A stretch of 64,000 nucleotides of DNA, from positions 19,049 to 83,048 of the forward strand of contig NZ_QXIY01000017.1 in the NCBI RefSeq assembly GCF_003570995.1, in the 5' to 3' direction. The notes below the pieces were generated by a model. It did not search any database and was not told where the DNA came from. It worked only from the letters and a program-made list of their open reading frames with translations. This document shows positions 1 through 64,000 of this stretch, one piece after another. The translations under genes were made by a program, and so were the position numbers. The DNA comes from Candidatus Cryosericum septentrionale. GTDB taxonomy: Bacteria > Caldisericota > Caldisericia > Cryosericales > Cryosericaceae. Each line of letters begins with the position of its first letter. Within the stretch, counting starts at the first letter, position 1.

Positions 1-452
1 TGGATGTATCTATTCAAGCAAAAGTTATCAATAAGTTAATGAATCTTCAAAAAGAGTCAAACTTAACCTATTTATTTATCACCCATGACTTGAGTTTGAT
101 GAGAAACGTCGCCAGCAGGATTGCAATTATGTATTTGGGAAAGATTTGTGAGGTAGCTGATACTGCTGCCTTTTTCGAAAAGCCTCTTCATCCCTATACC
201 CAGATGCTAATTTCCTCGGTACCTGTGATTACGGAGGAAGAGGAAGAGTTAAAGCCAAAGAAAGTCGTTTCTATCGGTGAGATTGGAAGTCCTGTCAACC
301 CACCCTCAGGATGCAGTTTTCATCCAAGATGCCCCTACGGGATGCCCATTTGCTCGGAAGTGGATCCCGAGATGATTGAGGTTTCCCCAGGGCATATAGT
401 GCGATGCCACCTTTTTTCTAGGCCGGAAGAAACTGATAGCAAAGGAGTTTGA
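1..452 (+). CDS. Peptide ABC transporter ATP-binding protein, OppF/DppF type (3' part only)
   Basis: The gene is cut by the window edge. The frame is open from base 3 and begins in the D-loop region (DVSIQAKV), so the Walker A, signature and Walker B motifs lie upstream. Visible are the switch histidine (FITHDLS) and the C-terminal oligopeptide-transporter extension with PLHPYTQ and the cysteine-bearing segment SGCSFHPRCPYG. The protein would energise uptake of peptides or similar solutes at the inner face of the membrane. It is a clear paralogue of the complete ATPase at 9858-10847, so the island carried at least two such transporters. The rest of its operon should lie to the left. Family assignment is firm; substrate unknown. 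Confidence 0.93.
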   Translation, partial: DVSIQAKVINKLMNLQKESNLTYLFITHDLSLMRNVASRIAIMYLGKICEVADTAAFFEKPLHPYTQMLISSVPVITEEEEELKPKKVVSIGEIGSPVNPPSGCSFHPRCPYGMPICSEVDPEMIEVSPGHIVRCHLFSRPEETDSKGV

Positions 453-551
453 ACAAGAGAAAAGCAACCATGTGTTTACTAGGAATAATGAGACTTTGTA
501 GAAGAGAAGAAGAACACGTCTTAATGAACAGACCATGTTTAAGGAGAATGA

Positions 552-1298
552 ATGACAAAACTACTATACATTGAACCAGTAGTCAGTGAAATGGTCGGTG
601 AATGGACAAGGTATCTGTCTCAATACAAGTGCCCTGAAACCGAAGTGGTAGTAACCTCTTTGCCAGAGGGTCCAAGGCACTTGGAATACTATTCCTATGG
701 GGCGCTGGTTGTTCCTAGACTTCTAAACATCATAAAGGGTGCGGAAAAAGAGGGCTTCGATGGCGCAATCATTGGGTGCTTTTACGATCCTGGCCTAAGG
801 GAAGCCCGAGAAATTGCAGAAAAATTGGTGGTCACTGCTCCGGCGGAAGCTTCGATGCATATCGCGTCAACACTTGGGCAACGTTTTTCCATAATTGTGG
901 GACGGACTAAATGGATACCTCTTATGAGAGAAAACGTCATTAAGTATGGATTCCAGGATCACTTAGCATCCTTTCAGGCCATTGGCATGGGGGTGCTGGA
1001 CCTTCAGGTGGACCCTGAAGAGACTAAAAGGAGGATAGTTCAGGCTGCGCAAAAAGCGATTGAACAGGATGGAGCGGAAGTTATCATCCTTGGCTGTACT
1101 CACCAATTTGGGTTCTATCAAGAGTTACAGGGTATTTTAGGAGTACCGGTTATAGATGTTGGTTTGGCTGCCTTAAATTACGCTGAATTCCTTGTGAATT
1201 TGAGAAATAAGCATGGATGGTATTTTAACAAGAAGAATGAGTACTTATCTCCTCCTCACGAAGAGATCGAAGCTTGGAAACTCTCAGACCTTTTTTAG
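552..1298 (+). CDS. Asp/Glu (hydantoin) racemase family protein
   Basis: 248 residues, the usual length for the Asp/Glu/hydantoin racemase superfamily. The two catalytic-type cysteines are present: Cys76 in IIGCFYDPG and Cys182 in ILGCTHQF, the pair that exchanges the alpha proton in cofactor-independent racemases. The start is ATG after AAGGAGA. It follows the peptide-transporter ATPase by 99 nt on the same strand, and a DUF917 (thiohydantoin-type) gene lies beyond the IS insertion. The context therefore favours a hydantoin or amino-acid racemase over a cell-wall glutamate racemase (MurI). Substrate not shown by sequence. Confidence 0.85.
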   Translation: MTKLLYIEPVVSEMVGEWTRYLSQYKCPETEVVVTSLPEGPRHLEYYSYGALVVPRLLNIIKGAEKEGFDGAIIGCFYDPGLREAREIAEKLVVTAPAEASMHIASTLGQRFSIIVGRTKWIPLMRENVIKYGFQDHLASFQAIGMGVLDLQVDPEETKRRIVQAAQKAIEQDGAEVIILGCTHQFGFYQELQGILGVPVIDVGLAALNYAEFLVNLRNKHGWYFNKKNEYLSPPHEEIEAWKLSDLF

Positions 1299-1454
1299 GA
1301 CCTCTAGGCCCTATATATTGGCCGGACAAATTGGCTGGTATTACATGAGATATGGCACTATTTTTGCCTTTCGGAAAATGAACTCTTATTTCGAGAGGAG
1401 AACTGGAAATCATGGACTAGTGGCAGACGAGTGAAAAAAATTTCGCTGCCATCG
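1299..1454. other. Non-coding AT-rich gap before the IS region
   Basis: About 155 nt between the racemase stop and the presumed IS end. I see no convincing gene, RNA or terminator here, only AT-rich sequence with short CTAG/GGCC palindromic bits. Confidence 0.5.
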
Positions 1455-1469
1455 TGTCAACTCACGTAA
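1455..1469. repeat. 15-bp direct repeat, presumed end of the IS481-like element (copy 1)
   Basis: TGTCAACTCACGTAA occurs here and identically at 12034-12048, in each case on the 3' side of a decayed IS481-like transposase. It is therefore probably the terminal sequence of that element. The partner inverted copy at the other end is not recognisable. Confidence 0.6.
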
Positions 1470-1486
1470 AGATACTACGATCCGTG

Positions 1487-2482
1487 TCAAGAGGACAAAC
1501 ATAGATTGGCATCATGTTCAAGGGTCCGGTAGGGTGATTTTGTTACGTAGAGGTGTTGGGTGATAAGAAGGAGTTTTCTCATGCAAGCGACCAAGGCGAC
1601 TTTGGGCTTCTTGTGGTTATCGCTCACGAGATGCTTGTAGAACGTTCGTATGCACTCATTGTGTTGGATACTGTTCATACAAGCGAGGTACAGGACCTTT
1701 CTGAGCATTGGATCTCCTGCCCTGCTGATCTTCCTTCCTCCATTCAACGAAGACCCTGATTGTCTTCGTACTGGGTCCAGTCCCGCAAGTGCTGTGATCT
1801 CATTTCGATTCGCGCCAGGATACTTCCGGAAGAGATACAGGAGATTCATGGCAGAGACGACACCGATCCCGTTCATAGAAAGAAGATTGTTGAGGTCTTC
1901 TCGTGTCTCCTCATGATCCTCTGCATACGCTTCCATCTCTTTCTCGAGCTGTTCCTCCATCGTACCAAGACGCCCCAGCTCCTTCTCGAGTGAGTCTTTC
2001 AGCTTCCTCGTCACACCACTTTTCTCCTCCAGAGCATGCACGTGGTTGGCAAGCATGGTTCTTGTCTTCTGGATGATCTCATAACTCCCGAGGTATGCTC
2101 CCAGCCGTTCCGCTATCTCGTCCATCTCAGGGATAGAGAACTCACTTTCTTTTAGGAGGAGATGGAAACTGTAGAGCATCTTCGCATCAATGGCATCTGT
2201 TTTCGACCTGTTCCCCAGTACTTTTGCGAAGTTCGCACTCTTCTTTGGATTCACTTCATAAACCTGGACCTCATGCTCTGCAGCAAATGCACGCAGATAG
2301 TTGGAATAGGGCCCTGTGGGTTCATAGATGAACCCTCCCTTGTTCCAGTTGGTACCATACCTCTTCTTGAGGAGCTTCTTCAGGGTCTTCAAACTCTTCT
2401 CATTGGGAACCTCACCCTCCTGTGTTCCATCCCATAGCTCCAACGATTGCTTTGAAACATCAATGCCGATACAATAGGTCAT
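1487..2482 (-). CDS. IS110 family transposase (DEDD recombinase)
   Basis: 331 residues from the ATG at 2482, preceded by GGAGG. The frame is open further upstream but that part is non-conserved. The N-terminal RuvC-like DEDD domain shows GIDVSK (first Asp), YEPTGPYS (Glu) and KTDAIDAKML (the Asp pair). A central coiled region follows, then the C-terminal Tnp domain with NGIGVVSA, ALAGLDP and the catalytic-type serine segment SGSSLNGG. IS110 recombinases work with a bridge RNA made from the element's own non-coding end. Length and motifs look complete, so the protein may be active. Apart from the nested relic, nothing around it is related. Confidence 0.92.
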   Translation of the reverse strand: MTYCIGIDVSKQSLELWDGTQEGEVPNEKSLKTLKKLLKKRYGTNWNKGGFIYEPTGPYSNYLRAFAAEHEVQVYEVNPKKSANFAKVLGNRSKTDAIDAKMLYSFHLLLKESEFSIPEMDEIAERLGAYLGSYEIIQKTRTMLANHVHALEEKSGVTRKLKDSLEKELGRLGTMEEQLEKEMEAYAEDHEETREDLNNLLSMNGIGVVSAMNLLYLFRKYPGANRNEITALAGLDPVRRQSGSSLNGGRKISRAGDPMLRKVLYLACMNSIQHNECIRTFYKHLVSDNHKKPKVALVACMRKLLLITQHLYVTKSPYRTLEHDANLCLSS

Positions 2483-2655
2483 ACGAAACCTCCCCGTATG
2501 AGGAGAGTTTGCAATGGGTTGCCCTTCCATAAGCGTTTCATTTCGTCCACAACCCAAGCTGGAAGAACCTTCTTCCGCTTCTGATACTACACAAACTTTG
2601 GAAGGGCGATCCATCTCTGGTACAAGCTCATGAGGACCTCTCATTGCTTCAATGT
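2483..2655 (-). ncRNA. Candidate IS110 bridge RNA region
   Basis: Roughly 170 nt directly upstream of the IS110 transposase start, where IS110-group elements encode their bridge RNA. The strand shows self-complementary or repeated pieces: CATACGGGGAGG near CCGTATGAGGAG, and two CCCTTCC/GAAGGG segments. These could form the expected stem-loops with internal loops. This is inference from position and size; loops and target matches were not verified. Confidence 0.3.
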
Positions 2656-3665
2656 ACGCACGATCTACCCATTCCTCTCACCCATACTACCTGGAATAGT
2701 ACTCCTCCATCGTACGAAATGGTCGCGTAGCTGCCACGTTTCTTGATGACCAGAGGTTGTCTCCTCCTGGCAATCTCATCCAGTCGGTCCTGGGAGAGAA
2801 CAACCTCATGGAGCAGCGTTGTCATATCCAGCGCTGCACGGGTGGCCCGGAGACGCCCCTTTGTCTCTTTGGATGCATCCTTCCGTGCCAGCATCCGTGC
2901 ATATGGTGTCTATGCGTTGTCGTACACCTTGGTGATGTGCCTTCCGGTCCTGTCCCCCCGCAGGAGCTTCTGGCTGAGAAGGAACCAGTTGACCAGGAGG
3001 TGCAGTGCCTGGTACAGTCGGTTTAGGAGACCCTCCTCCCCCTGGCTGTCATGCGGGTCATACCCCACGAACGTGCGGATGACAGAGTTGTTCTTCTCTT
3101 CCACATGCGGGTTGTCGTTCCCCTGGTACGGACGGGAACGGGGGAAGGTAATACCCCGGGCAATGCAGAAGCGGGTAAGATGTCCGGGCGCGGACTCGCT
3201 CCCATTGTCGGAATGCAGGGAGAGGACGCGCCCCGGGTACCTGCGGAGACAGGATGCCAGTGCAGCGACTACAACGACTTCTGCTTTCGTGTGTACGTCC
3301 GCCTCTCCCCTGCTACGACCCTCCGGCTCCTGGCAAGACTCATCTGCAGGAGAAGCCGCCGCGTCTCATCATCTACATGAAAATGCCCATGCGCCTTTTT
3401 GGTTCTCCACGAAGAGCGGCATGCCTCCTGCAATATCCTGCCTCCTCACGGAAATCATCCAGCATCACCGATTTCTTGATCTTCCCTGCCTACAGATATA
3501 CTTGTGCCTTGACCATCGTGAGCTTCCCCCGTTCCTGCATCGTGAGCTCCGTTCCCGCTACTCCTCTCTCGTCCGAAAGACCAGCAGTATCCTGTCATCC
3601 TTCACCTCCGTTTTCTCATGAGTTTATGGAGCCAGTTCACCTCCATTTTGGATGAGTCGATGCGA
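2649..3665 (-). pseudogene. IS481-like DDE integrase/transposase relic, copy 1
   Basis: Read on the minus strand, pieces of a DDE transposase can be followed. The N-terminal helix-turn-helix part (3640-3400) carries the segment KLTMVKAQVYL. The centre is frameshifted and deleted. The catalytic block has HSDNGSES (second Asp), then RPYQGNDNPHVEEKNNSV (catalytic Glu), then GYDPHDSQGEEGLLNRLYQ. An in-frame TAG at 2912-2910 interrupts the conserved YDNA-TPYARML segment before the C-terminus. Several frameshifts show it is dead. It shares over 100 clearly alignable residues with the relic at 12065-12895. Confidence 0.85.
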
Positions 3666-4094
3666 GGTCTTTCTTCAGTACTCTCCTTACGTGGCTCATA
3701 ACCCGGGAGAGTATATCAGCAATTCCCGACGTTCCCATGATGATTCTGAAACGTGCATTCCAAGCGGCTCGCAACCGCTGGCGTGTGAACTGTTGACTTT
3801 GCTATGGAACCTTCTAGGATTGTTAATAGAATATCCGAAATCTTAAGTTATCCGAAATCTCAAGTTATCCGAAATCTCAAGTGTATGGAGTGCGTACACA
3901 AATCTAAGAAATTGACCTTAAGGAGGTGTGAATAGGATTGCAAATGTAACATGCGGAGTCCCAAATGTATGTAACGCGTACGCGGTTCCTGAAAAAGTCC
4001 TATTTTCCTAAATGGTGCTATGAATTCGCAAAGGAGAAAAGAATCGCTTAATTTAGAAATAGATTAAAGAGATCAAGAATTCTTGTTGGAGGTT
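3666..4094. other. Intergenic region upstream of the DUF917 operon
   Basis: About 430 nt without a convincing gene. It holds a weak promoter-like pair (TTGACT at 3793-3798, 16 nt, TAGGAT at 3815-3820), directly followed by the 17-bp triple repeat at 3832-3882. A strong AAGGAGG lies at 3919-3925, next to a 27-codon frame beginning GTG at 3928 and ending at 4011 whose spacing is too short for normal initiation. This is the only visible place for control of the downstream transporter operon. Confidence 0.45.
3832..3882. repeat. Three tandem 17-bp repeats
   Basis: The unit TATCCGAAATCTYAAGT occurs three times head to tail with no spacer; only the pyrimidine varies (T in the first copy, C in the next two). 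It lies about 215 nt before the DUF917 start and just after a weak promoter-like pair. A 17-bp period puts successive units on different helix faces. It could be a set of operator sites or simply a tandem slippage product. Confidence 0.85.
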
Positions 4095-4097
4095 ATG

Positions 4098-5228
4098 ATG
4101 AGTACAGTAATTGCAAATAAATTGCAGGTTGAGGACTTGGCTAGAGGGGCTACTTTTTTTGGGACGGGAGGCGGTGGAGAGCCAACTGAGGGGGCAAAAG
4201 CAGTTCTAAGTGAAGTAGAACAAGGTAAGAAAATATCTCTAATTGATGTCCAGGAGCTTAGTGACGATGATTTGGTTGCTTGCCCATTCCTTATGGGGTC
4301 GATTGCGCCACTGACCAAAGAAAAATTGAAAGAGATGGAGATGTTCGGCTTGTCCAAGAAGATTTATGACTATAAAGGGATGATGGCCACGGCTGTCAAA
4401 GAGTTAGCCAACTATGCCGGGAAAAAGATCAGCGCTGTTGTTCCTATTGAGCTTGGTGGTGGAAATACTCTTGCAGCCGCTGCAGCAGGTTCCAGTCTGA
4501 ATATCACAATTGTGGATGGCGACTTTTCGGGGAGAGCCATCCCAGAAATTTCTCAAGGCACCCCTTTTCTGGCTGATAAGACCATTTACCCTATCTCGAG
4601 TGTTGATGAATTCGGCAACATTTGCATTATAAAGAATGCAATAAATACTCTGGTAGTAGAGAGAATTGGTAAATACATTAGTGCAGCCTCATTTTCACTG
4701 GCTGCTCAGTGTGGTTTCTTGATGAGTGGGAAAGAAGCTAAAGAAACCATAATCTCTGGAACGGTATCAAAATGCTTAGAGGTTGGCGCATTTATTAGGA
4801 AATCCAGAGAAAGCGGACAAAAAGTACTAGATCCTTTGGTAAACGAAGTTGGTGGGTGGCTTTTGTTTAAGGGCATTGTGTCTGCTAAGGAAACTGAGGA
4901 TAAAGATGGATATTATTGGGGAACTCATACCCTGAACGGTGTTGATGAGTTTTCCGGGCAAACTTTTAAAATTTGGTTCAAGAATGAGAACCATATTTCT
5001 TGGAAAGACGATAAGCCTTTTGTGACTAGCCCCGATCTTATAATAGTAGTAGACCTAGATACGGGTGAGCCAATTACTAACACTAATTTAAAGATTACAG
5101 ATCGCGTTGGCGTAATTGGGATGAAAGCCAAAGAGATGTTTAGAACCAGCAAAGGATTGGCGATACTTGGCCCGAGACACTTTGGCTTCGATTGGAACTA
5201 TAGGCCTATTGAAGAAGTAGTAAAATAA
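4098..5228 (+). CDS. DUF917 family protein (S-methyl-thiohydantoin desulfurase-like)
   Basis: 376 residues from the ATG at 4098, which has GGAGG 5 nt upstream; TTG at 4083 and ATG at 4095 are in-frame alternatives. The N-terminus has the glycine-rich FFGTGGGGEP signature of DUF917. Conserved-looking blocks follow: PIELGGGNT, VVDLDTGEPI and the C-terminal GPRHFGFDW. Family members are cytosolic, usually sit beside hydantoinases or amidohydrolases, and one has been linked to desulfuration of S-methylthiohydantoin. Here the gene is the first of an operon with a complete peptide-type ABC transporter, 15 nt before the binding protein. A role on the imported compound is likely; chemistry uncertain. 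Confidence 0.85.
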   Translation: MSTVIANKLQVEDLARGATFFGTGGGGEPTEGAKAVLSEVEQGKKISLIDVQELSDDDLVACPFLMGSIAPLTKEKLKEMEMFGLSKKIYDYKGMMATAVKELANYAGKKISAVVPIELGGGNTLAAAAAGSSLNITIVDGDFSGRAIPEISQGTPFLADKTIYPISSVDEFGNICIIKNAINTLVVERIGKYISAASFSLAAQCGFLMSGKEAKETIISGTVSKCLEVGAFIRKSRESGQKVLDPLVNEVGGWLLFKGIVSAKETEDKDGYYWGTHTLNGVDEFSGQTFKIWFKNENHISWKDDKPFVTSPDLIIVVDLDTGEPITNTNLKITDRVGVIGMKAKEMFRTSKGLAILGPRHFGFDWNYRPIEEVVK

Positions 5229-5243
5229 CAAGGGGGTAAGTAA

Positions 5244-6941
5244 ATGTACACCAAGAGACTGGGAAGGGTTGGAGTTGTCTTAGTAGTTTTTTTAATTTCA
5301 GCGCTGTTACTAACCTTCTGGAGTAGCAGTACAAGTACTTCCAAAACAGGTGCTTACACTGCCCAACCGACAGACTATACTATTCACACCACGGAAGACT
5401 GGCCAACTTATATTGATCCTGCCGTTGGTAATGATTTTTCAGACTCAATTGCTTTACTAAACTTGTATGACTCTCTGGTATTTCCAACTGTCCAGGGTAC
5501 GGTAAAACCCAGCCTTGCCGTGAAATGGGGTTTATCTAAGAACGGGTTGGTTTACACGTTCACTCTTCGACACGGGGTAAAATTCCACAATGGTGATGAA
5601 CTTACGGGTGAAGATGTAGCATTCTCGATGGAGAGATTACTTACCATTAAGCAAGGCTTTGCCTATCTATTCTCACCATATGTTAAAAATGCCAAGGCGA
5701 CCGGAAAATACACTGTCGTTATTACTTTGAAGAAGAGCTTTGGACCCTTTATTAGCGCCCTTCCAAGACTGTATATTTTAAACAAACGGACAGTCATGGC
5801 GCACATAGTAAAGCCTGGCACTTATGGAGCTTTTGGTGATTACGCGACAAAATGGCTGCTGACTCACGACGCTGGGTCTGGTCCATATACAGTCCAAAAA
5901 TATAATGTGATAAGTGATCTGTTAGCCGCAAAATTTGCTAAATATTGGGGGGGTTGGAGTCCCAATGCACCTAACTTCTTCGAGGAGTCTGCTAGTAGTC
6001 AGCCAGCAAGTGAATATGCAGCATTTGCTACACGAGACCTCGACATAACCGATGAATTGCTACCCTTGGAAACCTATCAATCTATGGCTAAACTTACGGG
6101 TGCCACTGTCGTTACTTTTTTGAACGGGCATAATTTGAACATAATGCTGCATACTAAAAAGCCGCCCACGGATGATGTTCATTTCAGAAAGGCGCTGGCA
6201 TACGTGTTTGACTATAACGCGGTAATTTCAAGCATTTATCCAGGAAGTGTCCAGAGTAAAGGACCTGTGCCAGCTACGTTACTAGGCTTTGACCCGAATC
6301 TTTTTCATTATCACACAAATCTACAGAAAGCTAAAGCGGAGCTTGCCCAATCGAAATACGCTAATAAACTCGATCAATACCCCGTTACTCTATCGTGGTG
6401 CGCCGAGGCCCCGGCAGAAGAAAAGGTTGCTCTTCTTTTCCAGGCAAATGCCGCTGAAATAGGTATTAAGGTACAGATTACAAAAAAACCCTTTGGTTCA
6501 ATGGAAGCGGATGCTACCAATATCAAAACAACCCCCAATGCTTCAATTGTTTTTGTTGCCCCCGATTATCCAGAGGCTGGCGCTATGCTTAGTGTAAGAT
6601 ATTCATCTGCTTCAGCTGGAAGTTGGGAACAGTGTGAGTGGCTTCAAAACTCGGCGATAGACAAGATGATTAATGACGCGTTAGCAACAGCAGACCAGGC
6701 AGCAAGATTGAAGAAATATTATGCTATCCAGGCAAAAATCGTTGATCTTTGCCCGACAATCTGGGTAATGGACCAAGCAGAGAAAAGAGCTTATCAGAGC
6801 GCTTACGTTGATTGGCCCGTAGGGGATGCCATAAAAGCAGGCAAGACTGCTGTTGGCTCTTCGGTTATGGGCTATAACCTATATGCACATGACATGAAAG
6901 TCTACCCTCAAAAAAGGGCGGAGTTGCTGTCTGGATCCTAA
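5244..6941 (+). CDS. ABC transporter substrate-binding protein, peptide/dipeptide type (SBP_bac_5)
   Basis: 565 residues, start ATG after AAGGGGG. The N-terminus is a signal sequence: KRLGR followed by a hydrophobic stretch to about residue 28. There is no cysteine lipobox, so it is probably not a lipoprotein; a membrane anchor or free periplasmic form is possible. The body shows family-5 marks such as the KFHNGDELTGEDVAFS segment and the ADQAARLKKYYAIQAKI helix near the C-terminus. It would capture peptides or related solutes outside and deliver them to the permeases encoded 28 nt downstream. Substrate cannot be read from the sequence. Confidence 0.93.
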   Translation: MYTKRLGRVGVVLVVFLISALLLTFWSSSTSTSKTGAYTAQPTDYTIHTTEDWPTYIDPAVGNDFSDSIALLNLYDSLVFPTVQGTVKPSLAVKWGLSKNGLVYTFTLRHGVKFHNGDELTGEDVAFSMERLLTIKQGFAYLFSPYVKNAKATGKYTVVITLKKSFGPFISALPRLYILNKRTVMAHIVKPGTYGAFGDYATKWLLTHDAGSGPYTVQKYNVISDLLAAKFAKYWGGWSPNAPNFFEESASSQPASEYAAFATRDLDITDELLPLETYQSMAKLTGATVVTFLNGHNLNIMLHTKKPPTDDVHFRKALAYVFDYNAVISSIYPGSVQSKGPVPATLLGFDPNLFHYHTNLQKAKAELAQSKYANKLDQYPVTLSWCAEAPAEEKVALLFQANAAEIGIKVQITKKPFGSMEADATNIKTTPNASIVFVAPDYPEAGAMLSVRYSSASAGSWEQCEWLQNSAIDKMINDALATADQAARLKKYYAIQAKIVDLCPTIWVMDQAEKRAYQSAYVDWPVGDAIKAGKTAVGSSVMGYNLYAHDMKVYPQKRAELLSGS

Positions 6942-6969
6942 GTCATAAGTATGGAGAAGGAATAGTGTT

Positions 6970-7992
6970 ATGAGTTTGCCATCGTGGTTAGCCAAGAGAT
7001 TAGGTGAAGCGGTAATTGTCTTGGTAGGCTTGTCAATTCTTCTTTTTTGTATCACGAGGATTTTGCCTGGGGACCCAGCCCGAATAGCTTTGGGTCCCCG
7101 GGTTCCCGAGTCTGCTGTTGAAGACTTACGAAAGCAAATGAATTTGGATAAACCCCTGCCTACTCAATACTTTTTATGGGTCAAAGGTGTCCTAAGGGGC
7201 GATTTTGGAATGTCTCTGCTGTCCAGGAGAGCGGTTGTGACTGACATTAAGGCGTATTTTCCTGCAACCCTTGAAGAAGTTATACTGGCGGCTATCCTTC
7301 AATTCGCCGGCGGTATCGGTCTTGGGATACTTGCTGCAAAATATGCAGATACCTGGCTCGATGGGATTGTAAGGGTTGTTGCATATTTGGGGATTGCCAC
7401 GCCATCTTTTGTATGGGGCATTGTTCTGCTTTTACTTCTTGGCTATTGGATACCTATTCTTCCAATTCAGGGAAGGATTAGTCCTAACGTGACGCCTCCC
7501 CCTCATATAACGGGCATGTTTACGGTCGATTCTCTCTTAACAGGAAAGCTAGGTGTTCTTTGGGATAGCCTAAAGCACTTGATTTTGCCGGCGTTAGCAT
7601 TAGCGCTAGCTCCGATGTCACAGGCTGCCCGGCTATTGAGGAGTAGCATGTGCGACGATATGGAAGCAGATCATGTCTATGCAATGAGAGCTTATGGTGT
7701 CCCTGAGAATCGAATCTTGACTAAATACTTAGCCAGGCTAGCTTTCATTCCTGCTATTTCTGTTATGTCATTAGATGCGGGTTCATTATTTGCTTCTGCT
7801 TTCGTAGTGGAATCTGTGTTTAATTTTCCTGGATTGTCGAGATTTGGGATGCAAGCAATTCTTAACAAAGACTTAAATTCTATTGCCGGTATATTACTGC
7901 TCGTGGGGGTCCTGTTTGTACTTATAATTATTTTAGCCGATCTAATTGTTGCATATTTAGACCCTCGCACGAGATTACAGCAGAGAGGATGA
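6970..7992 (+). CDS. Peptide ABC transporter permease, DppB/OppB type
   Basis: 340 residues with an N-terminal membrane helix (about 10-30), a periplasmic loop, then five further helices: the six-helix BPD_transp_1 layout. The conserved N-terminal ILPGDPARIALGPR and the cytoplasmic EAA-type loop (DHVYAMRAYGVPENRIL) that docks to the ATPase are present. Start ATG after GGAGAAGGA. It forms the transmembrane channel with the next gene product and is cotranscribed with the binding protein. Confidence 0.94.
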   Translation: MSLPSWLAKRLGEAVIVLVGLSILLFCITRILPGDPARIALGPRVPESAVEDLRKQMNLDKPLPTQYFLWVKGVLRGDFGMSLLSRRAVVTDIKAYFPATLEEVILAAILQFAGGIGLGILAAKYADTWLDGIVRVVAYLGIATPSFVWGIVLLLLLGYWIPILPIQGRISPNVTPPPHITGMFTVDSLLTGKLGVLWDSLKHLILPALALALAPMSQAARLLRSSMCDDMEADHVYAMRAYGVPENRILTKYLARLAFIPAISVMSLDAGSLFASAFVVESVFNFPGLSRFGMQAILNKDLNSIAGILLLVGVLFVLIIILADLIVAYLDPRTRLQQRG

Positions 7993-8000
7993 GTTAGGAT

Positions 8001-8861
8001 ATGGAAATTTTCTTGGATTCGATAAAGAATTCTATTTATAAATTTTCTCGCAATAAAGTCTCAATCATTGGTTTTTTTATGGTTGCGATGGTTATAATTG
8101 TTGCTATTTTTGCACCCCTTTTAGCCCCCTATCCTAAGGCCGCAGGGGCTTTTATTGATTTTAGCAATGCCAGCAAGCCTCCTTCTCGAGCTCATTTTTT
8201 CGGCACTGACGTTGTTGGAAGGGATATTCTGAGTCGTGTAATGTTTGCTTTTAGGGGAGCACTTATAATGGGCCTAGGAGTAATTGCGGCAATCGTTCCC
8301 TTTGGAGTTCTGGTGGGCTTATTCGCTGGCTATTACTATGGAACATGGATTGATACTGTTGTTATGCGCATTACTGATATTTTTGTCACGCTGCCGGCAT
8401 TACTTTTGGCTTTAGCAGTCGCTTCGTTTGGACGGCCTAGTCTATTTAACTCCATGATGGCAGTCGCTTTTGCATGGTGGCCTTTCTATGCAAGATTGAC
8501 CTATAGTATGGCTTCTTCTGTACGAAATGAAACTTTTGTAAAGGCGGCACAAACGATAGGAGCACACAAAGCGCACATTATTTTCAAAGAAATTTTGCCC
8601 AATTGCCTTGCTCCAATTTTCACTAAAATGGCCCTAGAAATCGGCTGGGTAATTCTGGTGGGGGCTACGTTAAGTTTTGTAGGACTTGGGGAGCAACCAC
8701 CAACAGCTGCGTTAGGAACAATGGTATCCGATGGGGCACAATACTTGCCGGCTCAATGGTGGATTTCTTTATTTCCTGCTTTGGCGATATGTTTTATGAT
8801 TTTGGCATTTAATCTTCTAGGCGATGGGGTAAAAAGTATGCTCTCTACTGAGGTATTATAG
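8001..8861 (+). CDS. Peptide ABC transporter permease, DppC/OppC type
   Basis: 286 residues. It shows the OppC_N leader segment, then HFFGTDVVGRDILSRV, which is diagnostic of DppC-type permeases. Six predicted helices follow with the EAA loop around TFVKAAQTIGAHKAHIIF. It starts 8 nt after the DppB-type gene and its stop directly abuts the next start, so translation is coupled. It pairs with the preceding permease. Confidence 0.94.
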   Translation: MEIFLDSIKNSIYKFSRNKVSIIGFFMVAMVIIVAIFAPLLAPYPKAAGAFIDFSNASKPPSRAHFFGTDVVGRDILSRVMFAFRGALIMGLGVIAAIVPFGVLVGLFAGYYYGTWIDTVVMRITDIFVTLPALLLALAVASFGRPSLFNSMMAVAFAWWPFYARLTYSMASSVRNETFVKAAQTIGAHKAHIIFKEILPNCLAPIFTKMALEIGWVILVGATLSFVGLGEQPPTAALGTMVSDGAQYLPAQWWISLFPALAICFMILAFNLLGDGVKSMLSTEVL

Positions 8862-9854
8862 GTGTCAGAATTACTTCTGAATATCAAAGATTTAAAGGTT
8901 GGATATAGGGTTTATAAGGGGCTATTAAGAGTCTTAAACGGAGTAAACATAGAAATATATAAAGGCGAACGAGTAGGGATAGTTGGTGAGACCGGCAGCG
9001 GCAAGACTACAATTGCTAGATCGATACTGAGGATACTACCCAAGGCGGCCAAGATTTTTGATGGCAAGGTTCTTTTTGAGGACAAAGATGTCTTAACAAT
9101 GTCGAAGCCTGAGGTATCACTTCTGCGAAGGCAGCAAATTTCAATGATTTTTCAGGATCCCACTGCAGCATTGAATCCAGTGTCGACAATTGGGTCTATA
9201 ATGAGTGATGTCATTGGATATTCTTACACTGCTGAAGGCTCGAGAGTTAAGCCATCACAAATACGAGAGATGGCGATTAATGCGCTGAGATTGGCATCTC
9301 TGCCAGCTCCAGAGAGGATTTTGGCAAGTTATCCATTTCAACTAAGTGGGGGAATGAGACAAAGGGTTTTTATTGCAATGGCTCTTGCCACGCCTAGGTC
9401 CTTGGTAATTGCTGATGAGCCAACGACAAACTTGGATGTAACGATTCAAGATCAAATTCTAAGGTTAATTAAGAGACTAATTGATGAAAAACACACGTCC
9501 TTGATATTAATTAGTCATTCGTTAGATGTTGTCAGTGAGATGACTGATCGCGTTTACATGACGTACGGAGGTACTGTTGTAGAGCAAGCCAATACTCGAG
9601 ACTTGTTCGAAAACCCGTATCACCCTTATAGCCGCGCCCTATTGTCTTGCATTCCAAGGTTGTCCGGGGGAGGATTTGGGTCGGGCATTCCAGGACAAAT
9701 GGTCGATTATCTGGCTGCCCCTCGTGGTTGTAGATTTAGTCCAAGGTGCCCAAAAGCGTTGCCGGTTTGCAGAACAGAGGCACCGCCGTTAGTAGAGACT
9801 GAGCCGGGACATAAAGTTGCATGCTTTCTATTCAGCGAAAAGCAGGGGTCATAG
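8862..9854 (+). CDS. Peptide ABC transporter ATP-binding protein, DppD type
   Basis: 330 residues starting with GTG immediately after the preceding TAG. Walker A is GETGSGKT (about residues 45-52), followed by Q-loop MIFQDPTAALNP, signature LSGGMRQR, Walker B LVIADEPT and the switch histidine in ISHSLD. The C-terminal oligopeptide-transporter domain ends with a cysteine cluster (GCRFSPRCPKALPVC), a feature of DppD/OppD ATPases. It works as a heterodimer with the next gene product. Confidence 0.94.
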   Translation: MSELLLNIKDLKVGYRVYKGLLRVLNGVNIEIYKGERVGIVGETGSGKTTIARSILRILPKAAKIFDGKVLFEDKDVLTMSKPEVSLLRRQQISMIFQDPTAALNPVSTIGSIMSDVIGYSYTAEGSRVKPSQIREMAINALRLASLPAPERILASYPFQLSGGMRQRVFIAMALATPRSLVIADEPTTNLDVTIQDQILRLIKRLIDEKHTSLILISHSLDVVSEMTDRVYMTYGGTVVEQANTRDLFENPYHPYSRALLSCIPRLSGGGFGSGIPGQMVDYLAAPRGCRFSPRCPKALPVCRTEAPPLVETEPGHKVACFLFSEKQGS

Positions 9855-9857
9855 ACA

Positions 9858-10847
9858 ATGGAAGAGCTATTGAAAGTGGACAACTTAAAGAAGTACTTTC
9901 CAGTTAATATGGGATCAATTTCTCATAGACGAAAAATCGTAGATCTAAAAGCCGTAGATGGGGTGAGTTTTTACTTAAATCAGCAGGAAACTTTAGCTTT
10001 GGTGGGTGAATCAGGATCAGGGAAAAGTACGGTTGCGGGCACCATTATGGGGTTGTATAGGGCAACTGGGGGGAAAATCTGGTTCAGGAACATGGAAATT
10101 TCTATGACAGACATTACTAAAAGACCTTTGTCTCTCAAAAAGGAAATTCAGACTGTTTTTCAAGATCCAGGAACTTCCTTGAATCCCAGAAGGACCATTG
10201 GGCAAAGCTTAGAGGTACCACTAAGAGTACATAATATGGTAGGAAAAGGCAAAGTAAAAGAAAAAATTGAGGAGCTCTTGGCAACTGTGGAACTTCCTGC
10301 GAACTACATGTCTAAGTATCCAAGGACGGTAGGTGGGGGCGAGCGTCAATTGGTTGCAATAGCAAGGGCCGTGGCCGTAAGTCCTTCTTTAATTATCTTA
10401 GACGAGCCGACATCTGCCCTGGACGAATCAGTGCAAGCAAAAATAATCAGTATGCTGGTAAAACTGCAAGCAGATCTTAACCTCTCGTATTTATTTATCA
10501 CTCACAATCTTGGCTTAGTGCGGAACATGGCTACAAGAGTAGAAATAATGTACTTGGGTAAAATTTATGAAAGTGCATCTACGATGGATTTTTTTACCAA
10601 ACCGCTGCATCCGTACACTCAGATGTTACTTTCGTCAATCCCAGTTATATCTGATGAAGAAAGAAAATTGAAACCAAAGCAAATAACATCAACGGGAGAA
10701 ATTCCAAATCCAGTAGACGTTCCACCTGGATGTGGTTTCAATCCACGATGTCCCTTTAAATTGGAAAGGTGTTCGAGAGACGACCCTCCAAGTGTGGAGG
10801 TCACATCTGGCCACGTTGTAAAGTGTTTCTTGTATAATGAAAGTTAG
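9858..10847 (+). CDS. Peptide ABC transporter ATP-binding protein, DppF type
   Basis: 329 residues, ATG 3 nt after the DppD-type stop. Walker A is GESGSGKST, Q-loop TVFQDPGTSLNPRR and Walker B LIILDEPTSALD. The signature is GGGERQL instead of the usual SGGQRQR, a mild deviation (VGGGER). The C-terminal part repeats the PLHPYTQM and CGFNPRCPF pattern seen in the truncated gene at the left edge of the window. Last of the five transporter genes. Confidence 0.93.
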   Translation: MEELLKVDNLKKYFPVNMGSISHRRKIVDLKAVDGVSFYLNQQETLALVGESGSGKSTVAGTIMGLYRATGGKIWFRNMEISMTDITKRPLSLKKEIQTVFQDPGTSLNPRRTIGQSLEVPLRVHNMVGKGKVKEKIEELLATVELPANYMSKYPRTVGGGERQLVAIARAVAVSPSLIILDEPTSALDESVQAKIISMLVKLQADLNLSYLFITHNLGLVRNMATRVEIMYLGKIYESASTMDFFTKPLHPYTQMLLSSIPVISDEERKLKPKQITSTGEIPNPVDVPPGCGFNPRCPFKLERCSRDDPPSVEVTSGHVVKCFLYNES

Positions 10848-10867
10848 ACTGAGAGGAGATATTAGAA

Positions 10868-11917
10868 ATGCCCGAATCTTTAGAGTTAGAGATCGCTATT
10901 GCAGCGCATAAGGTTGTTGACGACTTAGTTGGGGTAAGGCCTGGGGAGAGTGTGTTAATAACCTTGGACTCGCGTGGCTATTGGAAAGTTGCCGAGGAAA
11001 CTGCTAAGGCCGCAGCAGTTGCAGGAGCCAAGGTTCTTTTAGCTTGGCATAGTACTCCAAACGGCTATGGAAAAATTGCTGATCCTTATTTACCCGACGG
11101 ACTGAAGAGTGCTATACCTAACACAGATGTTTGGATCGAATACAATCACCAGTGGCTTCTCTATTCAACTCCCTGGGAGGAAGCCATAAAGGAAGCTAAA
11201 AGAGTCCGATATTTATTTCTTGGCGGGCTAAATGCGGACCAGTTTGTAAGGTTGATTGGATGCATTGACCTGTCGTTGCAAAAGCAATTCCAGGATTTGG
11301 TAGTAAAGATGACTAAGGATGCCAGAACAATGCGAATTACAACTCCTGCTGGCACTGATATTATATTTGAAAACGACCCCGAAAGACCTGTAGGAAATGA
11401 GGGTTGGGCTTTAGAGCCAGGAGCCCATTTCCTTTTAGGCCAAATTGATTGGGCCCCCATTGAGGAGAGCATCAATGGAACAATAGTATTTGATGGTTCT
11501 ATATCAGGAGGGGGGGAAGCTGAGATAGGAATATTAAGAGAACCTATTAAATTTCTAATTAAATCGGGCAAGGTTATTAAGATTGATGGCGGCAGAGAGG
11601 CTAAAATTATATCAGATTGGCTCGAACGGTTGTCCGATCCGGGTATGTATAATGTAGCTCATGTTTGTTATGGATTTAATCCACAAGCAAAATTATCAGG
11701 ACTATGCACTGAAGACGAAAGAGTCTGGGGGGCAACTGAGTGGGGATTTGGGTATCAAAATCCGTTTTGGAAAGGCAAAGCAGGTTGTGCAATATCTCAT
11801 ATGGACGGAATTTGCTTGAATTCCTCGGTTTGGCTTGATGATGAATTGATCATGGAAGAAGGAAAGCTTGTTCAGCCAGGCTTGGCAGATCTAGCAAGAA
11901 AAATTGGAAAGCAGTAA
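10868..11917 (+). CDS. M29 aminopeptidase / NicX-like metal-dependent enzyme
   Basis: 349 residues, start ATG after GAGAGGAGA. It belongs to the superfamily that holds thermophilic M29 aminopeptidases and the non-haem iron enzyme NicX (2,5-dihydroxypyridine dioxygenase); its length is nearer to NicX (about 350) than to M29 peptidases (about 410). Candidate metal ligands are His265 (VAHVCYG) and the His311-x-Asp313 pair (SHMDG), the H...HxD arrangement I recall for NicX. GGGEAEIG and the glutamate in ATEWGFG are also conserved-looking. Being last in the transporter operon, it probably acts on the imported compound, either as a peptidase or in ring opening. Which one is open. Confidence 0.8.
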   Translation: MPESLELEIAIAAHKVVDDLVGVRPGESVLITLDSRGYWKVAEETAKAAAVAGAKVLLAWHSTPNGYGKIADPYLPDGLKSAIPNTDVWIEYNHQWLLYSTPWEEAIKEAKRVRYLFLGGLNADQFVRLIGCIDLSLQKQFQDLVVKMTKDARTMRITTPAGTDIIFENDPERPVGNEGWALEPGAHFLLGQIDWAPIEESINGTIVFDGSISGGGEAEIGILREPIKFLIKSGKVIKIDGGREAKIISDWLERLSDPGMYNVAHVCYGFNPQAKLSGLCTEDERVWGATEWGFGYQNPFWKGKAGCAISHMDGICLNSSVWLDDELIMEEGKLVQPGLADLARKIGKQ

Positions 11918-12033
11918 TGCCCAATTTTGTAAATTATATATTTGGACAGGATACCAAAGAGCCGGCAAAGAAATAGGAATGTGGCGTTTTAGATGTCGAA
12001 CTGGCCTTGCTGGTTTAATTGAGCTGCGTATCA
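11918..12033. other. Intergenic gap after the transporter operon
   Basis: About 115 nt of AT-rich sequence between the NicX/M29-type gene and the presumed IS end repeat. No convincing terminator hairpin or gene is visible. Confidence 0.4.
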
Positions 12034-12048
12034 TGTCAACTCACGTAA
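12034..12048. repeat. 15-bp direct repeat, presumed end of the IS481-like element (copy 2)
   Basis: Identical to 1455-1469 and located on the 3' side of the second IS481-like relic. A shorter GTCAACTCAC recurs at 12074-12083, which may be a duplicated element tip. Confidence 0.6.
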
Positions 12049-12064
12049 GAATGGATGTGAACCA

Positions 12065-12895
12065 TCAGGTCGTCAACTCACCAGAAACGGAGGCGTAGCT
12101 GCCACGTTTGTTGATGACCAAAGATTGTCTCCTTTTGGCAATTGCATCCAGGTGTTCCTGGCAGAGGAGGATCTCATGGTGCAGCCTCGTCATGTCCAGC
12201 TCTGCACGTATGGCCAAGAGGCGTTTCTTCGTCTGTTCTGCAACATCCTTCCGTGCTAGCATCCGTGCGCATGGTGTCTATGCGTTGTCATACACCTTGG
12301 TGATGTGACTCCCGGTCTTGACGTTGTGCAGGAGCTTCTGGCTGGGAAGGAACCAGTTCACCATGAGGTGCAGGGCCTGGTACAGTCGGTGACAGTAAGC
12401 GTCCAGCCGAAGTCTCCCACGGCCTGCCCTCCGCCTCGACCCACCAGGTCCACGGCCAGGACGCCAGGGATGCCCAGCGGAGGGTCAATGCACGTCTGAA
12501 CGGAAATCCTGCTACCCAGAGGAGTGCTCCGGGTGTGGCAGAGTCCGTGCAGATGATACGTCTGCCTCTCCCCTGCCAGGAGCCGGAGGGTCGTGGCAGG
12601 ACTCATCTGCAGGAGAAGCCGCTGAGTCTCGTCCTCCACATGGAGATGTCCATGGGCTGTGAGGTTCTCCACGAAGAGCGGCATGTCTCCTGCAGTATCC
12701 CGCCCCCTCACAGAAATCGTCCAACACCTCCGACTTCCTTGTCTTCCCTGCCTTCAGATATACCTGTGCCTTGACCATCGTGAGCTTCTTGCATTCCTGC
12801 ATCGTGAGCTCCATTCCCGCTGCTCTGTTCTCATCCAAAGGATCAGCAGTATTCTGTCATCCTTCACCTCCATTTTGCATGAGCCGATGCGCGCC
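12065..12895 (-). pseudogene. IS481-like DDE integrase/transposase relic, copy 2
   Basis: On the minus strand the N-terminus (MVKAQVYLKAGKTRKSEVL), the linker (MSPATTLRLLAGERQ) and the start of the catalytic core up to GDFGWTLTVTDCTR can be read, with frameshifts. The stretch holding the second Asp and the Glu (HSDNG to VEEKN) has been deleted. The C-terminal part (LYQALHLMVNWFLPSQK) resumes directly after the gap. The same in-frame TAG as in copy 1 occurs at 12280-12278. This is a different, internally deleted copy of the element at 2649-3665. Confidence 0.87.
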
Positions 12896-13000
12896 ATTGA
12901 ATAGAATTATTGAATGATGTAGACTGGAGGTACTCTTTTAAATGAGCACAGGAAGGTCGGCGCTTAAGGTGCCGAGTTAGCTAAAAAGGAGGCTTTTATC
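12896..13000. other. Upstream region of the AOR operon
   Basis: About 105 nt. AT content is high, with TTGAATG near 12911 and TTTTAAAT near 12938 as the only promoter-like bits, plus the strong AAAAGGAGG Shine-Dalgarno just before the SCP2 gene. No clear operator. Confidence 0.35.
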
Positions 13001-13408
13001 ATGGCTAAGTATTTGTCTCAAGAATGGTGTGATCTGTACAAGGAGGAAATCAACAAAAGCAAGGCATATGAAGAGGCCGCCAAGACTTGGGAGGGCGATT
13101 TTTATTTTATCACAGAGCCGGGCGGACCGGTTAAGGAGAAAGGTTTCATGTATGTCGATCTTTATCACGGCAAATGCCGGGCTTGTGAAATTGTTACCGA
13201 CCCCAACAAATACAAACCTGCATTCACCCTTGCAGCTCCCTATAATATTTGGAAGCAAATTGCCACCAAGAAGCTTGATTCTACAAAGGCACTGATCACT
13301 AGACAATCCAAACTGACGGGCGACATGGCCAAAATCATGCGCTATACCAAGGCCGCCAATGAGCTTACAAACTGCACGATGCTAGTTCCGACTGAATGGC
13401 TGGACTGA
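13001..13408 (+). CDS. SCP2 sterol-carrier-like small protein
   Basis: 135 residues with a strong AAAGGAGG. The pattern (helical N-terminus with ITEPGGP, then FMYVDLYHGKCR, a lysine-rich middle and TGDMAKIMRYTKAANEL at the end) matches SCP2-fold proteins that bind hydrophobic acyl or lipid ligands. No catalytic residues are visible. It is first in an operon with an alcohol dehydrogenase and a tungsten-type aldehyde oxidoreductase, so a role in presenting or buffering hydrophobic alcohols, aldehydes or acyl compounds is plausible but unproven. Confidence 0.7.
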   Translation: MAKYLSQEWCDLYKEEINKSKAYEEAAKTWEGDFYFITEPGGPVKEKGFMYVDLYHGKCRACEIVTDPNKYKPAFTLAAPYNIWKQIATKKLDSTKALITRQSKLTGDMAKIMRYTKAANELTNCTMLVPTEWLD

Positions 13409-13450
13409 TAGTCTGGCCAGCGAATCATAATAATAGAAGGAGGCCAATAT

Positions 13451-14626
13451 ATGTGGAATTTTTCCTGTCCTTTGATTGTCTACGGGGATAATTCTCTCGA
13501 TTATCTAGCGCAGGTTAAAGGGAAGAAAGCGTTTATTGTCACCGACAAGAACATTCTAAAACTCGGTCTGATCAAACCTGTTACCGATAAACTCGATGAA
13601 GCAAAAATTCAGTGGGAAATATTTGATGATGTAGAACCGGAGCCGTCGCTTACCACGATCAAGAAGGGCGGCGTTGCAGTGGGCAAATATCAGCCGGACT
13701 GGGTCATCGGCATCGGCGGCGGTTCCTGCATGGATGCCGCAAAAGCGATTATTCTGCTTCTAGCGCGGCCGGAACTGGAACCGGAATCCTTATCGGTCCT
13801 TGAAGAGTTCAATTTCCGGACCAAGGCCAGGTTGATGGCGATTCCCACCACCAGCGGAACCGGTTCGGAAGCCACCTGGGCTATAGTGCTCACCGACACA
13901 AAGGATAACCGCAAACTGGGTCTGGGCTCCACCGAATGCATGCCGGATGTCGCCATCCTCGATCCGGTCATGGTTATGGGCATGCCGCCGCAAATTACGG
14001 CGGACACCGGAATGGATGTTATCTGCCATGCGATCGAAGGATACACCTCTGTCTGGGGCACCAGCATGACCCTCGGACCGGGATTGATCGCCACGCGGCT
14101 GACGCTGGAATATCTGGCCCGCGCTTATAAAGACGGCGGCGACCTCGAAGCCCGCAAGGAAATGATGAATGCTGCGACAATGGGCGGTATGTCCTTCGGC
14201 AATTCCATGGCCGGATTGGCGCATAGCACCGGACATGCCCTCGGGGCGATTTTCCATGTTCCGCACGGACGCGCCGTCGGTCTTTTCCTGCCCTACACCA
14301 TGGAGTACCTGATTAACGAATCCGCCGAGACAACAGCCAAATATGCCGAAATAGCCCGCTACTGCCGTGTCGCATCATCTGGCTCCGACAAGGAATGCGC
14401 CCTGGCTCTGGTAGCCAGAATCCGCGCCCTGGCCGGGGAACTGGGCCAGCCTCTCTCGGTCAAGGATTGCGGCGTCGGTCAAGCTGAATATGAAAAGGAG
14501 ATACCGAGGCTGATCGAAAGGGCGTTAAATGAGGTTATGACCATGACCGTAACCCGCATTCCCGGCGAGGAAGATCTGGGCAGGATATTCAAGTATGCCT
14601 ACGAAGGCAAGAGCATTGATTTCTAA
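13451..14626 (+). CDS. Iron-containing (group III) alcohol dehydrogenase
   Basis: 391 residues, ATG after AAGGAGGCC. The NAD-binding part has GIGGGSCMDAAKA and the TTSGTGSEAT loop. The iron site is intact: Asp in DTGMDVICHAIEGY, whose His is also a ligand, and the two further histidines in AHSTGHALGAIFHVPHG. It interconverts alcohols and aldehydes with NAD(P). It lies 42 nt after the SCP2-like gene and 31 nt before the aldehyde:ferredoxin oxidoreductase gene, implying a linked alcohol-aldehyde-acid pathway. The base composition is intermediate between the AT-rich island to the left and the core. Confidence 0.93.
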   Translation: MWNFSCPLIVYGDNSLDYLAQVKGKKAFIVTDKNILKLGLIKPVTDKLDEAKIQWEIFDDVEPEPSLTTIKKGGVAVGKYQPDWVIGIGGGSCMDAAKAIILLLARPELEPESLSVLEEFNFRTKARLMAIPTTSGTGSEATWAIVLTDTKDNRKLGLGSTECMPDVAILDPVMVMGMPPQITADTGMDVICHAIEGYTSVWGTSMTLGPGLIATRLTLEYLARAYKDGGDLEARKEMMNAATMGGMSFGNSMAGLAHSTGHALGAIFHVPHGRAVGLFLPYTMEYLINESAETTAKYAEIARYCRVASSGSDKECALALVARIRALAGELGQPLSVKDCGVGQAEYEKEIPRLIERALNEVMTMTVTRIPGEEDLGRIFKYAYEGKSIDF

Positions 14627-14657
14627 AGATACTACAAATAAATAGAAGGAGGAGACC

Positions 14658-16505
14658 ATGAACGGATACCACAACAGGGTACTGATTGCCGATCTTACCC
14701 ACGGAACGCTCAGAGATGAGCCACTCAATGAAAGGTATGCGCGCGATTTTCTGGGCAGCACCGGACTGGCCGCGCGCTATCTCTATGATCTGGTCAATGA
14801 GCAAACCGATCCTCTGGGACCGGATAATCCGCTTATCCTGATGCCGGGTCTCCTCAATGGTACGAGCGGCCCCAGCGTCAGCCGCTGGGGCGCCGCCGCC
14901 AAATCTCCGTATACCGGATTTTATGGCGATGCCAACGCTGGCGCATGGTTCGGCGCTGAGCTCAAGAATGCCGGTTACGACGGCATTATCCTCCAGGGCC
15001 AGTCCGCCCGGCCGGTTTATCTTTACATCAAGGACGGCGTGGCCGAAATTAAGGATGCGGGCCATCTCTGGGGGAAGGATACCTACAAGACTCAGGAAGA
15101 AATCAAGAAGGAACAAGGCGATAATCGCGTGCAGGTAGCCTGTATCGGCCCTGCCTCGGAGAACTTGGTACTATATGGCAATATCATGTCCGAGCACGGC
15201 CACTGTCTCGGCCGGGCGGGACTGGGCTGCGTAATGGGCTCAAAGAAGGTCAAGGCGATTGCGGTGCGCGGCAAGATGAAGCTGTCTATGGCTCTGCCGG
15301 AAGAATTCCGCGAGACCGCAAAGCAGGCCATGAAGGAGGTCAAGGAAGGTTTTCTGTCCATGATCATGCACGAAACCGGCACGGCGGGCTGGATTGATTC
15401 CGCCATATCCTATGGCGACGGGCCGGCCAGATATTACACCGCTCCAACTATGCCGGAATCAACAAGAATAAGCGGCGCCGAGCAATTGGAGAAATATCAG
15501 ATCGAAAATACCGCCTGCTACGGCTGCCCTATCCGTTGCCGCAAGGTGCTGGCGATCAAGGAAGGAAAGTATTTGTATGATAAAGTCGAAGGCCCCGAGT
15601 ATGAAACCCTGGTGGCCTGGGGCGGAATGATGGGGCTGGATCTGGATATGTCCACCGCCGTATATATTAATGAGCTTTGTAACGGGTACGGGTTTGATTC
15701 GATCAGCAGCGGCGCCAGCGCGGGCTATGCATTTTATCTTTATAGCCTGGGAGTAATTACCGAAAAGGACACCGGCGGGCTTAAACTTACCTGGGGTAAT
15801 ACGGATGCGGCAATCGAACTGCTGCATCTGATTGCCAAAAACCAGGGATTCGGCGCCGTACTGGCAGGCGGAACCAAACGCATGGCGCAAAAATACGGTC
15901 GCCCGATAGGAGAAGCCGTCCAGTGCAAAGGACTAGAATTTCCCATGCACGATCCCCGAGCGTATCATTCCATGGGCCTGGTTTACGCTACTGCCGCGCG
16001 CGGCGCTGATCATAATAAGAATGATGCCTACCAGGTGGACGGCGGAACAAGCCATCCCGATCTGGGGCTGGAAATCACCGACCGCTTTGCCGATGATAAG
16101 GCCGCAGGCGTGGAAAAAGGGCAGAACTTCCGGGCGCTGACCGATAACCTCGGCATTTGTCACTTCGCCCAGATACCGTTTAACTTAATGATCGGCATGG
16201 TTAATGCCGCCACCGGCTGGAATACGACCGTGGATGAATTATTAGAGGCTGGGGAACGCACTTTCCAGTTGCAGCGCGCATTGTCCTGCAAGCTGGGTGT
16301 CACCGCCAAAGACGATGTATTGCCGGAACTGGCCATGAGGCCGATTCCCGATGGCGGGCAGGAAGGCCATGTACCCAATATGGGAAAGATGCTGCCTGAG
16401 TATTATGCTATTAGAGACTGGAACAAAACTACTGGCAAACCTTCAAAAAAACGCTTGGAGAACCTCGGTATGCCGGAAATCGCCGCATCCATCAGGGCAG
16501 AATAG
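14658..16505 (+). CDS. Aldehyde:ferredoxin oxidoreductase (tungsten-type AOR)
   Basis: 615 residues, full length for the AOR family. The first third carries the pterin-binding pattern (GSTGLAARYLYD, GRAGLGCVMGSKKVKAIAVRG). The [4Fe-4S] ligands are Cys287, Cys290 and Cys294 (CYGCPIRC) plus Cys501 (NLGICHF), the spacing known from Pyrococcus AOR. The enzyme oxidises aldehydes to acids, reducing ferredoxin, or runs in reverse. It is preceded by an alcohol dehydrogenase and followed by a MoaD-like carrier and an E1-like enzyme that could supply the dithiolene sulfur of its metallopterin. Start ATG after AAGGAGGAG. Substrate range not readable. Confidence 0.95.
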   Translation: MNGYHNRVLIADLTHGTLRDEPLNERYARDFLGSTGLAARYLYDLVNEQTDPLGPDNPLILMPGLLNGTSGPSVSRWGAAAKSPYTGFYGDANAGAWFGAELKNAGYDGIILQGQSARPVYLYIKDGVAEIKDAGHLWGKDTYKTQEEIKKEQGDNRVQVACIGPASENLVLYGNIMSEHGHCLGRAGLGCVMGSKKVKAIAVRGKMKLSMALPEEFRETAKQAMKEVKEGFLSMIMHETGTAGWIDSAISYGDGPARYYTAPTMPESTRISGAEQLEKYQIENTACYGCPIRCRKVLAIKEGKYLYDKVEGPEYETLVAWGGMMGLDLDMSTAVYINELCNGYGFDSISSGASAGYAFYLYSLGVITEKDTGGLKLTWGNTDAAIELLHLIAKNQGFGAVLAGGTKRMAQKYGRPIGEAVQCKGLEFPMHDPRAYHSMGLVYATAARGADHNKNDAYQVDGGTSHPDLGLEITDRFADDKAAGVEKGQNFRALTDNLGICHFAQIPFNLMIGMVNAATGWNTTVDELLEAGERTFQLQRALSCKLGVTAKDDVLPELAMRPIPDGGQEGHVPNMGKMLPEYYAIRDWNKTTGKPSKKRLENLGMPEIAASIRAE

Positions 16506-16571
16506 TTGTAGCATAGAGCTCAGTGGGAATAGCAAAGACTCTCCTGGAGGCATTATTAATGGGTAACGTAT

Positions 16572-16856
16572 TTGCCTACAATTAATATCAACTTCATCGG
16601 GCCGTGGAGGATTTTCTTAGGGGCACGAACCGTAACCGTCAATGTAGATGGTATTGACGATGCCAGAGATTATGTGGAGACTAATTTCGGCCCTGTATTT
16701 GAGAAAAGGATTAAGTCCCTTGGAGCTGGAAAAAAGCAGTCCATTTGGGATAACAGTAATATCCTGCTCAACGGCACAAACATAAAGTTGTTGAATAAAA
16801 TAGACTTTAAAGATGGCGACAAGCTCGATCTATTGCCTAGAGTAGCCGGTGGTTGA
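16572..16856 (+). CDS. MoaD/ThiS-family sulfur carrier protein
   Basis: 94 residues ending in the Gly-Gly tail (RVAGG) that is adenylated and thiocarboxylated in MoaD/ThiS proteins. The beta-grasp pattern with DGDKLDLLP before the tail is clear. The only in-frame start is TTG at 16572. A strong GGAGG (16546-16550) is 8 nt before an ATG (16559) in another frame that encodes just eight codons, so initiation here is unusual. It overlaps the following E1-like gene by 8 nt. Position behind the AOR gene indicates a dedicated carrier for molybdo/tungstopterin synthesis, although no MoaE is visible. Confidence 0.85.
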   Translation: MPTININFIGPWRIFLGARTVTVNVDGIDDARDYVETNFGPVFEKRIKSLGAGKKQSIWDNSNILLNGTNIKLLNKIDFKDGDKLDLLPRVAGG

Positions 16857-17736
16857 GAAGAGGATGTTGAATCTGGCCAAGGGTCAACCTGTTGATATAT
16901 TGATTCGTAAGCTTTGCAAGAGTTTAGTGACGCCCGACAAGAAGAAAATGCGGGTTATAGACTTGCAAAGTGTTCGGCTTATTTCCTCCAAAAAGAAAGT
17001 TACCCGCCGGGAAGCCGAGACTTTCTGTCTCGAAAACAATGTAGTTCCCATCCGCTATTTGCGCAACATAGGCACAATAGGCATTGAAGGGCAGTTAAAA
17101 CTGCTTCGCTCCACGGTTGCCGTCTGTGGAGCGGGTGGCCTCGGGGGAACGATAATAGAATTACTCGCTAGGCAGGGTATCGGCCACTTAGTTATCATTG
17201 ACAATGACAAATTTGCAGAAAACAATCTTAACAGACAGATAATAGCCACAGAGAGTGATCTGCGGAAATCCAAAGTTAAAATTGCGGCTGCCCGGGTTAA
17301 GAAAATCAATTCCGCCGTTGTGATTTCCGCCGTTAATAAAACCATCAATTCCAAGAACATCAAAGAGATAATAATGGATGCAAGCGTGGTGCTTGACGGG
17401 TTGGACAATTTGAAAACCCGCCGGATTGTAGCCCGTGCCTGTGATGAATTGGAAATTCCCTTTGTTCACGGAGCTATAGCCGGTTTCAGCGGTGAGTTGA
17501 TGACCATCTTTCCTGGAGATAAAGGGCTTAACGATATTTGGGGTTTATCCGCCGATGAAAACGGATGCGGGATTGAAACGTATACAGGCAATCCCGCGGC
17601 AACTGCGGCGGTAATTGCCGCCTGGGAAGTACAGGAAGCGATAAAAATAATTACGGGGATCGGGACTCCGGTTCGTAACCGTCTTATATTTTTAGATTTT
17701 GCTGAGGGTACTTTTGACGAAATATCCTTACTATGA
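16849..17736 (+). CDS. ThiF/MoeB-type E1-like adenylyltransferase
   Basis: 295 residues from GTG at 16849 (ATG at 16864 is an alternative), overlapping the MoaD-like gene. The ThiF domain starts near residue 78 with RYLRNIGTIGIEGQ, then the nucleotide-binding CGAGGLGG, the NNLNRQI arginine finger segment and LDGLDNLKTRR. About 75 residues of less conserved sequence precede it. I see no CxxC pairs, so the structural zinc of classic MoeB/ThiF seems absent. It would adenylate the Gly-Gly tail of its neighbour. Last gene of the AOR operon. Confidence 0.87.
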   Translation: MVEKRMLNLAKGQPVDILIRKLCKSLVTPDKKKMRVIDLQSVRLISSKKKVTRREAETFCLENNVVPIRYLRNIGTIGIEGQLKLLRSTVAVCGAGGLGGTIIELLARQGIGHLVIIDNDKFAENNLNRQIIATESDLRKSKVKIAAARVKKINSAVVISAVNKTINSKNIKEIIMDASVVLDGLDNLKTRRIVARACDELEIPFVHGAIAGFSGELMTIFPGDKGLNDIWGLSADENGCGIETYTGNPAATAAVIAAWEVQEAIKIITGIGTPVRNRLIFLDFAEGTFDEISLL

Positions 17737-17839
17737 AAAAGGAAACCAATCTCTATCCGCTGGAAAAGGGTGTAGTATGACTTCAACAATCCCAGGAGAA
17801 AACTGTTGAAAGCGATCAGGGTTCCACCGCGTCTCTGAT
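17737..17839. other. Gap after the AOR operon
   Basis: About 100 nt between the E1-like gene and the IS fragment; composition changes toward that of the core here. No gene or clear terminator seen. Confidence 0.4.
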
Positions 17840-17884
17840 CAGGGATGTTCAGCGGAGGGTCCATGCACGTCTGAACGGGAATCC
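17840..17884 (-). mobile_element. Fragment of the same IS481-like element (copy 3)
   Basis: The stretch from CAGGGATG through GCACGTCTGAACGG matches 12466-12501 of the second relic, with only a few differences, and lies in the same orientation. On the minus strand it encodes the DPPLxIP segment just before the transposase catalytic core. Only about 45 nt survive. Confidence 0.75.
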
Positions 17885-18140
17885 ATCCTGTGCCCCCTCT
17901 TCAGAGGGCTTCTCCATATCCAGGGGACTTCCCTTCTCCGTCATTCCCCCGAGCCCTTTTGTCCAAGGCGAGGGGTGCTTTCGCCGCGAAGGCGAGAATG
18001 CATGCGTTGAAGTGTAACAATCTCAGAGGAAACGGAACCGTCCCGAAGTGCAACAGTCTCCGTCATTCCCGCGAAGGCGGGAATCTATCCTGTGCCTCCT
18101 TGGTGGGGGCTTTTCCATATCCAGGGACTGCAGGGAGGGG
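17885..18140. repeat. Intergenic repeat block (palindromic and duplicated units)
   Basis: A unit beginning ATCYATCCTGTGCC and ending TCCATATCCAGGG occurs at about 17882-17931 and again at about 18083-18133. Two copies of CGTCATTCCC (about 17939 and 18061) are attached. The second is followed by a palindrome, CCCGCGAAGGCGGG, and a degenerate form (CGCCGCGAAGGCGAG) lies near 17980. A third motif, GAAGTGYAACARTCTC, occurs at about 18009 and 18046. This looks like a mosaic of small dispersed palindromic repeats; it contains no convincing gene. Confidence 0.75.
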
Positions 18141-18201
18141 CGCAGGTCTTGCATTTTGCATCTCGTTGTCCAAACTATGTACAACCAGCGGCGGGCTGTG
18201 C

Positions 18202-18207
18202 TATACT
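18202..18207 (+). promoter_or_regulatory. -10 element upstream of the prepilin peptidase gene
   Basis: TATACT, with no good -35 (TACAAC 16 nt upstream at best). It would give a leader of about 80 nt before the peptidase start. Confidence 0.4.
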
Positions 18208-18290
18208 AAACGACGATTAGTGGGCACATGCAGCGTTCAGAGATCGTACGGTGCTATTCTGGGCGTACGAAGGGGTGTTGAAAGGATGGA

Positions 18291-19082
18291 TTGCTCGTGA
18301 CAGGTTTGCTGGGTATAGTCCCCGAGGTGGTATATCTTGCCGTCTGCTTCATAGCCGGCGCATTCATGGGGAGTTTCGTCGGCGTCCTCACCTATCGTAT
18401 ACCGCGCGATCAACAGTGGGTCAAAGGGCGGTCTGTCTGTCCGGCCTGTGGTCATCAGCTAAGTGTTGCTGACCTTGTTCCGGTCTGGAGCTATGTGTTT
18501 CTCCGCGGGCGTTGCCGGTACTGTCATGCGCGGATCGGGGCCCGGTACCTCCGGACCGAAGTGTGCACGGGCCTGTTGTTTGTCGGCCTGGGCTGGGGTC
18601 TGGGGTGGAGTGTTGATGCCCTGAAGTTCGCCATCATGACAGTCCTTGCGCTGGCGGTCGGGATCATCGACTTCGAGACGGGTCTCGTGCCCGACGCGGT
18701 CGTCTTGCCCGGAACCGCCATCGGTCTGGCCTTCGGCACGCTTGCAGGGTGGCATGGTCTGGTGGGAGCTGCAGGGGGAGCGGCAATCGGTGCGAGCCTG
18801 TTCGCGGTGATTATCCTGTTCTCGAGAGGCGGCATGGGCTGGGGTGATGCAACCTTGGGACTCATGCTCGGCGCGTTCCTGGGTTGGCGGTTGGCTGTCG
18901 TCTTTCTGATGCTCGCGTTCATCATCGGGGCGACTGCTGGGATTGTTCTCATGGTGTTCTTCAAGAAGAAAGGAAAAGACTCGATGCCCTTCGGTCCTGC
19001 TATGGCCGTGGGCGCATATGTCGCAGCTGTTGCGGGAAATGACCTTATCACCTGGTACTTGACAACCCTGTTCCACAGGTAG
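18291..19082 (+). CDS. pilD: Type IV prepilin peptidase (A24 family)
   Basis: 263 residues from TTG at 18291, preceded by AAAGGA (GTG at 18297 is an alternative). The N-terminal methylase-type domain has GSFVGVLTYRIPR and the cysteine pairs CPAC and CRYC. The peptidase part has the two catalytic aspartates in IDFETGLVPD and GMGWGDATLG. About eight membrane helices are predicted. It cleaves and N-methylates type IV prepilins or pseudopilins at the membrane. It lies 34 nt before pilM, forming a pilus assembly operon. This is the first gene of GC-rich core composition. Confidence 0.93.
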   Translation: MLVTGLLGIVPEVVYLAVCFIAGAFMGSFVGVLTYRIPRDQQWVKGRSVCPACGHQLSVADLVPVWSYVFLRGRCRYCHARIGARYLRTEVCTGLLFVGLGWGLGWSVDALKFAIMTVLALAVGIIDFETGLVPDAVVLPGTAIGLAFGTLAGWHGLVGAAGGAAIGASLFAVIILFSRGGMGWGDATLGLMLGAFLGWRLAVVFLMLAFIIGATAGIVLMVFFKKKGKDSMPFGPAMAVGAYVAAVAGNDLITWYLTTLFHR

Positions 19083-19116
19083 AAGTCTGACGGTCGAGCG
19101 CATAAGGAGGCACCCT

Positions 19117-20313
19117 GTGTTTGGGCTAGGAGACAAAGCAACACCAATCATTGGAGTAGATATTGGGACGAGTACTATGAAGGTGGCTCAGTTCAAACGG
19201 GACAAGAATGCACTGAGCCTTGTCAACTTCGGCGTTGTTCCAACCCCCGAGGGGTCCATCGAAGAGGGGAAGATAGTCAAGGGCGATATCATCAGCGAAG
19301 CGCTCGGCTCCCTGCTCTCGCTGCATTCCTTTGTGGGCAAGCGTGTGTCGGCGTCCGTCTCGGGCCAGCTGGTGACGGTCAAGCAGGTCACTGTGGATGA
19401 GATCCCCCGCCAGTCGCTGGGGGACATTGTGATGTGGGAGATGGAGAAGCACATCTCCTATCCCATCGAGGACGCGGTGTTCGACTACCAAGTGCTGTCC
19501 CGATCTCAGACGGACGACGGCGGTATCAAGGCGAACTGTCTGGTCGCCGCTGCGCCGCTCGGCATCGTCAACGCCCTCGTAGGCGTCATCCGCAAGACGC
19601 AGCTGGAGCCAGTGTTCATCGAGGTGGAACCCTTTGCCGAGTTGCGCCTGGTGGACTACGTTTCCTACAAACGACCCGATCTGGACGAAAAGACGATCGT
19701 CATGGTCAACATCGGATCGACCATCACGTCCATCAATGTTGCGGATCAGTCCATGATCCGGCTCACGCGCATGATCCCGTTCGGAGGGTCCCGGATCTCG
19801 CGGGCGATCGCGTCAGCTCTGGGCATCAATACGGAGCGTGCAGAAGAGCTGAAGCAGGAGTCCGTCAACGTGGACCCGGAGGCCAATCTCGAAGCCGGCA
19901 CCGAGGCAGAACGCGCCACGTCCGCAGCCCTGCCCATCATCGACGAGCTGGTCCTCGAGATCCGTCGGTCTCTCAACTACTATACGACACGGTTCGAAAG
20001 CGACCGCCCCCTGCACCTGATTCTGTCGGGTGGTACGGCCAACCTCAAGGGCATCGCCGACTATGTCGAACTGTCGACCGGTTTTACGGTCGAGATGAAC
20101 CGTCTGCTCCTGGATGTTGCCAAGTACGACCCAAGCATGTTCGCCGAATCCTATCTCAATGAGATGGCTCCCATGTTCAGTGTGGCTACCGGCCTTTCGC
20201 TACGCGAGTTCGAGGCAGTGGCTGCCAAGAAGCGCTCTGGCCGGCATCAGGCCAAGTCAGTCGAAGTCGGCGAAAGTCTTCTGACGTATCGCCCTGGTTC
20301 GGAGGGACTCTGA
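19117..20313 (+). CDS. pilM: Type IV pilus assembly protein PilM
   Basis: 398 residues, GTG start with AAGGAGG. Actin-like ATPase fold: IGVDIGTSTMKVAQF at the N-terminus (phosphate 1), VNIGSTITSINV (phosphate 2) and LILSGGTANLKG (adenosine loop). It is cytoplasmic and binds the N-terminus of PilN to link the inner-membrane alignment complex to the machinery. Its stop overlaps the pilN start (TGATG). Confidence 0.93.
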   Translation: MFGLGDKATPIIGVDIGTSTMKVAQFKRDKNALSLVNFGVVPTPEGSIEEGKIVKGDIISEALGSLLSLHSFVGKRVSASVSGQLVTVKQVTVDEIPRQSLGDIVMWEMEKHISYPIEDAVFDYQVLSRSQTDDGGIKANCLVAAAPLGIVNALVGVIRKTQLEPVFIEVEPFAELRLVDYVSYKRPDLDEKTIVMVNIGSTITSINVADQSMIRLTRMIPFGGSRISRAIASALGINTERAEELKQESVNVDPEANLEAGTEAERATSAALPIIDELVLEIRRSLNYYTTRFESDRPLHLILSGGTANLKGIADYVELSTGFTVEMNRLLLDVAKYDPSMFAESYLNEMAPMFSVATGLSLREFEAVAAKKRSGRHQAKSVEVGESLLTYRPGSEGL

Positions 20314-20891
20314 TGATTACCATCAACCTAGTTCCACACGCACGGAAGCGGAGACAGACGCAACTCACCCATGAGGACAGGACGCTCATCTTCATTGTCG
20401 TTGCCGTCCTGGTGGTGCTTGCCGCATCATATGGCTATGCCAGGGTGCTCGTCGCACAGACGACGAATCATCTGGCTGATCTCAACGCGCAGATTGCCGC
20501 TCTCGACAGTGAGCAGAAACTGCTCGACCTCAACAGGTCGCTCGCCCAGCGCTCCCTGGCGATGGAAACCAACCTGGTCACGGCCGTGCAGTTGCAGATC
20601 AATACGAACCAGGTCCTGGATGACCTTGCGAAGGACCTTCCTAAGGCGTGTACGCTGACCCAGACGGACATCACGGTTCTGCCGGGTACCATGGCGATTG
20701 CGGCTACCAGCAGTCAGTTCGTCGACCTGGTGCGCTTCTTCAACGCGCTGAGCGCCGACAAGAAGTTCAAGAATGTGCACATCGACGGCTACCAGGTGCC
20801 CTATGCGACGGGCGCGGTGGTCCAGGGGCCGCAGGCCAAGGCGACCATGAACCTGACGTTGACATGGGTGGGAGGAGGCAAGAATGGGTAG
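20313..20891 (+). CDS. pilN: Type IV pilus assembly protein PilN
   Basis: 192 residues. It starts with the diagnostic ITINLVPHARKRR cytoplasmic tail that docks into PilM, followed by one membrane helix (about 27-48), a coiled coil (DLNAQIAALDSEQKLL) and a periplasmic ferredoxin-like domain. Overlaps both pilM and pilO by a few nucleotides, so the three are translationally coupled. Confidence 0.9.
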   Translation: MITINLVPHARKRRQTQLTHEDRTLIFIVVAVLVVLAASYGYARVLVAQTTNHLADLNAQIAALDSEQKLLDLNRSLAQRSLAMETNLVTAVQLQINTNQVLDDLAKDLPKACTLTQTDITVLPGTMAIAATSSQFVDLVRFFNALSADKKFKNVHIDGYQVPYATGAVVQGPQAKATMNLTLTWVGGGKNG

Positions 20892-21540
20892 GAACATTCC
20901 AGTCAAACTTGTCGTCGTGATCCTTCTGCTCGGCGTCATCTGTTTCTTCTACTACCGCTTTGGGCTCAGCCCTCAGCTCGTCCAGCTCCGGGACCTGCGC
21001 GATCAGGTCACGGCGGCTGACGTGAAGTTGTCCACGCTCAAGGAGGTCCAGCGGCTGCAGGAGGCATTCGTGAGTCAAAACGAGTCCTATGCAGTCTGGA
21101 TCGACCAGCTTGCACAGATCACGCCCGTGGTGTTCGACCAGCACACACACACACGCTTTCTGCTTGACCTTCAGGCTCTCGGCAAGGCCAGCGGCATCAC
21201 GTATACCAGCATCCAGATTTCGGACGCGTCCATGGCTCAGGGCGGTGCTACCGCTCAGCCGGCGGAGGTGAAGCTTGCCAAGACGGTCGGCGTCACCATG
21301 AACTTCACCGCCAAGGATTACTGGACCATGCGACGGTTCCAGGAGACGTTCCGCACGAAGTTCAAGTATGTCATGGTCTCCTCGAACCTGACTGTCTCGC
21401 ACGCCGCTCTCGGACAGCCCGGTCAGGGCGACCTGTACACCTGCTCCATGACTGCGTGGATGGTCCTAAGCCCTGATGCGACGATCGTCGGTGCGCCGGT
21501 TCCTGTAGCGCCGGCTCCACAGCCGGAAACGGTGCAATAG
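20884..21540 (+). CDS. pilO: Type IV pilus assembly protein PilO
   Basis: 218 residues: a single membrane helix at residues 8-25, a coiled coil (LVQLRDLRDQVTAADVKL) and a periplasmic domain ending in a proline-rich tail. It pairs with PilN in the inner membrane. A short CACACACACAC run within the gene (about 21140) is a possible slippage site. Confidence 0.88.
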   Translation: MGRNIPVKLVVVILLLGVICFFYYRFGLSPQLVQLRDLRDQVTAADVKLSTLKEVQRLQEAFVSQNESYAVWIDQLAQITPVVFDQHTHTRFLLDLQALGKASGITYTSIQISDASMAQGGATAQPAEVKLAKTVGVTMNFTAKDYWTMRRFQETFRTKFKYVMVSSNLTVSHAALGQPGQGDLYTCSMTAWMVLSPDATIVGAPVPVAPAPQPETVQ

Positions 21541-21550
21541 GAGGCGTGTG

Positions 21551-21886
21551 ATGGCACAGAAAGCAGTACCGAAGACCAACGTTCAACCGGTTCCGGCGGG
21601 CAAGAAGGTTGCGCCGCGTCCGCGGAAGCAGCCCAGAGTCAAGATTTCGGCGGGGACATGGATCTTCATCGTGATCCTGCTGGCCGGCTTCTCCGTCTGG
21701 AATTTCTACTTCCTCCCTCGCATGGGGCAGACGACTATCACGCCTCCCGCGCCTCAGGTGTTTCAGATGGCTCAGCACAAGAACCTGAACATAGTCAACA
21801 CCCAGCTCAAGACGAGGCAGACGTTCCTGACCGTGACGCCTCAGCCGATCCCGGCCGAGACAGGCAAGACTAATCCATTCGAATAG
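21551..21886 (+). CDS. Small membrane protein in the PilP position
   Basis: 111 residues, ATG with GGAGG 6 nt upstream. A basic N-terminal tail (KKVAPRPRKQPRVK) precedes one membrane helix (WIFIVILLAGFSVWNFYF), then a proline/threonine-rich outer segment ending TGKTNPFE. There is no signal lipobox and no PilP beta-domain; it is much shorter than PilP. The terminal NPF resembles the D/NPF motif found in PilP-type proteins. It directly follows pilO, so it is probably an accessory of the same pilus complex. No family recognised. Confidence 0.7.
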   Translation: MAQKAVPKTNVQPVPAGKKVAPRPRKQPRVKISAGTWIFIVILLAGFSVWNFYFLPRMGQTTITPPAPQVFQMAQHKNLNIVNTQLKTRQTFLTVTPQPIPAETGKTNPFE

Positions 21887-21910
21887 ACACAGGCTTCAAG
21901 GAGACGCACG

Positions 21911-22993
21911 ATGGAAAACTCGTACCACCAACGCAGGATTGAACTGCTGCGGGAACGGATGGACGTCGTCAACGTGGACGCCTTCTTCACGCTTGCGGCG
22001 CCCAGCATGCGCTATCTTACTGGTTTCACGGGCGAAGAGGGGTACCTCGTCGTGCTCCATGACGGCATGCACCTTGTTGTCGATGGCCGGTTCACGACGC
22101 AGGCGCAGGAAGAGTGCCCCTGGTTGGACGTCACCCTGTACACTGGGCACTTCAGCAGGTCGATTGCGAACCTGCTTGTCGCAAGCCATGCTCATTGGCT
22201 CGGGTTCGAGAAGGAACGTGTTTCCTTCGTGCAGGCGGAGCAGATGCGCGCCGCGTTCCCATCGGTGACCATGGTCCCGACCGAGAGCGTGGTCGAAGAC
22301 ATGCGCATCGTCAAGGACGGCTGCGAACTGGACATGATGCGTGCTGCGGGGCGTGTTGCGGACAAGGCGTTCAACGTGATGGTCCACCAGTTGAAGGCCG
22401 GCATGACCGAGAACGACGTGGCTGCTCTGCTGGAATACGAAATGCGCAAGGCGGGCGCCGGGGGTACCAGTTTTTCAACTATCGTGGGGTCAGGCGCTCG
22501 TGGGGCACTGCCGCATGGGATCGCTTCCGGCAAGGTTATTCAGAGTGGCGAGGTCATCGTCATCGACTTCGGCGTCAACTACGAGGGTTACATGAGCGAT
22601 TGCACCAGGACCGTTGCTCTCGGCGAACAGCCTGCGGATGTGCTGGACGTCTATGCAAAACTGCGTGCAGCACAACAGCTGGGCCTTGACTGCATCAAGG
22701 CGGGCGTGAGCTCGCGTTCGGTCGACACGATGGTAAGAGGCAAGCTTGGTGAGAGCGGGCTGGCGCAGTACTTCACACATGGCCTGGGACATGGAGTGGG
22801 ACTCGAGATTCATGAGGCGCCTCGCCTTTCCCAGGGGACCGACACGGTGCTCGAGCCGGGACAGGTCGTCACCTGTGAACCGGGGGTTTACCTTCCTGGG
22901 CGCTATGGCATGCGCATCGAGGATTCGGTCATCGTGACAGCGACTGGGTTCGAGTCATTGACGGAGCTGGCCAAGGAACTGGTCCTCCCCTGA
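21911..22993 (+). CDS. pepQ: Xaa-Pro peptidase, M24B family
   Basis: 360 residues, ATG after AAGGAGAC. It has an N-terminal creatinase-like domain (RMDVVNVDAFFTL), then the pita-bread metallopeptidase domain. Metal ligands: Asp in IDFGVNY and MSDCTRT, His in HGLGHGVGLEIHE, Glu in CEPGVY and in the final RIEDS. It removes residues N-terminal to proline or splits Xaa-Pro dipeptides in the cytoplasm. It sits immediately before efp, as in many Firmicutes. The specific symbol (PepQ versus PepP) is uncertain. Confidence 0.9.
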   Translation: MENSYHQRRIELLRERMDVVNVDAFFTLAAPSMRYLTGFTGEEGYLVVLHDGMHLVVDGRFTTQAQEECPWLDVTLYTGHFSRSIANLLVASHAHWLGFEKERVSFVQAEQMRAAFPSVTMVPTESVVEDMRIVKDGCELDMMRAAGRVADKAFNVMVHQLKAGMTENDVAALLEYEMRKAGAGGTSFSTIVGSGARGALPHGIASGKVIQSGEVIVIDFGVNYEGYMSDCTRTVALGEQPADVLDVYAKLRAAQQLGLDCIKAGVSSRSVDTMVRGKLGESGLAQYFTHGLGHGVGLEIHEAPRLSQGTDTVLEPGQVVTCEPGVYLPGRYGMRIEDSVIVTATGFESLTELAKELVLP

Positions 22994-23030
22994 GTGCTCC
23001 GGAGTGTGGCGGCGCTTAGGGTGTGAACGC

Positions 23031-23059
23031 TTGACGCAACGCTGGTTGGCGTGTACAAT
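23031..23059 (+). promoter_or_regulatory. Promoter for efp and downstream genes
   Basis: TTGACG (23031-23036), 17 nt, TACAAT (23054-23059). Predicted start of transcription about 23066, giving a leader of about 30 nt that contains the AGGAGGT site of efp. Confidence 0.75.
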
Positions 23060-23096
23060 AGCCGCGGTTGATAGCCCAGTATCAGGAGGTTAGACC

Positions 23097-23657
23097 TTGA
23101 TTTCCGCCAATGAATTGCGCACAGGCGTTACGTTTGAGATAGACGGTCAGGCGTTTGCCGTCATTCAGTTCACGCACATCAAGCCCGGCAAGGGCTCTCC
23201 ATTTATTCGCCTCAAGATGAAGAACCTCATCTCTGGCAACGTCGTTGAGCAGACCTTCCGTCCCGATGAGAAGGTGAAGAGTGCATATCTCGAGCACAAG
23301 AAGATGCAGTACCTGTATGATGCTGACGGCGTCTACACCTTCATGGACTCAGGGACATACGAGCAGATCGGCCTGACCAAGAATGACCTTGGCGATGCCG
23401 TCAACTACCTCATCGAGAACATCGTGGTCGACGTCATCTACTTCCTGGAGAAACCGGTAAGCGTCGAGTTGCCCACGTTCATCGAGGCGGCCATCACGCA
23501 CACTGAGCCGGGTATCAAGGGCGATACGGCCACGGGCGCCAACAAGACCGCGGAAATCGAGACTGGGTTCTCGCTCATGGTTCCGCTATTCGTGAATGAA
23601 GGGGACAAGATTCGCATCGACACCCGCAGCGGAGAGTACCTCGAGAGGGTCAAGTAA
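23097..23657 (+). CDS. efp: Translation elongation factor P
   Basis: 186 residues, TTG start with AGGAGGT at the right distance. It shows the standard three-domain EF-P: KOW-like N-terminal domain with KPGKGSPFIRLK in the loop, whose lysine is the modification position in many species, then the OB domains, ending DTRSGEYLERVK. EF-P rescues ribosomes stalled at polyproline stretches. No modification enzymes are nearby. Confidence 0.96.
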   Translation: MISANELRTGVTFEIDGQAFAVIQFTHIKPGKGSPFIRLKMKNLISGNVVEQTFRPDEKVKSAYLEHKKMQYLYDADGVYTFMDSGTYEQIGLTKNDLGDAVNYLIENIVVDVIYFLEKPVSVELPTFIEAAITHTEPGIKGDTATGANKTAEIETGFSLMVPLFVNEGDKIRIDTRSGEYLERVK

Positions 23658-23661
23658 ACTC

Positions 23662-23985
23662 ATGGACAAAGTCCTCATCACTGACGCCGCACTGGAATCT
23701 CTCATCGTCCACGCCTGTCTGTCGGTCGACGGTGTGGAGTCGATGTGGAAGGGTCTCAAGGAACACTTTCCATTCTGGGACCGCGAGGGGCACGAACCTC
23801 ACGGTGTGAGTATTACGCGAAGCGGCCTTGAGTTGACGCTTGACGTGTTCCTTGTCGGACGATTCGGGACGGACCTTCGCAAGCTTGCCGGCAGTGTGCG
23901 GGGCGCTGTGGCTAAGGAAGTAGAAGCCTCCACTCCGTATCACATCCAGGAGGTCAACGTCCATATCGCCGACGTGCGGGCCTGA
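23662..23985 (+). CDS. Asp23/YloU family envelope-stress-type protein
   Basis: 107 residues from the ATG at 23662, 4 nt after efp. It has the Asp23 layout: short beta strands around an amphipathic helix, a conserved GVESMW-like turn and a C-terminal VNVHIADVR. There is a deviation at the usual GV-x-V-x2 loop, so similarity is moderate. As in Firmicutes it lies directly before nusB. Function is unclear; family members are small cytosolic or membrane-associated proteins tied to envelope homeostasis. Confidence 0.75.
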   Translation: MDKVLITDAALESLIVHACLSVDGVESMWKGLKEHFPFWDREGHEPHGVSITRSGLELTLDVFLVGRFGTDLRKLAGSVRGAVAKEVEASTPYHIQEVNVHIADVRA

Positions 23986-23988
23986 CGC

Positions 23989-24405
23989 ATGGCGACGAGG
24001 CAGGGAGTTCAGAACCGCCGGCGCTCACGCGAGATAGCGCTGCAGGTCCTGTACAGTCTGGCGCAGGGCAACGTCTCGATTGACCAGACGTTCGACATGT
24101 ACGTTCATGAACCGCCGCTCGTGTTGGCGCACGCGCTCAAGCTCATCCAGGGAGTCCAAGCTCATCAGGACGCTATTCTGGCTGAAGTGGGCACACACAC
24201 GGAGCACTGGGACATCGACAGGATCGCTGTCGTGGACCGCGTGATTCTTTCGATCGCCGTTTTCGAGATGAAGTATGGCAAGCCCCCGATCAAGGCGGCT
24301 ATTGCAGCCAATGAGGCTGTTGAACTGGCCAAAGAGTTCGGCGGCGCTGAATCCGGGAGTTTCGTGAACGGCGTCCTGCGTGGTGTCGGAGGCGCGGGGG
24401 ACTGA
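23989..24405 (+). CDS. nusB: Transcription antitermination protein NusB
   Basis: 138 residues, all helical, beginning with the RRRSREIALQVLYSLAQGN motif that is typical of NusB and ending in the AANEAVELAKEFGG-SGSFVNGVL block. It binds boxA RNA with S10 in rRNA antitermination. It starts 3 nt after the Asp23-like gene. Confidence 0.94.
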   Translation: MATRQGVQNRRRSREIALQVLYSLAQGNVSIDQTFDMYVHEPPLVLAHALKLIQGVQAHQDAILAEVGTHTEHWDIDRIAVVDRVILSIAVFEMKYGKPPIKAAIAANEAVELAKEFGGAESGSFVNGVLRGVGGAGD

Positions 24406-24419
24406 CCGAGCGGGCGCCC

Positions 24420-24665
24420 ATGAAGAATCTGGTTGCGGACGTGTCCGGCATCGTGCAGGGAGTCGGGTTTCGATACTTCGTGGAGCAGACGGCGGTTGAG
24501 CTCGGGATCGACGCCAGAGCCGACAACATGGATGACGGGACTGTACACATCGTCGCATCGGGCGACGAACAGCGGCTTTTGCGCCTGGTGGAACTGGTCA
24601 GGCAAGGGAGCCGTTACTCATCTGTGGACCACGTCGACTACACGATCACAGATCGTTGCGGGTAG
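24420..24665 (+). CDS. acyP: Acylphosphatase
   Basis: 81 residues, slightly shorter than the usual 90-95. The catalytic loop GIVQGVGFRYFV with its arginine and the second catalytic residue Asn (ADNMDDGTV) are present. It hydrolyses carboxyl-phosphate bonds such as those of acyl phosphates. Acyl phosphates are also made by the butyrate kinase pathway 5 kb downstream, a possible but unproven link. Confidence 0.88.
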   Translation: MKNLVADVSGIVQGVGFRYFVEQTAVELGIDARADNMDDGTVHIVASGDEQRLLRLVELVRQGSRYSSVDHVDYTITDRCG

Positions 24666-24681
24666 ATGGAAGGGAGCTGAC

Positions 24682-25572
24682 ATGGACATCAGGGACCATC
24701 TCAACGAGGAAGCGCACTACATCGACGGAGTGCTGGCTGACTGCCTTGCTCCGCTTCAGGGATCTGTCATGCATGCAGCGATGTCCTATGCGCTGCTTTC
24801 TCCGGGCAAGCGTGTGCGGCCTGCCCTGTGTCTTGCCGTCTATGAGGCATGCACCCGCGACAGGGAGCGCATCAAGCCGGTCCTCGCTGCCATCGAGATG
24901 GTACACGCGTACTCCATCATTCAGGATGACCTGCCCTCGATGGACAACAGCGACCTTCGGCGCGGCAAGCCGACGACGCACAAGGTTCACGGCGAGGACA
25001 TGGCGCTTCTGGCTTCCGATGCATTGCTGACCATGGCATTCGAGGAGCTTTCATCCGCGCAGATGGTCGGTGCCTTCGGCGCTGAGCGGTGCCTTGATGC
25101 AGTGCGGACGATGGCCACTCTGGTGGGTGCCGAGGGTCTCGTCGGCGGGCAGGCAATGGACATCATCACCTCCAGCGACGAACATGTCGAGCTGGGCACG
25201 ATCGAGTACATCCACAAGAACAAGACTGCCGCACTTATCCAGGCTTCGGTGCTGCTTGGCGGCATTTTCGGCTGTGCCAGCGAGACTGACATGGGCAGAC
25301 TGCGTGCATTTGGCGAGAGCTTTGGCATGGCGTACCAGATCGTGGATGACATCGCGGACGCCAGTGCAACCGAAGCGCAAACTGGCAAGACTGCCGGTCA
25401 GGATGTCAAGAACCGGAAGGCGACCTATGTGACCGTGCTGGGGCTTGCTGACGCCAGGGAGAAGGCATTGCAGTATCTAGCGAGCGCTCGTGAGTCCGCG
25501 CTTGCGCTGGACAGCGGTGGAGACTTCCTGACGGGGCTTGTCGACCTTCTTGCGGAAAAGGCTCGAAGTTGA
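24682..25572 (+). CDS. ispA: Polyprenyl (farnesyl/geranylgeranyl) diphosphate synthase
   Basis: 296 residues from the ATG at 24682 (AGGGAG upstream); the frame is open further 5' but overlaps acyP in a non-conserved way. The first aspartate motif is QDDLPSMD (the DDxxxxD form of bacterial short-chain synthases) and the second is VDDIADA. KRVRPALC and RRGKPTTHK are the substrate-binding basic motifs. It condenses isopentenyl and allylic diphosphates; chain length is probably C15-C20. It overlaps dxs by 4 nt, so both isoprenoid genes are coupled. Confidence 0.93.
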   Translation: MDIRDHLNEEAHYIDGVLADCLAPLQGSVMHAAMSYALLSPGKRVRPALCLAVYEACTRDRERIKPVLAAIEMVHAYSIIQDDLPSMDNSDLRRGKPTTHKVHGEDMALLASDALLTMAFEELSSAQMVGAFGAERCLDAVRTMATLVGAEGLVGGQAMDIITSSDEHVELGTIEYIHKNKTAALIQASVLLGGIFGCASETDMGRLRAFGESFGMAYQIVDDIADASATEAQTGKTAGQDVKNRKATYVTVLGLADAREKALQYLASARESALALDSGGDFLTGLVDLLAEKARS

Positions 25573-27416
25573 TTCTCGAGCACGTCTCCTCTCCTGCTGA
25601 CATCCGGGGGCTGGACATCCCGCACCTGCGGACGCTGGCGGCCGAATGCAGGCAGGTCATTCTCGACACGTGTTCGACCAACGGTGGGCACCTTGCGTCG
25701 AATCTGGGAGCCGTCGAGCTGACGATCGCGCTGCACATGACGCTGAATACGCCGACGGACCAGTTGGTCTGGGACGTGGGGCACCAGTGCTACACGCATA
25801 AGCTTCTCACCGGCCGGTACAAGTCGTTCAGCACGCTCCGGCAATGTGGGGGGATCAGCGGGTTCGTGAACCCCAATGAATCCCCGTATGACACATTCCT
25901 GGCCGGACACGCGTCGACGTCGCTTTCCATAGCAGCAGGCCTCTTGGTGGCGCGGCGTCTGGACGGCGGGAACCAGCGCGTAGTCGCGGTCATCGGTGAT
26001 GGCGCCTTGTCCGGCGGGATGGCCCTGGAAGCGCTCAACAACCTCGGACGGGCGCACGGCCAATGTCTCGTCATCCTCAACCACAACGACATGTCCATCT
26101 CCCCCTCCGTAGGAGGCATGGCGCGGGCACTCAACCGTCTGCGGACGCGTGCATGGTACCTGCGCGCGCGCGAGTCTCCGCTGGTGGGACGCGGGCTTCG
26201 CTGGCTGAGAACCCTGGTCAAACGGCTGTACCTCCCCACGATCTTCTTCGAGGAGCTGGGTTTCCGGTATTTCGGGGTCGTGGATGGACATGACATCGGC
26301 GAACTCATCGAAGCGATCGACATGGTCAAGGATATCCAGCAGCCTGTCGTCCTGCAGGTCGTGACCGTCAAGGGCAAGGGATACGAGCTGGCCGAACGGC
26401 AGCCGTCTCAATTCCATGGCGTCGCACCGTTCGTCATCGACAATGGGCTGAGCAAGCAGGAGAAGTCCATACCGACCTACTCCGACGTATTTGGCGAGAC
26501 GCTGATACGGCTTGCGGAGACAGACCCCCGCATCGTCGCCATCACGGCTGCGATGATGGACGGCACCGGTCTTGCCGAGTTTGCCAGGCGCTTTCCCGAT
26601 CGCTGTTATGATGTCGGCATTGCCGAGCAGCATGCTGTCGGCATGGCGGCGTCGCTGGCCAGTCGAGGGTACAAGCCGTACGTCGCAGTCTACTCGACGT
26701 TCCTCCAGCGGGCGTACGATCAGATCGTCCACGATGTCGGCATCGGCGGTTTGCCCGTACGGTTCGCGGTCGACCGGGCTGGACTGGTCAGCGACGACGG
26801 ACCGACGCATCAGGGTGTCTTCGACGTCGGCTTTCTGAAGATCGTTCCCGGCATGACCGTGTGTTCCCCGGGCGACCGGGCGGACCTGGTGCGCATGCTG
26901 GAACTGTCAGCCGCGGCCACGGGGCCGTTTGCCATCCGGTATCCCAAGGACGTCGCCTACGACCTCAGTGAACAGCTTGGTGAGCGCCCTCCCATGATTC
27001 CTGGGACTGGTGTCATCGTCGCCGACGGGAGTGATGTTGCTATTGTTTCGCTCGGGCCGGTGCTTCGGTCGGCTCTGGAAGCCCGGAAGATCCTTGCAGG
27101 CGATGGAGTCCAGGCGTGTGTCGTGGACCTCCGTTTTGCCCAGCCGCTGGACACCGGCCTCCTCACACGATTGGCCGGCACCTGCCGGGCAGTGTTGCTG
27201 GTCGAAGAAACCACACGTTCTACGGGCGTCTACGACGCAGTCGTCGAAGCGCTCGTCCATTCCGGCATGAACATCTGGCGCATCGAACGGTGTGGTATTC
27301 CCGATGCGTTTCCTGTCCAGGACAAGCGGGCACACCTTCTCAGCACCTATCAACTCGACGCACAGGGATTGGCGCGCGCAGCGCATGGCCTGCTGGCCGG
27401 GGCAGATGGGCGGTAG
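25569..27416 (+). CDS. dxs: 1-deoxy-D-xylulose-5-phosphate synthase
   Basis: 615 residues, TTG start overlapping the ispA stop (TTGA). The thiamine diphosphate site shows VIGDGALSGGMALEALNN and LNHNDMSISP; the transketolase pyrimidine domain shows GIAEQHAVGMAA and DRAGLVSDDGPTHQG. It makes DXP from pyruvate and glyceraldehyde 3-phosphate, the entry step of the MEP isoprenoid pathway that feeds the ispA product next door. Confidence 0.96.
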   Translation: MILEHVSSPADIRGLDIPHLRTLAAECRQVILDTCSTNGGHLASNLGAVELTIALHMTLNTPTDQLVWDVGHQCYTHKLLTGRYKSFSTLRQCGGISGFVNPNESPYDTFLAGHASTSLSIAAGLLVARRLDGGNQRVVAVIGDGALSGGMALEALNNLGRAHGQCLVILNHNDMSISPSVGGMARALNRLRTRAWYLRARESPLVGRGLRWLRTLVKRLYLPTIFFEELGFRYFGVVDGHDIGELIEAIDMVKDIQQPVVLQVVTVKGKGYELAERQPSQFHGVAPFVIDNGLSKQEKSIPTYSDVFGETLIRLAETDPRIVAITAAMMDGTGLAEFARRFPDRCYDVGIAEQHAVGMAASLASRGYKPYVAVYSTFLQRAYDQIVHDVGIGGLPVRFAVDRAGLVSDDGPTHQGVFDVGFLKIVPGMTVCSPGDRADLVRMLELSAAATGPFAIRYPKDVAYDLSEQLGERPPMIPGTGVIVADGSDVAIVSLGPVLRSALEARKILAGDGVQACVVDLRFAQPLDTGLLTRLAGTCRAVLLVEETTRSTGVYDAVVEALVHSGMNIWRIERCGIPDAFPVQDKRAHLLSTYQLDAQGLARAAHGLLAGADGR

Positions 27417-27420
27417 CGGC

Positions 27421-27448
27421 TTGAAGCCTCGCACATCCGTCGTACACT
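27421..27448 (+). promoter_or_regulatory. Promoter placed directly on the nadK start (predicted leaderless)
   Basis: TTGAAG (27421-27426), 16 nt, TACACT (27443-27448). Only 7 nt separate the -10 element from the GTG start, so the mRNA would begin at or next to the start codon; no Shine-Dalgarno is present. Confidence 0.6.
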
Positions 27449-27455
27449 GTACAGC

Positions 27456-28289
27456 GTGATGAAGAGTATCGTCTACTGCCGCGGGGACTCGAAGGATGCG
27501 CGCGAACTCGAGGGCGAGATTCGGCCATATCTGACAGGCAAGGGGGTCGAGGTCGTCAGCCTGACCTCCAGGGACGACCTGTCCACCATCCCGTCGGGAG
27601 CGGTGGACGGTTCCTTCATTCTGAGCCTGGGTGGCGATGGGACCTTTCTGCGCGCCGCACGGCTCAGCACCCAGCTGGGCTTGCCCGTCCTGGGCATCAA
27701 CCTGGGCTCTCTCGGCTTCCTCACGGACGTCGAAGAGAACGAGGTCTATGCGTCGCTTGATGCTGTCCTCGCGCATACGTACACGGTGGAGCACCGGCTC
27801 GTCCTCGAGGCCCGCCTCGTGCGCGAGGGTCAGGAGATCCTCAATACGACAGCCATCAACGACATTCTGGTGGTCCGGGAGCTTACGGGCAAGATCCTGA
27901 CGTTCGAGGTCTTCATCGGTGGCGTGCGCGCAGGACAGCTCACAGCAGACGGCATCATGGTGTGCACACCCACTGGTTCGACAGGGTACTCCCTGTCCGC
28001 CGGAGGCCCTATCGTCGACCCTACCGTGGAAGCACTTGTGCTCACTGCTCTTGCGCCCCACGACTTCACGTCGAGGCCTCTGGTCGTATGGGCAGGCAGT
28101 GAGATCACCATCAAAGTGAAGCCGTCGCGAGACAAGGCGGCCTTCATACGTGACGGAGAGCGTGTCGGCGACATCCACAGCTTTGACACGGTAAGCGTGA
28201 AGAGATACCCCCAGGACGTTGCTATCATCCGGTTGCGCGAGAAGAACTTCTACAAGGTCTTGGGTGCCAAGTTCCACTGGGGCTGCTGA
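27456..28289 (+). CDS. nadK: NAD kinase
   Basis: 277 residues from GTG 27456 (ATG at 27459 equally possible). The ATP-NAD kinase signature LGGDGTFLRAAR lies near residues 58-69. The second signature follows: TPTGSTGYSLSAGGPIVDP, then the C-terminal beta sandwich. It phosphorylates NAD to NADP. There is no Shine-Dalgarno; the promoter abuts the start codon. It is 2 nt from recN, an arrangement shared with many Firmicutes. Confidence 0.95.
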   Translation: MMKSIVYCRGDSKDARELEGEIRPYLTGKGVEVVSLTSRDDLSTIPSGAVDGSFILSLGGDGTFLRAARLSTQLGLPVLGINLGSLGFLTDVEENEVYASLDAVLAHTYTVEHRLVLEARLVREGQEILNTTAINDILVVRELTGKILTFEVFIGGVRAGQLTADGIMVCTPTGSTGYSLSAGGPIVDPTVEALVLTALAPHDFTSRPLVVWAGSEITIKVKPSRDKAAFIRDGERVGDIHSFDTVSVKRYPQDVAIIRLREKNFYKVLGAKFHWGC

Positions 28290-28291
28290 CG

Positions 28292-30001
28292 ATGCTTCTG
28301 GCACTGGACATCCACAATCTGGCCATCGCGCACGATGTTCATGTATCCTTCGATGACGGGTTGAATGTCATCACCGGCGAGACGGGGGCGGGCAAGACTA
28401 TTCTCGTGCGAGCAATCAGTGCAGTGCTGGGGGGCAAGCTGACCAGTGACTTCATCAGCGTGGGGGCGGACAGTCTGCGACTGGATGCAGAGTTCGCGCT
28501 TCCGCGTGTCTGTTCACTGCGGGATATGCTGGGCGACCTCGTGACGGACGACGACATGACCGTCGTGGCCACGCGCGAGGTGGACCGCACCGGCAGGCAC
28601 AAGTATCGCATCAACGGGCGCATCGTCCCCATCAGTACACTGAGATTGCTCGGCGAGAGTCTTGTGGACGTCCACGGGCAGCACGAGCCACAGTCGTTGC
28701 TGGTACGTGAGAATCACCTCCAGCTTCTAGACTCTTTTCTCGGGCACGACACCCAGACTGAGCGGGAGCTCTTTGGCACGAGGCTCGCAGAGTTGCGCGC
28801 CGCACGCCGTGAACTGGAACAGATGGAGACGCGCCGGGCAGAATGGGACAATGAGACCACCTATCTGGAGTTCGCGTCGGAAGAGCTTGAACGTGCGCAG
28901 TTGAGGGCGGGAGAGGACGGCCTGCTCATCGCAGAACAGCGGCTTCTGGAGAACGTCCGTGAGCTGCAGGAGCAATTGGGCCAGGCGTGGGCCGCCCTTG
29001 CCGGAGACGAATCCCGGGACAGCGAAGGAATCGTGAGGCAGGTCGGCAGACTGCACCACACCATCGATGCCCTGTGCTCGATCGACCCGCGTCTGAACGA
29101 TGTGGCATCCCTGCTGGATGGGGCGCAGGCGAGTCTCAAGGAAGCCGGGTCCACTCTGAGTGACTATCTCAGCAGGCTTGAGCTGGATGACGCGCGACTG
29201 GCACAGGTGACTGAGCGGCTGGACGCCATTGCCAGACTCGAGGAGAAGTATCACAAGGACCTCGACGGTCTGCTTGCATTTGAGACGGAGATCGACGGCA
29301 AGTTGCATGAACGCCACGAGCGGGCGGGCGACGAGGCCGGCCTGCGTGGCCACATAGCGCAGCTGGAGAACGAGCTTTCGACCATCGGCGCATCACTGAC
29401 GGCGAAACGCAAGCAGGGTGGCCCCGTCCTTGCGCGCAAGGTCGAGGAACAGCTTGCTGAGCTGGCCATGTCCAATGCCCGGTTCGTCTGTTCCATCGAG
29501 CAGAGCGTCGACGAGCAGGGTATCGCTGTTGGGGATGAGCGTTTCAAGGCATCTGAGACGGGTCTGGACGTAGTCGAGTTCCTTATTGCTCCCAACCCGG
29601 GGGAGGGACTGCGTCCTCTCAGAGAGATCGCATCCGGCGGAGAGCTTTCGCGTGTCATGCTCGCGCTCAAGACGGTATTCGCCGAGACCGACCAGATTCC
29701 TACCATGGTGTTCGACGAGGTGGATGCCGGCATCAGTGGCGAAACGGGGCTTGCAGTTGCCGGCAAGCTAAGCAGCCTTAGCATGCATCGCCAGGTCATC
29801 GTCATCACCCATCTGCCCACCATCGCGGCCAAGGCTGGAACGCACCTCGTCATCTCCAAGGAGCAGAGCGAGGATGCCACCACAGTGGAAGTGCACCGCG
29901 TCACGGGCGAGGAGCGTGTCCGTGAGCTGGCGCGGATGGTGTCGGGCGACCAGGTGTCCGAGGTCGCTCTGGCCAACGCTCGCGAGTTTTTGTTTCCCTA
30001 G
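28292..30001 (+). CDS. recN: DNA repair protein RecN
   Basis: 569 residues, full length. SMC-like ATPase: Walker A GETGAGKT near residue 29, a long coiled coil in the middle, then the signature ASGGELSRVMLALK and Walker B TMVFDEVDAGISGETG, D-loop and the THLPTIAAKA switch. It acts early in double-strand break repair. Start 2 nt after nadK. Confidence 0.95.
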   Translation: MLLALDIHNLAIAHDVHVSFDDGLNVITGETGAGKTILVRAISAVLGGKLTSDFISVGADSLRLDAEFALPRVCSLRDMLGDLVTDDDMTVVATREVDRTGRHKYRINGRIVPISTLRLLGESLVDVHGQHEPQSLLVRENHLQLLDSFLGHDTQTERELFGTRLAELRAARRELEQMETRRAEWDNETTYLEFASEELERAQLRAGEDGLLIAEQRLLENVRELQEQLGQAWAALAGDESRDSEGIVRQVGRLHHTIDALCSIDPRLNDVASLLDGAQASLKEAGSTLSDYLSRLELDDARLAQVTERLDAIARLEEKYHKDLDGLLAFETEIDGKLHERHERAGDEAGLRGHIAQLENELSTIGASLTAKRKQGGPVLARKVEEQLAELAMSNARFVCSIEQSVDEQGIAVGDERFKASETGLDVVEFLIAPNPGEGLRPLREIASGGELSRVMLALKTVFAETDQIPTMVFDEVDAGISGETGLAVAGKLSSLSMHRQVIVITHLPTIAAKAGTHLVISKEQSEDATTVEVHRVTGEERVRELARMVSGDQVSEVALANAREFLFP

Positions 30002-30025
30002 TCATTGATGCAAGAGGTGCCCCAT

Positions 30026-31084
30026 ATGATTCTTGCTATCAATCCTGGATCTACATCTACAAAAGTTGCCTTGTATGAGGGATCCGAACTCGTCGCCCAA
30101 GAATCGCTTGACCATTCAGCTGACGAGCTGGCGCACTTTCACGGCATCGCTGACCAGCTGCCGATGAGAACACAGGCGGTCCTGGACTTCCTGTCGCGCC
30201 ACGGCACGAGCGCCACAGATCTGGAAGCAATCATGGCGCGCGGCGGACTGCTGCATCCACTGGCATCGGGAATCTACGCCGTGAATGACAGGATGCTGCA
30301 TGATTGTATCGAAGGCGCGGTGCATGAGCATGCGGCGAATCTGGGAGCACCGATCGCGCATGCGCTTGCCGCGGGCGCCGGCATTCCGTGCTACATCGCC
30401 GACCCCGTGTCGGTGGACGAGTTCGAGGACGTCGCTCGCATCTCCGGCCTCAAGGAACTCCCGCGGCGGTCACTGGTCCATGCGCTGAACATCCGCAGGG
30501 TTGCCTACGACATCGCGAAGGCTCATGGTAAGGCATTGAACGAGATGAACATGATCGTGGCCCACCTCGGCGGAGGCATCTCCATTGCACCACTTTGCCA
30601 GGGGCGCATCGTGGATGTCAACAACGCCAACGAGCAGGGGCCGTTTTCGCCTGAACGTGCGGGAGGGCTCCCCGCCTCCGCGCTCGTGCGGCTGTGCTTC
30701 GAGGAAGGGGCGACCGAGGCTGAGGTCGTCAAGCGGTTGACGCGCACGGGCGGTCTCGTGTCGTATCTCGGCACGAACGACGCACGGGAAGTGCAGCGCC
30801 GCGTCGATATGGGAGACAGCGAGGCGGCACTCGTCCTGCAAGGCATGGCCTATCAGATCGCCAAGGAAATCGGCGCCATGGCCACCGTACTGGAGGGCGA
30901 TGTCGACGTCATCGTCCTGACCGGAGGGCTGGCACACAATGACGCCATCGTGGGATGGGTCACCGCAAGGGTCGGCTTCATCGCGCCGGTCGAAGTCGTG
31001 CCGGGTGAGAACGAGCTGGAGGCTCTCAACGACGCGTACCTGCGCCTCAGACAAGGCATCGAGACCGAAAGAACATACGCATAG
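30026..31084 (+). CDS. buk: Butyrate kinase
   Basis: 352 residues from the ATG at 30026 (GAGGTG upstream). ASKHA acetokinase fold: LAINPGSTSTKVALYEG (phosphate 1), MIVAHLGGGISIAP, the NNANEQGPFSPERAG substrate segment typical of butyrate rather than acetate kinases, and VLTGGLAHND. It makes ATP from butyryl phosphate, or a branched-chain equivalent. Two phosphate acyltransferase genes follow at once, giving a full acyl-CoA to acid route. Confidence 0.94.
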   Translation: MILAINPGSTSTKVALYEGSELVAQESLDHSADELAHFHGIADQLPMRTQAVLDFLSRHGTSATDLEAIMARGGLLHPLASGIYAVNDRMLHDCIEGAVHEHAANLGAPIAHALAAGAGIPCYIADPVSVDEFEDVARISGLKELPRRSLVHALNIRRVAYDIAKAHGKALNEMNMIVAHLGGGISIAPLCQGRIVDVNNANEQGPFSPERAGGLPASALVRLCFEEGATEAEVVKRLTRTGGLVSYLGTNDAREVQRRVDMGDSEAALVLQGMAYQIAKEIGAMATVLEGDVDVIVLTGGLAHNDAIVGWVTARVGFIAPVEVVPGENELEALNDAYLRLRQGIETERTYA

Positions 31085-31092
31085 GGGGATCC

Positions 31093-31995
31093 ATGGAGAT
31101 CAGGACATTCGACCAGTTGCTGGAAGAGGCGAAGAAGCGCGGCCGCAGGAAGTTGGCCGTCGCATTCCCCGAGGAAGTCTCGCTGCATGCGGCTCTGCTG
31201 GCGCATGAGGCGGGCATTGCAGCGCCCATCCTGGTGGGCATTCCTGACAGGATCCGTGAGCTGCTGAGCCAGGCTGGAGTCGATACCGACGCATTCGAGA
31301 TTGAGGAAGCCGGCTCGCCCTCCGAAGCCTGTGCTGTCGCGGTGGCGCTTGCGCGCGACGACAAGGTGGACATCATCCTCAAGGGTGGGGCGCAGACGGC
31401 CCAGATGCTGCACGCAGTGCTGGACAAGGAAAACGGCATCCGGGCCAGCAAGGTGCTTTCCGAGTGCTCGCTGTACGAGGACACGCGCGTACGCCACTCG
31501 CTCCTGGCTGTCGTCGACGGCGGCATCCTGATCGCTCCGACGCTCGAAGAGAAGGTGGAGGCCATCAGGAATACGGTCAACGTGTACCACAAGCTGGGGT
31601 ACGAGAACCCAAAGGTAGCTGTGCTGGCAGCCGTCGAGACAGTGACCGACAAGATGCCATGCACGGAGGATGCAGCGATCATAGCGCGGATGTGGGAGCG
31701 CGGACAGATCAAGGGATGCGTCGTGGACGGACCTCTTGCGCTGGATAACGCCATCTCTGAGCGTGCGGCAGCCATCAAGGGCCTGAGTGGTCCCGTCGTG
31801 GGTAATGCGGACATTCTCATCGTGCCCGACATTGAGGGTGGCAACCTGCTTGGGAAGTCCATGAGCTACTTTGCAGGATTCACGTCTGCGCACGTGACGA
31901 TCGGCGCCCGGAAGCCAGTCCTCGTACCCTCAAGGGCCGACGACGGACGAACCAAGCTCATGTCCGTGGCGCTGGGCATCGTAGCCTACTACTAG
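31093..31995 (+). CDS. ptb: Phosphate butyryltransferase (first of two tandem paralogues)
   Basis: 300 residues. PTA_PTB domain: KLAVAFPEE at the N-terminus, KGGAQTAQMLHAVLDKENGIR, DGPLALDNAIS and the C-terminal GNADILIVPDIEGGNLLGK motif. It interconverts butyryl-CoA and butyryl phosphate. It is 8 nt after buk and 10 nt before a second, divergent copy. Confidence 0.93.
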   Translation: MEIRTFDQLLEEAKKRGRRKLAVAFPEEVSLHAALLAHEAGIAAPILVGIPDRIRELLSQAGVDTDAFEIEEAGSPSEACAVAVALARDDKVDIILKGGAQTAQMLHAVLDKENGIRASKVLSECSLYEDTRVRHSLLAVVDGGILIAPTLEEKVEAIRNTVNVYHKLGYENPKVAVLAAVETVTDKMPCTEDAAIIARMWERGQIKGCVVDGPLALDNAISERAAAIKGLSGPVVGNADILIVPDIEGGNLLGKSMSYFAGFTSAHVTIGARKPVLVPSRADDGRTKLMSVALGIVAYY

Positions 31996-32005
31996 GGGGA
32001 CTGGT

Positions 32006-32908
32006 ATGGGACCAATGACGCATCTTTCGGACATTCCGGCCGCAGTGAAGGGCCTGCCGCGTAAGCGCATGGCAGTGGCTTATGGCGAAGACGCTCACAC
32101 ACTGCAAGCGGTACAGCGCGCAGTCAGGGAGGACATTGTCGACGCTATCGTCGTGGGCAGCGCGGCGAAGATCGCGGAGGTGGCAGCGGCGAGTGACGTC
32201 GACACCAGCCTCTTTGAGATCATGGACGTCCAGGGAGAGCTGCCTTCGATCAAAGCAGCCGTGAAGCTGGTCCGTGATGGAAGCGCGCATATGCTGATGA
32301 AGGGCCTTGCTCACACGGACAACTACATGCGGGGCATCCTTGACAAGGAGAACGGCCTGCTGCCCGAGGGCGGCCTGCTGTCACACGTGGCCGTGTTCGA
32401 GGCTCCCAACTACCCGCGTCTTATCATCATGTCAGACGTTGCCGTCGTGCCGCTTCCCTCACTGCAGGACAAGGTGCGCATCACGAAGCTGACCGTGGGT
32501 GTTGCGCGTAGCCTTCGCATCGATGTCCCGAAAGTGGCGTTCCTGTCGGCGAGCGAGAGTGTGCTGAAGTTCGCAAGCAGCCAGGAGGCCGCAGTGCTGG
32601 CCGGAATGGCGGTCCGAAAGCAGTTTGGCGCCATCATCGGTGAGGGGCCGATCTCCATCGACTGCGCGCTGTTCCCTGACGCTTGCCAGATTAAGGGTTT
32701 CACGGGCCGCATCCAGGGGGACGCGGACGTCATCATCGTACCGAACATCGAGTCTGGAAACGTCTTCTACAAGGTGCTGTGCAGGTTTGGGGGCGGTGAC
32801 GTCGCGGCTATGGTGACTGGCACGACTGCGCCCTGCATCCTGACCAGCAGGGGGGATTCCGAAGACTCCAAGTTCTACTCCATCGCACTCGGGGCATTGA
32901 ACGCTTGA
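32006..32908 (+). CDS. Phosphate acyltransferase, PTB type (second tandem paralogue)
   Basis: 300 residues, ATG after GGGGGA. Same domain and same length as the preceding gene, with matching blocks (KGLAHTDNYMRGILDKENGLL, DADVIIVPNIESGNVFYKVL), but much diverged, notably in the DGPLALD region (here GPISIDCALF). Probably an old duplication with changed acyl preference, or an intermediate-chain or branched-chain enzyme. It is last in the recN-buk-ptb run. Confidence 0.88.
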   Translation: MGPMTHLSDIPAAVKGLPRKRMAVAYGEDAHTLQAVQRAVREDIVDAIVVGSAAKIAEVAAASDVDTSLFEIMDVQGELPSIKAAVKLVRDGSAHMLMKGLAHTDNYMRGILDKENGLLPEGGLLSHVAVFEAPNYPRLIIMSDVAVVPLPSLQDKVRITKLTVGVARSLRIDVPKVAFLSASESVLKFASSQEAAVLAGMAVRKQFGAIIGEGPISIDCALFPDACQIKGFTGRIQGDADVIIVPNIESGNVFYKVLCRFGGGDVAAMVTGTTAPCILTSRGDSEDSKFYSIALGALNA

Positions 32909-32923
32909 GAACAAGGGTATAAT
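32897..32923 (+). promoter_or_regulatory. Promoter for typA
   Basis: A perfect TATAAT at 32918-32923, with TTGAAC 15 nt upstream (32897-32902) inside the end of the preceding gene. The leader would be about 50 nt and carries the GAAGGGAG site of typA. Confidence 0.65.
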
Positions 32924-32979
32924 AATAGTTTGAGGCCATTGCCGGTCTCCAACCATGCTTGTTTGAAGGGAGTGCTTGA

Positions 32980-34809
32980 GTGCGCAGAAACGATCTCCGT
33001 AACATAGGTATCATTGCACACGTTGACCACGGGAAGACGACACTGGTCGACGCCATGATGCGGCAGTGCAAACTGTTCCGCAATATCGACCAGATGGGCG
33101 AGTGTATTCTCGACTCAGGGGACCTCGAGCGGGAGCGCGGCATCACCATTATCTCCAAGAACATGTCGCTGGTGTGGAAGGGTGTCAAGATCAATATCGT
33201 CGACACGCCTGGCCACTCGGACTTTGGTGGCGAAGTGGAGCGCGTCCTGAGAATGGTGGATGGGGTTCTGCTCCTGGTCGACGCCTCCGAGGGGCCGATG
33301 CCGCAGACGCGGTTTGTGCTTAAGAAGGCTCTCGAGCTCAATCTCAGGCTGATCGTGGTCATCAACAAGATCGACCGGCAGGATGCCCGTATCCAGGAAG
33401 TCATCAACGAGACCTTCGACCTGTTCGTCGAACTCGACGCCACCGAAGAGCAGCTGGATTTCCCGGTTGTCTATGCTTCGGGCCGCGACGGCAAAGCGAC
33501 CATGGACCTCAACGATCCGCCGCAAGACCTGACGCCGCTGTTCCAGCTGATGCTCAAGAAGGTCCCTGCTCCGGAGTATGACGCTGCGAGTCCTCTGTCG
33601 GTCCTGGTCACGAACATCACCCATGACGATTATATTGGGCGTATCGGCATCGGCCGCATGTTTGGGGGACAGCTGAAGACCGGAGACAAGGTCAAGGTGT
33701 TCTCCGGCGGCGACAACGAATACTTGGGCCAGGTCCTCAAGCTCTTCATCTTCGAGGGGTTGGAACGCAAGGAAGTCCCCAGTGTGGAGGCGGGCGAGAT
33801 CTTCGCGTTCGCAGGAATACCTGCTGTTACGATCGGAGACTCGGTCACCGACCCGGAACGTCCGGTGAAGTTGAACATCTTGAGGATCGAGCCGCCGACC
33901 GTCTCCATGATGTTCATGGTCAACGACAGTCCATTTGGAGGTACGGAGGGCAAGTTCGTGACCTCCAACAAGCTGCGTGAGCGTATCGAGAAAGAGCTGC
34001 GCACCAATGTTTCGATCGCCGTCGACTGGGGCGATCTGCCTGACCGGTTCACCGTTGCGGGACGAGGCGAGCTCCAGCTGGCGATCCTCATCGAACAGAT
34101 GCGCCGCGAAGGCTATGAGTTTCAGGTCTCGATGCCACAAGTCATCACCGAGAAGAAGGGCGGTAAGGTCCTCGAGCCGTATGAGACCCTCGTCCTCGAC
34201 GTTCCCAAGGAGTACCGGGGAACGGTCATCAACATGCTGGGTGAACGGCGCGGGACCATGGAGAAGATGCTCGACCTCAAGGGAGCGTACGTCCGTCTCA
34301 GCTATACGATTCCTCTTCGTGGGCTGTTTGGCTTCCGGTCCGAGTTCTTGAGTTCGACCAAAGGCAACGGCGTCATGACCCATACGTACCTGGGGTACCT
34401 GGAGTGGGCAGGCAAGATTGGCGGCCGCAGGAACGGCGTCCTGGTCTCAGACCATACCGGGGCCGTTTCAGCCTATGCTATCGCACACATCCAGGACCGT
34501 GGCAAGCTGTTTGCTGCGCCTGCGGAAAAGGTGTATGCCGGTCAGATCGTCGGCGAGACCATGCGCGATCACGATCTGAAGGTAAATCCGACGAAGGAGA
34601 AACACCTCAGCAACATGCGGTCCTCCACGTCAGAGATCTCCACGAAGATCGACCCGCCGATCCAGTTCGCTCTCGACCAGTTTCTCGACTACATCAACGA
34701 GGACGAGTTGCTGGAGGTCACACCCAAGTCACTGCGCATTCGTAAGAGGCTCCTTGATTTCAAGGAGCGGAAGCGTTCTGGGCGCGAGGAAGACGACTAC
34801 GGCGATTAG
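32980..34809 (+). CDS. typA: Ribosome-associated GTPase TypA/BipA
   Basis: 609 residues, GTG start. G1 AHVDHGKTT (residues 13-21), the RGITIISKN switch I segment, G3 DTPGHSDFGGEVER and G4 NKIDR, followed by EF-G-like domains II, III and V and the TypA-specific C-terminus. It binds 70S ribosomes and assists assembly and stress translation. A bidirectional terminator separates it from the convergent gene. Confidence 0.95.
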   Translation: MRRNDLRNIGIIAHVDHGKTTLVDAMMRQCKLFRNIDQMGECILDSGDLERERGITIISKNMSLVWKGVKINIVDTPGHSDFGGEVERVLRMVDGVLLLVDASEGPMPQTRFVLKKALELNLRLIVVINKIDRQDARIQEVINETFDLFVELDATEEQLDFPVVYASGRDGKATMDLNDPPQDLTPLFQLMLKKVPAPEYDAASPLSVLVTNITHDDYIGRIGIGRMFGGQLKTGDKVKVFSGGDNEYLGQVLKLFIFEGLERKEVPSVEAGEIFAFAGIPAVTIGDSVTDPERPVKLNILRIEPPTVSMMFMVNDSPFGGTEGKFVTSNKLRERIEKELRTNVSIAVDWGDLPDRFTVAGRGELQLAILIEQMRREGYEFQVSMPQVITEKKGGKVLEPYETLVLDVPKEYRGTVINMLGERRGTMEKMLDLKGAYVRLSYTIPLRGLFGFRSEFLSSTKGNGVMTHTYLGYLEWAGKIGGRRNGVLVSDHTGAVSAYAIAHIQDRGKLFAAPAEKVYAGQIVGETMRDHDLKVNPTKEKHLSNMRSSTSEISTKIDPPIQFALDQFLDYINEDELLEVTPKSLRIRKRLLDFKERKRSGREEDDYGD

Positions 34810-34832
34810 CTGGAACAGCACGTGAGAAACGG

Positions 34833-34863
34833 AAAATCCCCGGGTGACCGGGGAGCTTTTGTT
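34833..34863. terminator. Bidirectional intrinsic terminator
   Basis: CCCCGG-GTGA-CCGGGG hairpin flanked by AAAAT on the left and GCTTTTGTT on the right, lying between the convergent typA and DUF2344 genes. Either strand ends in a short U run. Confidence 0.8.
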
Positions 34864-34874
34864 GTTGGTGCATC

Positions 34875-35609
34875 TCAGTCGTGGTGATTGTTCTTCGGTC
34901 GATGAGGTGAGACAGCCTGTGCGGCGACGTCCATAGGGTCGACGAACACGTCACTCATATTGAGCAGCACGCTCTGGCGCGTGATAACCGGCATGGGCGC
35001 AACCTTGGCATCGAGGCCGAAGATGTACTTAATGACCTCGTCCATGCGGATTGTTCCCGACTGGTCGAAGAAGACGCCCACGTGAGCGCGCAAGGAGGTT
35101 CGCGTCGAGATCTGTGCCGTAAGAACGTACTTGCGAATGTCTTTCGGTGCATGGGACTTGCTATTCTCGCGCTCGACCATCAACATTGGCAGGGCGAGGA
35201 ACGACGTCATGCGGGCCTTCATCTGCTCAGCATCAATGTTCGCCCGGTGTGCCCACGTGTATTCGTAGCGGAGGATCATAGGTTGTCCCATGAGAGACGG
35301 GGCAGTGAGAGGGATGTCGACCGCGGCCAGGAACCTGAGGCCGGGAGGCGCCGTACGTTCCAGTGCATTCGCACGGTCGGCGATGGGCGAATAGGCGTCG
35401 AGGTGCACGTCCACATATTCCTGGAGGCTGACCATGCCAACGCCCGTGGGAATGCCAGTTTCGATCCGGACGCGCTGATTGAACCCTTTGCTGTAGACCA
35501 GAGGCAGGTTGCTGCGCCGCAGCCATCGCACCAGGGCCGCCTGGACCTCGTGGTGTGAAAGCAAGCAGGCCTCTTCTTCCTTGCTGTATCGCATGCGCAT
35601 CTTAATCAT
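34875..35609 (-). CDS. DUF2344 (TIGR03936) family protein
   Basis: 244 residues. It has the family's opening pattern (MRMRYSKEEEACLLSHHEV, then LPLVYSKGFNQRVRIETG). In many bacteria this domain is fused to or follows a B12-binding radical SAM protein and lies near the L21/L27 operon. Here it stands alone, without a radical SAM partner, about 9.5 kb from rplU. It ends HRPKNNHHD. The start ATG at 35609 has no Shine-Dalgarno but lies 6 nt from a -10 element. RNA modification is often suggested for the family; not established. Confidence 0.8.
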   Translation of the reverse strand: MIKMRMRYSKEEEACLLSHHEVQAALVRWLRRSNLPLVYSKGFNQRVRIETGIPTGVGMVSLQEYVDVHLDAYSPIADRANALERTAPPGLRFLAAVDIPLTAPSLMGQPMILRYEYTWAHRANIDAEQMKARMTSFLALPMLMVERENSKSHAPKDIRKYVLTAQISTRTSLRAHVGVFFDQSGTIRMDEVIKYIFGLDAKVAPMPVITRQSVLLNMSDVFVDPMDVAAQAVSPHRPKNNHHD

Positions 35610-35615
35610 GCGTTG

Positions 35616-35643
35616 ATTGTAGCAGGAAAGTAGGCATCCGCAA
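35616..35643 (-). promoter_or_regulatory. Promoter abutting the DUF2344 start (predicted leaderless)
   Basis: Minus strand: TTGCGG (35643-35638), 16 nt, TACAAT (35621-35616), then 6 nt to the ATG at 35609. No Shine-Dalgarno in the gap. Confidence 0.6.
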
Positions 35644-35668
35644 TGAAGAATCGCTGGTTGCCAAGCGA

Positions 35669-35696
35669 TTGCGTAAGGTAGAAACCCGACTACTAT
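35669..35696 (+). promoter_or_regulatory. Promoter for the M50 peptidase operon
   Basis: TTGCGT (35669-35674), 16 nt, TACTAT (35691-35696), followed by a leader of about 50 nt with an AAGGA site. Confidence 0.5.
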
Positions 35697-35751
35697 GACT
35701 CCATGACACCAGCCGGCAAAACCGGTGCATGATTGAGAAAGGACAGAACAT

Positions 35752-36393
35752 ATGCAGGGACTTTTGAACTACATTCGCAGCGAGATGCCCATCTGGATTG
35801 TCCAGGTGCCGGTCATCCTGATCGTTATTACGATCCATGAGTACTTCCATGCCTGGACGGCATGGAAACTTGGGGACACGACTCCCGTCGAGACAGGGCG
35901 CCTCAGCCTGAACCCCCTGCGTCACCTGGACCCGCTTGGAACCATCGCTCTCCTGCTGTTCCATGTCGGATGGGCGCGCCCTGTGATGATCGATTTCGCT
36001 GCGTTCAAACACCCTCGCCGCGATACCGTCCTTGTCTCCCTGGCCGGACCGGCCTCCAACTTTGCCACAGCCATCGTTGCCTACTTGCTCCTGCTGTTCG
36101 TGAGGAGTTCGCCGGCGATAGTCACGCGGCTCCCCTACGTGTATGAGGTCTTGGAGGCTCTCGTGGTGGTCTCGCTGGGCCTCGGCCTGTTCAACCTGCT
36201 CCCCATCCCCCCGCTTGACGGCTCCAAGGCTTTTTTCGCGCTCTTCTTCAAGAGACCGGAACGGTTTCTGTACGACCGCGCGGTCGACCTGTACGGGACG
36301 GTCATCCTGCTCGCTCTCCTCTGGTTCAACGTCATCACGGTTGTGATGTCCAAGGTTCTAAACTTCATTCTGTATACTCTCCTGAGGCTGTGA
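35752..36393 (+). CDS. Site-2 protease family (M50) membrane peptidase
   Basis: 213 residues, ATG after AAAGGACAG. The zinc-binding HEYFH lies in the first membrane helix (about residue 29). The second motif, with its aspartate, is in NLLPIPPLDGSKAF. About five helices; no PDZ domain, so it belongs to the short YwhC-like group rather than RseP. It may cleave within the membrane, but no substrate is apparent. It overlaps no gene but is only 7 nt from trpS, and the order M50-trpS-scpA-scpB is common in Firmicutes. Confidence 0.88.
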   Translation: MQGLLNYIRSEMPIWIVQVPVILIVITIHEYFHAWTAWKLGDTTPVETGRLSLNPLRHLDPLGTIALLLFHVGWARPVMIDFAAFKHPRRDTVLVSLAGPASNFATAIVAYLLLLFVRSSPAIVTRLPYVYEVLEALVVVSLGLGLFNLLPIPPLDGSKAFFALFFKRPERFLYDRAVDLYGTVILLALLWFNVITVVMSKVLNFILYTLLRL

Positions 36394-36400
36394 GGTGCCA

Positions 36401-37384
36401 ATGAAAAAGCGTATTTTGAGTGGCATGCGTCCCACCGGCAAGCTCCATCTTGGTCACTACCTGGGCGTGCTGGCGAACTACGTGAAGCTGCAGGACGAGT
36501 ATGACTGCTACTTCATGGTTGCGGACATGCACGCGTTGACCACCAAGTGGAACGAGAGTGGCTCGATCCGTGAGTACCGGCGTGACATGGTCCTCGACTG
36601 GCTGGGGGCGGGGCTCGACCCGCAGAAGTCGGCCATGTTCTGCCAGTCCGATGTGCCGGAACATGCGTATCTGTTCACGCTTCTTGCGATGATCACCCCC
36701 GTGTCGTGGGTCGAACGAAACCCGACCGTCAAGGAGATGATTCGGGACATGGGCCTGAAGGACAACGTGAACCTTGGCCTGTTGAGCTATCCCGTCCTGA
36801 TGGCCTCGGACATCATGGTGTACCGGGCGGAAGCAGTGCCCGTTGGCAAGGACCAGGTCCCACACCTCGAATTCGCCCGTGAACTGGTGCGTACCTTCAA
36901 CCACACGTATCACGTCGACCTCTTCCCAGAGCCTCAGCCTATCCTGAACGAGTTTCAGAGGCTGCCGGGCCTCGACGGAGGGAGGATGAGCAAGTCTCTC
37001 GGCAACGACATCGTGGTCTCCGACGCGCCGGAAGTGACGGCGAAGCGCATGATGACGGCCTACACGGACCCCTTGAAGGTACGCAAGGATGACCCTGGTC
37101 ACCCAGAAGCCGGCTGTGTCGTCTACCAGTATCACAAGCTGCTTCAGCCGGACACCGCGCCAGAAGCTAAGACTGAGTGCGAACAGGGCTGTCTGGGTTG
37201 TGTCGTCCACAAACGCTCTGTCGCAGCCATGGTCTCGGAGCGGCTGGTCGGGTTCCAGGAGCGCCGGGCCGCCTTTGCCGCCGATCCTCAGTCGGTTGAC
37301 CTCATTCTGGCCGAAGGCCGCGAGAAGGCCTCGGTGGTCGCCGCCGAGACCGTGCGGATGGTCAGGGAGGCCATAGGGATCTGA
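36401..37384 (+). CDS. trpS: Tryptophanyl-tRNA synthetase
   Basis: 327 residues from the ATG at 36401 (GAGGTG upstream). Class I synthetase: TGKLHLGHYLG is the HIGH motif, GGRMSKSLGND the KMSKS motif, and VGKDQVPHLEFARE is the tryptophan/ATP pocket segment. Standard bacterial length. Confidence 0.95.
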   Translation: MKKRILSGMRPTGKLHLGHYLGVLANYVKLQDEYDCYFMVADMHALTTKWNESGSIREYRRDMVLDWLGAGLDPQKSAMFCQSDVPEHAYLFTLLAMITPVSWVERNPTVKEMIRDMGLKDNVNLGLLSYPVLMASDIMVYRAEAVPVGKDQVPHLEFARELVRTFNHTYHVDLFPEPQPILNEFQRLPGLDGGRMSKSLGNDIVVSDAPEVTAKRMMTAYTDPLKVRKDDPGHPEAGCVVYQYHKLLQPDTAPEAKTECEQGCLGCVVHKRSVAAMVSERLVGFQERRAAFAADPQSVDLILAEGREKASVVAAETVRMVREAIGI

Positions 37385-37386
37385 AC

Positions 37387-38079
37387 GTGGCGGGGCTGAC
37401 GGATTCTGTGAACAACCTGAGACTCCTTGGACGAGCGGGGCAGGCCGACGTCGCCGACGTCGTTGTCGAGCGCCTGGTGGACTTCTGCAGTCTGACCATT
37501 CGGCGTGACGCCGGGGTTGAGGAGCATGCTGAGCTCGTCTACATGCTGGCTGATCTTCTCAAGCTGAAGAGCGAGTTCGTCCTGTTCGGGCACGCGGCCG
37601 CGCAGCAGAAATCGTTGCAGGAAGGCATCAGAGCGCTGGACGAGGCGGGGTTGTACGCCAGGCCCATCATCGAGGTCCTCCAGGAAGTCAACGCCGGCAG
37701 AGCCCCGTACAGGAGACCCAACGTGAGGACGACGCTGCCTCCAGCGGAGGAGCAGACGGGTGACGAGGTATCGGACGCTCTTCTCGAGGCACTTGCCCGC
37801 ATTGTTGAACGCGTCGCGGCGCGCAAACCCGTCAAGAGCGAGGACCAGCGACCGGTCTATCTGAGCCTCCAACAGGTCATGCGGGAGCTTCGCGAGCTGC
37901 TGCAGGAGAGGGGGACTATGCTGTTCGAGGATATCTTCGACTCATCCGATTCCCGGGAGCGTGTGGTCTTGAGCTTTCTCGCGATCCTCATTCTGACGAA
38001 GCTGGGAGTCCTGCACATCGCTCAGCAGAGCCGGTTCGAGGGTATTGCCGTCGCGTACGTGGGAAAACCGAATGACTGA
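37387..38079 (+). CDS. scpA: Segregation and condensation protein A
   Basis: 230 residues, GTG start 2 nt after trpS with no Shine-Dalgarno, so probably coupled. The kleisin pattern is visible: EEHAELVYMLADLLKLKSEFVL in the N-terminal half and the C-terminal winged-helix segment SRERVVLSFLAILILTKLGV. It bridges SMC heads with ScpB in chromosome condensation. Overlaps scpB by 8 nt. Confidence 0.88.
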   Translation: MAGLTDSVNNLRLLGRAGQADVADVVVERLVDFCSLTIRRDAGVEEHAELVYMLADLLKLKSEFVLFGHAAAQQKSLQEGIRALDEAGLYARPIIEVLQEVNAGRAPYRRPNVRTTLPPAEEQTGDEVSDALLEALARIVERVAARKPVKSEDQRPVYLSLQQVMRELRELLQERGTMLFEDIFDSSDSRERVVLSFLAILILTKLGVLHIAQQSRFEGIAVAYVGKPND

Positions 38080-38617
38080 GCGCACAGAAAGTCAGGAATT
38101 CATTACGGGGCTGGAGCTTCAGGCTGCGAAGCAGCGACTCGAGGCCATCCTGTTTGCGGCTGAAGGGCCCGTGGGTGTCCGCTATCTGGCGCGCCGGGCG
38201 GGACAGAGCTGTCAGGCGACCCGGCGTCTCCTGGAGAGTCTTCAGGCTGACTACGCCAATCGTGGCGTCTGTCTCGTTCAGGACGGCCAGAAGTACTGCT
38301 TCTCGGTTCCGGACAAGCTCACGCCTGAGCCATCTCAGCCCAGACCCAAGGTCGGCCTCTCCAGACAGGCCATGGAGGTTCTCGCCCTCATCATTATCAA
38401 GGGGGCGCTGCCACGTAAGGAGATTCTGCAGCTTCGCGGAGTCACCAGCGACAAAGCTCTGGTGTCGCTCCTCGAACGCAAGCTCCTGACGACGAAACGG
38501 GACTATCTGAAGAAGGCTCTCGTGTATGACCTGTCGGAGGAACTGCTGGAGCGGTGGGGATTTGCATCCCGCGAGGAGCTGCTCCAGGAAATCGAATCAC
38601 GACGCCGAGGCCTGTAA
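38072..38617 (+). CDS. scpB: Segregation and condensation protein B
   Basis: 181 residues from ATG 38072. Two winged-helix domains: KQRLEAILFAAEGPVGVRYLARR, then LSRQAMEVLALIIIKGALPRKEI. It dimerises and binds ScpA. Its last 21 nt overlap the end of the convergent ABC-F gene. Confidence 0.9.
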   Translation: MTERTESQEFITGLELQAAKQRLEAILFAAEGPVGVRYLARRAGQSCQATRRLLESLQADYANRGVCLVQDGQKYCFSVPDKLTPEPSQPRPKVGLSRQAMEVLALIIIKGALPRKEILQLRGVTSDKALVSLLERKLLTTKRDYLKKALVYDLSEELLERWGFASREELLQEIESRRRGL

Positions 38618-40495
38618 GAACTGCTCTTCTGCCACTGCCAGCTCCTCGAACAACTCCTCCCGTCGTACCTGCAGCTCGTGGATACGCACCGACAGCGACG
38701 CGATATCGGTTCCCTGCATGGCAGGCCCTTCTTGCTGCAGTCTTCGGGTGAGATCAGCCTGTTCCTGTTCGATCTCGCCAATCTGGCGCTCGAGAAGCCG
38801 TACATGGGCTTCGAGGGCCACGAGCCTGTTGTGTGACGTCCGCGTGGACCTGGTGGTGTCCTGAACATTCGTGCGTCCAGACGACGGGGTGCGGCCGGCA
38901 CGATCGTTGAAGAGCTCCTGCCGGTTTGCCGAGTAGTTTCCCTCCAGCACCGACACGTTGCTGCGCTCGATGAGGACGATACGGTCGGCGACAGCGTCGA
39001 TGAATGTCCGGTCGTGCGATACGAACAGGACTGTGCCCTCGAACGCTCGGACCGTCGAAGCGAGAGATTCTCGTGTCTGGATGTCCAGGAAGTTCGTCGG
39101 CTCGTCAAGGATGATCATGTTGGCTGTTTCCTTGGAGAGCAGTGCCAACAGTAGACGCTGCTTCTCTCCACTGCTCATCGCCCCGGTCTGCTGGTCCATC
39201 TGGTCGGCGGAGAAACCAAAAGCGCCCAACAGGGCCTTGACCTCCGAGATGATCATCTGCGGGCGCCGCGCCATGATCCACTCCATGGCAGTCTCTTTCT
39301 CGAAGAGCGTGTAGTTCTGAGGGAAGAAGGAGTACCGCACGCTTGGTCCCCAGTAGATGTCGCCGTCGTCGGGGACGATCTGCCCCATCGCTATGCCCAG
39401 AAGTGTCGACTTCCCTGCCCCGTTGCGGCCAAGGATGGCCACATGCTGACGAGAGAGGATCGTGACGTTTGCCATGCTGAGAATCGCACGGTCGCCGTAC
39501 GACTTGCTGACGTGCTCGAGGCGAAGCGCGATCTCTCCACTCTCTCCCGTGTTGCGCAGCCGCACGTGGACGCGTTTGCGCGTCGAGGCGGGTTCAGTCT
39601 GAACCTTCAGCTTGAGACGGTCCATGGCTTTCTCGCGTGAGGCAGCCTGGCTTGCGCGCGTCCCATAGCGGTACTTTTCGACGTACTGGCGCATACGTTC
39701 GATCTCCCGCTTCAACTCGGCATCATGCTGGGCCCGGTCGGCTGCTTCGGCGTCCCTGACGCGGACATAGTCGGTATACCCTCCGCTGAACAGGCGCAGC
39801 GTCCCGTTTTCAATGACAAGAAGCTTGTTGCATACCTGGTCCAGAAACCAGACGTCGTGTGATGCCACGAGAACCGTGGCCTGGAGCCCCTTGAGCTGGC
39901 GTTCGAGCCACTGCACGCCGGGAATATCCAGGTAGTTGGTAGGCTCATCCAGCAGCCAGATGTTCTTGGTATCGCTGACCAACCGCGACAGACGCAGTCG
40001 AGAGATCTCTCCGGCGCTCATCGTCTCCGCAAGGCGGTCAAGATCCTCTGAGGCGAACCCGAGGCTGGAGAGCGCCTTGTTCATGTTGACGATGTAGTCG
40101 TAGCCACCCTGCGCCTCGAACTGCTCGGTCTGCCGGGCGAGCTCGGCTAGATAGTCATCGGTCTCAGCAGCAGTGGACAGAAGGCGTTCCAGCTCGCGGA
40201 TCCGCGCATCCTGAGCGCGGAGGTGCTCGAAAGGCTCAGCGACAATCTGCCGGGCAGTATGCTCGGAGTCCACCGAAACAGCATCGATGAAGCAGGAACT
40301 GTCTCCACCGGTGATCTGGACCGTTCCGGCATACTCGTCATCAACGCCGCTAAGGATGCGGAGCAGCGTCGTCTTGCCGCTTCCGTTGAGGCCGACGATA
40401 CCGACCTTGTCTCCGGCACCAATGGCACAGTGCTGACACCGGAACAGGAGGCGATCGCCGTACATCTTTTCAAGGTTTTCCAGTATGAGCGGCAT
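38597..40495 (-). CDS. ABC-F family ATPase
   Basis: 632 residues, two ABC domains in one chain with no membrane part. First Walker A GLNGSGKTT (about residue 36), signature MSAGEISRLRL, Walker B IWLLDEPTNYLD. After the linker with charged helices comes the second Walker A GRNGAGKST (about 355), signature MSSGEKQRL and ILDEPTNFLD. The C-terminal 80 residues form a coiled coil, as in Uup/YdiF types. Such proteins bind the ribosomal E site and relieve stalling or give antibiotic resistance. No resistance context here. Confidence 0.93.
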   Translation of the reverse strand: MPLILENLEKMYGDRLLFRCQHCAIGAGDKVGIVGLNGSGKTTLLRILSGVDDEYAGTVQITGGDSSCFIDAVSVDSEHTARQIVAEPFEHLRAQDARIRELERLLSTAAETDDYLAELARQTEQFEAQGGYDYIVNMNKALSSLGFASEDLDRLAETMSAGEISRLRLSRLVSDTKNIWLLDEPTNYLDIPGVQWLERQLKGLQATVLVASHDVWFLDQVCNKLLVIENGTLRLFSGGYTDYVRVRDAEAADRAQHDAELKREIERMRQYVEKYRYGTRASQAASREKAMDRLKLKVQTEPASTRKRVHVRLRNTGESGEIALRLEHVSKSYGDRAILSMANVTILSRQHVAILGRNGAGKSTLLGIAMGQIVPDDGDIYWGPSVRYSFFPQNYTLFEKETAMEWIMARRPQMIISEVKALLGAFGFSADQMDQQTGAMSSGEKQRLLLALLSKETANMIILDEPTNFLDIQTRESLASTVRAFEGTVLFVSHDRTFIDAVADRIVLIERSNVSVLEGNYSANRQELFNDRAGRTPSSGRTNVQDTTRSTRTSHNRLVALEAHVRLLERQIGEIEQEQADLTRRLQQEGPAMQGTDIASLSVRIHELQVRREELFEELAVAEEQFLQASAS

Positions 40496-40576
40496 GTTGT
40501 CGGGGACATCCTATCAATTTACAGGTTGCCCGTTTCGCGTATCATGATTCGCGGTACGGAACGAGTCTCTAAGTTT

Positions 40577-40582
40577 ATTATA
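40577..40582 (-). promoter_or_regulatory. -10 element for the ABC-F gene
   Basis: TATAAT on the minus strand, about 80 nt before the ABC-F start; the -35 is not convincing. Confidence 0.4.
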
Positions 40583-40649
40583 GCAGCGAAACTGCAGCTA
40601 CGTACAGGAGCACCAACGCTTCTATCACGATCAGTACCCCGGAGGAACC

Positions 40650-41936
40650 ATGATAACGACAGTGACGATCGAGCGACTCATCTCTCGGCCGGTCTCGGTA
40701 GAGGGATCCTTTCCCCTGCCGGTCGCCAAGCTCAAGCAATTCGTCAACGTGACCTGGATCATACCCTTCTACAGTGCTGCCGAGTCGCACAAGGTCATGC
40801 CCATCCTGGCTGCGGAGATGAACGACCTGAACCCCGACCGCAACTGGTGGAAAAAGAAGTTCCCCGGCGCAAATCCCTTCTTCCATCATTGTTCATTCCT
40901 GCAGTATTACCTTGTACACAAGGGCGGTCAGCCGGTCGGACGCATCGCAGCGTTTATCGACCGCTCCTACCGGGAGCGCACGGTTCAGGGCGAGATTGGG
41001 TGGATCGGGCTGTTCGAGTCGTTCGACGACGACGAGGTTGCGGCTGCATTGCTTGACGCGGCTACTCAGGATCTGCAGCAGGGTGGCGCGGTGAAAATCA
41101 TCGGCCCGGCACGGTTCAACGCCAACGGGGAGGACGGTCTTCTTGTTGACGGGTTCGACAAGCACCCGATGGTCATGGAGCCTTATCAACCCCCATACTA
41201 CACGCACTTTCTGGAACAGTGGGGCGTCAAGGAAAACGACTGGTATGCCTTTCGCATGACGCACGAGAGTGCTTCTCCATATATGGAGCGTCTGGATGGC
41301 ATGCGAAAGCGCGGGCAGGACCTCGAACAACGGCTGGCACGGCAGGGTGTTGCTGTCAGATCCGTCAAGATCAGCGATTGGGAAACTGAGATCGCCCGAA
41401 TCAAGACTGTCTATAACACCGCGTGGGACTCCAGCGTCCACCCACAGTTTGAACGGTTCTCCGAAGAAGAGTTCGACTATGTCGCGGGCGGATTGAGGAT
41501 GATCGCCATCGAAGACCTGGTCTTCGTGGCCGAAGATGTGACGAAACCGGATCATCCTGTCATCGGGATGGCTGTAACACTGCCCGACCTCAACGAGGTC
41601 ATCCAAGAGTATGATCGGCTTCACGCTGCGTATGTGCCCAGCGACCACATCTACGGGTTGTCGGACGTGCGGCGCGACCTGGGGATCTTCAGGTTGCTCA
41701 GGAATCGCGTCAAACACCGGAAATTCAGGCAATGCCGCGTCTTTGTTCTTGGCACGACACGCAAGAAGAATGGTATCGATGCCCTGCTGTATGAGAAGAC
41801 ATACCTTGCGACCATCAACATGGGAGTTCAACTTGCATCAGGGTCGCAGATTGCCGACACCAACCCCGAGATCTATATCCCTTTGTCGCATATGGGCAAT
41901 GCCGAGATCACATGGAGAGTCTACCGCCACACGTAG
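40650..41936 (+). CDS. GNAT-fold N-acyltransferase-like protein (YghO-like)
   Basis: 428 residues, ATG after GGAGGAACC. The family pattern is clear: GRIAAFIDRSYRE, GWIGLFESFDDDEVAAALL, then GPARFNANGEDGLLVDGFD and YQPPYYTHFLEQWG. A second acyltransferase-like half follows. Homologues are often mis-annotated as dATP pyrophosphohydrolase. They carry GNAT folds and their substrate is generally unknown, although some sit in lipid loci. Here it is a single gene, divergent from ABC-F and convergent with the tRNA cluster. Confidence 0.75.
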   Translation: MITTVTIERLISRPVSVEGSFPLPVAKLKQFVNVTWIIPFYSAAESHKVMPILAAEMNDLNPDRNWWKKKFPGANPFFHHCSFLQYYLVHKGGQPVGRIAAFIDRSYRERTVQGEIGWIGLFESFDDDEVAAALLDAATQDLQQGGAVKIIGPARFNANGEDGLLVDGFDKHPMVMEPYQPPYYTHFLEQWGVKENDWYAFRMTHESASPYMERLDGMRKRGQDLEQRLARQGVAVRSVKISDWETEIARIKTVYNTAWDSSVHPQFERFSEEEFDYVAGGLRMIAIEDLVFVAEDVTKPDHPVIGMAVTLPDLNEVIQEYDRLHAAYVPSDHIYGLSDVRRDLGIFRLLRNRVKHRKFRQCRVFVLGTTRKKNGIDALLYEKTYLATINMGVQLASGSQIADTNPEIYIPLSHMGNAEITWRVYRHT

Positions 41937-41990
41937 TTTTGGCAGCGTGGTGTCAGATACTGAGACATGACGTCATCATAGAGACGAGGG

Positions 41991-42077
41991 TGGTGCCGGG
42001 AGTGGGAATTGAACCCACAGAGTGTTGCCACCGCGGGATTTTAAGTCCCGTGCGTCTGCCAGTTCCGCCATCCCGGC
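41991..42077 (-). tRNA. tRNA-Leu (anticodon TAA)
   Basis: Class II tRNA with a long variable arm. Acceptor stem GCCGGGA pairs with TCCCGGC, discriminator A, encoded CCA (41993-41991). Anticodon loop sequence CTTAAAA with TAA. The D-loop and TTCAATTCC arm are present. Confidence 0.95.
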
Positions 42078-42098
42078 AGGGATGCCTGGATATAACAA

Positions 42099-42173
42099 TG
42101 GAGGCAGCACCCGGATTCGAACCGGGGTATGAGGGTTTTGCAGACCCTTGCCTTACCACTTGGCTATGCCGCC
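42099..42173 (-). tRNA. tRNA-Cys (anticodon GCA)
   Basis: 75 nt with encoded CCA. Acceptor GGCGGCA pairs with TGCTGCC (one G-T), discriminator T as usual for tRNA-Cys, anticodon loop CTGCAAA. Confidence 0.95.
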
Positions 42174-42175
42174 TC

Positions 42176-42250
42176 TGGAGCGGAAGACGGGATTTGAACC
42201 CGCGACACTCGGCTTGGGAAGCCGATGCTCTACCCCTGAGCTACTCCCGC
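42176..42250 (-). tRNA. tRNA-Gly (anticodon CCC)
   Basis: 75 nt with encoded CCA. Acceptor GCGGGAG pairs with CTTCCGC (one G-T), discriminator T, anticodon loop TTCCCAA. First of three tRNA genes read in the order Gly-Cys-Leu. Confidence 0.95.
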
Positions 42251-42268
42251 ATAATCATGTTCACGTGT

Positions 42269-42297
42269 ATTTTACACGGCGCGGAGGCTTCTGTCAA
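42269..42297 (-). promoter_or_regulatory. Promoter of the tRNA Gly-Cys-Leu cluster
   Basis: Minus strand TTGACA (42297-42292), 17 nt, TAAAAT (42274-42269), about 18 nt before tRNA-Gly. The TGA inside the -35 hexamer is the yqeK stop codon. Confidence 0.8.
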
Positions 42298-42902
42298 CCC
42301 TGGTGAAGGCGCTGCGAGTCTTCTGCAGCCAGACGTGCGAAAGCAGCTGTTGCGTCGAGCGTATGTCTATCGATCGGACGGGAATTCTGGCGCAGATATA
42401 CCAGCATCTGCTCAAGGGCACGCAGCATTGCGGTTTCGAGACTGCTGAACAGCAGAGAGCGGACTTCCTCGACGCCCGCGAAGTGGCGGCCCGGCTCACA
42501 GTAGTCGGCAAGGAAGACGATCATCGCCAGCCGGTCCATTTGAGGGGCACCGGTCGTATGCAGAGCAATTGCCTGTAGAATCTCAGGATCACCCACACCA
42601 AAGTCGCGTCGGGCGATCAGCGCCCCGACTGGGGCATGAAGGACTACCGGGGCGAAGGTCTCAGCCATCTCACGAACCAGAGGGTCATTGGTGTCCTTGA
42701 CTAACTCGAGCAGGAACGACTCGGGCTCATCCCTCGCGATGTCGTGCAGCAGAGAAGCGACGCTGGCCTTCTCCTCGGATACTCCCCAGAAACGGGCAAG
42801 TCTCACAGCCAGCGTCTCCACGCGGAGCATGTGCTTCAGTCGTTTCTTCGGAACACGCCCGGCGACGAGGTCGACGAGGCGAACTCTCTCCTGCGGTGTC
42901 AC
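42294..42902 (-). CDS. yqeK: HD-domain hydrolase, YqeK family
   Basis: 202 residues from the GTG at 42902, which overlaps the nadD stop (GTGA). HD motifs: KRLKHMLRVETLAVRLA, ASLLHDIARD, then ALHTTG and VFLADYCEPGR. YqeK proteins hydrolyse Ap4A symmetrically and are regularly found behind nadD. Its end carries the -35 of the tRNA promoter. The frame is open upstream but in nadD-overlapping, non-conserved sequence. Confidence 0.88.
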   Translation of the reverse strand: MTPQERVRLVDLVAGRVPKKRLKHMLRVETLAVRLARFWGVSEEKASVASLLHDIARDEPESFLLELVKDTNDPLVREMAETFAPVVLHAPVGALIARRDFGVGDPEILQAIALHTTGAPQMDRLAMIVFLADYCEPGRHFAGVEEVRSLLFSSLETAMLRALEQMLVYLRQNSRPIDRHTLDATAAFARLAAEDSQRLHQG

Positions 42903-43486
42903 TGACCTCTGTACAATCCGTGCTGTCCAATATACCCAGCGACGGACGGGGGTACCAGGCCCTCGACCGAGAGGCCCTGCCGCAACCGGTTGCGAATAAG
43001 GGTCGACGACAGGCTGTCGAACGGGTTGATGTCGAACAGAGCCCTGGCAGGGATTTCCGGGCTTCCTGAACGGTGCCGGCCGGCGCGCGGGACGAACCAT
43101 AGTTCGACCTGATCCAGGATGTCCTGGTATCTGTGCCACTGCGGGAACGAAAAGAGCTGGTCCTCCCCAAGAAGCAGCGCCGGCTTGTCCACACCCAGCG
43201 ATGAACGGAGACCTTCGAGCGTATCTACGAAGTAGGATGGCCGTGGTTCACAGCTCAATTCGAAGTCGGAGATGGACACATCAGGCACCCCTGCGAAGGC
43301 AAGCTGTAGCATTGCCACACGATCAGCGTCGGATGCGGAGAGGTGTTTGTCAAAGTTCGGATTGGGAAGGCCGGTGGGGATGAGAATGAGTGTAGAAGAT
43401 GTCATGAGGCGAAGAGCCTCATGGACGACAAAAACGTGACCTGCGTGGACAGGGTCGAACGCTCCCCCATACAGCACAGTCTTCAT
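42899..43486 (-). CDS. nadD: Nicotinate-nucleotide adenylyltransferase
   Basis: 195 residues. Nucleotidyltransferase signature GGAFDPVHAGHVFV (residues 7-20) and the C-terminal SSTLIRNRL motif. It converts nicotinate mononucleotide to deamido-NAD. It overlaps obgE and yqeK by 4 nt each, so the operon is translationally coupled. Confidence 0.93.
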   Translation of the reverse strand: MKTVLYGGAFDPVHAGHVFVVHEALRLMTSSTLILIPTGLPNPNFDKHLSASDADRVAMLQLAFAGVPDVSISDFELSCEPRPSYFVDTLEGLRSSLGVDKPALLLGEDQLFSFPQWHRYQDILDQVELWFVPRAGRHRSGSPEIPARALFDINPFDSLSSTLIRNRLRQGLSVEGLVPPSVAGYIGQHGLYRGQ

Positions 43487-44784
43487 CGCTTGGTGGTTGT
43501 CTCTTCCCCCAGAGTGAATACGCGGCCACCGATCATGACGCTCTGCCCGTCATGGGCTCCCTTCTTGCGGAGAGCCTTCTCGACGCCGATCTTGCGCATC
43601 CTCTGGTCCAGCAGTGTGGCCTGGAACGGCTTTTCGAAGTCGGTCGTGTGGACAATCCGGTCGAGATAGCGTCCTGACGCGGAGAGCATGCCGTCGGGAA
43701 GGCGGGAGATTCCGAATGTCTCATCGGACGGCTTCAGCTTGTAGACCCGCGTCACCTGTTCACGTGGAGGCACAGGTGCAGACTGCACGAGGGCCAGTCC
43801 ACGTTCGATGACGGCGTCAATGCCACCATTCTCCAGTGCGGAAATCATCAGAGGCTCGATACCTTGATGAACAAAACGGGTACGAATCCCTGTCCGCTTC
43901 TGCGCAGAAATCACATCGATCTTGTTGACGACGATAAATCGGGGCTTGCCTGCAAGCTGCTCACTGTATTGTTCCAGTTCGCGGTAGAGCAGGTGATACG
44001 CCTGAACCGGGTCGGGATCGGACGAACTGCCGTCAACCAGAAACAGCAGAACCCGGCTGCGTTCGATGTGGGCCAGGAACTTGTTGCCAAGCCCCCGACC
44101 GTCAGCGGCTCCTTCCACAAGCCCCGGGATATCCGCAAATGTGACGCGCTCACCGTCCGGTGAGAATGCTACGCCCAGGTTCGGGGACAACGTCGTGAAG
44201 GGATAGGCGGCAATCTTCGGGTGTGCTGCAGAAAGCTTGCTCAGCAGTGTGCTCTTGCCCGCGTTCGGAAAGCCGACCATGCCGACGTCGGCAAGGATCT
44301 TCAGGCGCAGCCTGATCCGACGCTCTTGCGCAGGGATGCCCTCTTCGGAGTATCGCGGGGCACGGTCAACGGACGTGGCAAAAGCTGCATTGCCTCTGCC
44401 ACCGCTTCCACCACGAGCTACAGTGACAGTCTCGCTCTCGTCGACCAGATCCGCCAGGACCTCGTCTGAGGCAATATCCGTCAGGACGGTGCCCAGCGGG
44501 AGATAGACGGTAACGTCCTGTCCGTCACTCCCGTGCTTGTTGCGTCCAGCGCCCGGCTCTCCAGCCTGGGCCTTGAACGTCCGCTTCTTTGCGAAGAACT
44601 GAAGGCTCGAGTATCGGCTGGTAGCTACAAAGATGACGTCTCCACCTCTGCCGCCATCACCGCCGTCCGGCCCGCCTTTCTCCACGTACTTCTCACGACG
44701 GAAGCTCATTGCTCCGTTTCCGCCGTGTCCCGAGGTAACTCGGACTATGACCTCATCGAGAATGCGGTCAGCTGAGTCTCTAAT
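43483..44784 (-). CDS. obgE: GTPase ObgE/CgtA, apparently starting at ATT
   Basis: 433 residues if begun at the ATT at 44784-44782. The first in-frame ATG (44709) falls inside the glycine-rich Obg fold and would remove 25 residues including DEVIVRV and GHGGNG, which match the conserved Obg N-terminus. Back to the in-frame stop there is no ATG, GTG, TTG or CTG, but the ATT has AGGGAG 7 nt upstream. The G domain has GFPNAGKST, the switch FTTLSPNLG, DIPGLVEGAADGRGLG and NKIDV; the C-terminal OCT domain ends the protein. Ribosome-assembly GTPase, in the usual place after rpmA. Confidence 0.88.
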   Translation of the reverse strand: MRDSADRILDEVIVRVTSGHGGNGAMSFRREKYVEKGGPDGGDGGRGGDVIFVATSRYSSLQFFAKKRTFKAQAGEPGAGRNKHGSDGQDVTVYLPLGTVLTDIASDEVLADLVDESETVTVARGGSGGRGNAAFATSVDRAPRYSEEGIPAQERRIRLRLKILADVGMVGFPNAGKSTLLSKLSAAHPKIAAYPFTTLSPNLGVAFSPDGERVTFADIPGLVEGAADGRGLGNKFLAHIERSRVLLFLVDGSSSDPDPVQAYHLLYRELEQYSEQLAGKPRFIVVNKIDVISAQKRTGIRTRFVHQGIEPLMISALENGGIDAVIERGLALVQSAPVPPREQVTRVYKLKPSDETFGISRLPDGMLSASGRYLDRIVHTTDFEKPFQATLLDQRMRKIGVEKALRKKGAHDGQSVMIGGRVFTLGEETTTKR

Positions 44785-44804
44785 GGAAACGCTCCCTATC
44801 GGTG

Positions 44805-45086
44805 CTAGTTCGCCTGCTCAGGAACAGGAAGCTCAGGGATAGGAAGCACGTGAACGCGCTTCACGGTCTTGAGCGACTCGAATTTCACTGTTCCGTCGAC
44901 AACGGCGAACAAGGTATAGTCTCGGCCCATCATGACGCCCTTGCCGGCTTTGAAGTGCTCGCCACGCTGACGCACGATGATATTGCCTGGCCGAACAGCT
45001 TGACCATCATACAGCTTGACGCCGAGGTACTGCGGGTTGCTGTCCCGCCCGTTACGTGACTTACCGCCTGCTTTCTTGTGTGCCAT
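44805..45086 (-). CDS. rpmA: 50S ribosomal protein L27
   Basis: 93 residues beginning directly with [16 protein letters not shown], without the cleaved N-terminal extension of many Firmicutes; consistently, no prp-type protease gene lies between it and rplU. The C-terminal [12 protein letters not shown] is a small extension. Starts 16 nt after rplU with GGGGGTG. Confidence 0.96.
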
Positions 45087-45102
45087 TGTTCACCACCCCC
45101 TC

Positions 45103-45411
45103 TTACCCGATCTCCGTGATCTTCACGTAGGTCGATGTCTGTCTGTGCCCTATGAGCTTCTTGTGCGTCGTCTTGTTCTTGTAGGTGAAGACACGGACCT
45201 TGCGGTCGCGCGTGGTACGAACGATCGTACCGCTCACCTTCGCGTCCAGGACGTAGGGTTTGCCGATTTGAGTGCCGGCGTCAGTGGTGACGACGAGGAC
45301 TTTGTCGAACACGATCGGCGTGCCGGGTTCGCTAGCGATTTTTTCCATCTTGACGGTCTCGCCGAGCTCGACCCGATACTGCCTTCCTGCTGCTTCAATA
45401 ACGGCGTACAT
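45103..45411 (-). CDS. rplU: 50S ribosomal protein L21
   Basis: 102 residues, ATG after TGGAGGTAG. Typical L21: MYAVIEAAGRQYRVELG at the start and THKKLIGHRQTSTYVKITEI at the end. First gene of rplU-rpmA-obgE-nadD-yqeK. Confidence 0.96.
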   Translation of the reverse strand: MYAVIEAAGRQYRVELGETVKMEKIASEPGTPIVFDKVLVVTTDAGTQIGKPYVLDAKVSGTIVRTTRDRKVRVFTYKNKTTHKKLIGHRQTSTYVKITEIG

Positions 45412-45483
45412 AGACTACCTCCATGAGGAATTGCTCGATCGAGGCGGCCTTTCGGCGCTTAGGAACCCGACCAATGCGAAGAA

Positions 45484-45511
45484 AGTATACGGTGTTCGAG
45501 GCCCCTGTCAA
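45484..45511 (-). promoter_or_regulatory. Promoter of the rplU operon
   Basis: Minus strand TTGACA (45511-45506), 16 nt, TATACT (45489-45484). Leader of about 65 nt to rplU. The best consensus match in the window, fitting a ribosomal protein operon. Confidence 0.8.
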
Positions 45512-45522
45512 CCGTTCACAGC

Positions 45523-45550
45523 TTGAAATCGGGCCTCTCCCGAGTAGTAT
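45523..45550 (+). promoter_or_regulatory. Promoter abutting the pth start (predicted leaderless)
   Basis: TTGAAA (45523-45528), 16 nt, TAGTAT (45545-45550), then 7 nt to the GTG at 45558. No Shine-Dalgarno. The region lies back to back with the rplU promoter. Confidence 0.6.
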
Positions 45551-45557
45551 ACCATGT

Positions 45558-46157
45558 GTGAAAACGATATTGATCGTAGGGCTGGGCAACCCGGGGTCCG
45601 AATACGATGAGACACGACATAACGTGGGCTTCATGGCCCTCGACGCTATCGCACATTCGTTCAAGGTTCGCAAGTTCAACCACAATCGACTGGCATACTG
45701 GGCTGCCGTCGACCTGGTGCTCTGTCAGGGGCCGGACCCCGTCAGGATAGTACTGGTGAAGCCTCGGACCTTCATGAACAGTTCGGGCGTCGCTATCGCT
45801 CCAATGATGAAGGAACGCAACATCCTTCTCGAGAATCTTATCGTGATCCATGACGAGATAGACTTGCCGGTCGGCGCGGTCAGAGTGAGCTTCAACGCCA
45901 CAGCCGCAGGCCACAAGGGTGTCCGGTCGATTGCCGACAATTGTGGTGGAAAGAGATTTGTGCGGGTCCGCGTCGGCATCGACAAGCCACGCAACACTGA
46001 CGGCGTCATCGATTACGTGCTGTCAAGATTCTCCAGGTCCGAGCAGGCGAGCATTATCGATGTCATTGCGAAGTCGCCGACTGTCGTCCGAACCATCGTC
46101 TGTGATGGGCTGATGGCTGCGCAGGACATGTTCAACCGCAAGGTGGCCAAGGACTGA
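45558..46157 (+). CDS. pth: Peptidyl-tRNA hydrolase
   Basis: 199 residues from GTG 45558. LIVGLGNPGSEYDETRHNVGF contains the conserved Asn and catalytic His; KPRTFMNSSG, HDEIDLP and GHKGVRSI follow. It frees tRNA from prematurely released peptidyl-tRNA. Its TGA overlaps the mfd ATG. The frame is open upstream, but that part is non-conserved and contains the promoter. Confidence 0.94.
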   Translation: MKTILIVGLGNPGSEYDETRHNVGFMALDAIAHSFKVRKFNHNRLAYWAAVDLVLCQGPDPVRIVLVKPRTFMNSSGVAIAPMMKERNILLENLIVIHDEIDLPVGAVRVSFNATAAGHKGVRSIADNCGGKRFVRVRVGIDKPRNTDGVIDYVLSRFSRSEQASIIDVIAKSPTVVRTIVCDGLMAAQDMFNRKVAKD

Positions 46158-49100
46158 TGCAGTCTGGTTCCTTTGACCTGCTGCTGCAGCAGGCACAGGC
46201 CAGCGCTCCCGAATTGTTCGCCAGACTCGCGCAGCTGCTGGAACAACCGGGCTCCATCACAGTCTCCAGTCCATCGAGTGGCTATCGGCAGCTGCTGCTG
46301 GCGGCTTTGGTCACAGTTTGCCCTCGCCCCCTCGTGGTCGTTTGTCCAAGCGTCGACCGTGCAGAGGAACTGTCTTCGATGGTCCGCGGCATCTCCGGGG
46401 CGATCGCCGGCGCGCGCCCCTTCGTGGTTCTGCCCGAGCTGGGTGTCGAGCTCATGGAGTACACACAGTACTCGCGTCCACTGTCGTTCGCCCGAGCCCG
46501 AGCCCTTGATCAAATCTATGCTCATGCAGAGACTGTCGTTTTCACGACGGCCCAGGGACTCATCGACCCGTCCATCCCCGCTCGCGATTTCACAGAGCTT
46601 GTTTCTGCGCTGACTGTCGGGGACCGCATCATCCCACACTCGCTGGCGCGCCGGCTCTTGCAGATGGGGTATGAAGGGGTTTCATCGGTCACCGAGATGA
46701 GCCAGTTCAGCATGCGCGGCAATGTGTTTGATCTGTACTCGCAGGTCGGAGAGTACCCAGCGCGCATTGTGCTCGAAGGCAATGTCATAAGCCGTATCAA
46801 GCTGTTCGACCCCGTGACACAGCAGTCAGTCGAGCCTGTGTCGTCAGTCGGAATCTTGCCGCCGTACCCCGTCCTGCTGGATCGGGAGGTCCGTCAGAGT
46901 TTCGCCGCTGTGGCTGCGGAACGCTGGAAAAAGGAGCACGAGACCAGTCGAGGAACCGAGGAACAGGATGCGACATTTCTCGAGGACCTGGAGTCCTTCA
47001 TTTCGACGACGAACAGCAGGGGGGTCAACTACTTCCTCTATCAGTATGCGGATCCGGAGCGCATGTGCGGAGGCCTTGCCAGCTTGCTCGGACCTCGGGC
47101 CATAGCACTGTTTGCCGACGTCGACCCTGAAGCCGAACTGACGCAGATCTTCGACTCTGCGCGGGAACTCTACGACCGGACCATTCAGGCTGGCTTTGCG
47201 CCATCGTCCAGCGCGCTCGACCAGGTGGAGCAGACTGCCAGACGGGCTCTGGGCGGTTTCGCCCGGTCGGTTTCCCTCACCGCTACCTCAGCCCGGGACG
47301 CCCTGACACCGGCCTCGCGCGAGTTGCCCCCACTGACGCTGTCGGGTTCCTTCAGCGAGTACCTCGGCCTTCACGCTCCCGGAGAAACCGCAATCGACGT
47401 CGTATCATGGAATCCTGACAAGGCCCGGCATCTGGTGATGGATACGGTCGAGGATCCTGGTGTCATGGCAAGACTCGCCGTTATCAAGGGCTCCCTGTCG
47501 GCGGGGTTTGCCGCAGAGGGATTCATGGTGCTGACGGACAGGGAACTGTTCCCGAAGGCCATGATGAGTCCCAAGAAGACGGTCCGCTTCTCCCAAGCCA
47601 TCTCGCGTCTCGAGGACCTGCACGAAGGCGACTACGTCGTCCACCGGGACTACGGCATCGGCGTGTTCAGGGGCATGAACGCCATAACGGTCGATGGTGT
47701 CACCCGGGACTATATCTCGCTGGAGTACAAGGATCATTCACTGCTCCACGTGCCTGTCGAACGCCTGGGGTATCTCGAGAAATATGTTGGGGACCGCACG
47801 GAGATAACCCTCGACGAACCAGGATCGAGGAAGTGGAAACGGGCGCGCAAGGAGGCTGCAGAAGATGCCCGGCGCATCGCCCACGAACTGCTCGAGACGG
47901 CGGCCAAACGCCATGCGCGCGAGGGCTATATGTTCAAGCCGAATCCAGAGTTGGAGGTACCGGTCGTCGACGCTTTCGCCTACGAGTTGACGCCCGATCA
48001 GTCCAAGGCTATCGCCGACGTCCTCGCCGACATGGAGGCGGGTAAGCCGATGGATCGCCTGGTGTGCGGGGATGTCGGCTTCGGGAAGACCGAGGTCGCC
48101 ATACGGGCGGCGGCGCGTGCGGTCGCAAACGGCAAACAGGTCGCCGTCATCGCCCCGACGACCATCCTGGCGATGCAGCACTTCCGCAACCTGGAGGAAC
48201 GCTTCGAACCGGTCGGGTACAAGGTTGCGCTGTTCTCGAGGATGGTAGGGTCCAGGGAACTGGCGGCCGACCGCAAGCTCCTGCACGAGGGCGGTGTCGA
48301 CATCGCTGTCGGTACGCACAAGGTCCTGAACATGGCCGGGGACTTCAAAGACATCGGCCTGATGATTGTCGACGAGGAACAACTCTTCGGCGTCCTGGAC
48401 AAGGAGAAGATCAAGAAGATGAAAGCTGAGGTCGATGTGCTGACTCTCAGCGCTACACCTATCCCGCGCACGCTGGAATCGTCTATCGTAGGTATCCGGG
48501 ACATCTCCCTTATCAACACGCCCCCGGTGGGCCGGTATCCCATCAGGACGTTCCTGATGCCCTTCGACGAGGAGCAGCTGACGCGAGCTGTTCGCGCTGA
48601 GCTGGGGCGTCACGGGCAGGTATACTTTGTGCACAACCGCATCATGGACATCGAGGCCCGGTTTGCGCTGCTTGCCCGACTGTTTCCGGAGGCCCGCATC
48701 GCAGTAGCGCATGGGCAATTGAGAAGTGAAGTTCTGGAACAGATCATGCTGGACTTCTACGAAGGCAAGTACGATATCCTCGTGTCGACCACCATCATCG
48801 AAGCAGGACTCGATTTCCCCAACGTCAACACGATCATCGTCGACGAAGGAGAACGCTTCGGACTTGCCCAGCTCTATCAGCTGCGTGGCAGGGTAGGTCG
48901 TGCTCAACGTCATGCCTATGCCTATATCTTCCATTCCCATGGCGTCATGCGCGAATCGGTCGCCTTCAAGCGTCTCGAGGCCATTGCCTCGGCCGTGGAC
49001 TTCGGTGCCGGCCTGCAGGTCGCTCTCAAGGACCTGGAGCTGCGTGGCGCCGGGGACGTCTTGGGCGTGAAGCAGAGCGGCCGGTTCTCCGACGTCGGGT

Positions 49101-49594
49101 ACCACATGTTCCTCTCAATGGTCGAGGAGGAGATCATGAGGGTGCGGGGCCAATACTCGGAGCCTGTGGCGAAGCCCGTGATCATCCTTGGGATGTCTGC
49201 CTTCATCCCCGAGTCCTATGTGGCCGACTCAGGAGAACGGCTGGCGCTCTACAACGCTGTCGAACGGGCTGGCGGGCAGGACCTGACAGCACTCGAAGAG
49301 CGGACCGTCGACCGCTATGGAGCTCTTCCTCCTGAGATATCGGGGATCTTTGCCCTGAAGCGCCTCGAATTGTCGCTGATTCCGCTCGGCGTGTCGTCCG
49401 TCAAAGAGTCGGGGCACGCGCTTGTTCTGGAATTCTTCAGTGAGGAAGCAGCCACGCGGTTCCTTCGCGCCCATGTCGCCCAGGTCGCCCGCGCCCGAAC
49501 CGTGCGGGACTCGGTGGTCCTTCCCATGAAGGCCGACCAGAAGCCGCTCTCACTGCTTTCATGGTTGCTTTCGGGGCCGGAAACGGTACACTAA
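46157..49594 (+). CDS. mfd: Transcription-repair coupling factor
   Basis: 1145 residues. UvrB-like N-terminal part, the RNA polymerase-interaction domain around EGDYVVHRDYGIGVF (about 490-505), then the RecG-like motor: GDVGFGKTEVAIRAA (about 637), motif II DEEQLFGV (about 737), SATPIPRTL and RGRVGRAQRHAYAY, and the TRCF C-terminal domain. It removes stalled polymerase and recruits UvrA. Motif II has Leu where DEEQRFGV is usual. Start overlaps the pth stop, the order pth-mfd-mazG being common in Firmicutes. Confidence 0.96.
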   Translation: MQSGSFDLLLQQAQASAPELFARLAQLLEQPGSITVSSPSSGYRQLLLAALVTVCPRPLVVVCPSVDRAEELSSMVRGISGAIAGARPFVVLPELGVELMEYTQYSRPLSFARARALDQIYAHAETVVFTTAQGLIDPSIPARDFTELVSALTVGDRIIPHSLARRLLQMGYEGVSSVTEMSQFSMRGNVFDLYSQVGEYPARIVLEGNVISRIKLFDPVTQQSVEPVSSVGILPPYPVLLDREVRQSFAAVAAERWKKEHETSRGTEEQDATFLEDLESFISTTNSRGVNYFLYQYADPERMCGGLASLLGPRAIALFADVDPEAELTQIFDSARELYDRTIQAGFAPSSSALDQVEQTARRALGGFARSVSLTATSARDALTPASRELPPLTLSGSFSEYLGLHAPGETAIDVVSWNPDKARHLVMDTVEDPGVMARLAVIKGSLSAGFAAEGFMVLTDRELFPKAMMSPKKTVRFSQAISRLEDLHEGDYVVHRDYGIGVFRGMNAITVDGVTRDYISLEYKDHSLLHVPVERLGYLEKYVGDRTEITLDEPGSRKWKRARKEAAEDARRIAHELLETAAKRHAREGYMFKPNPELEVPVVDAFAYELTPDQSKAIADVLADMEAGKPMDRLVCGDVGFGKTEVAIRAAARAVANGKQVAVIAPTTILAMQHFRNLEERFEPVGYKVALFSRMVGSRELAADRKLLHEGGVDIAVGTHKVLNMAGDFKDIGLMIVDEEQLFGVLDKEKIKKMKAEVDVLTLSATPIPRTLESSIVGIRDISLINTPPVGRYPIRTFLMPFDEEQLTRAVRAELGRHGQVYFVHNRIMDIEARFALLARLFPEARIAVAHGQLRSEVLEQIMLDFYEGKYDILVSTTIIEAGLDFPNVNTIIVDEGERFGLAQLYQLRGRVGRAQRHAYAYIFHSHGVMRESVAFKRLEAIASAVDFGAGLQVALKDLELRGAGDVLGVKQSGRFSDVGYHMFLSMVEEEIMRVRGQYSEPVAKPVIILGMSAFIPESYVADSGERLALYNAVERAGGQDLTALEERTVDRYGALPPEISGIFALKRLELSLIPLGVSSVKESGHALVLEFFSEEAATRFLRAHVAQVARARTVRDSVVLPMKADQKPLSLLSWLLSGPETVH
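49565..49592 (+). promoter_or_regulatory. Promoter abutting the mazG start (predicted leaderless)
   Basis: TTGCTT (49565-49570), 16 nt, TACACT (49587-49592), then 6 nt to the ATG at 49599. It lies in the end of mfd; the last T of the -10 is the first base of the mfd TAA. No Shine-Dalgarno. Confidence 0.55.
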
Positions 49595-49598
49595 GAAC

Positions 49599-50744
49599 AT
49601 GGAAGAATATGAGATACGCATCATTACTGAGCAGGACCTTGACCTGCAGTCGCTGATCGACAATGGACGGCGCTTTGCCTTGGCGGTGCCGACTGGAACG
49701 GATGCTCTGGTCTATGCGTCGGCCTCCAGCATCCGGTTGCTGCCAACCTCGGCCCGAACCCTGCTGGATCCGGTAGAGGCTATCGGTTTCCTGACGTGGA
49801 TACGTTTTGCAGGTCGGCACTACGGCAGGATCATCTGTTTGTGTCCCGTCGACATGGCGTCCGTTGTTGTGGGGCTTCTCAGCCGGTTGCCTGGACTGTC
49901 TCATGCTCCGACAATCGAGGCCGACGACCTGACTCGGGAGGCGATACGGCTGGCCGACGTTCTCTGGCCCCTCGTTGGCACCCAGTATACGACTGTTGAG
50001 GAGTTCAGGTTGCTCATTGCCGAGTTGCGCCAGAAGTGTCCATGGGACCGCCAGCAGACGCATGAGTCGCTTCTGGATACGCTTCTGGAGGAGTCCTACG
50101 AGGTGGCTCTCGCCATACAGAGAGACAGCGCGGACAACCTCGAAGAGGAGCTTGGGGACCTGCTGCTGCAGGTGTTCATCCAGTCGGAAATCGCCCGCGA
50201 GGAAGATCGATTTGACATCTGCGACGTGGTTCGGACCGCTGACGACAAGCTGACATTCAGGCATCCACACGTTTTCGGCAGCACTTTGGTGACATCGAGC
50301 GACCAAGTGCTGGAGAACTGGCAGAAGCTGAAGACCCTGGAGGGTCGCAAGAAGCACTTTGTCGACAGTGCAAAACTGCTTTCGTCCATCGAAAACGCGT
50401 TGCTGTTGCAGGAGGCTGCCCGTTCCGACGGGTTCGATTTCGAATCGGCGGATCAGGCCTATGGCAAGCTGCTCGAGGAGTCCCGCGAGTTGGGAGAGCA
50501 ACTGAATGGTCCATCCAGGTACGAAGATGCGCTGGCCATGGAGCTGGGGGATGTCCTCTTTTCTGCACTCAACGTCGCGCGGCTTTCAGGTGTCAACCCC
50601 GTCAAGGCCCTGCACCACTCATTCGACAAATTTCGCGACCGATACTGTCGCGTCCGTGCGTATGCGACCCAGCAGCAGGTCGACATCTCGACAGCATCCC
50701 CTGAGGAACTGGACCGGCTATGGCAACTGGCGAAGAACGCATAG
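49599..50744 (+). CDS. mazG: Nucleoside triphosphate pyrophosphohydrolase MazG with extra N-terminal domain
   Basis: 381 residues. Two MazG domains are seen: KCPWDRQQTHESLLDTLLEE (about 145-165) with EELGDLLLQVF, and a second with EESRELGEQL and ELGDVLFSALN (about 290-325). They are joined by FRHPHVFG. The motifs keep the ExxE...ExxD magnesium ligands. The first 125 or so residues match no family I recognise; Bacillus YabN has a methyltransferase there, but its glycine-rich motifs are absent. It hydrolyses NTPs, probably for housecleaning. Overlaps the next gene by 25 nt. Confidence 0.9.
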   Translation: MEEYEIRIITEQDLDLQSLIDNGRRFALAVPTGTDALVYASASSIRLLPTSARTLLDPVEAIGFLTWIRFAGRHYGRIICLCPVDMASVVVGLLSRLPGLSHAPTIEADDLTREAIRLADVLWPLVGTQYTTVEEFRLLIAELRQKCPWDRQQTHESLLDTLLEESYEVALAIQRDSADNLEEELGDLLLQVFIQSEIAREEDRFDICDVVRTADDKLTFRHPHVFGSTLVTSSDQVLENWQKLKTLEGRKKHFVDSAKLLSSIENALLLQEAARSDGFDFESADQAYGKLLEESRELGEQLNGPSRYEDALAMELGDVLFSALNVARLSGVNPVKALHHSFDKFRDRYCRVRAYATQQQVDISTASPEELDRLWQLAKNA

Positions 50745-51985
50745 ATGGTAGTCTCCCGGCGACGGGGACGAACGGTGACCATACTGAGCCTGTCACGTTG
50801 AACCCAGAGGATCACGTCGTCAGTCAACCCGAGGTCGTTACTGGGCACCCTCAACCTCTGCCGCCGGCCCCCGATCGCCCCAAGGTCACCAACGTCTGGA
50901 GTATTGTCTGGAAACTTCTGGGAGCATTGGGATTCGGAGCACTCGGTTTCTTGGCTCTCTCACTCATTTCGCACCAGATGAACGTCGTGAACGTCGTGAG
51001 GTCCCTCAATCCCGGCTATATCCTGGCCGCACTCGTCCTCATCTTCCTTGAAATCGCCTTTCAGGCGCTGCGGCTGCAAGCAATCCTTCGCTCGGTCGGG
51101 CTGCGGATCGCGTTCCGCACCGCCATGCGCAACATCCTCGTGGGCGAGTTCTTTGCCAGGGTGACACCGTTCGAGGCGGGCGGAGGTGAGCCGGCTCAGA
51201 TCTACATGCTGTTCAAGGACGACTCAATCAACGTGGCAGATTCGACGATGGTGTTTGCCATCAAGGCGATCCTCTCGGGTGCTTCCCAGATGGTCGTTCT
51301 CGTTTTTGTGCCGGTCTGGCTGTTCTTCTCTGGCCGGAACCTGGGGGTCGGCAACCGGTTCCGTCTCATCCTCTACATCGGCATAGCAGCCTACGTGGCC
51401 AACTTCGCCTTCCTCGTGTTCTGCCTGATCCGGCTGCAGTGGATCAATGACTACATCGACAGGCTGGTTCAGCGTCCGACGCAGACCCTCAGTGGGCGAG
51501 GAAGGTTCTGGCAGCGACTGGCACGTCGTGTGGAGAAATTCGTAAAGGATACGCTGCGCGCACGCGAGACAGCCGTCAAGGCCAATCGAGCACTGCTTGC
51601 CAGAGGCCTGGCCTACAGTTTCGTCTCCTGGGGTCTGGTCGTGCTGACACCAATCATTTTGCTGTATGGTCTTGGCGTTACGTCGTCGATCACCCAGATT
51701 ATTGTGGCAACCCTCATTTACTACATCGCCGTATCCTATTTTCCCACCCCTGGCGCTTCTGTCGGAGCCGAGCTCGGCGCCGTGGCCCTGTTTGCAGCGT
51801 TTGTTCCGAATGGCATTCTGGGGGCTTTTATCCTTATCTGGCGTTTTTTCGATCACTATGTCAAGATGGGCGCCGGCGGCATTACCGCCCTCGGCGAATT
51901 CGTACTGGGACCGGCTCGTCGTCGCAGGCGGCGTCGACAGGCGGACAAGGACACGAGCGCAAAGGAAGGGACGCAAAAACCATGA
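50720..51985 (+). CDS. Lysylphosphatidylglycerol synthase TM-region/UPF0104 family membrane protein
   Basis: 421 residues. A proline-rich cytoplasmic tail of about 60 residues precedes seven or eight membrane helices; the family block GEFFARVTPFEAGGGEPAQIYML and the later PTPGASVGAELGAVALF are conserved features of the flippase-like UPF0104/AglD group. There is a basic C-terminal tail (ARRRRRRRQADK). No aminoacyl-transferase domain is attached, so lipid flipping or polyprenyl-lipid handling is more likely than lysyl-PG synthesis. It starts inside mazG and overlaps deoB by 4 nt. Confidence 0.82.
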   Translation: MATGEERIDGSLPATGTNGDHTEPVTLNPEDHVVSQPEVVTGHPQPLPPAPDRPKVTNVWSIVWKLLGALGFGALGFLALSLISHQMNVVNVVRSLNPGYILAALVLIFLEIAFQALRLQAILRSVGLRIAFRTAMRNILVGEFFARVTPFEAGGGEPAQIYMLFKDDSINVADSTMVFAIKAILSGASQMVVLVFVPVWLFFSGRNLGVGNRFRLILYIGIAAYVANFAFLVFCLIRLQWINDYIDRLVQRPTQTLSGRGRFWQRLARRVEKFVKDTLRARETAVKANRALLARGLAYSFVSWGLVVLTPIILLYGLGVTSSITQIIVATLIYYIAVSYFPTPGASVGAELGAVALFAAFVPNGILGAFILIWRFFDHYVKMGAGGITALGEFVLGPARRRRRRRQADKDTSAKEGTQKP

Positions 51986-53145
51986 AGAAGAGAGCTATCG
52001 TCATTGTTCTGGACAGCGTCGGTATCGGGGCAGCCAAGGATGCATTTATGTACGGGGATGCTGGTTCGGACACGCTTCGCCATATCTATAAGAGCGTGCC
52101 GGGTTTTCGCCTCCCTCATCTCGAGGAACTTGGCCTGAAGTATCTGCTCGACCTGCACTTCAACAGTCCCATAGGTTCGTTTGGGATCATGGAGGAGAAA
52201 GCCAAGGGGAAGGATTCTATAAGCGGTCACTGGGAGATGATGGGACTGATACTGACAAAGCCGTTCCCCACGTACCCCAACGGATTTCCGCCCGAGGTCC
52301 TCGACGCCTTCGAAAAGCGCTTCAACACCAAGGCCCTGGGCAACCGACCTGAGTCTGGGACCACAATCATCGCGGAACTGGGTGAAGAACATATGCGTAC
52401 CGGCTATCCGATTGTCTACACGTCGGCTGACTCGGTGTTCCAGATTGCCGCGCACAACGACATCATCCCCCTCGACAAGTTGTATGAGATGTGCGAGATC
52501 AGCCGGCGCGAGATTCTGCAGGATGAGTACCTGGTCGGTCGCGTCATTGCGCGTCCGTTCACCGGGACGCCCGGGAATTTCGTGCGAACATCCGACCGCC
52601 AGGACTATGCCGCTCATCCGCTGGGCCCTACCACCCTCACCCAGGTGAGCAAGGCCGGTATGGATGTCATCGGCGTCGGCAAGACCTACGACCTGTTTGC
52701 TGGTGAGGGGTTCACGCAGCATTTCCACACCCACAACAATGAGGAAGGCATCCAGAAGACGATCGAGCTGGTCAAGACCAGCAACTGGGAAGGGTTGCTA
52801 TTCACCAACCTGGTCGACTTTGACATGCTCTTCGGCCACCGGCGCAACGTGGCCGGATATGCCGTCGCTCTGGAGCGCTTCGATGAGGCGGTCCCCGAGT
52901 TGCTGAGGTCGATGAAGCATGACGATATCCTGTTCATCTCTGCGGATCATGGCTGCGATCCGACGTTCACTGCGCATACGGACCATACACGCGAGTACGT
53001 GCCCGTACTCGCATACTCGCCGTCGCGCCGTGGCGGAACATACCTGGGAGTCCGCGAAACGTTTGCAGATCTTGGAGCCACCGTGTCGGAGTACCTCGGA
53101 GTAGCGCCTGTCGCGGGTTCGAGCTTCCTTGCGGACATCTCTTAG
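51982..53145 (+). CDS. deoB: Phosphopentomutase
   Basis: 387 residues, ATG after AAGGGACG. Alkaline-phosphatase superfamily: VLDSVGIGAAKDA with the first metal Asp, the DSISGHWEMMGL catalytic Thr/Ser region, NLVDFDMLFGHRRN and ADHGCDPTF with metal ligands. It interconverts ribose 1- and 5-phosphate, or the deoxy forms, in nucleoside salvage. No nucleoside phosphorylase gene is adjacent. Confidence 0.95.
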   Translation: MKKRAIVIVLDSVGIGAAKDAFMYGDAGSDTLRHIYKSVPGFRLPHLEELGLKYLLDLHFNSPIGSFGIMEEKAKGKDSISGHWEMMGLILTKPFPTYPNGFPPEVLDAFEKRFNTKALGNRPESGTTIIAELGEEHMRTGYPIVYTSADSVFQIAAHNDIIPLDKLYEMCEISRREILQDEYLVGRVIARPFTGTPGNFVRTSDRQDYAAHPLGPTTLTQVSKAGMDVIGVGKTYDLFAGEGFTQHFHTHNNEEGIQKTIELVKTSNWEGLLFTNLVDFDMLFGHRRNVAGYAVALERFDEAVPELLRSMKHDDILFISADHGCDPTFTAHTDHTREYVPVLAYSPSRRGGTYLGVRETFADLGATVSEYLGVAPVAGSSFLADIS

Positions 53146-53178
53146 GCCTGTGCACGGATCCCAGGGATCAGCGACCCA

Positions 53179-55638
53179 GTGAGCAGCGGAGGCAGTCCAG
53201 CCGAATCAGATACGTGGAAAGATCTTCTGCGGGACTTGGTGCGTCTGGAACTCAAGCGTGGCTGTCAGGATGACGCCGCTGTAGGCGGGTTTGCGCAGCT
53301 CGCCCTGGCGACCGTGGAAGGCTCTTGCACACGAACACAGCCTGCAGTGGATCATGGCGTATCGAACGAGCTGCGGTCCTTGCTGGTCGACTATCAGTTC
53401 CTGCCGAAGCATACGCGGGCAGACAGGTGTTCGGCGCTTCTTGCCCTTCTGGACGACTCGAAGTCTCCGCCTGCCGGGTCGCCACTGCCTGCCGGCGCGC
53501 CTCCGGCACGTGCAACGCTGGTGTCGAAGCCTCCTGCCGATAACATGAAAGCCTTGCTGCAGGTACTCGAAGAACCGGTGTCCACACTATGGGGAGTCGG
53601 GCCCCGTGTTCAAGAGATCATGGGGAAACTCGGTGTCAGCAGCATTGCCGACCTTCTCCAGCACGCGCCCAAAGGCTATCTCGACCTGCGCTATCCGGCG
53701 GAGCTGTCGCGTGAGTCGCTTGGGCAGATGGTCCTCATCAAGGCACGTCTGCTGACGGTTACTGAGATCCGACGAAAAGTTCTGCTGGTCAAGGCGTCAG
53801 TCAGAGACCCCGGCGGGCGCGTGCTCCATCTCGTCTGGTTCAACAACCGGTTTGTGAGGAACAGGCTTCAGGCTGGACATGACTATGATTTCTATGGGAG
53901 ATTGGAGAACTCGTTCGAAGGGGCTCAGCTGATGCAGCCGGCCTTCGAGGAGTCGGGAACGCCGGCGGCTCAACTACATATGAACCGAATCGTGCCGCTC
54001 TATCACCTCACTTCGGGCATTACTCAGAAGGGACTGCGGGCTCATCTGTGGCGTGCCGTAGGCCGGATCCCCTCATCGACGGCTGAGTATCTGCCACGGG
54101 ATGTGGCTTCCCACTTCCAGCTGCCCGACCTCGCATGGAGCTACCGTTCCCTGCACTTTCCGAGCGATGAACGCGAGGCAGAAAAGGCGCGGAGCCGGTT
54201 TGCGTTCGATAGCCTGTTTCTCTTTGAACTGAGAGTCCTGATGCGTAGGCATGCCGAACAGGATGTCCCGGGAAGCCCGTTCGACCTGCCCACGGGGACG
54301 GTCGAACGTTATGTCGGGGTGCTGCCGTTTGTTTCCACTGCTTCTCAGGCAGCAGCCATGCGAGACATCGAGGGAGACGTGCGCAGACCGAGGCAGATGC
54401 ACCGGCTGCTCCACGGGGACGTTGGTTCAGGAAAGACGGCGGTGGCCGGGTACGCGGCGTACGCGGCCAAGGTGGCCGGATACCAGAGCGCCGTCCTTAG
54501 TCCCACTGAGATTCTCGCGGAGCAAACGGGACGCGTGCTTCAGGAGCTGCTTGCTCCTCTCGGGGTGCGAGTTGCTACGCTGACCGGAGGGATGACCAAA
54601 TCCCAGCGCAGGAGTATCCTGGGCGCAGTCGCGACCGGGGGAGTCGACTGTCTCGTTGGCACGCATGCCATCCTTGAGGAGGGCGTGGTCTTCGAGCGTC
54701 TTGGTCTGAGTGTAGTCGATGAGCAGCATCGTTTTGGAGTTGCTCAGCGCGTGGCTCTGGGAACGAAGGGCAAAGAGCCACACTCACTCGTCATGAGCGC
54801 GACCCCGATTCCGAGAACACTTGCTCTGACCATATACGGGGATCTTGACATCTCCGAACTGGTGGAGAAACCTCCGGGGCGGTTCCCGATCCAGACGCAT
54901 CTCCTCACGGCCACCACACGCGACAGCGCTTATGCCATGGTGCGCGAACAGGTAGCTCAGGGCAGGCAGGCGTTTATCGTGGTCCCCGCCATCGACCCGG
55001 CTTCGGACGAGGGCGATGGCACCGCGTCAGTCGAGGAGACCATGCGGGAGCTGACCGAAGGCAGCCTTAAGGGCCTGCGCGTTGCGTCGTTGCACGGGCG
55101 CATGAAGAGTAGTGACAAGCAGTCGACCATGGATGCCTTCCGGTTTGGAAATCTGGACGCCTTGGTTGCGACGACTGTCGTGGAGGTTGGTGTCGATGTG
55201 CCGAACGCAAGTGTCATGGTCATCGAGGATGCGGAGAAGTTTGGGCTTGCTACGCTCCATCAGCTTCGTGGAAGAGTCGGCCGAGGATCCTCCGTCTCCC
55301 ATTGCATCCTCATCCAGGGCAATGTGACCGCCGAGGGTACCGAACGCCTGCAGGTCCTGGTCGACTCTGACGACGGGTTCCAGATTGCAGAGGAAGACCT
55401 GAAACTGCGAGGGCCCGGCGACATCCTTGGGACGGTCCAGCATGGCTATGACGTTCCATTGTTCGGATCTACGGCGCTGCTGAGTTATCGCGACCTTTCC
55501 GCTCTTCCGGACATCCGAAAGATTGCCTCGGAACTCCTGGAACATGACCCGTCACTTGGTGCTCCGGAACATGCCGATCTGGCTTGTATGCTGTCTCTCC
55601 GGTACCCCGCTTCAAAGCCAGGCATGGAGGACAACTGA
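53179..55638 (+). CDS. recG: ATP-dependent DNA helicase RecG
   Basis: 819 residues, GTG start without a strong Shine-Dalgarno. An N-terminal extension of about 130 residues, comparable in size to that of Thermotoga RecG, precedes the wedge domain (LWGVGPRVQEIMGKLGV, then the OB fold). Helicase motifs: GDVGSGKTAVAGYAA (about 413), DEQHRFGV (about 513), SATPIPRTLALT and RGRVGRGSSVSHC. It regresses stalled replication forks. First of recG-rsmD. Confidence 0.95.
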   Translation: MSSGGSPAESDTWKDLLRDLVRLELKRGCQDDAAVGGFAQLALATVEGSCTRTQPAVDHGVSNELRSLLVDYQFLPKHTRADRCSALLALLDDSKSPPAGSPLPAGAPPARATLVSKPPADNMKALLQVLEEPVSTLWGVGPRVQEIMGKLGVSSIADLLQHAPKGYLDLRYPAELSRESLGQMVLIKARLLTVTEIRRKVLLVKASVRDPGGRVLHLVWFNNRFVRNRLQAGHDYDFYGRLENSFEGAQLMQPAFEESGTPAAQLHMNRIVPLYHLTSGITQKGLRAHLWRAVGRIPSSTAEYLPRDVASHFQLPDLAWSYRSLHFPSDEREAEKARSRFAFDSLFLFELRVLMRRHAEQDVPGSPFDLPTGTVERYVGVLPFVSTASQAAAMRDIEGDVRRPRQMHRLLHGDVGSGKTAVAGYAAYAAKVAGYQSAVLSPTEILAEQTGRVLQELLAPLGVRVATLTGGMTKSQRRSILGAVATGGVDCLVGTHAILEEGVVFERLGLSVVDEQHRFGVAQRVALGTKGKEPHSLVMSATPIPRTLALTIYGDLDISELVEKPPGRFPIQTHLLTATTRDSAYAMVREQVAQGRQAFIVVPAIDPASDEGDGTASVEETMRELTEGSLKGLRVASLHGRMKSSDKQSTMDAFRFGNLDALVATTVVEVGVDVPNASVMVIEDAEKFGLATLHQLRGRVGRGSSVSHCILIQGNVTAEGTERLQVLVDSDDGFQIAEEDLKLRGPGDILGTVQHGYDVPLFGSTALLSYRDLSALPDIRKIASELLEHDPSLGAPEHADLACMLSLRYPASKPGMEDN

Positions 55639-55639
55639 T

Positions 55640-56248
55640 ATGATCATTGAGTCAGGCACACTGAAGGGCCGTTCGCTGAAGACACTCGGCAAGGAACCAT
55701 GGCTGCGCCCTACGTCCGACAAGGCGCGAGAGGCTGTCATGGACATGATGCGACCGGTTCTTGCGGGAGCGCGGTTCATCGACGTCTGCAGCGGCACTGG
55801 TGCGGTCGGCATAGAAGCGCTCAGTAACGGAGCGGCACATACAACCTTTGTCGATGTCGACAATCGCTCAGTGCGTCTCATCGTTGACAACCTGCGAATG
55901 CTTGCGCTTCAGGAGCAGGCTTCTGTCGTCAAAGGCGACGCCGATGGATACGTGAGCGGATTGCAGGGAGGGGAGTTCGATGTCCTTTTTGCAGACCCGC
56001 CCTTTGACTCCGGATTGCAGGAAGGGCTGCTGGTTACCCTGTCTGAGCATTTGCGCGACGCAGCAGACGGCTGTATTATAATTATGGAGCATCCATCCAA
56101 GCGACCCGTGCATGAACGGTATGATGGCCCAGAGGTAGACTTGGAGAGCTACAAGGAAAGGCGGTACGGAGACGTGAGCATGACATTCTTCCGTGCAACA
56201 AAGCACAGAAACGAGGCGAGCGGCAGCAGCCATGACCAGACAGAATAA
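55640..56248 (+). CDS. rsmD: 16S rRNA (guanine966-N2)-methyltransferase RsmD
   Basis: 202 residues from the ATG at 55640 (GGAGGA upstream). The opening GTLKGRSLKTLG and RPTSDKAREAVMDM are typical; FIDVCSGTGAVGIEALSNGA binds SAM and FADPPFD is the catalytic N/DPPF motif. It is 1 nt after recG and overlaps the following gene. Confidence 0.94.
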   Translation: MIIESGTLKGRSLKTLGKEPWLRPTSDKAREAVMDMMRPVLAGARFIDVCSGTGAVGIEALSNGAAHTTFVDVDNRSVRLIVDNLRMLALQEQASVVKGDADGYVSGLQGGEFDVLFADPPFDSGLQEGLLVTLSEHLRDAADGCIIIMEHPSKRPVHERYDGPEVDLESYKERRYGDVSMTFFRATKHRNEASGSSHDQTE

Positions 56249-58319
56249 AATGACCCACTTCGTGCGAACCGTTCGTCACAGCCTCGTTCTCCGGCTCACG
56301 CGGTTCAGACGGACCGGTACGCTGGTGTTTATCCTGGTAGCGCTTCTGTCCGCCGTACTGTGCGCCCTTCCCTTCATCCCCGTGCTTAGAAATGTGTCTG
56401 AAGGCACGGTCGTCAGCGCGGACATGGTCTCCAGGCGAGATATCGTCTATGTCGATAATGGCAGAACTGAGGACCTTCGCAAGCGCGCAATGGACGAAGT
56501 CGCTCCTATCTATAAGTTCGACAGTTCGCGGCTGCCGACGGCGACAACTGCACTCGAAAGCGTCATGACAAAGGTCATCAGCATACGTGCGCAGGATGCC
56601 CCCGTGGACCAGGAGTCTCAGCAGATCGCGGCATTGCTCATGACCGCGCAAGGTGCAACGACGAAGTACCTTGTGACGTGCTCCGAGTCGGAGGTTCAAT
56701 CGTCCAAGACGGCGGCGCGTGAGGCTCTGACGATAGTCATGGGTCGCGGCGTACTCGAGGGAAGCCTTCCTGCTGCCCGCGAGAGCATCAACACGGAACT
56801 CAAGAAGTACGGTATTTCCGACAACCAGGTACGCTCGGCATACCTCCTGGCAGTCCGTTTCGTGTCTTCGAACCTCATATATGATGAAGAGGCGACTCAG
56901 CTTGCCCGTGACAAAGCTGCGTCCTCGGTATCGCCTGTCGTCTCAACCATCCTCGCCGGCACCGCCGTCGTGAAGAAAGGGAGTGTACTGGACCAGAGCA
57001 CCGTCGATCTGCTGTTGAGTACCGGTCTGGTCTGGGGACCTCGCGCGCTCCAAAACGTCGTGTCTCAGATGCTGGTGGCGTTGCTCGCTTGGGGAACGAT
57101 CGCACTGGCAGTCATGCTCCTGGGTTCAGCAAAAGGCCGGACCGAGCATTTGTTGATGGAGATAGCGGTCATAGGCGGCTCCTGCATCGTGATCGGCTGG
57201 CTCGCCGGTAGTGTGACGGCAACGATGACCCCGTTCTTCCTCTGCATGCTGCTCGGATTCGTCTTCTTCGAGGGCGCCCTTGCCACGGTGTTCGGTTTTG
57301 CTCTGATGGTCATGACGTGGATTATGGTTCCGATGCCCGCAGAAGTGCTCTCGGGACTCGTCGTGGGGGCTGTTATCGTATTCATCGTCATGCGGAAGGT
57401 GAACAAGATGAGTGCCCTTCTCATCGCCGGGCCGATTGCGGGCGCATCAGCTGCTCTTGTCTACAGCGCTCTTGCCGGGGTCAGCGAACAGCGGCTATCC
57501 GTGATTGCTGCCAACGCCGGGTATCTGGTCGCAGGGGGGGTCATTGCAGCCGTGTTTGCACTGGGACTGACCCTGGTTTTCGAGCGACTGTTCAACGTTG
57601 CTACGGTGGTGAGGCTGCGCGAGCTTCTGGATACGGGAAGCAAACTCCTGGCGCAGCTGTTCGAAAGCGCCCCGGGAACCTACCATCACAGCCTCAGCGT
57701 GGCCAATCTTGCGGCAGGTGCCGCTCAGCTTATCGGTGCAAACTGGCTGATGGCTCGCGTTGGGGGTTACTACCACGACATCGGCAAACTGCTGCATCCA
57801 CAGTTTTTCGGCGAAAACCGGGGAGAATTGCCGAACATCCACGAAGATATCTCGCCTGAACTGAGTACCAAGGTGATCCTGGAGCACGTCCAGTCAGGTG
57901 TTACGATTGCAAGGAGCAATCACCTGCCGCCCGAGGTGGTTGATATCATCGCCGAGCACCATGGCACGACTGTCGTCCAATTCTTCTACGACAAGGCGTC
58001 CGCCGAGCAGCCAAACCTCTCGCCTGACACATTTCGGTACCAAGGGCCCAAGCCACACACGAGGGAGTCCTCCCTTGTCTTCCTCGCCGACGGCGTTGAA
58101 GCCGCGGCGCGTTCGCTTCCCAAGGTGGACAAACCAGCTCTGGAAGGACTCATCGATGCGGTTGTCAACGCTCGCATTGCCGACGGTCAACTCGCCGAGT
58201 CACAGCTAACGCTGGGTGAGATCGCCGCTGTCAGGGACTACTTTCTCACGTCTCTTATCTCATTCTATCATGTTCGAGATGCCTATCTGACGCCCGAGGA
58301 GGCAAATGAAAGAATCTGA
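56232..58319 (+). CDS. 7TM-HD domain phosphodiesterase (PgpH-like)
   Basis: 695 residues from the ATG at 56232 (ATG 56250 also possible). One membrane helix near the N-terminus, a large extracytoplasmic 7TMR-HDED domain (to about residue 260), seven membrane helices, then a cytoplasmic HD domain: YHHSLSVANLAAGAA, GGYYHDIGKLLHP (about 510), HEDISPELS, EHVQSGV and IAEHHGTTVV. The family includes PgpH, a c-di-AMP hydrolase; no cyclase gene is visible here. It overlaps ybeY by 14 nt, the usual arrangement. Confidence 0.92.
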   Translation: MTRQNKMTHFVRTVRHSLVLRLTRFRRTGTLVFILVALLSAVLCALPFIPVLRNVSEGTVVSADMVSRRDIVYVDNGRTEDLRKRAMDEVAPIYKFDSSRLPTATTALESVMTKVISIRAQDAPVDQESQQIAALLMTAQGATTKYLVTCSESEVQSSKTAAREALTIVMGRGVLEGSLPAARESINTELKKYGISDNQVRSAYLLAVRFVSSNLIYDEEATQLARDKAASSVSPVVSTILAGTAVVKKGSVLDQSTVDLLLSTGLVWGPRALQNVVSQMLVALLAWGTIALAVMLLGSAKGRTEHLLMEIAVIGGSCIVIGWLAGSVTATMTPFFLCMLLGFVFFEGALATVFGFALMVMTWIMVPMPAEVLSGLVVGAVIVFIVMRKVNKMSALLIAGPIAGASAALVYSALAGVSEQRLSVIAANAGYLVAGGVIAAVFALGLTLVFERLFNVATVVRLRELLDTGSKLLAQLFESAPGTYHHSLSVANLAAGAAQLIGANWLMARVGGYYHDIGKLLHPQFFGENRGELPNIHEDISPELSTKVILEHVQSGVTIARSNHLPPEVVDIIAEHHGTTVVQFFYDKASAEQPNLSPDTFRYQGPKPHTRESSLVFLADGVEAAARSLPKVDKPALEGLIDAVVNARIADGQLAESQLTLGEIAAVRDYFLTSLISFYHVRDAYLTPEEANERI

Positions 58320-58815
58320 CCTATCTGTACACTGTCGTGTCGAGCTGTCGGATCCCGGATGGCAGGTGGACAGCAAGGCTCTCATAGCGCTTGTCGTCCG
58401 CATAGCCTACCTGATACAGCCGGAACTCACCGCTATTCCGGGTGTTCGACGCGCCGTCGCCGTCTCATGCTACTTCGTCCCAGCGTCTCAGATGCGGGAA
58501 TTGAACCGTGACCACGGAGGCAGCGACTCGACCACCGACATGCTGTCGTTTCCGCTGGGCTATGCCGCGCCCGGCACGGGCTGGGTACTGGGGGACATCG
58601 TCATCTGTATGGATGCGGTGGAAAGCAAAGCCATCTCCAGTGGGAACAGCCTTGAAGACCAGCTTGCGTTCTCTCTTGTTCACTCTGTGCTCCACTTGGT
58701 GGGCTTCGATCACATCGAGGAGCATGACCGCACTCTGATGGAGCACCGCGAGGAAGAGGTTTTCGCAAAGCTGGCGCAGGGGCACTGCCCCGATGTGGCG
58801 AGAAGGCCTGCATGA
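58306..58815 (+). CDS. ybeY: Endoribonuclease YbeY (rRNA maturation factor)
   Basis: 169 residues, ATG with GAGGAGG inside the upstream gene. The zinc triad HSVLHLVGFDHIEEHD (about 125-140) and the DVLSFPL-type segment (here TDMLSFPLGY) are present. It acts in 16S rRNA 3' processing and ribosome quality control. Overlaps the next gene by 4 nt. Confidence 0.94.
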   Translation: MKESDLSVHCRVELSDPGWQVDSKALIALVVRIAYLIQPELTAIPGVRRAVAVSCYFVPASQMRELNRDHGGSDSTTDMLSFPLGYAAPGTGWVLGDIVICMDAVESKAISSGNSLEDQLAFSLVHSVLHLVGFDHIEEHDRTLMEHREEEVFAKLAQGHCPDVARRPA

Positions 58816-60098
58816 CTGGACCGATCGTCGGATTGCTGGTCCTCCTGGCTCTCTCGTTCCTCTTCTCCATGGTGGAATACGGCTACGTGACCATGACGCC
58901 GATGGCTTTGGAAAAGGCGGCTGAATCTTCTGTTTTTGCTGATCGGCTGAGCACCAGAATGGCTGCTGGCCATTCGATGCTCATCGCGGTGGTGGTCCTG
59001 GGCAACAACATGGCCAATCTTGGGGCATCCTTTATCTTCGCGCGGGTCGTACTCACTGAGTTCACGCGTGTGAACCCGGATCTGCTTGCAGTGGTCTCCA
59101 CGCTCGCCTTGACGGTCGTTGTCGTCATTTTCGCTGAGACTATCCCGAAATCGATCGGCAGGGCGTTCCCTGAACAGGTCATGCGCGCCACAGCTATTCC
59201 GCTTTATCCCCTCTACTTGCTGCTCTATCCAGGCGCACGTGCACTTGCGGCAGTCGCGGGGGTCTTCACGGGACCGCTGCTGCGGCGTGCCAAGCACATG
59301 GGCTACCTCAACGATTCCGAGGACTTCCGTTACCTGCTGAAGATGGGGCAGGAGGACGGCGTGATCGACAAAGAGGAGGAGCGACTCATCCACAATATCT
59401 TTGACTACACCAGCACGCTGGCGTATGAGATCATGACGCCGTTTGTGGATGTGACAACAGTTGAGAAGAATGTGCCGATCAGTGAGGTGATCAGGGCAAT
59501 CGATGAAACCGGTCACTCCCGTCTACCGGTCATGGACGACGACAATGTGGTAGGACTGGTTTATGCCAAGGATGCTCTCAGAGCCATGGCAGGCGGTGCC
59601 GGGCCCAACGTCAAGGCGAGCGGCATCCTCCGGCAGCCATTCTTTGCTCCCGATACCAAGAAGATCAGCAGCTTGCTTCAGGAGATGCAGCGGCAGCGCA
59701 TCCAGATAGCTGTTCTCTTCGACGAGTACGGTGCCGTTTCAGGGCTCATCACCGTCGAGGACATTCTGGAGGAGGTTTTCGGCGAGATCCAGGACGAGTA
59801 TGATAAGGAGGCCGCTGAAATCGAGAACGTGGGGGCGGATGCGTTCCTCATCAAGGGTTCGGTCTCGACCGACAAAACTTCGGAACTCTTTCAGTCGGAG
59901 TTATCGGGTGAAGACTACGATACCGTCGCGGGGCTCATGCTGTCTGAAATCGGACGCCTTCCTCGTGTCGGGGACAAGGTCGAGCGCGCGGGGATCATTT
60001 TCACAGTAGTAAACGTTGTCGGGAAGAGAATCTCTAGAGTGCGTGCAGAGCGATTGCCCACGGCTCCGCCACACTCGACCGAGGATGAAGAGTCATAG
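58812..60098 (+). CDS. CNNM/CorC-like membrane protein (DUF21, CBS pair, CorC_HlyC)
   Basis: 428 residues. The DUF21 region has three or four membrane helices (residues 1-140). The CBS pair follows (EIMTPFVDVTTVEKN, then RQPFFAPDTKKISSLLQEM) with the typical HSRLPVMDD and VLFDEYGAVSGLITVEDILEEVFGEI. The C-terminal CorC_HlyC domain closes it. Members export or control magnesium or other divalent cations; 'hemolysin' in older names is misleading. Placed after ybeY, as in many bacteria. Confidence 0.92.
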   Translation: MTGPIVGLLVLLALSFLFSMVEYGYVTMTPMALEKAAESSVFADRLSTRMAAGHSMLIAVVVLGNNMANLGASFIFARVVLTEFTRVNPDLLAVVSTLALTVVVVIFAETIPKSIGRAFPEQVMRATAIPLYPLYLLLYPGARALAAVAGVFTGPLLRRAKHMGYLNDSEDFRYLLKMGQEDGVIDKEEERLIHNIFDYTSTLAYEIMTPFVDVTTVEKNVPISEVIRAIDETGHSRLPVMDDDNVVGLVYAKDALRAMAGGAGPNVKASGILRQPFFAPDTKKISSLLQEMQRQRIQIAVLFDEYGAVSGLITVEDILEEVFGEIQDEYDKEAAEIENVGADAFLIKGSVSTDKTSELFQSELSGEDYDTVAGLMLSEIGRLPRVGDKVERAGIIFTVVNVVGKRISRVRAERLPTAPPHSTEDEES

Positions 60099-60138
60099 TG
60101 GGCGTGGGTCTCAAATGTCGCGTCAAAAGGAGAACAAC

Positions 60139-60900
60139 ATGAAAATCGTTGCAGGAAACTGGAAAATGTTCAAGACTATTGAGGAGGCGAGGACGTACTT
60201 TGCCGAACTGGCCAGCGCCACGCCCCCGCAGGCGGACAAGGTGCGCGTCATCGTCTTCCCCAATTACATCGCATTGGGAGCCTTGGCAGAAACCGGTTCG
60301 GTCCCGGCCTGGGTCCTGCTCGGCGCTCAAGATGTCGCGGCTGAGGTAGAAGGCGCATTCACCGGAGAAGTCTCGCCGGCCATGATCCGTTCCACAGGGG
60401 CGACCCACGTGCTCATAGGGCATTCGGAGCGCAGACACATCATTGGTGAGTCAACCGTTCTGCTTCACCGCAAGCTGGTCAACTCCCTGGAGGCGTCCCT
60501 GATTCCCGTATTGTGCGTTGGAGAGACACTCGAAGAGCGCAATGCCGGCAAGATCGAGGAGGTCGTGTTTGGGCAGCTGGATACCGCCCTCAGCGACGTC
60601 CGGCTCTCCGATGGCGCTCAGCTCATTGTCGCCTATGAACCAGTATGGGCCATTGGAACGGGGGTGAATGCCACGAATGAGCAGATAGAGCAAGCACATC
60701 ACCTCATCCGGGAACATCTCAAGCAGCTTCTCGGAACGGCAATTGGTGGTTCCGTCGCGATTCTGTACGGCGGCAGCGTCAAGCCCGCCAACTTCGCATC
60801 CATCGCAGGCCTCCCTTCGGTAGATGGTGGATTGATTGGAGGAGCCAGCCTCAAGCCGTCCGCCTTCGCCGAGCTGATCGAGATAGCAGAGCAGGTGTAA
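60139..60900 (+). CDS. tpiA: Triosephosphate isomerase
   Basis: 253 residues from the ATG at 60139 (AAAAGGAG). Active-site residues are all visible: Lys in AGNWKM, His in IGHSERRH, Glu in YEPVWAIGTG, and the phosphate loop LYGGSVKP. It stands alone, apart from the other glycolytic genes, and is followed by a terminator. Confidence 0.96.
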   Translation: MKIVAGNWKMFKTIEEARTYFAELASATPPQADKVRVIVFPNYIALGALAETGSVPAWVLLGAQDVAAEVEGAFTGEVSPAMIRSTGATHVLIGHSERRHIIGESTVLLHRKLVNSLEASLIPVLCVGETLEERNAGKIEEVVFGQLDTALSDVRLSDGAQLIVAYEPVWAIGTGVNATNEQIEQAHHLIREHLKQLLGTAIGGSVAILYGGSVKPANFASIAGLPSVDGGLIGGASLKPSAFAELIEIAEQV

Positions 60901-60966
60901 CTCTCTGCCGCACGTTTCCCGCGAGGTGAATGCCGAGACGTCATCGGCAAGAACGCCTGGAAATAG

Positions 60967-60996
60967 AGAGACCCCTTCCGTGAGGTCGGGGTCTCT
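60967..60996. terminator. Intrinsic terminator between tpiA and rnpB
   Basis: AGAGACCCC and GGGGTCTCT form a 9-bp stem with a 12-nt loop between the convergent tpiA and RNase P RNA genes. The U tract is short on both strands, but the stem is strong. Confidence 0.7.
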
Positions 60997-61003
60997 TGCT
61001 ATT

Positions 61004-61317
61004 CCGCGAATGATAAGCCAGGTTCTGTCGTGGTCAGTCATTTATCTAAGCGACATACCCAAAGGCAGGGAGAAGCAGCCCTGTTTGCCTTCCTATTTTG
61101 TCTTGCTCCAGTTGGGGTTTGCAATGCGCAGCCCATCGCTGGTCTGCCGGTGGTCTCTTACACCGCCATTTCACCCTTACCCCTTGCGGGGCGGTGTATT
61201 TTCTGTTGCGCTTTCCTTGGGGTTACCCCCACTCGGGTTTCCCGAGCAACTCGCTTCTTGGAGCCCGGACTTTCCTCAAGCAGGAGAAACTCCTGCCTGC
61301 GACTGACTCATTCGCGG
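61004..61317 (-). ncRNA. rnpB: RNase P RNA
   Basis: Minus-strand hallmarks of bacterial RNase P RNA: GAGGAAAGTCCGGGCTCC near the 5' end, ACAGAAAATACACCGCC, GGGTGAAATGGCGGTG-type P4 neighbourhood, and CGACAGAACCTGGCTTATC at the 3' end. The termini CCGCGAATGA (61317-61308) and TCATTCGCGG (61013-61004) are exact complements and close P1. About 314 nt. It processes pre-tRNA 5' ends. Its 5' strand overlaps the end of the zinc-ribbon gene by 10 nt including the stop. Confidence 0.93.
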
Positions 61318-62036
61318 TCTTTGGTGCCGACGTACAGTATCTTGCCGCAGATCTCGCAACGGATAAGCTCTTCAGCATCACCGCCGCTCTCGGCATTACG
61401 AAGACGGAACAATATCTTCTGGGGAAGCCTCACGTGACAGTAGTCACAGGTCGAACTGGCCGCTCTTGAAATAGGAGCTCCGCTGAACTTCTGCGACAGG
61501 TTGTCGAAAATCAACTTGGCTTTGAGCGGCAGCTTCGACTTGCGATTCTCAATGTCCTTGCGCAGGGTCGGAAGAGACTTTTTCACGGCCGCTCTCGATT
61601 TTGTGTCCAACTTGGGAATGCTTTGGAGCTCCTTGCGAAGCTTCTCTACCAGCAATTCCGAGGCTCTGGTCTGATCCTCCACGTCCTGCCGGTCGTGAAA
61701 ATTCTTCCCCTGTGCATTCTCGACCTTTTCTTTCTCGAGGGTCAGCTTCTTCATCTTCTCCTCAAGCTTCTGGACCTTGTCTTCGGACATTTCTTCTTTC
61801 CCCAGCTTGGCGCCGGCTTCGTGAACCTTCGCCGAAAGATCGTCCAACTTCTCACTGATCCTGACCTCGTCGGCCCGGAATGTTTCCAGCTGCCCACGCA
61901 ACGCGGCCAGTTGCTCCTCGGTTTCGTCGATCTTGTGACTCAGCAATGAAGAGAGATCCGACTCCTGCAGAAGACGTTCCTTCTGTCGATAGTCCAACTG
62001 AAGTTCTTGAAGTTCCCAAAGCTTGTCTATTAGCAT
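61308..62036 (-). CDS. Zinc-ribbon coiled-coil protein (CT398/COG1579-like)
   Basis: 242 residues, ATG with GAGGTG upstream. About 185 residues of continuous charged coiled coil (KIDETEEQLAALRGQLET, KLEEKMKKLTLEKEKVE) are followed by a C4 zinc ribbon: CDYC and, 32 residues later, CEIC. Such proteins are widespread, often located before rnpB or near ribonuclease genes. A nucleic-acid or flagellar-chaperone role has been proposed for homologues, but function is unsettled. Stop codon lies in the RNase P RNA P1 strand. Confidence 0.85.
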   Translation of the reverse strand: MLIDKLWELQELQLDYRQKERLLQESDLSSLLSHKIDETEEQLAALRGQLETFRADEVRISEKLDDLSAKVHEAGAKLGKEEMSEDKVQKLEEKMKKLTLEKEKVENAQGKNFHDRQDVEDQTRASELLVEKLRKELQSIPKLDTKSRAAVKKSLPTLRKDIENRKSKLPLKAKLIFDNLSQKFSGAPISRAASSTCDYCHVRLPQKILFRLRNAESGGDAEELIRCEICGKILYVGTKDRE

Positions 62037-62066
62037 GAATACACCTCATCGAGGATTCTGACATCC

Positions 62067-62141
62067 TGGTGGGCCCACCTGGATTCGAACCAAGAACCAA
62101 GTGGTTATGAGCCACCTGCTCTACCGTTGAGCTATGGGCCC
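62067..62141 (-). tRNA. tRNA-Met (anticodon CAT)
   Basis: 75 nt with encoded CCA. Acceptor GGGCCCA pairs with TGGGCCC, discriminator A, anticodon loop CTCATAA. A fully paired first position excludes an initiator tRNA. An Ile2 tRNA with a lysidine-modified CAT cannot be fully excluded from sequence alone. Confidence 0.9.
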
Positions 62142-62182
62142 CTGCGTTGCGCGCACGTCAGGGAAGGGCCTGCGTGGGTTTT

Positions 62183-62210
62183 ATTATAGGCGGGGACGGC
62201 CGTGCGTCAA
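62183..62210 (-). promoter_or_regulatory. Promoter of tRNA-Met
   Basis: Minus strand TTGACG (62210-62205), 16 nt, TATAAT (62188-62183), about 40 nt before the tRNA. The TGA inside the -35 hexamer is the stop codon of the upstream gene. It may also drive the zinc-ribbon gene and rnpB. Confidence 0.8.
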
Positions 62211-64000
62211 CCTTTCGACGCGCACAGGTACGCCATAGCCTCCTCCCTGGAGGCGATCGTACCGTCCAGCTGGAGGCGTCGCACTTGGTCGAGCAGCAGT
62301 CCGATTTGTTGTCCCTCGGGAATGCCGAGGATCACGACGTCTCTACCTGAGACCAGCGGTGGCTCGTCCATCCGAGAAAGGACTGTCATGAGGAGGTCGC
62401 GAGGTCCGGTGGTCTCCAATCCGGCAAGGTGGGCCTCCAGGATCGAGAGCATGGGTAAGGGCAAGCCATCGAGTTCCTCTGCTGCAGTGCTCACCTTACA
62501 TGTTCCTTGCTCGAGAAGGCGGCGCAATGCCCGTTCCTTTCGCTGCCATGACCGGCACACCGTTGCCAGTCGGTCGCCCAGTCCGAAGTCCTTGAGGACC
62601 TCCTGCAATTCCCCCGCAGGAATGTCGCCTAGCCACACGAGAAGCGGTGCAACCCACGGAGGAGCGTCCAGGCCGTTCACGGCCACGTGGAGACCCTCCT
62701 CGAGGGCGGACAGGAGTCGGACTTTCGCAGCCCGCGGCGAAACCAGTGGAAGACCAATGAGTCCGCATCCGAGTAAGCAAAGCGCTTTGATGCATGCGAC
62801 GCTCCTGCCTCCCAAGAGCAGCTCCTTGAACTCGTCCTGTGCACGTCTGTTGCGGCGCACATTCAAGAGTCCGAGCTCAAGAGCCTCCCTCGCCTTGTCA
62901 CGGGTACCGTCCTCAAGAGCGAAACCCAGACGTGTCTGGGCTGCCACCGCACGCAGTATCCGCGCGGGGTCCTCGATAAAGCTGTCGGAATACGTCATCC
63001 GGATCGTCCGGGCTTCAAGGTCCTTCAGCCCTCCGGTGGCGTCGACGATGGTGCCGAAATCGCTCTCTGAAAGGGACATGGCAAGAGCATTCACGGTGAA
63101 GTCCCTCCTCAGCAGATCCTTCATCAATGATGCAGGGGCGACCGTGGGCAACGAGCCCGGAAAGTCGTAGTACTCGAGGCGAGCAGCTGCAAAATCGTAC
63201 TCCCGCTCTCGGATACGAACCTTGTGTGTCATGAAGCGTCCATAAGAAATCACGTTGGTATTGAAGGACTTGGCGACTGCCGCGGCAACGCCCGAGACGT
63301 CTTTCTCCGTGACAATGTCGAAATCGTTGGGAGGCCTGCCGAGGAGGACGTCGCGTACCGAGCCGCCGACCAGATAAGCCCTGTTTTCCTCCGCATCGCC
63401 AATCTGACCAATTCTAGCCAAGGTCGCCGCCGTGCCGCTTCCACCCAGCCGATCAAGGTCGGAACGCGCGATGACCCGCACGCCTGGTGTCCGCACGACG
63501 CTCTGTGGATGTGCCGTGCTGTTGAGGTAGCGGAGGACATCGGACCTCGACACGACGCCCAGAAGGCAGTCCTGTTCCATGACCAGCAGGAGGCCTGTGT
63601 TGTACGTACCGAACGCCTGTATCAGCTCTTCGACGGTTGCAGTGAGGGGAACAGCCGCAATGCGCGTATTCAGGAAGTAATGCACAGGCTTCTGCTGGAG
63701 CCGAGTGAGCGAAGTCTTCTCGAGAGCTTTCTTGGAAACGACGCCGACAATTCGGCTATCACGCTCGACTGGCAGCACCGAGAACCCAAGATTCACCATT
63801 ATGTGCAGGGCTTCTTCGGCGGACCGGTCCTGGGAGACTGTCGCGGGATGGGGCGTCATGATATCGCGGACCACCTGGTGCCACTGCGTACCCCTCGCGG
63901 CTATCGCGGATACAATGTGCTCCTGTGCAGTCTCAGCGGATGTTCCGTCGCGCAGGATGGATGCTGCCGCATGGATCCGGCCTGCTCCTCCCAGAGGAGC
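62207..64000 (-). CDS. DHH-CBS-poly(A) polymerase/tRNA nucleotidyltransferase fusion (5' end outside window)
   Basis: 598 codons up to the window edge, frame open throughout. The part nearest the edge reads GGAGRIHAAAS, the end of a DHHA1-type phosphoesterase domain. A CBS pair follows (VRDIMTPHPATVSQD, then GVVSRSDVLRYL), then the class II nucleotidyltransferase: YLVGGSVRDVLLG, NDFDIV, LLRRDFTVNALA and EDPARILRA. Such three-part proteins act as A-adding or CCA enzymes in several phyla; the DHH domain may be a nuclease. A GTG at 63874 could start a shorter form but would cut the DHHA1 tail. Confidence 0.88.
   Translation of the reverse strand, partial: APLGGAGRIHAAASILRDGTSAETAQEHIVSAIAARGTQWHQVVRDIMTPHPATVSQDRSAEEALHIMVNLGFSVLPVERDSRIVGVVSKKALEKTSLTRLQQKPVHYFLNTRIAAVPLTATVEELIQAFGTYNTGLLLVMEQDCLLGVVSRSDVLRYLNSTAHPQSVVRTPGVRVIARSDLDRLGGSGTAATLARIGQIGDAEENRAYLVGGSVRDVLLGRPPNDFDIVTEKDVSGVAAAVAKSFNTNVISYGRFMTHKVRIREREYDFAAARLEYYDFPGSLPTVAPASLMKDLLRRDFTVNALAMSLSESDFGTIVDATGGLKDLEARTIRMTYSDSFIEDPARILRAVAAQTRLGFALEDGTRDKAREALELGLLNVRRNRRAQDEFKELLLGGRSVACIKALCLLGCGLIGLPLVSPRAAKVRLLSALEEGLHVAVNGLDAPPWVAPLLVWLGDIPAGELQEVLKDFGLGDRLATVCRSWQRKERALRRLLEQGTCKVSTAAEELDGLPLPMLSILEAHLAGLETTGPRDLLMTVLSRMDEPPLVSGRDVVILGIPEGQQIGLLLDQVRRLQLDGTIASREEAMAYLCASKG

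Follow-up and report, generated by a model that had tools for sequence, protein, structure and literature searches.

A probable ATT start codon for obg in Candidatus Cryosericum, and its possible restraint by initiation factor IF3

At which codon does translation of obg begin in Candidatus Cryosericum, and what would that codon mean for the supply of the protein? Obg is an essential ribosome-assembly protein. Its gene lies in a 64,000-nucleotide stretch of DNA, referred to here as the window, from the draft genome of a permafrost bacterium, Candidatus Cryosericum. The cluster rplU-rpmA-obg and a nadD-like gene all lie on the minus strand of the window. The first gene of the cluster is rplU (45103-45411), a reading frame whose product, L21, was read from the sequence, followed by rpmA (44805-45086), which encodes L27 (TIGR00062, above cut-off) and lies directly upstream of obg. 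The obg gene (43483-44784) encodes the GTPase Obg/CgtA, 433 residues long from an ATT to the last sense codon. The product of the nadD-like reading frame (42899-43486) was also read from the sequence. Its ATG overlaps the obg stop as ATGA (43483-43486), and the gene is probably translationally coupled to obg; because of this overlap, nadD output may also be limited if obg initiation is weak.

The protein belongs to the Obg/CgtA family, since profiles and solved structures identify the glycine-rich N-terminal Obg fold, the G domain, and the C-terminal extension (TIGR03595, 48 bits, cut-off 37.65). In the profile search it matches PRK12297 with 470 bits (cut-off 406) and TIGR02729 with 409 bits (cut-off 280), and the protein read from the ATT is a full-length Obg, in keeping with the normal length that a sequence-only reading of this DNA had claimed. 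The obg frame, opening at 44817, reads GCA GGC GAA CTA GCA CCG ATA GGG AGC GTT TCC ATT AGA GAC TCA GCT GAC CGC ATT CTC GAT GAG GTC. The rpmA stop, TAG (44807-44805), is 20 nt ahead of this ATT (44782-44784) and in a different frame from obg. The same reading had found no canonical in-frame start between the rpmA stop and the Obg N-terminus, and the reading frame in the window confirms it: none of the codons ATG, GTG, TTG, and CTG occurs from the last in-frame stop before obg down to the conserved ILDEVIVRVTSGHGGNG at the Obg N-terminus. The Shine-Dalgarno (SD) element that it had placed before the ATT, AGGGAG, is present at 44797-44792 with a 7-nt spacer; the usual SD of the genome is AGGAGG, with an aligned spacing of 4-8 nt. 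Not until codon 26, counted from the ATT, does the frame contain an ATG; it lies within GHGGNGAMSF, and solved Obg structures align with the window protein from query residues 4-10 on. The earlier argument that a start at this ATG would destroy the Obg fold is thus sound.

The region is held by ten genomes of the genus, which were independently assembled and are mostly drafts; they are related and do not count as independent samples. The start codon is ATT in eight of them and ATC in two (G011 and G006), and ATG, GTG, or TTG stands at this position in none of the ten. The conservation that the sequence-only reading had looked to for support therefore exists, and the ATG or GTG in relatives that would have counted against it is absent from all ten. 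The position of the SD is constant while its flanks vary (GGGAG, CGGAG, AAGGAG), with GGAG kept in nine of the ten and a weaker GGGGG in G006. In this most divergent genome of the genus, the first downstream in-frame ATG is replaced by ACA. The obg start sits 14-20 nt past the rpmA stop throughout Cryosericum. Among the eight complete copies of the gene, about 84% of the amino-acid-invariant codons vary synonymously, while codons 2-4 (AGA GAC TCA, 44773-44781) are invariant at the nucleotide level and codon 1 varies only between ATT and ATC. About 8% of random ATT, ATC, or ACG codons in the genome have an SD of at least 4 bases at 5-8 nt; the combination at obg is more than chance, recurring in all ten members of the genus with differing flanking bases. 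Taken together, the comparison strongly supports a start at ATT in Cryosericum obg, which we regard as very probable. The start region gave a weak consensus RNA fold with almost no covariation, which was not used.

The sister family f3, probably Caldisericaceae, shows a different non-canonical codon. An invariant ACG occupies the obg start in 13 of 18 f3 genomes, spread over eight genera, and is placed four or three codons ahead of the conserved F/L-I/V/L-D of Obg. It is preceded by a GGAG-type SD inside the end of rpmA, and its offset from the rpmA stop always lies between -8 and +7 nt. Two of these genomes (L022 and L029) have an in-frame TTG farther upstream, inside rpmA, which the other ACG genomes do not. 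In seven f3 genomes (L014, L017, L024, L025, L028, L030, and L031) rpmA and obg share a frame, with a single stop and one codon before the ACG, and readthrough there would yield an L27-Obg fusion. The remaining five of the 18 genomes, all of genus g12 (L011, L012, L015, L018, and L019), have GTG in a 14-nt overlap with rpmA, and an SD could not be recognised before it. Since g12 has a GTG without an obvious SD, the non-canonical start is not indispensable in the Cryosericum/f3 clade. The other Caldisericota families (f2 and f4-f7) start obg with ATG, GTG, or TTG, and each of the 55 obg loci examined as controls in other phyla carries one of these codons near the expected place, a further sign that the Cryosericum pattern is more than chance. 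Because the Obg tree, in which many rows are fragments, joins f1 and f3 as sisters (support 93/89), the simplest history would have the non-canonical start arise once, change codon later, and revert to GTG in g12.

The genome-wide comparison covered 1,238 genes called in 1.53 Mb of G000, 390 of which were paired with an orthologue from the 0.83 Mb of G011 that was covered. Genes were retained when both genomes shared a near-cognate codon with an SD ahead of any shared canonical start. Nineteen raw candidates passed among the 390 pairs, and on inspection obg and infC appear to be the only convincing conserved AT[TC] starts with an SD. The others were rejected as internal codons or because an ordinary start lies a short way downstream, and widespread use of ATT starts was also rejected, as just these two genes stand out. 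A codon-usage scan of the single genome, too noisy on its own, placed obg 163rd, a low rank that reflects the rare codons with which the gene opens. The Cryosericum infC gene, encoding IF3, starts with ATC, preceded by GGAGGTGTGGA and following TGGAGGTGTGGA, and in the f3 genomes inspected it starts with ATT, both codons agreeing with the start known from IF3 autocontrol. The beginning of infC in G000 (L123; ATC AAT AGG GAT TCA GAT) resembles that of obg (ATT AGA GAC TCA GCT GAC, 44761-44784), as TAGGGATTCAG and TAGAGACTCAG show, a likeness that may be due to chance.

An initiator tRNA with the normal CAU anticodon and with GGG/CCC in its anticodon stem is encoded, and the 42 tRNAs in 1.53 Mb of G000 include no variant initiator that reads AUU. 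The acceptor end of the initiator (second tRNA of record 21 among the G000 contigs scanned, complement 133-209, ARAGORN sequence read by eye) has an apparent U1.G72 and no C1xA72 mismatch. With this normal CAU initiator, AUU, AUC, and ACG should serve as near-cognate, IF3-sensitive starts.

In bacteria, IF3 makes initiation complexes unstable at codons other than AUG, GUG, and UUG, and for this reason synthesis of Obg would probably be low and responsive to IF3. We consider it fairly probable that the ordinary initiator tRNA starts obg at a near-cognate codon and that IF3 holds its synthesis back, as it does for infC. In the proposed mechanism, the normal CAU initiator would read the AUU of obg (AUC in two species), helped by the SD that follows the rpmA stop, to give an Obg of normal length beginning fMet-Arg-Asp-Ser. 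Synthesis would climb when there is little IF3 per 30S subunit, as for the AUC-start infC, and a restraint that relaxes in this manner seems somewhat more probable than its absence. In E. coli and Streptomyces, IF3 represses or discriminates against near-cognate starts (PMC5472188, PMC2268962), with sigR (GTC) and infC (ATT/ATC) among the genes repressed (PMC5472188). E. coli ObgE acts on the 50S subunit as an anti-association factor, and the study describing this likened it to IF3 (PMC4028186); since IF3 on the 30S subunit and ObgE on the 50S subunit both oppose subunit association, a link between them is plausible. The IF3 sensitivity of near-cognate starts and the kinship of ObgE to IF3 in function are the reasons for which restraint by IF3 is favoured. 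Reconstructed AUG starts have very rarely switched to AUU (1 of 61,358; PMC5622118). The rare weak starts of obg and infC suggest that the cell ties the production of Obg and IF3 together. More tentatively, the two genes could form a regulon defined by start codon in Cryosericum and f3, in which IF3 and Obg rise together whenever IF3 falls short of 30S and selection maintains the non-canonical state, not one codon, through AUU, AUC, and ACG.

Sequence does not separate control by IF3 from an obg start that is merely weak and coupled, and a weak, unregulated start is the main rival. Here ATT, ATC, or ACG would be the true start, used at a low constant rate offset by coupling to rpmA translation, with no regulatory role for IF3. 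The closeness of the start to the rpmA stop in both groups fits such coupling, as does the overlapping GTG without an SD in g12. However, IF3 discriminates against such codons wherever this has been tested (E. coli, Streptomyces; PMC5472188, PMC2268962), and the infC gene of the same genome, with its ATC start, points to such discrimination in Cryosericum as well, which leaves the unregulated start rather unlikely. Initiation at another codon is far less probable. The frame offers an ATA 12 nt upstream of the window ATT, a GTT, a second ATT seven codons downstream, and the downstream ATG. The upstream ATA and GTT were dropped as not conserved, the ATA being AAA in G012 and ACA in G009. No conserved SD precedes the second ATT, which is ATA in G006, and the ATG, lost in that genome, lies within the Obg fold. 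Synthesis of Obg within a joint rpmA-obg product, by frameshifting or by reading through the stop codon, would accord with the overlap of the obg frame with the end of rpmA and with the seven same-frame f3 genomes, but the frame relation of the two genes varies between families and genera, the spacing and SD are typical of a start site, and L27 would be placed on Obg. No slippery heptamer was seen by eye at the rpmA-obg junction, and we hold this route to be highly improbable. The window comes from a draft genome, yet a sequencing or assembly error at 44782-44784 is refuted by the same codon class in ten independently assembled genomes.

If restraint of Obg by IF3 is correct, IF3-dependent control would extend beyond infC, pcnB, and sigR to a widely conserved ribosome-assembly GTPase, and the anti-association factors of the 30S and 50S sides would be linked. 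Selection may have kept ACG as a genuine start codon in bacteria. Automatic annotation that admits no start other than ATG, GTG, or TTG must cut obg short in these genomes or place it wrongly. A full-text literature search, with most subscription journals outside its scope, found no paper on an Obg with a non-canonical start codon.

To our knowledge, very few bacterial genes retain a non-canonical start, and obg is a new member of this small class. It has the sequence traits of the infC and sigR type: no in-frame ATG, GTG, or TTG at the functional N-terminus, a normally spaced SD (weaker in G006), and a codon conserved across the ten genus genomes and the 13 ACG genomes of the sister family. 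Like infC, which has an AUU or AUC start under IF3 autocontrol (ATC in this genome), obg combines a near-cognate AT[TC] start with an SD and is conserved across species. Unlike infC, obg uses ACG in the sister lineage, and its control would act in trans instead of autogenously, because its product is not IF3 but a 50S assembly and anti-association GTPase. The pcnB gene of E. coli, whose AUU start limits output, is a non-infC gene like obg with an unrelated product. Streptomyces sigR (GTC, IF3-repressed; PMC5472188) is likewise a gene other than that of IF3 with a conserved non-canonical start; it encodes a stress sigma factor whose repression by IF3 was shown by experiment, whereas obg is known here from sequence comparison. 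The sigR codon has turned over from GTC to GTT in two species (PMC5472188), much as the codon at the start of obg appears to have turned over in Cryosericum and its sister family.
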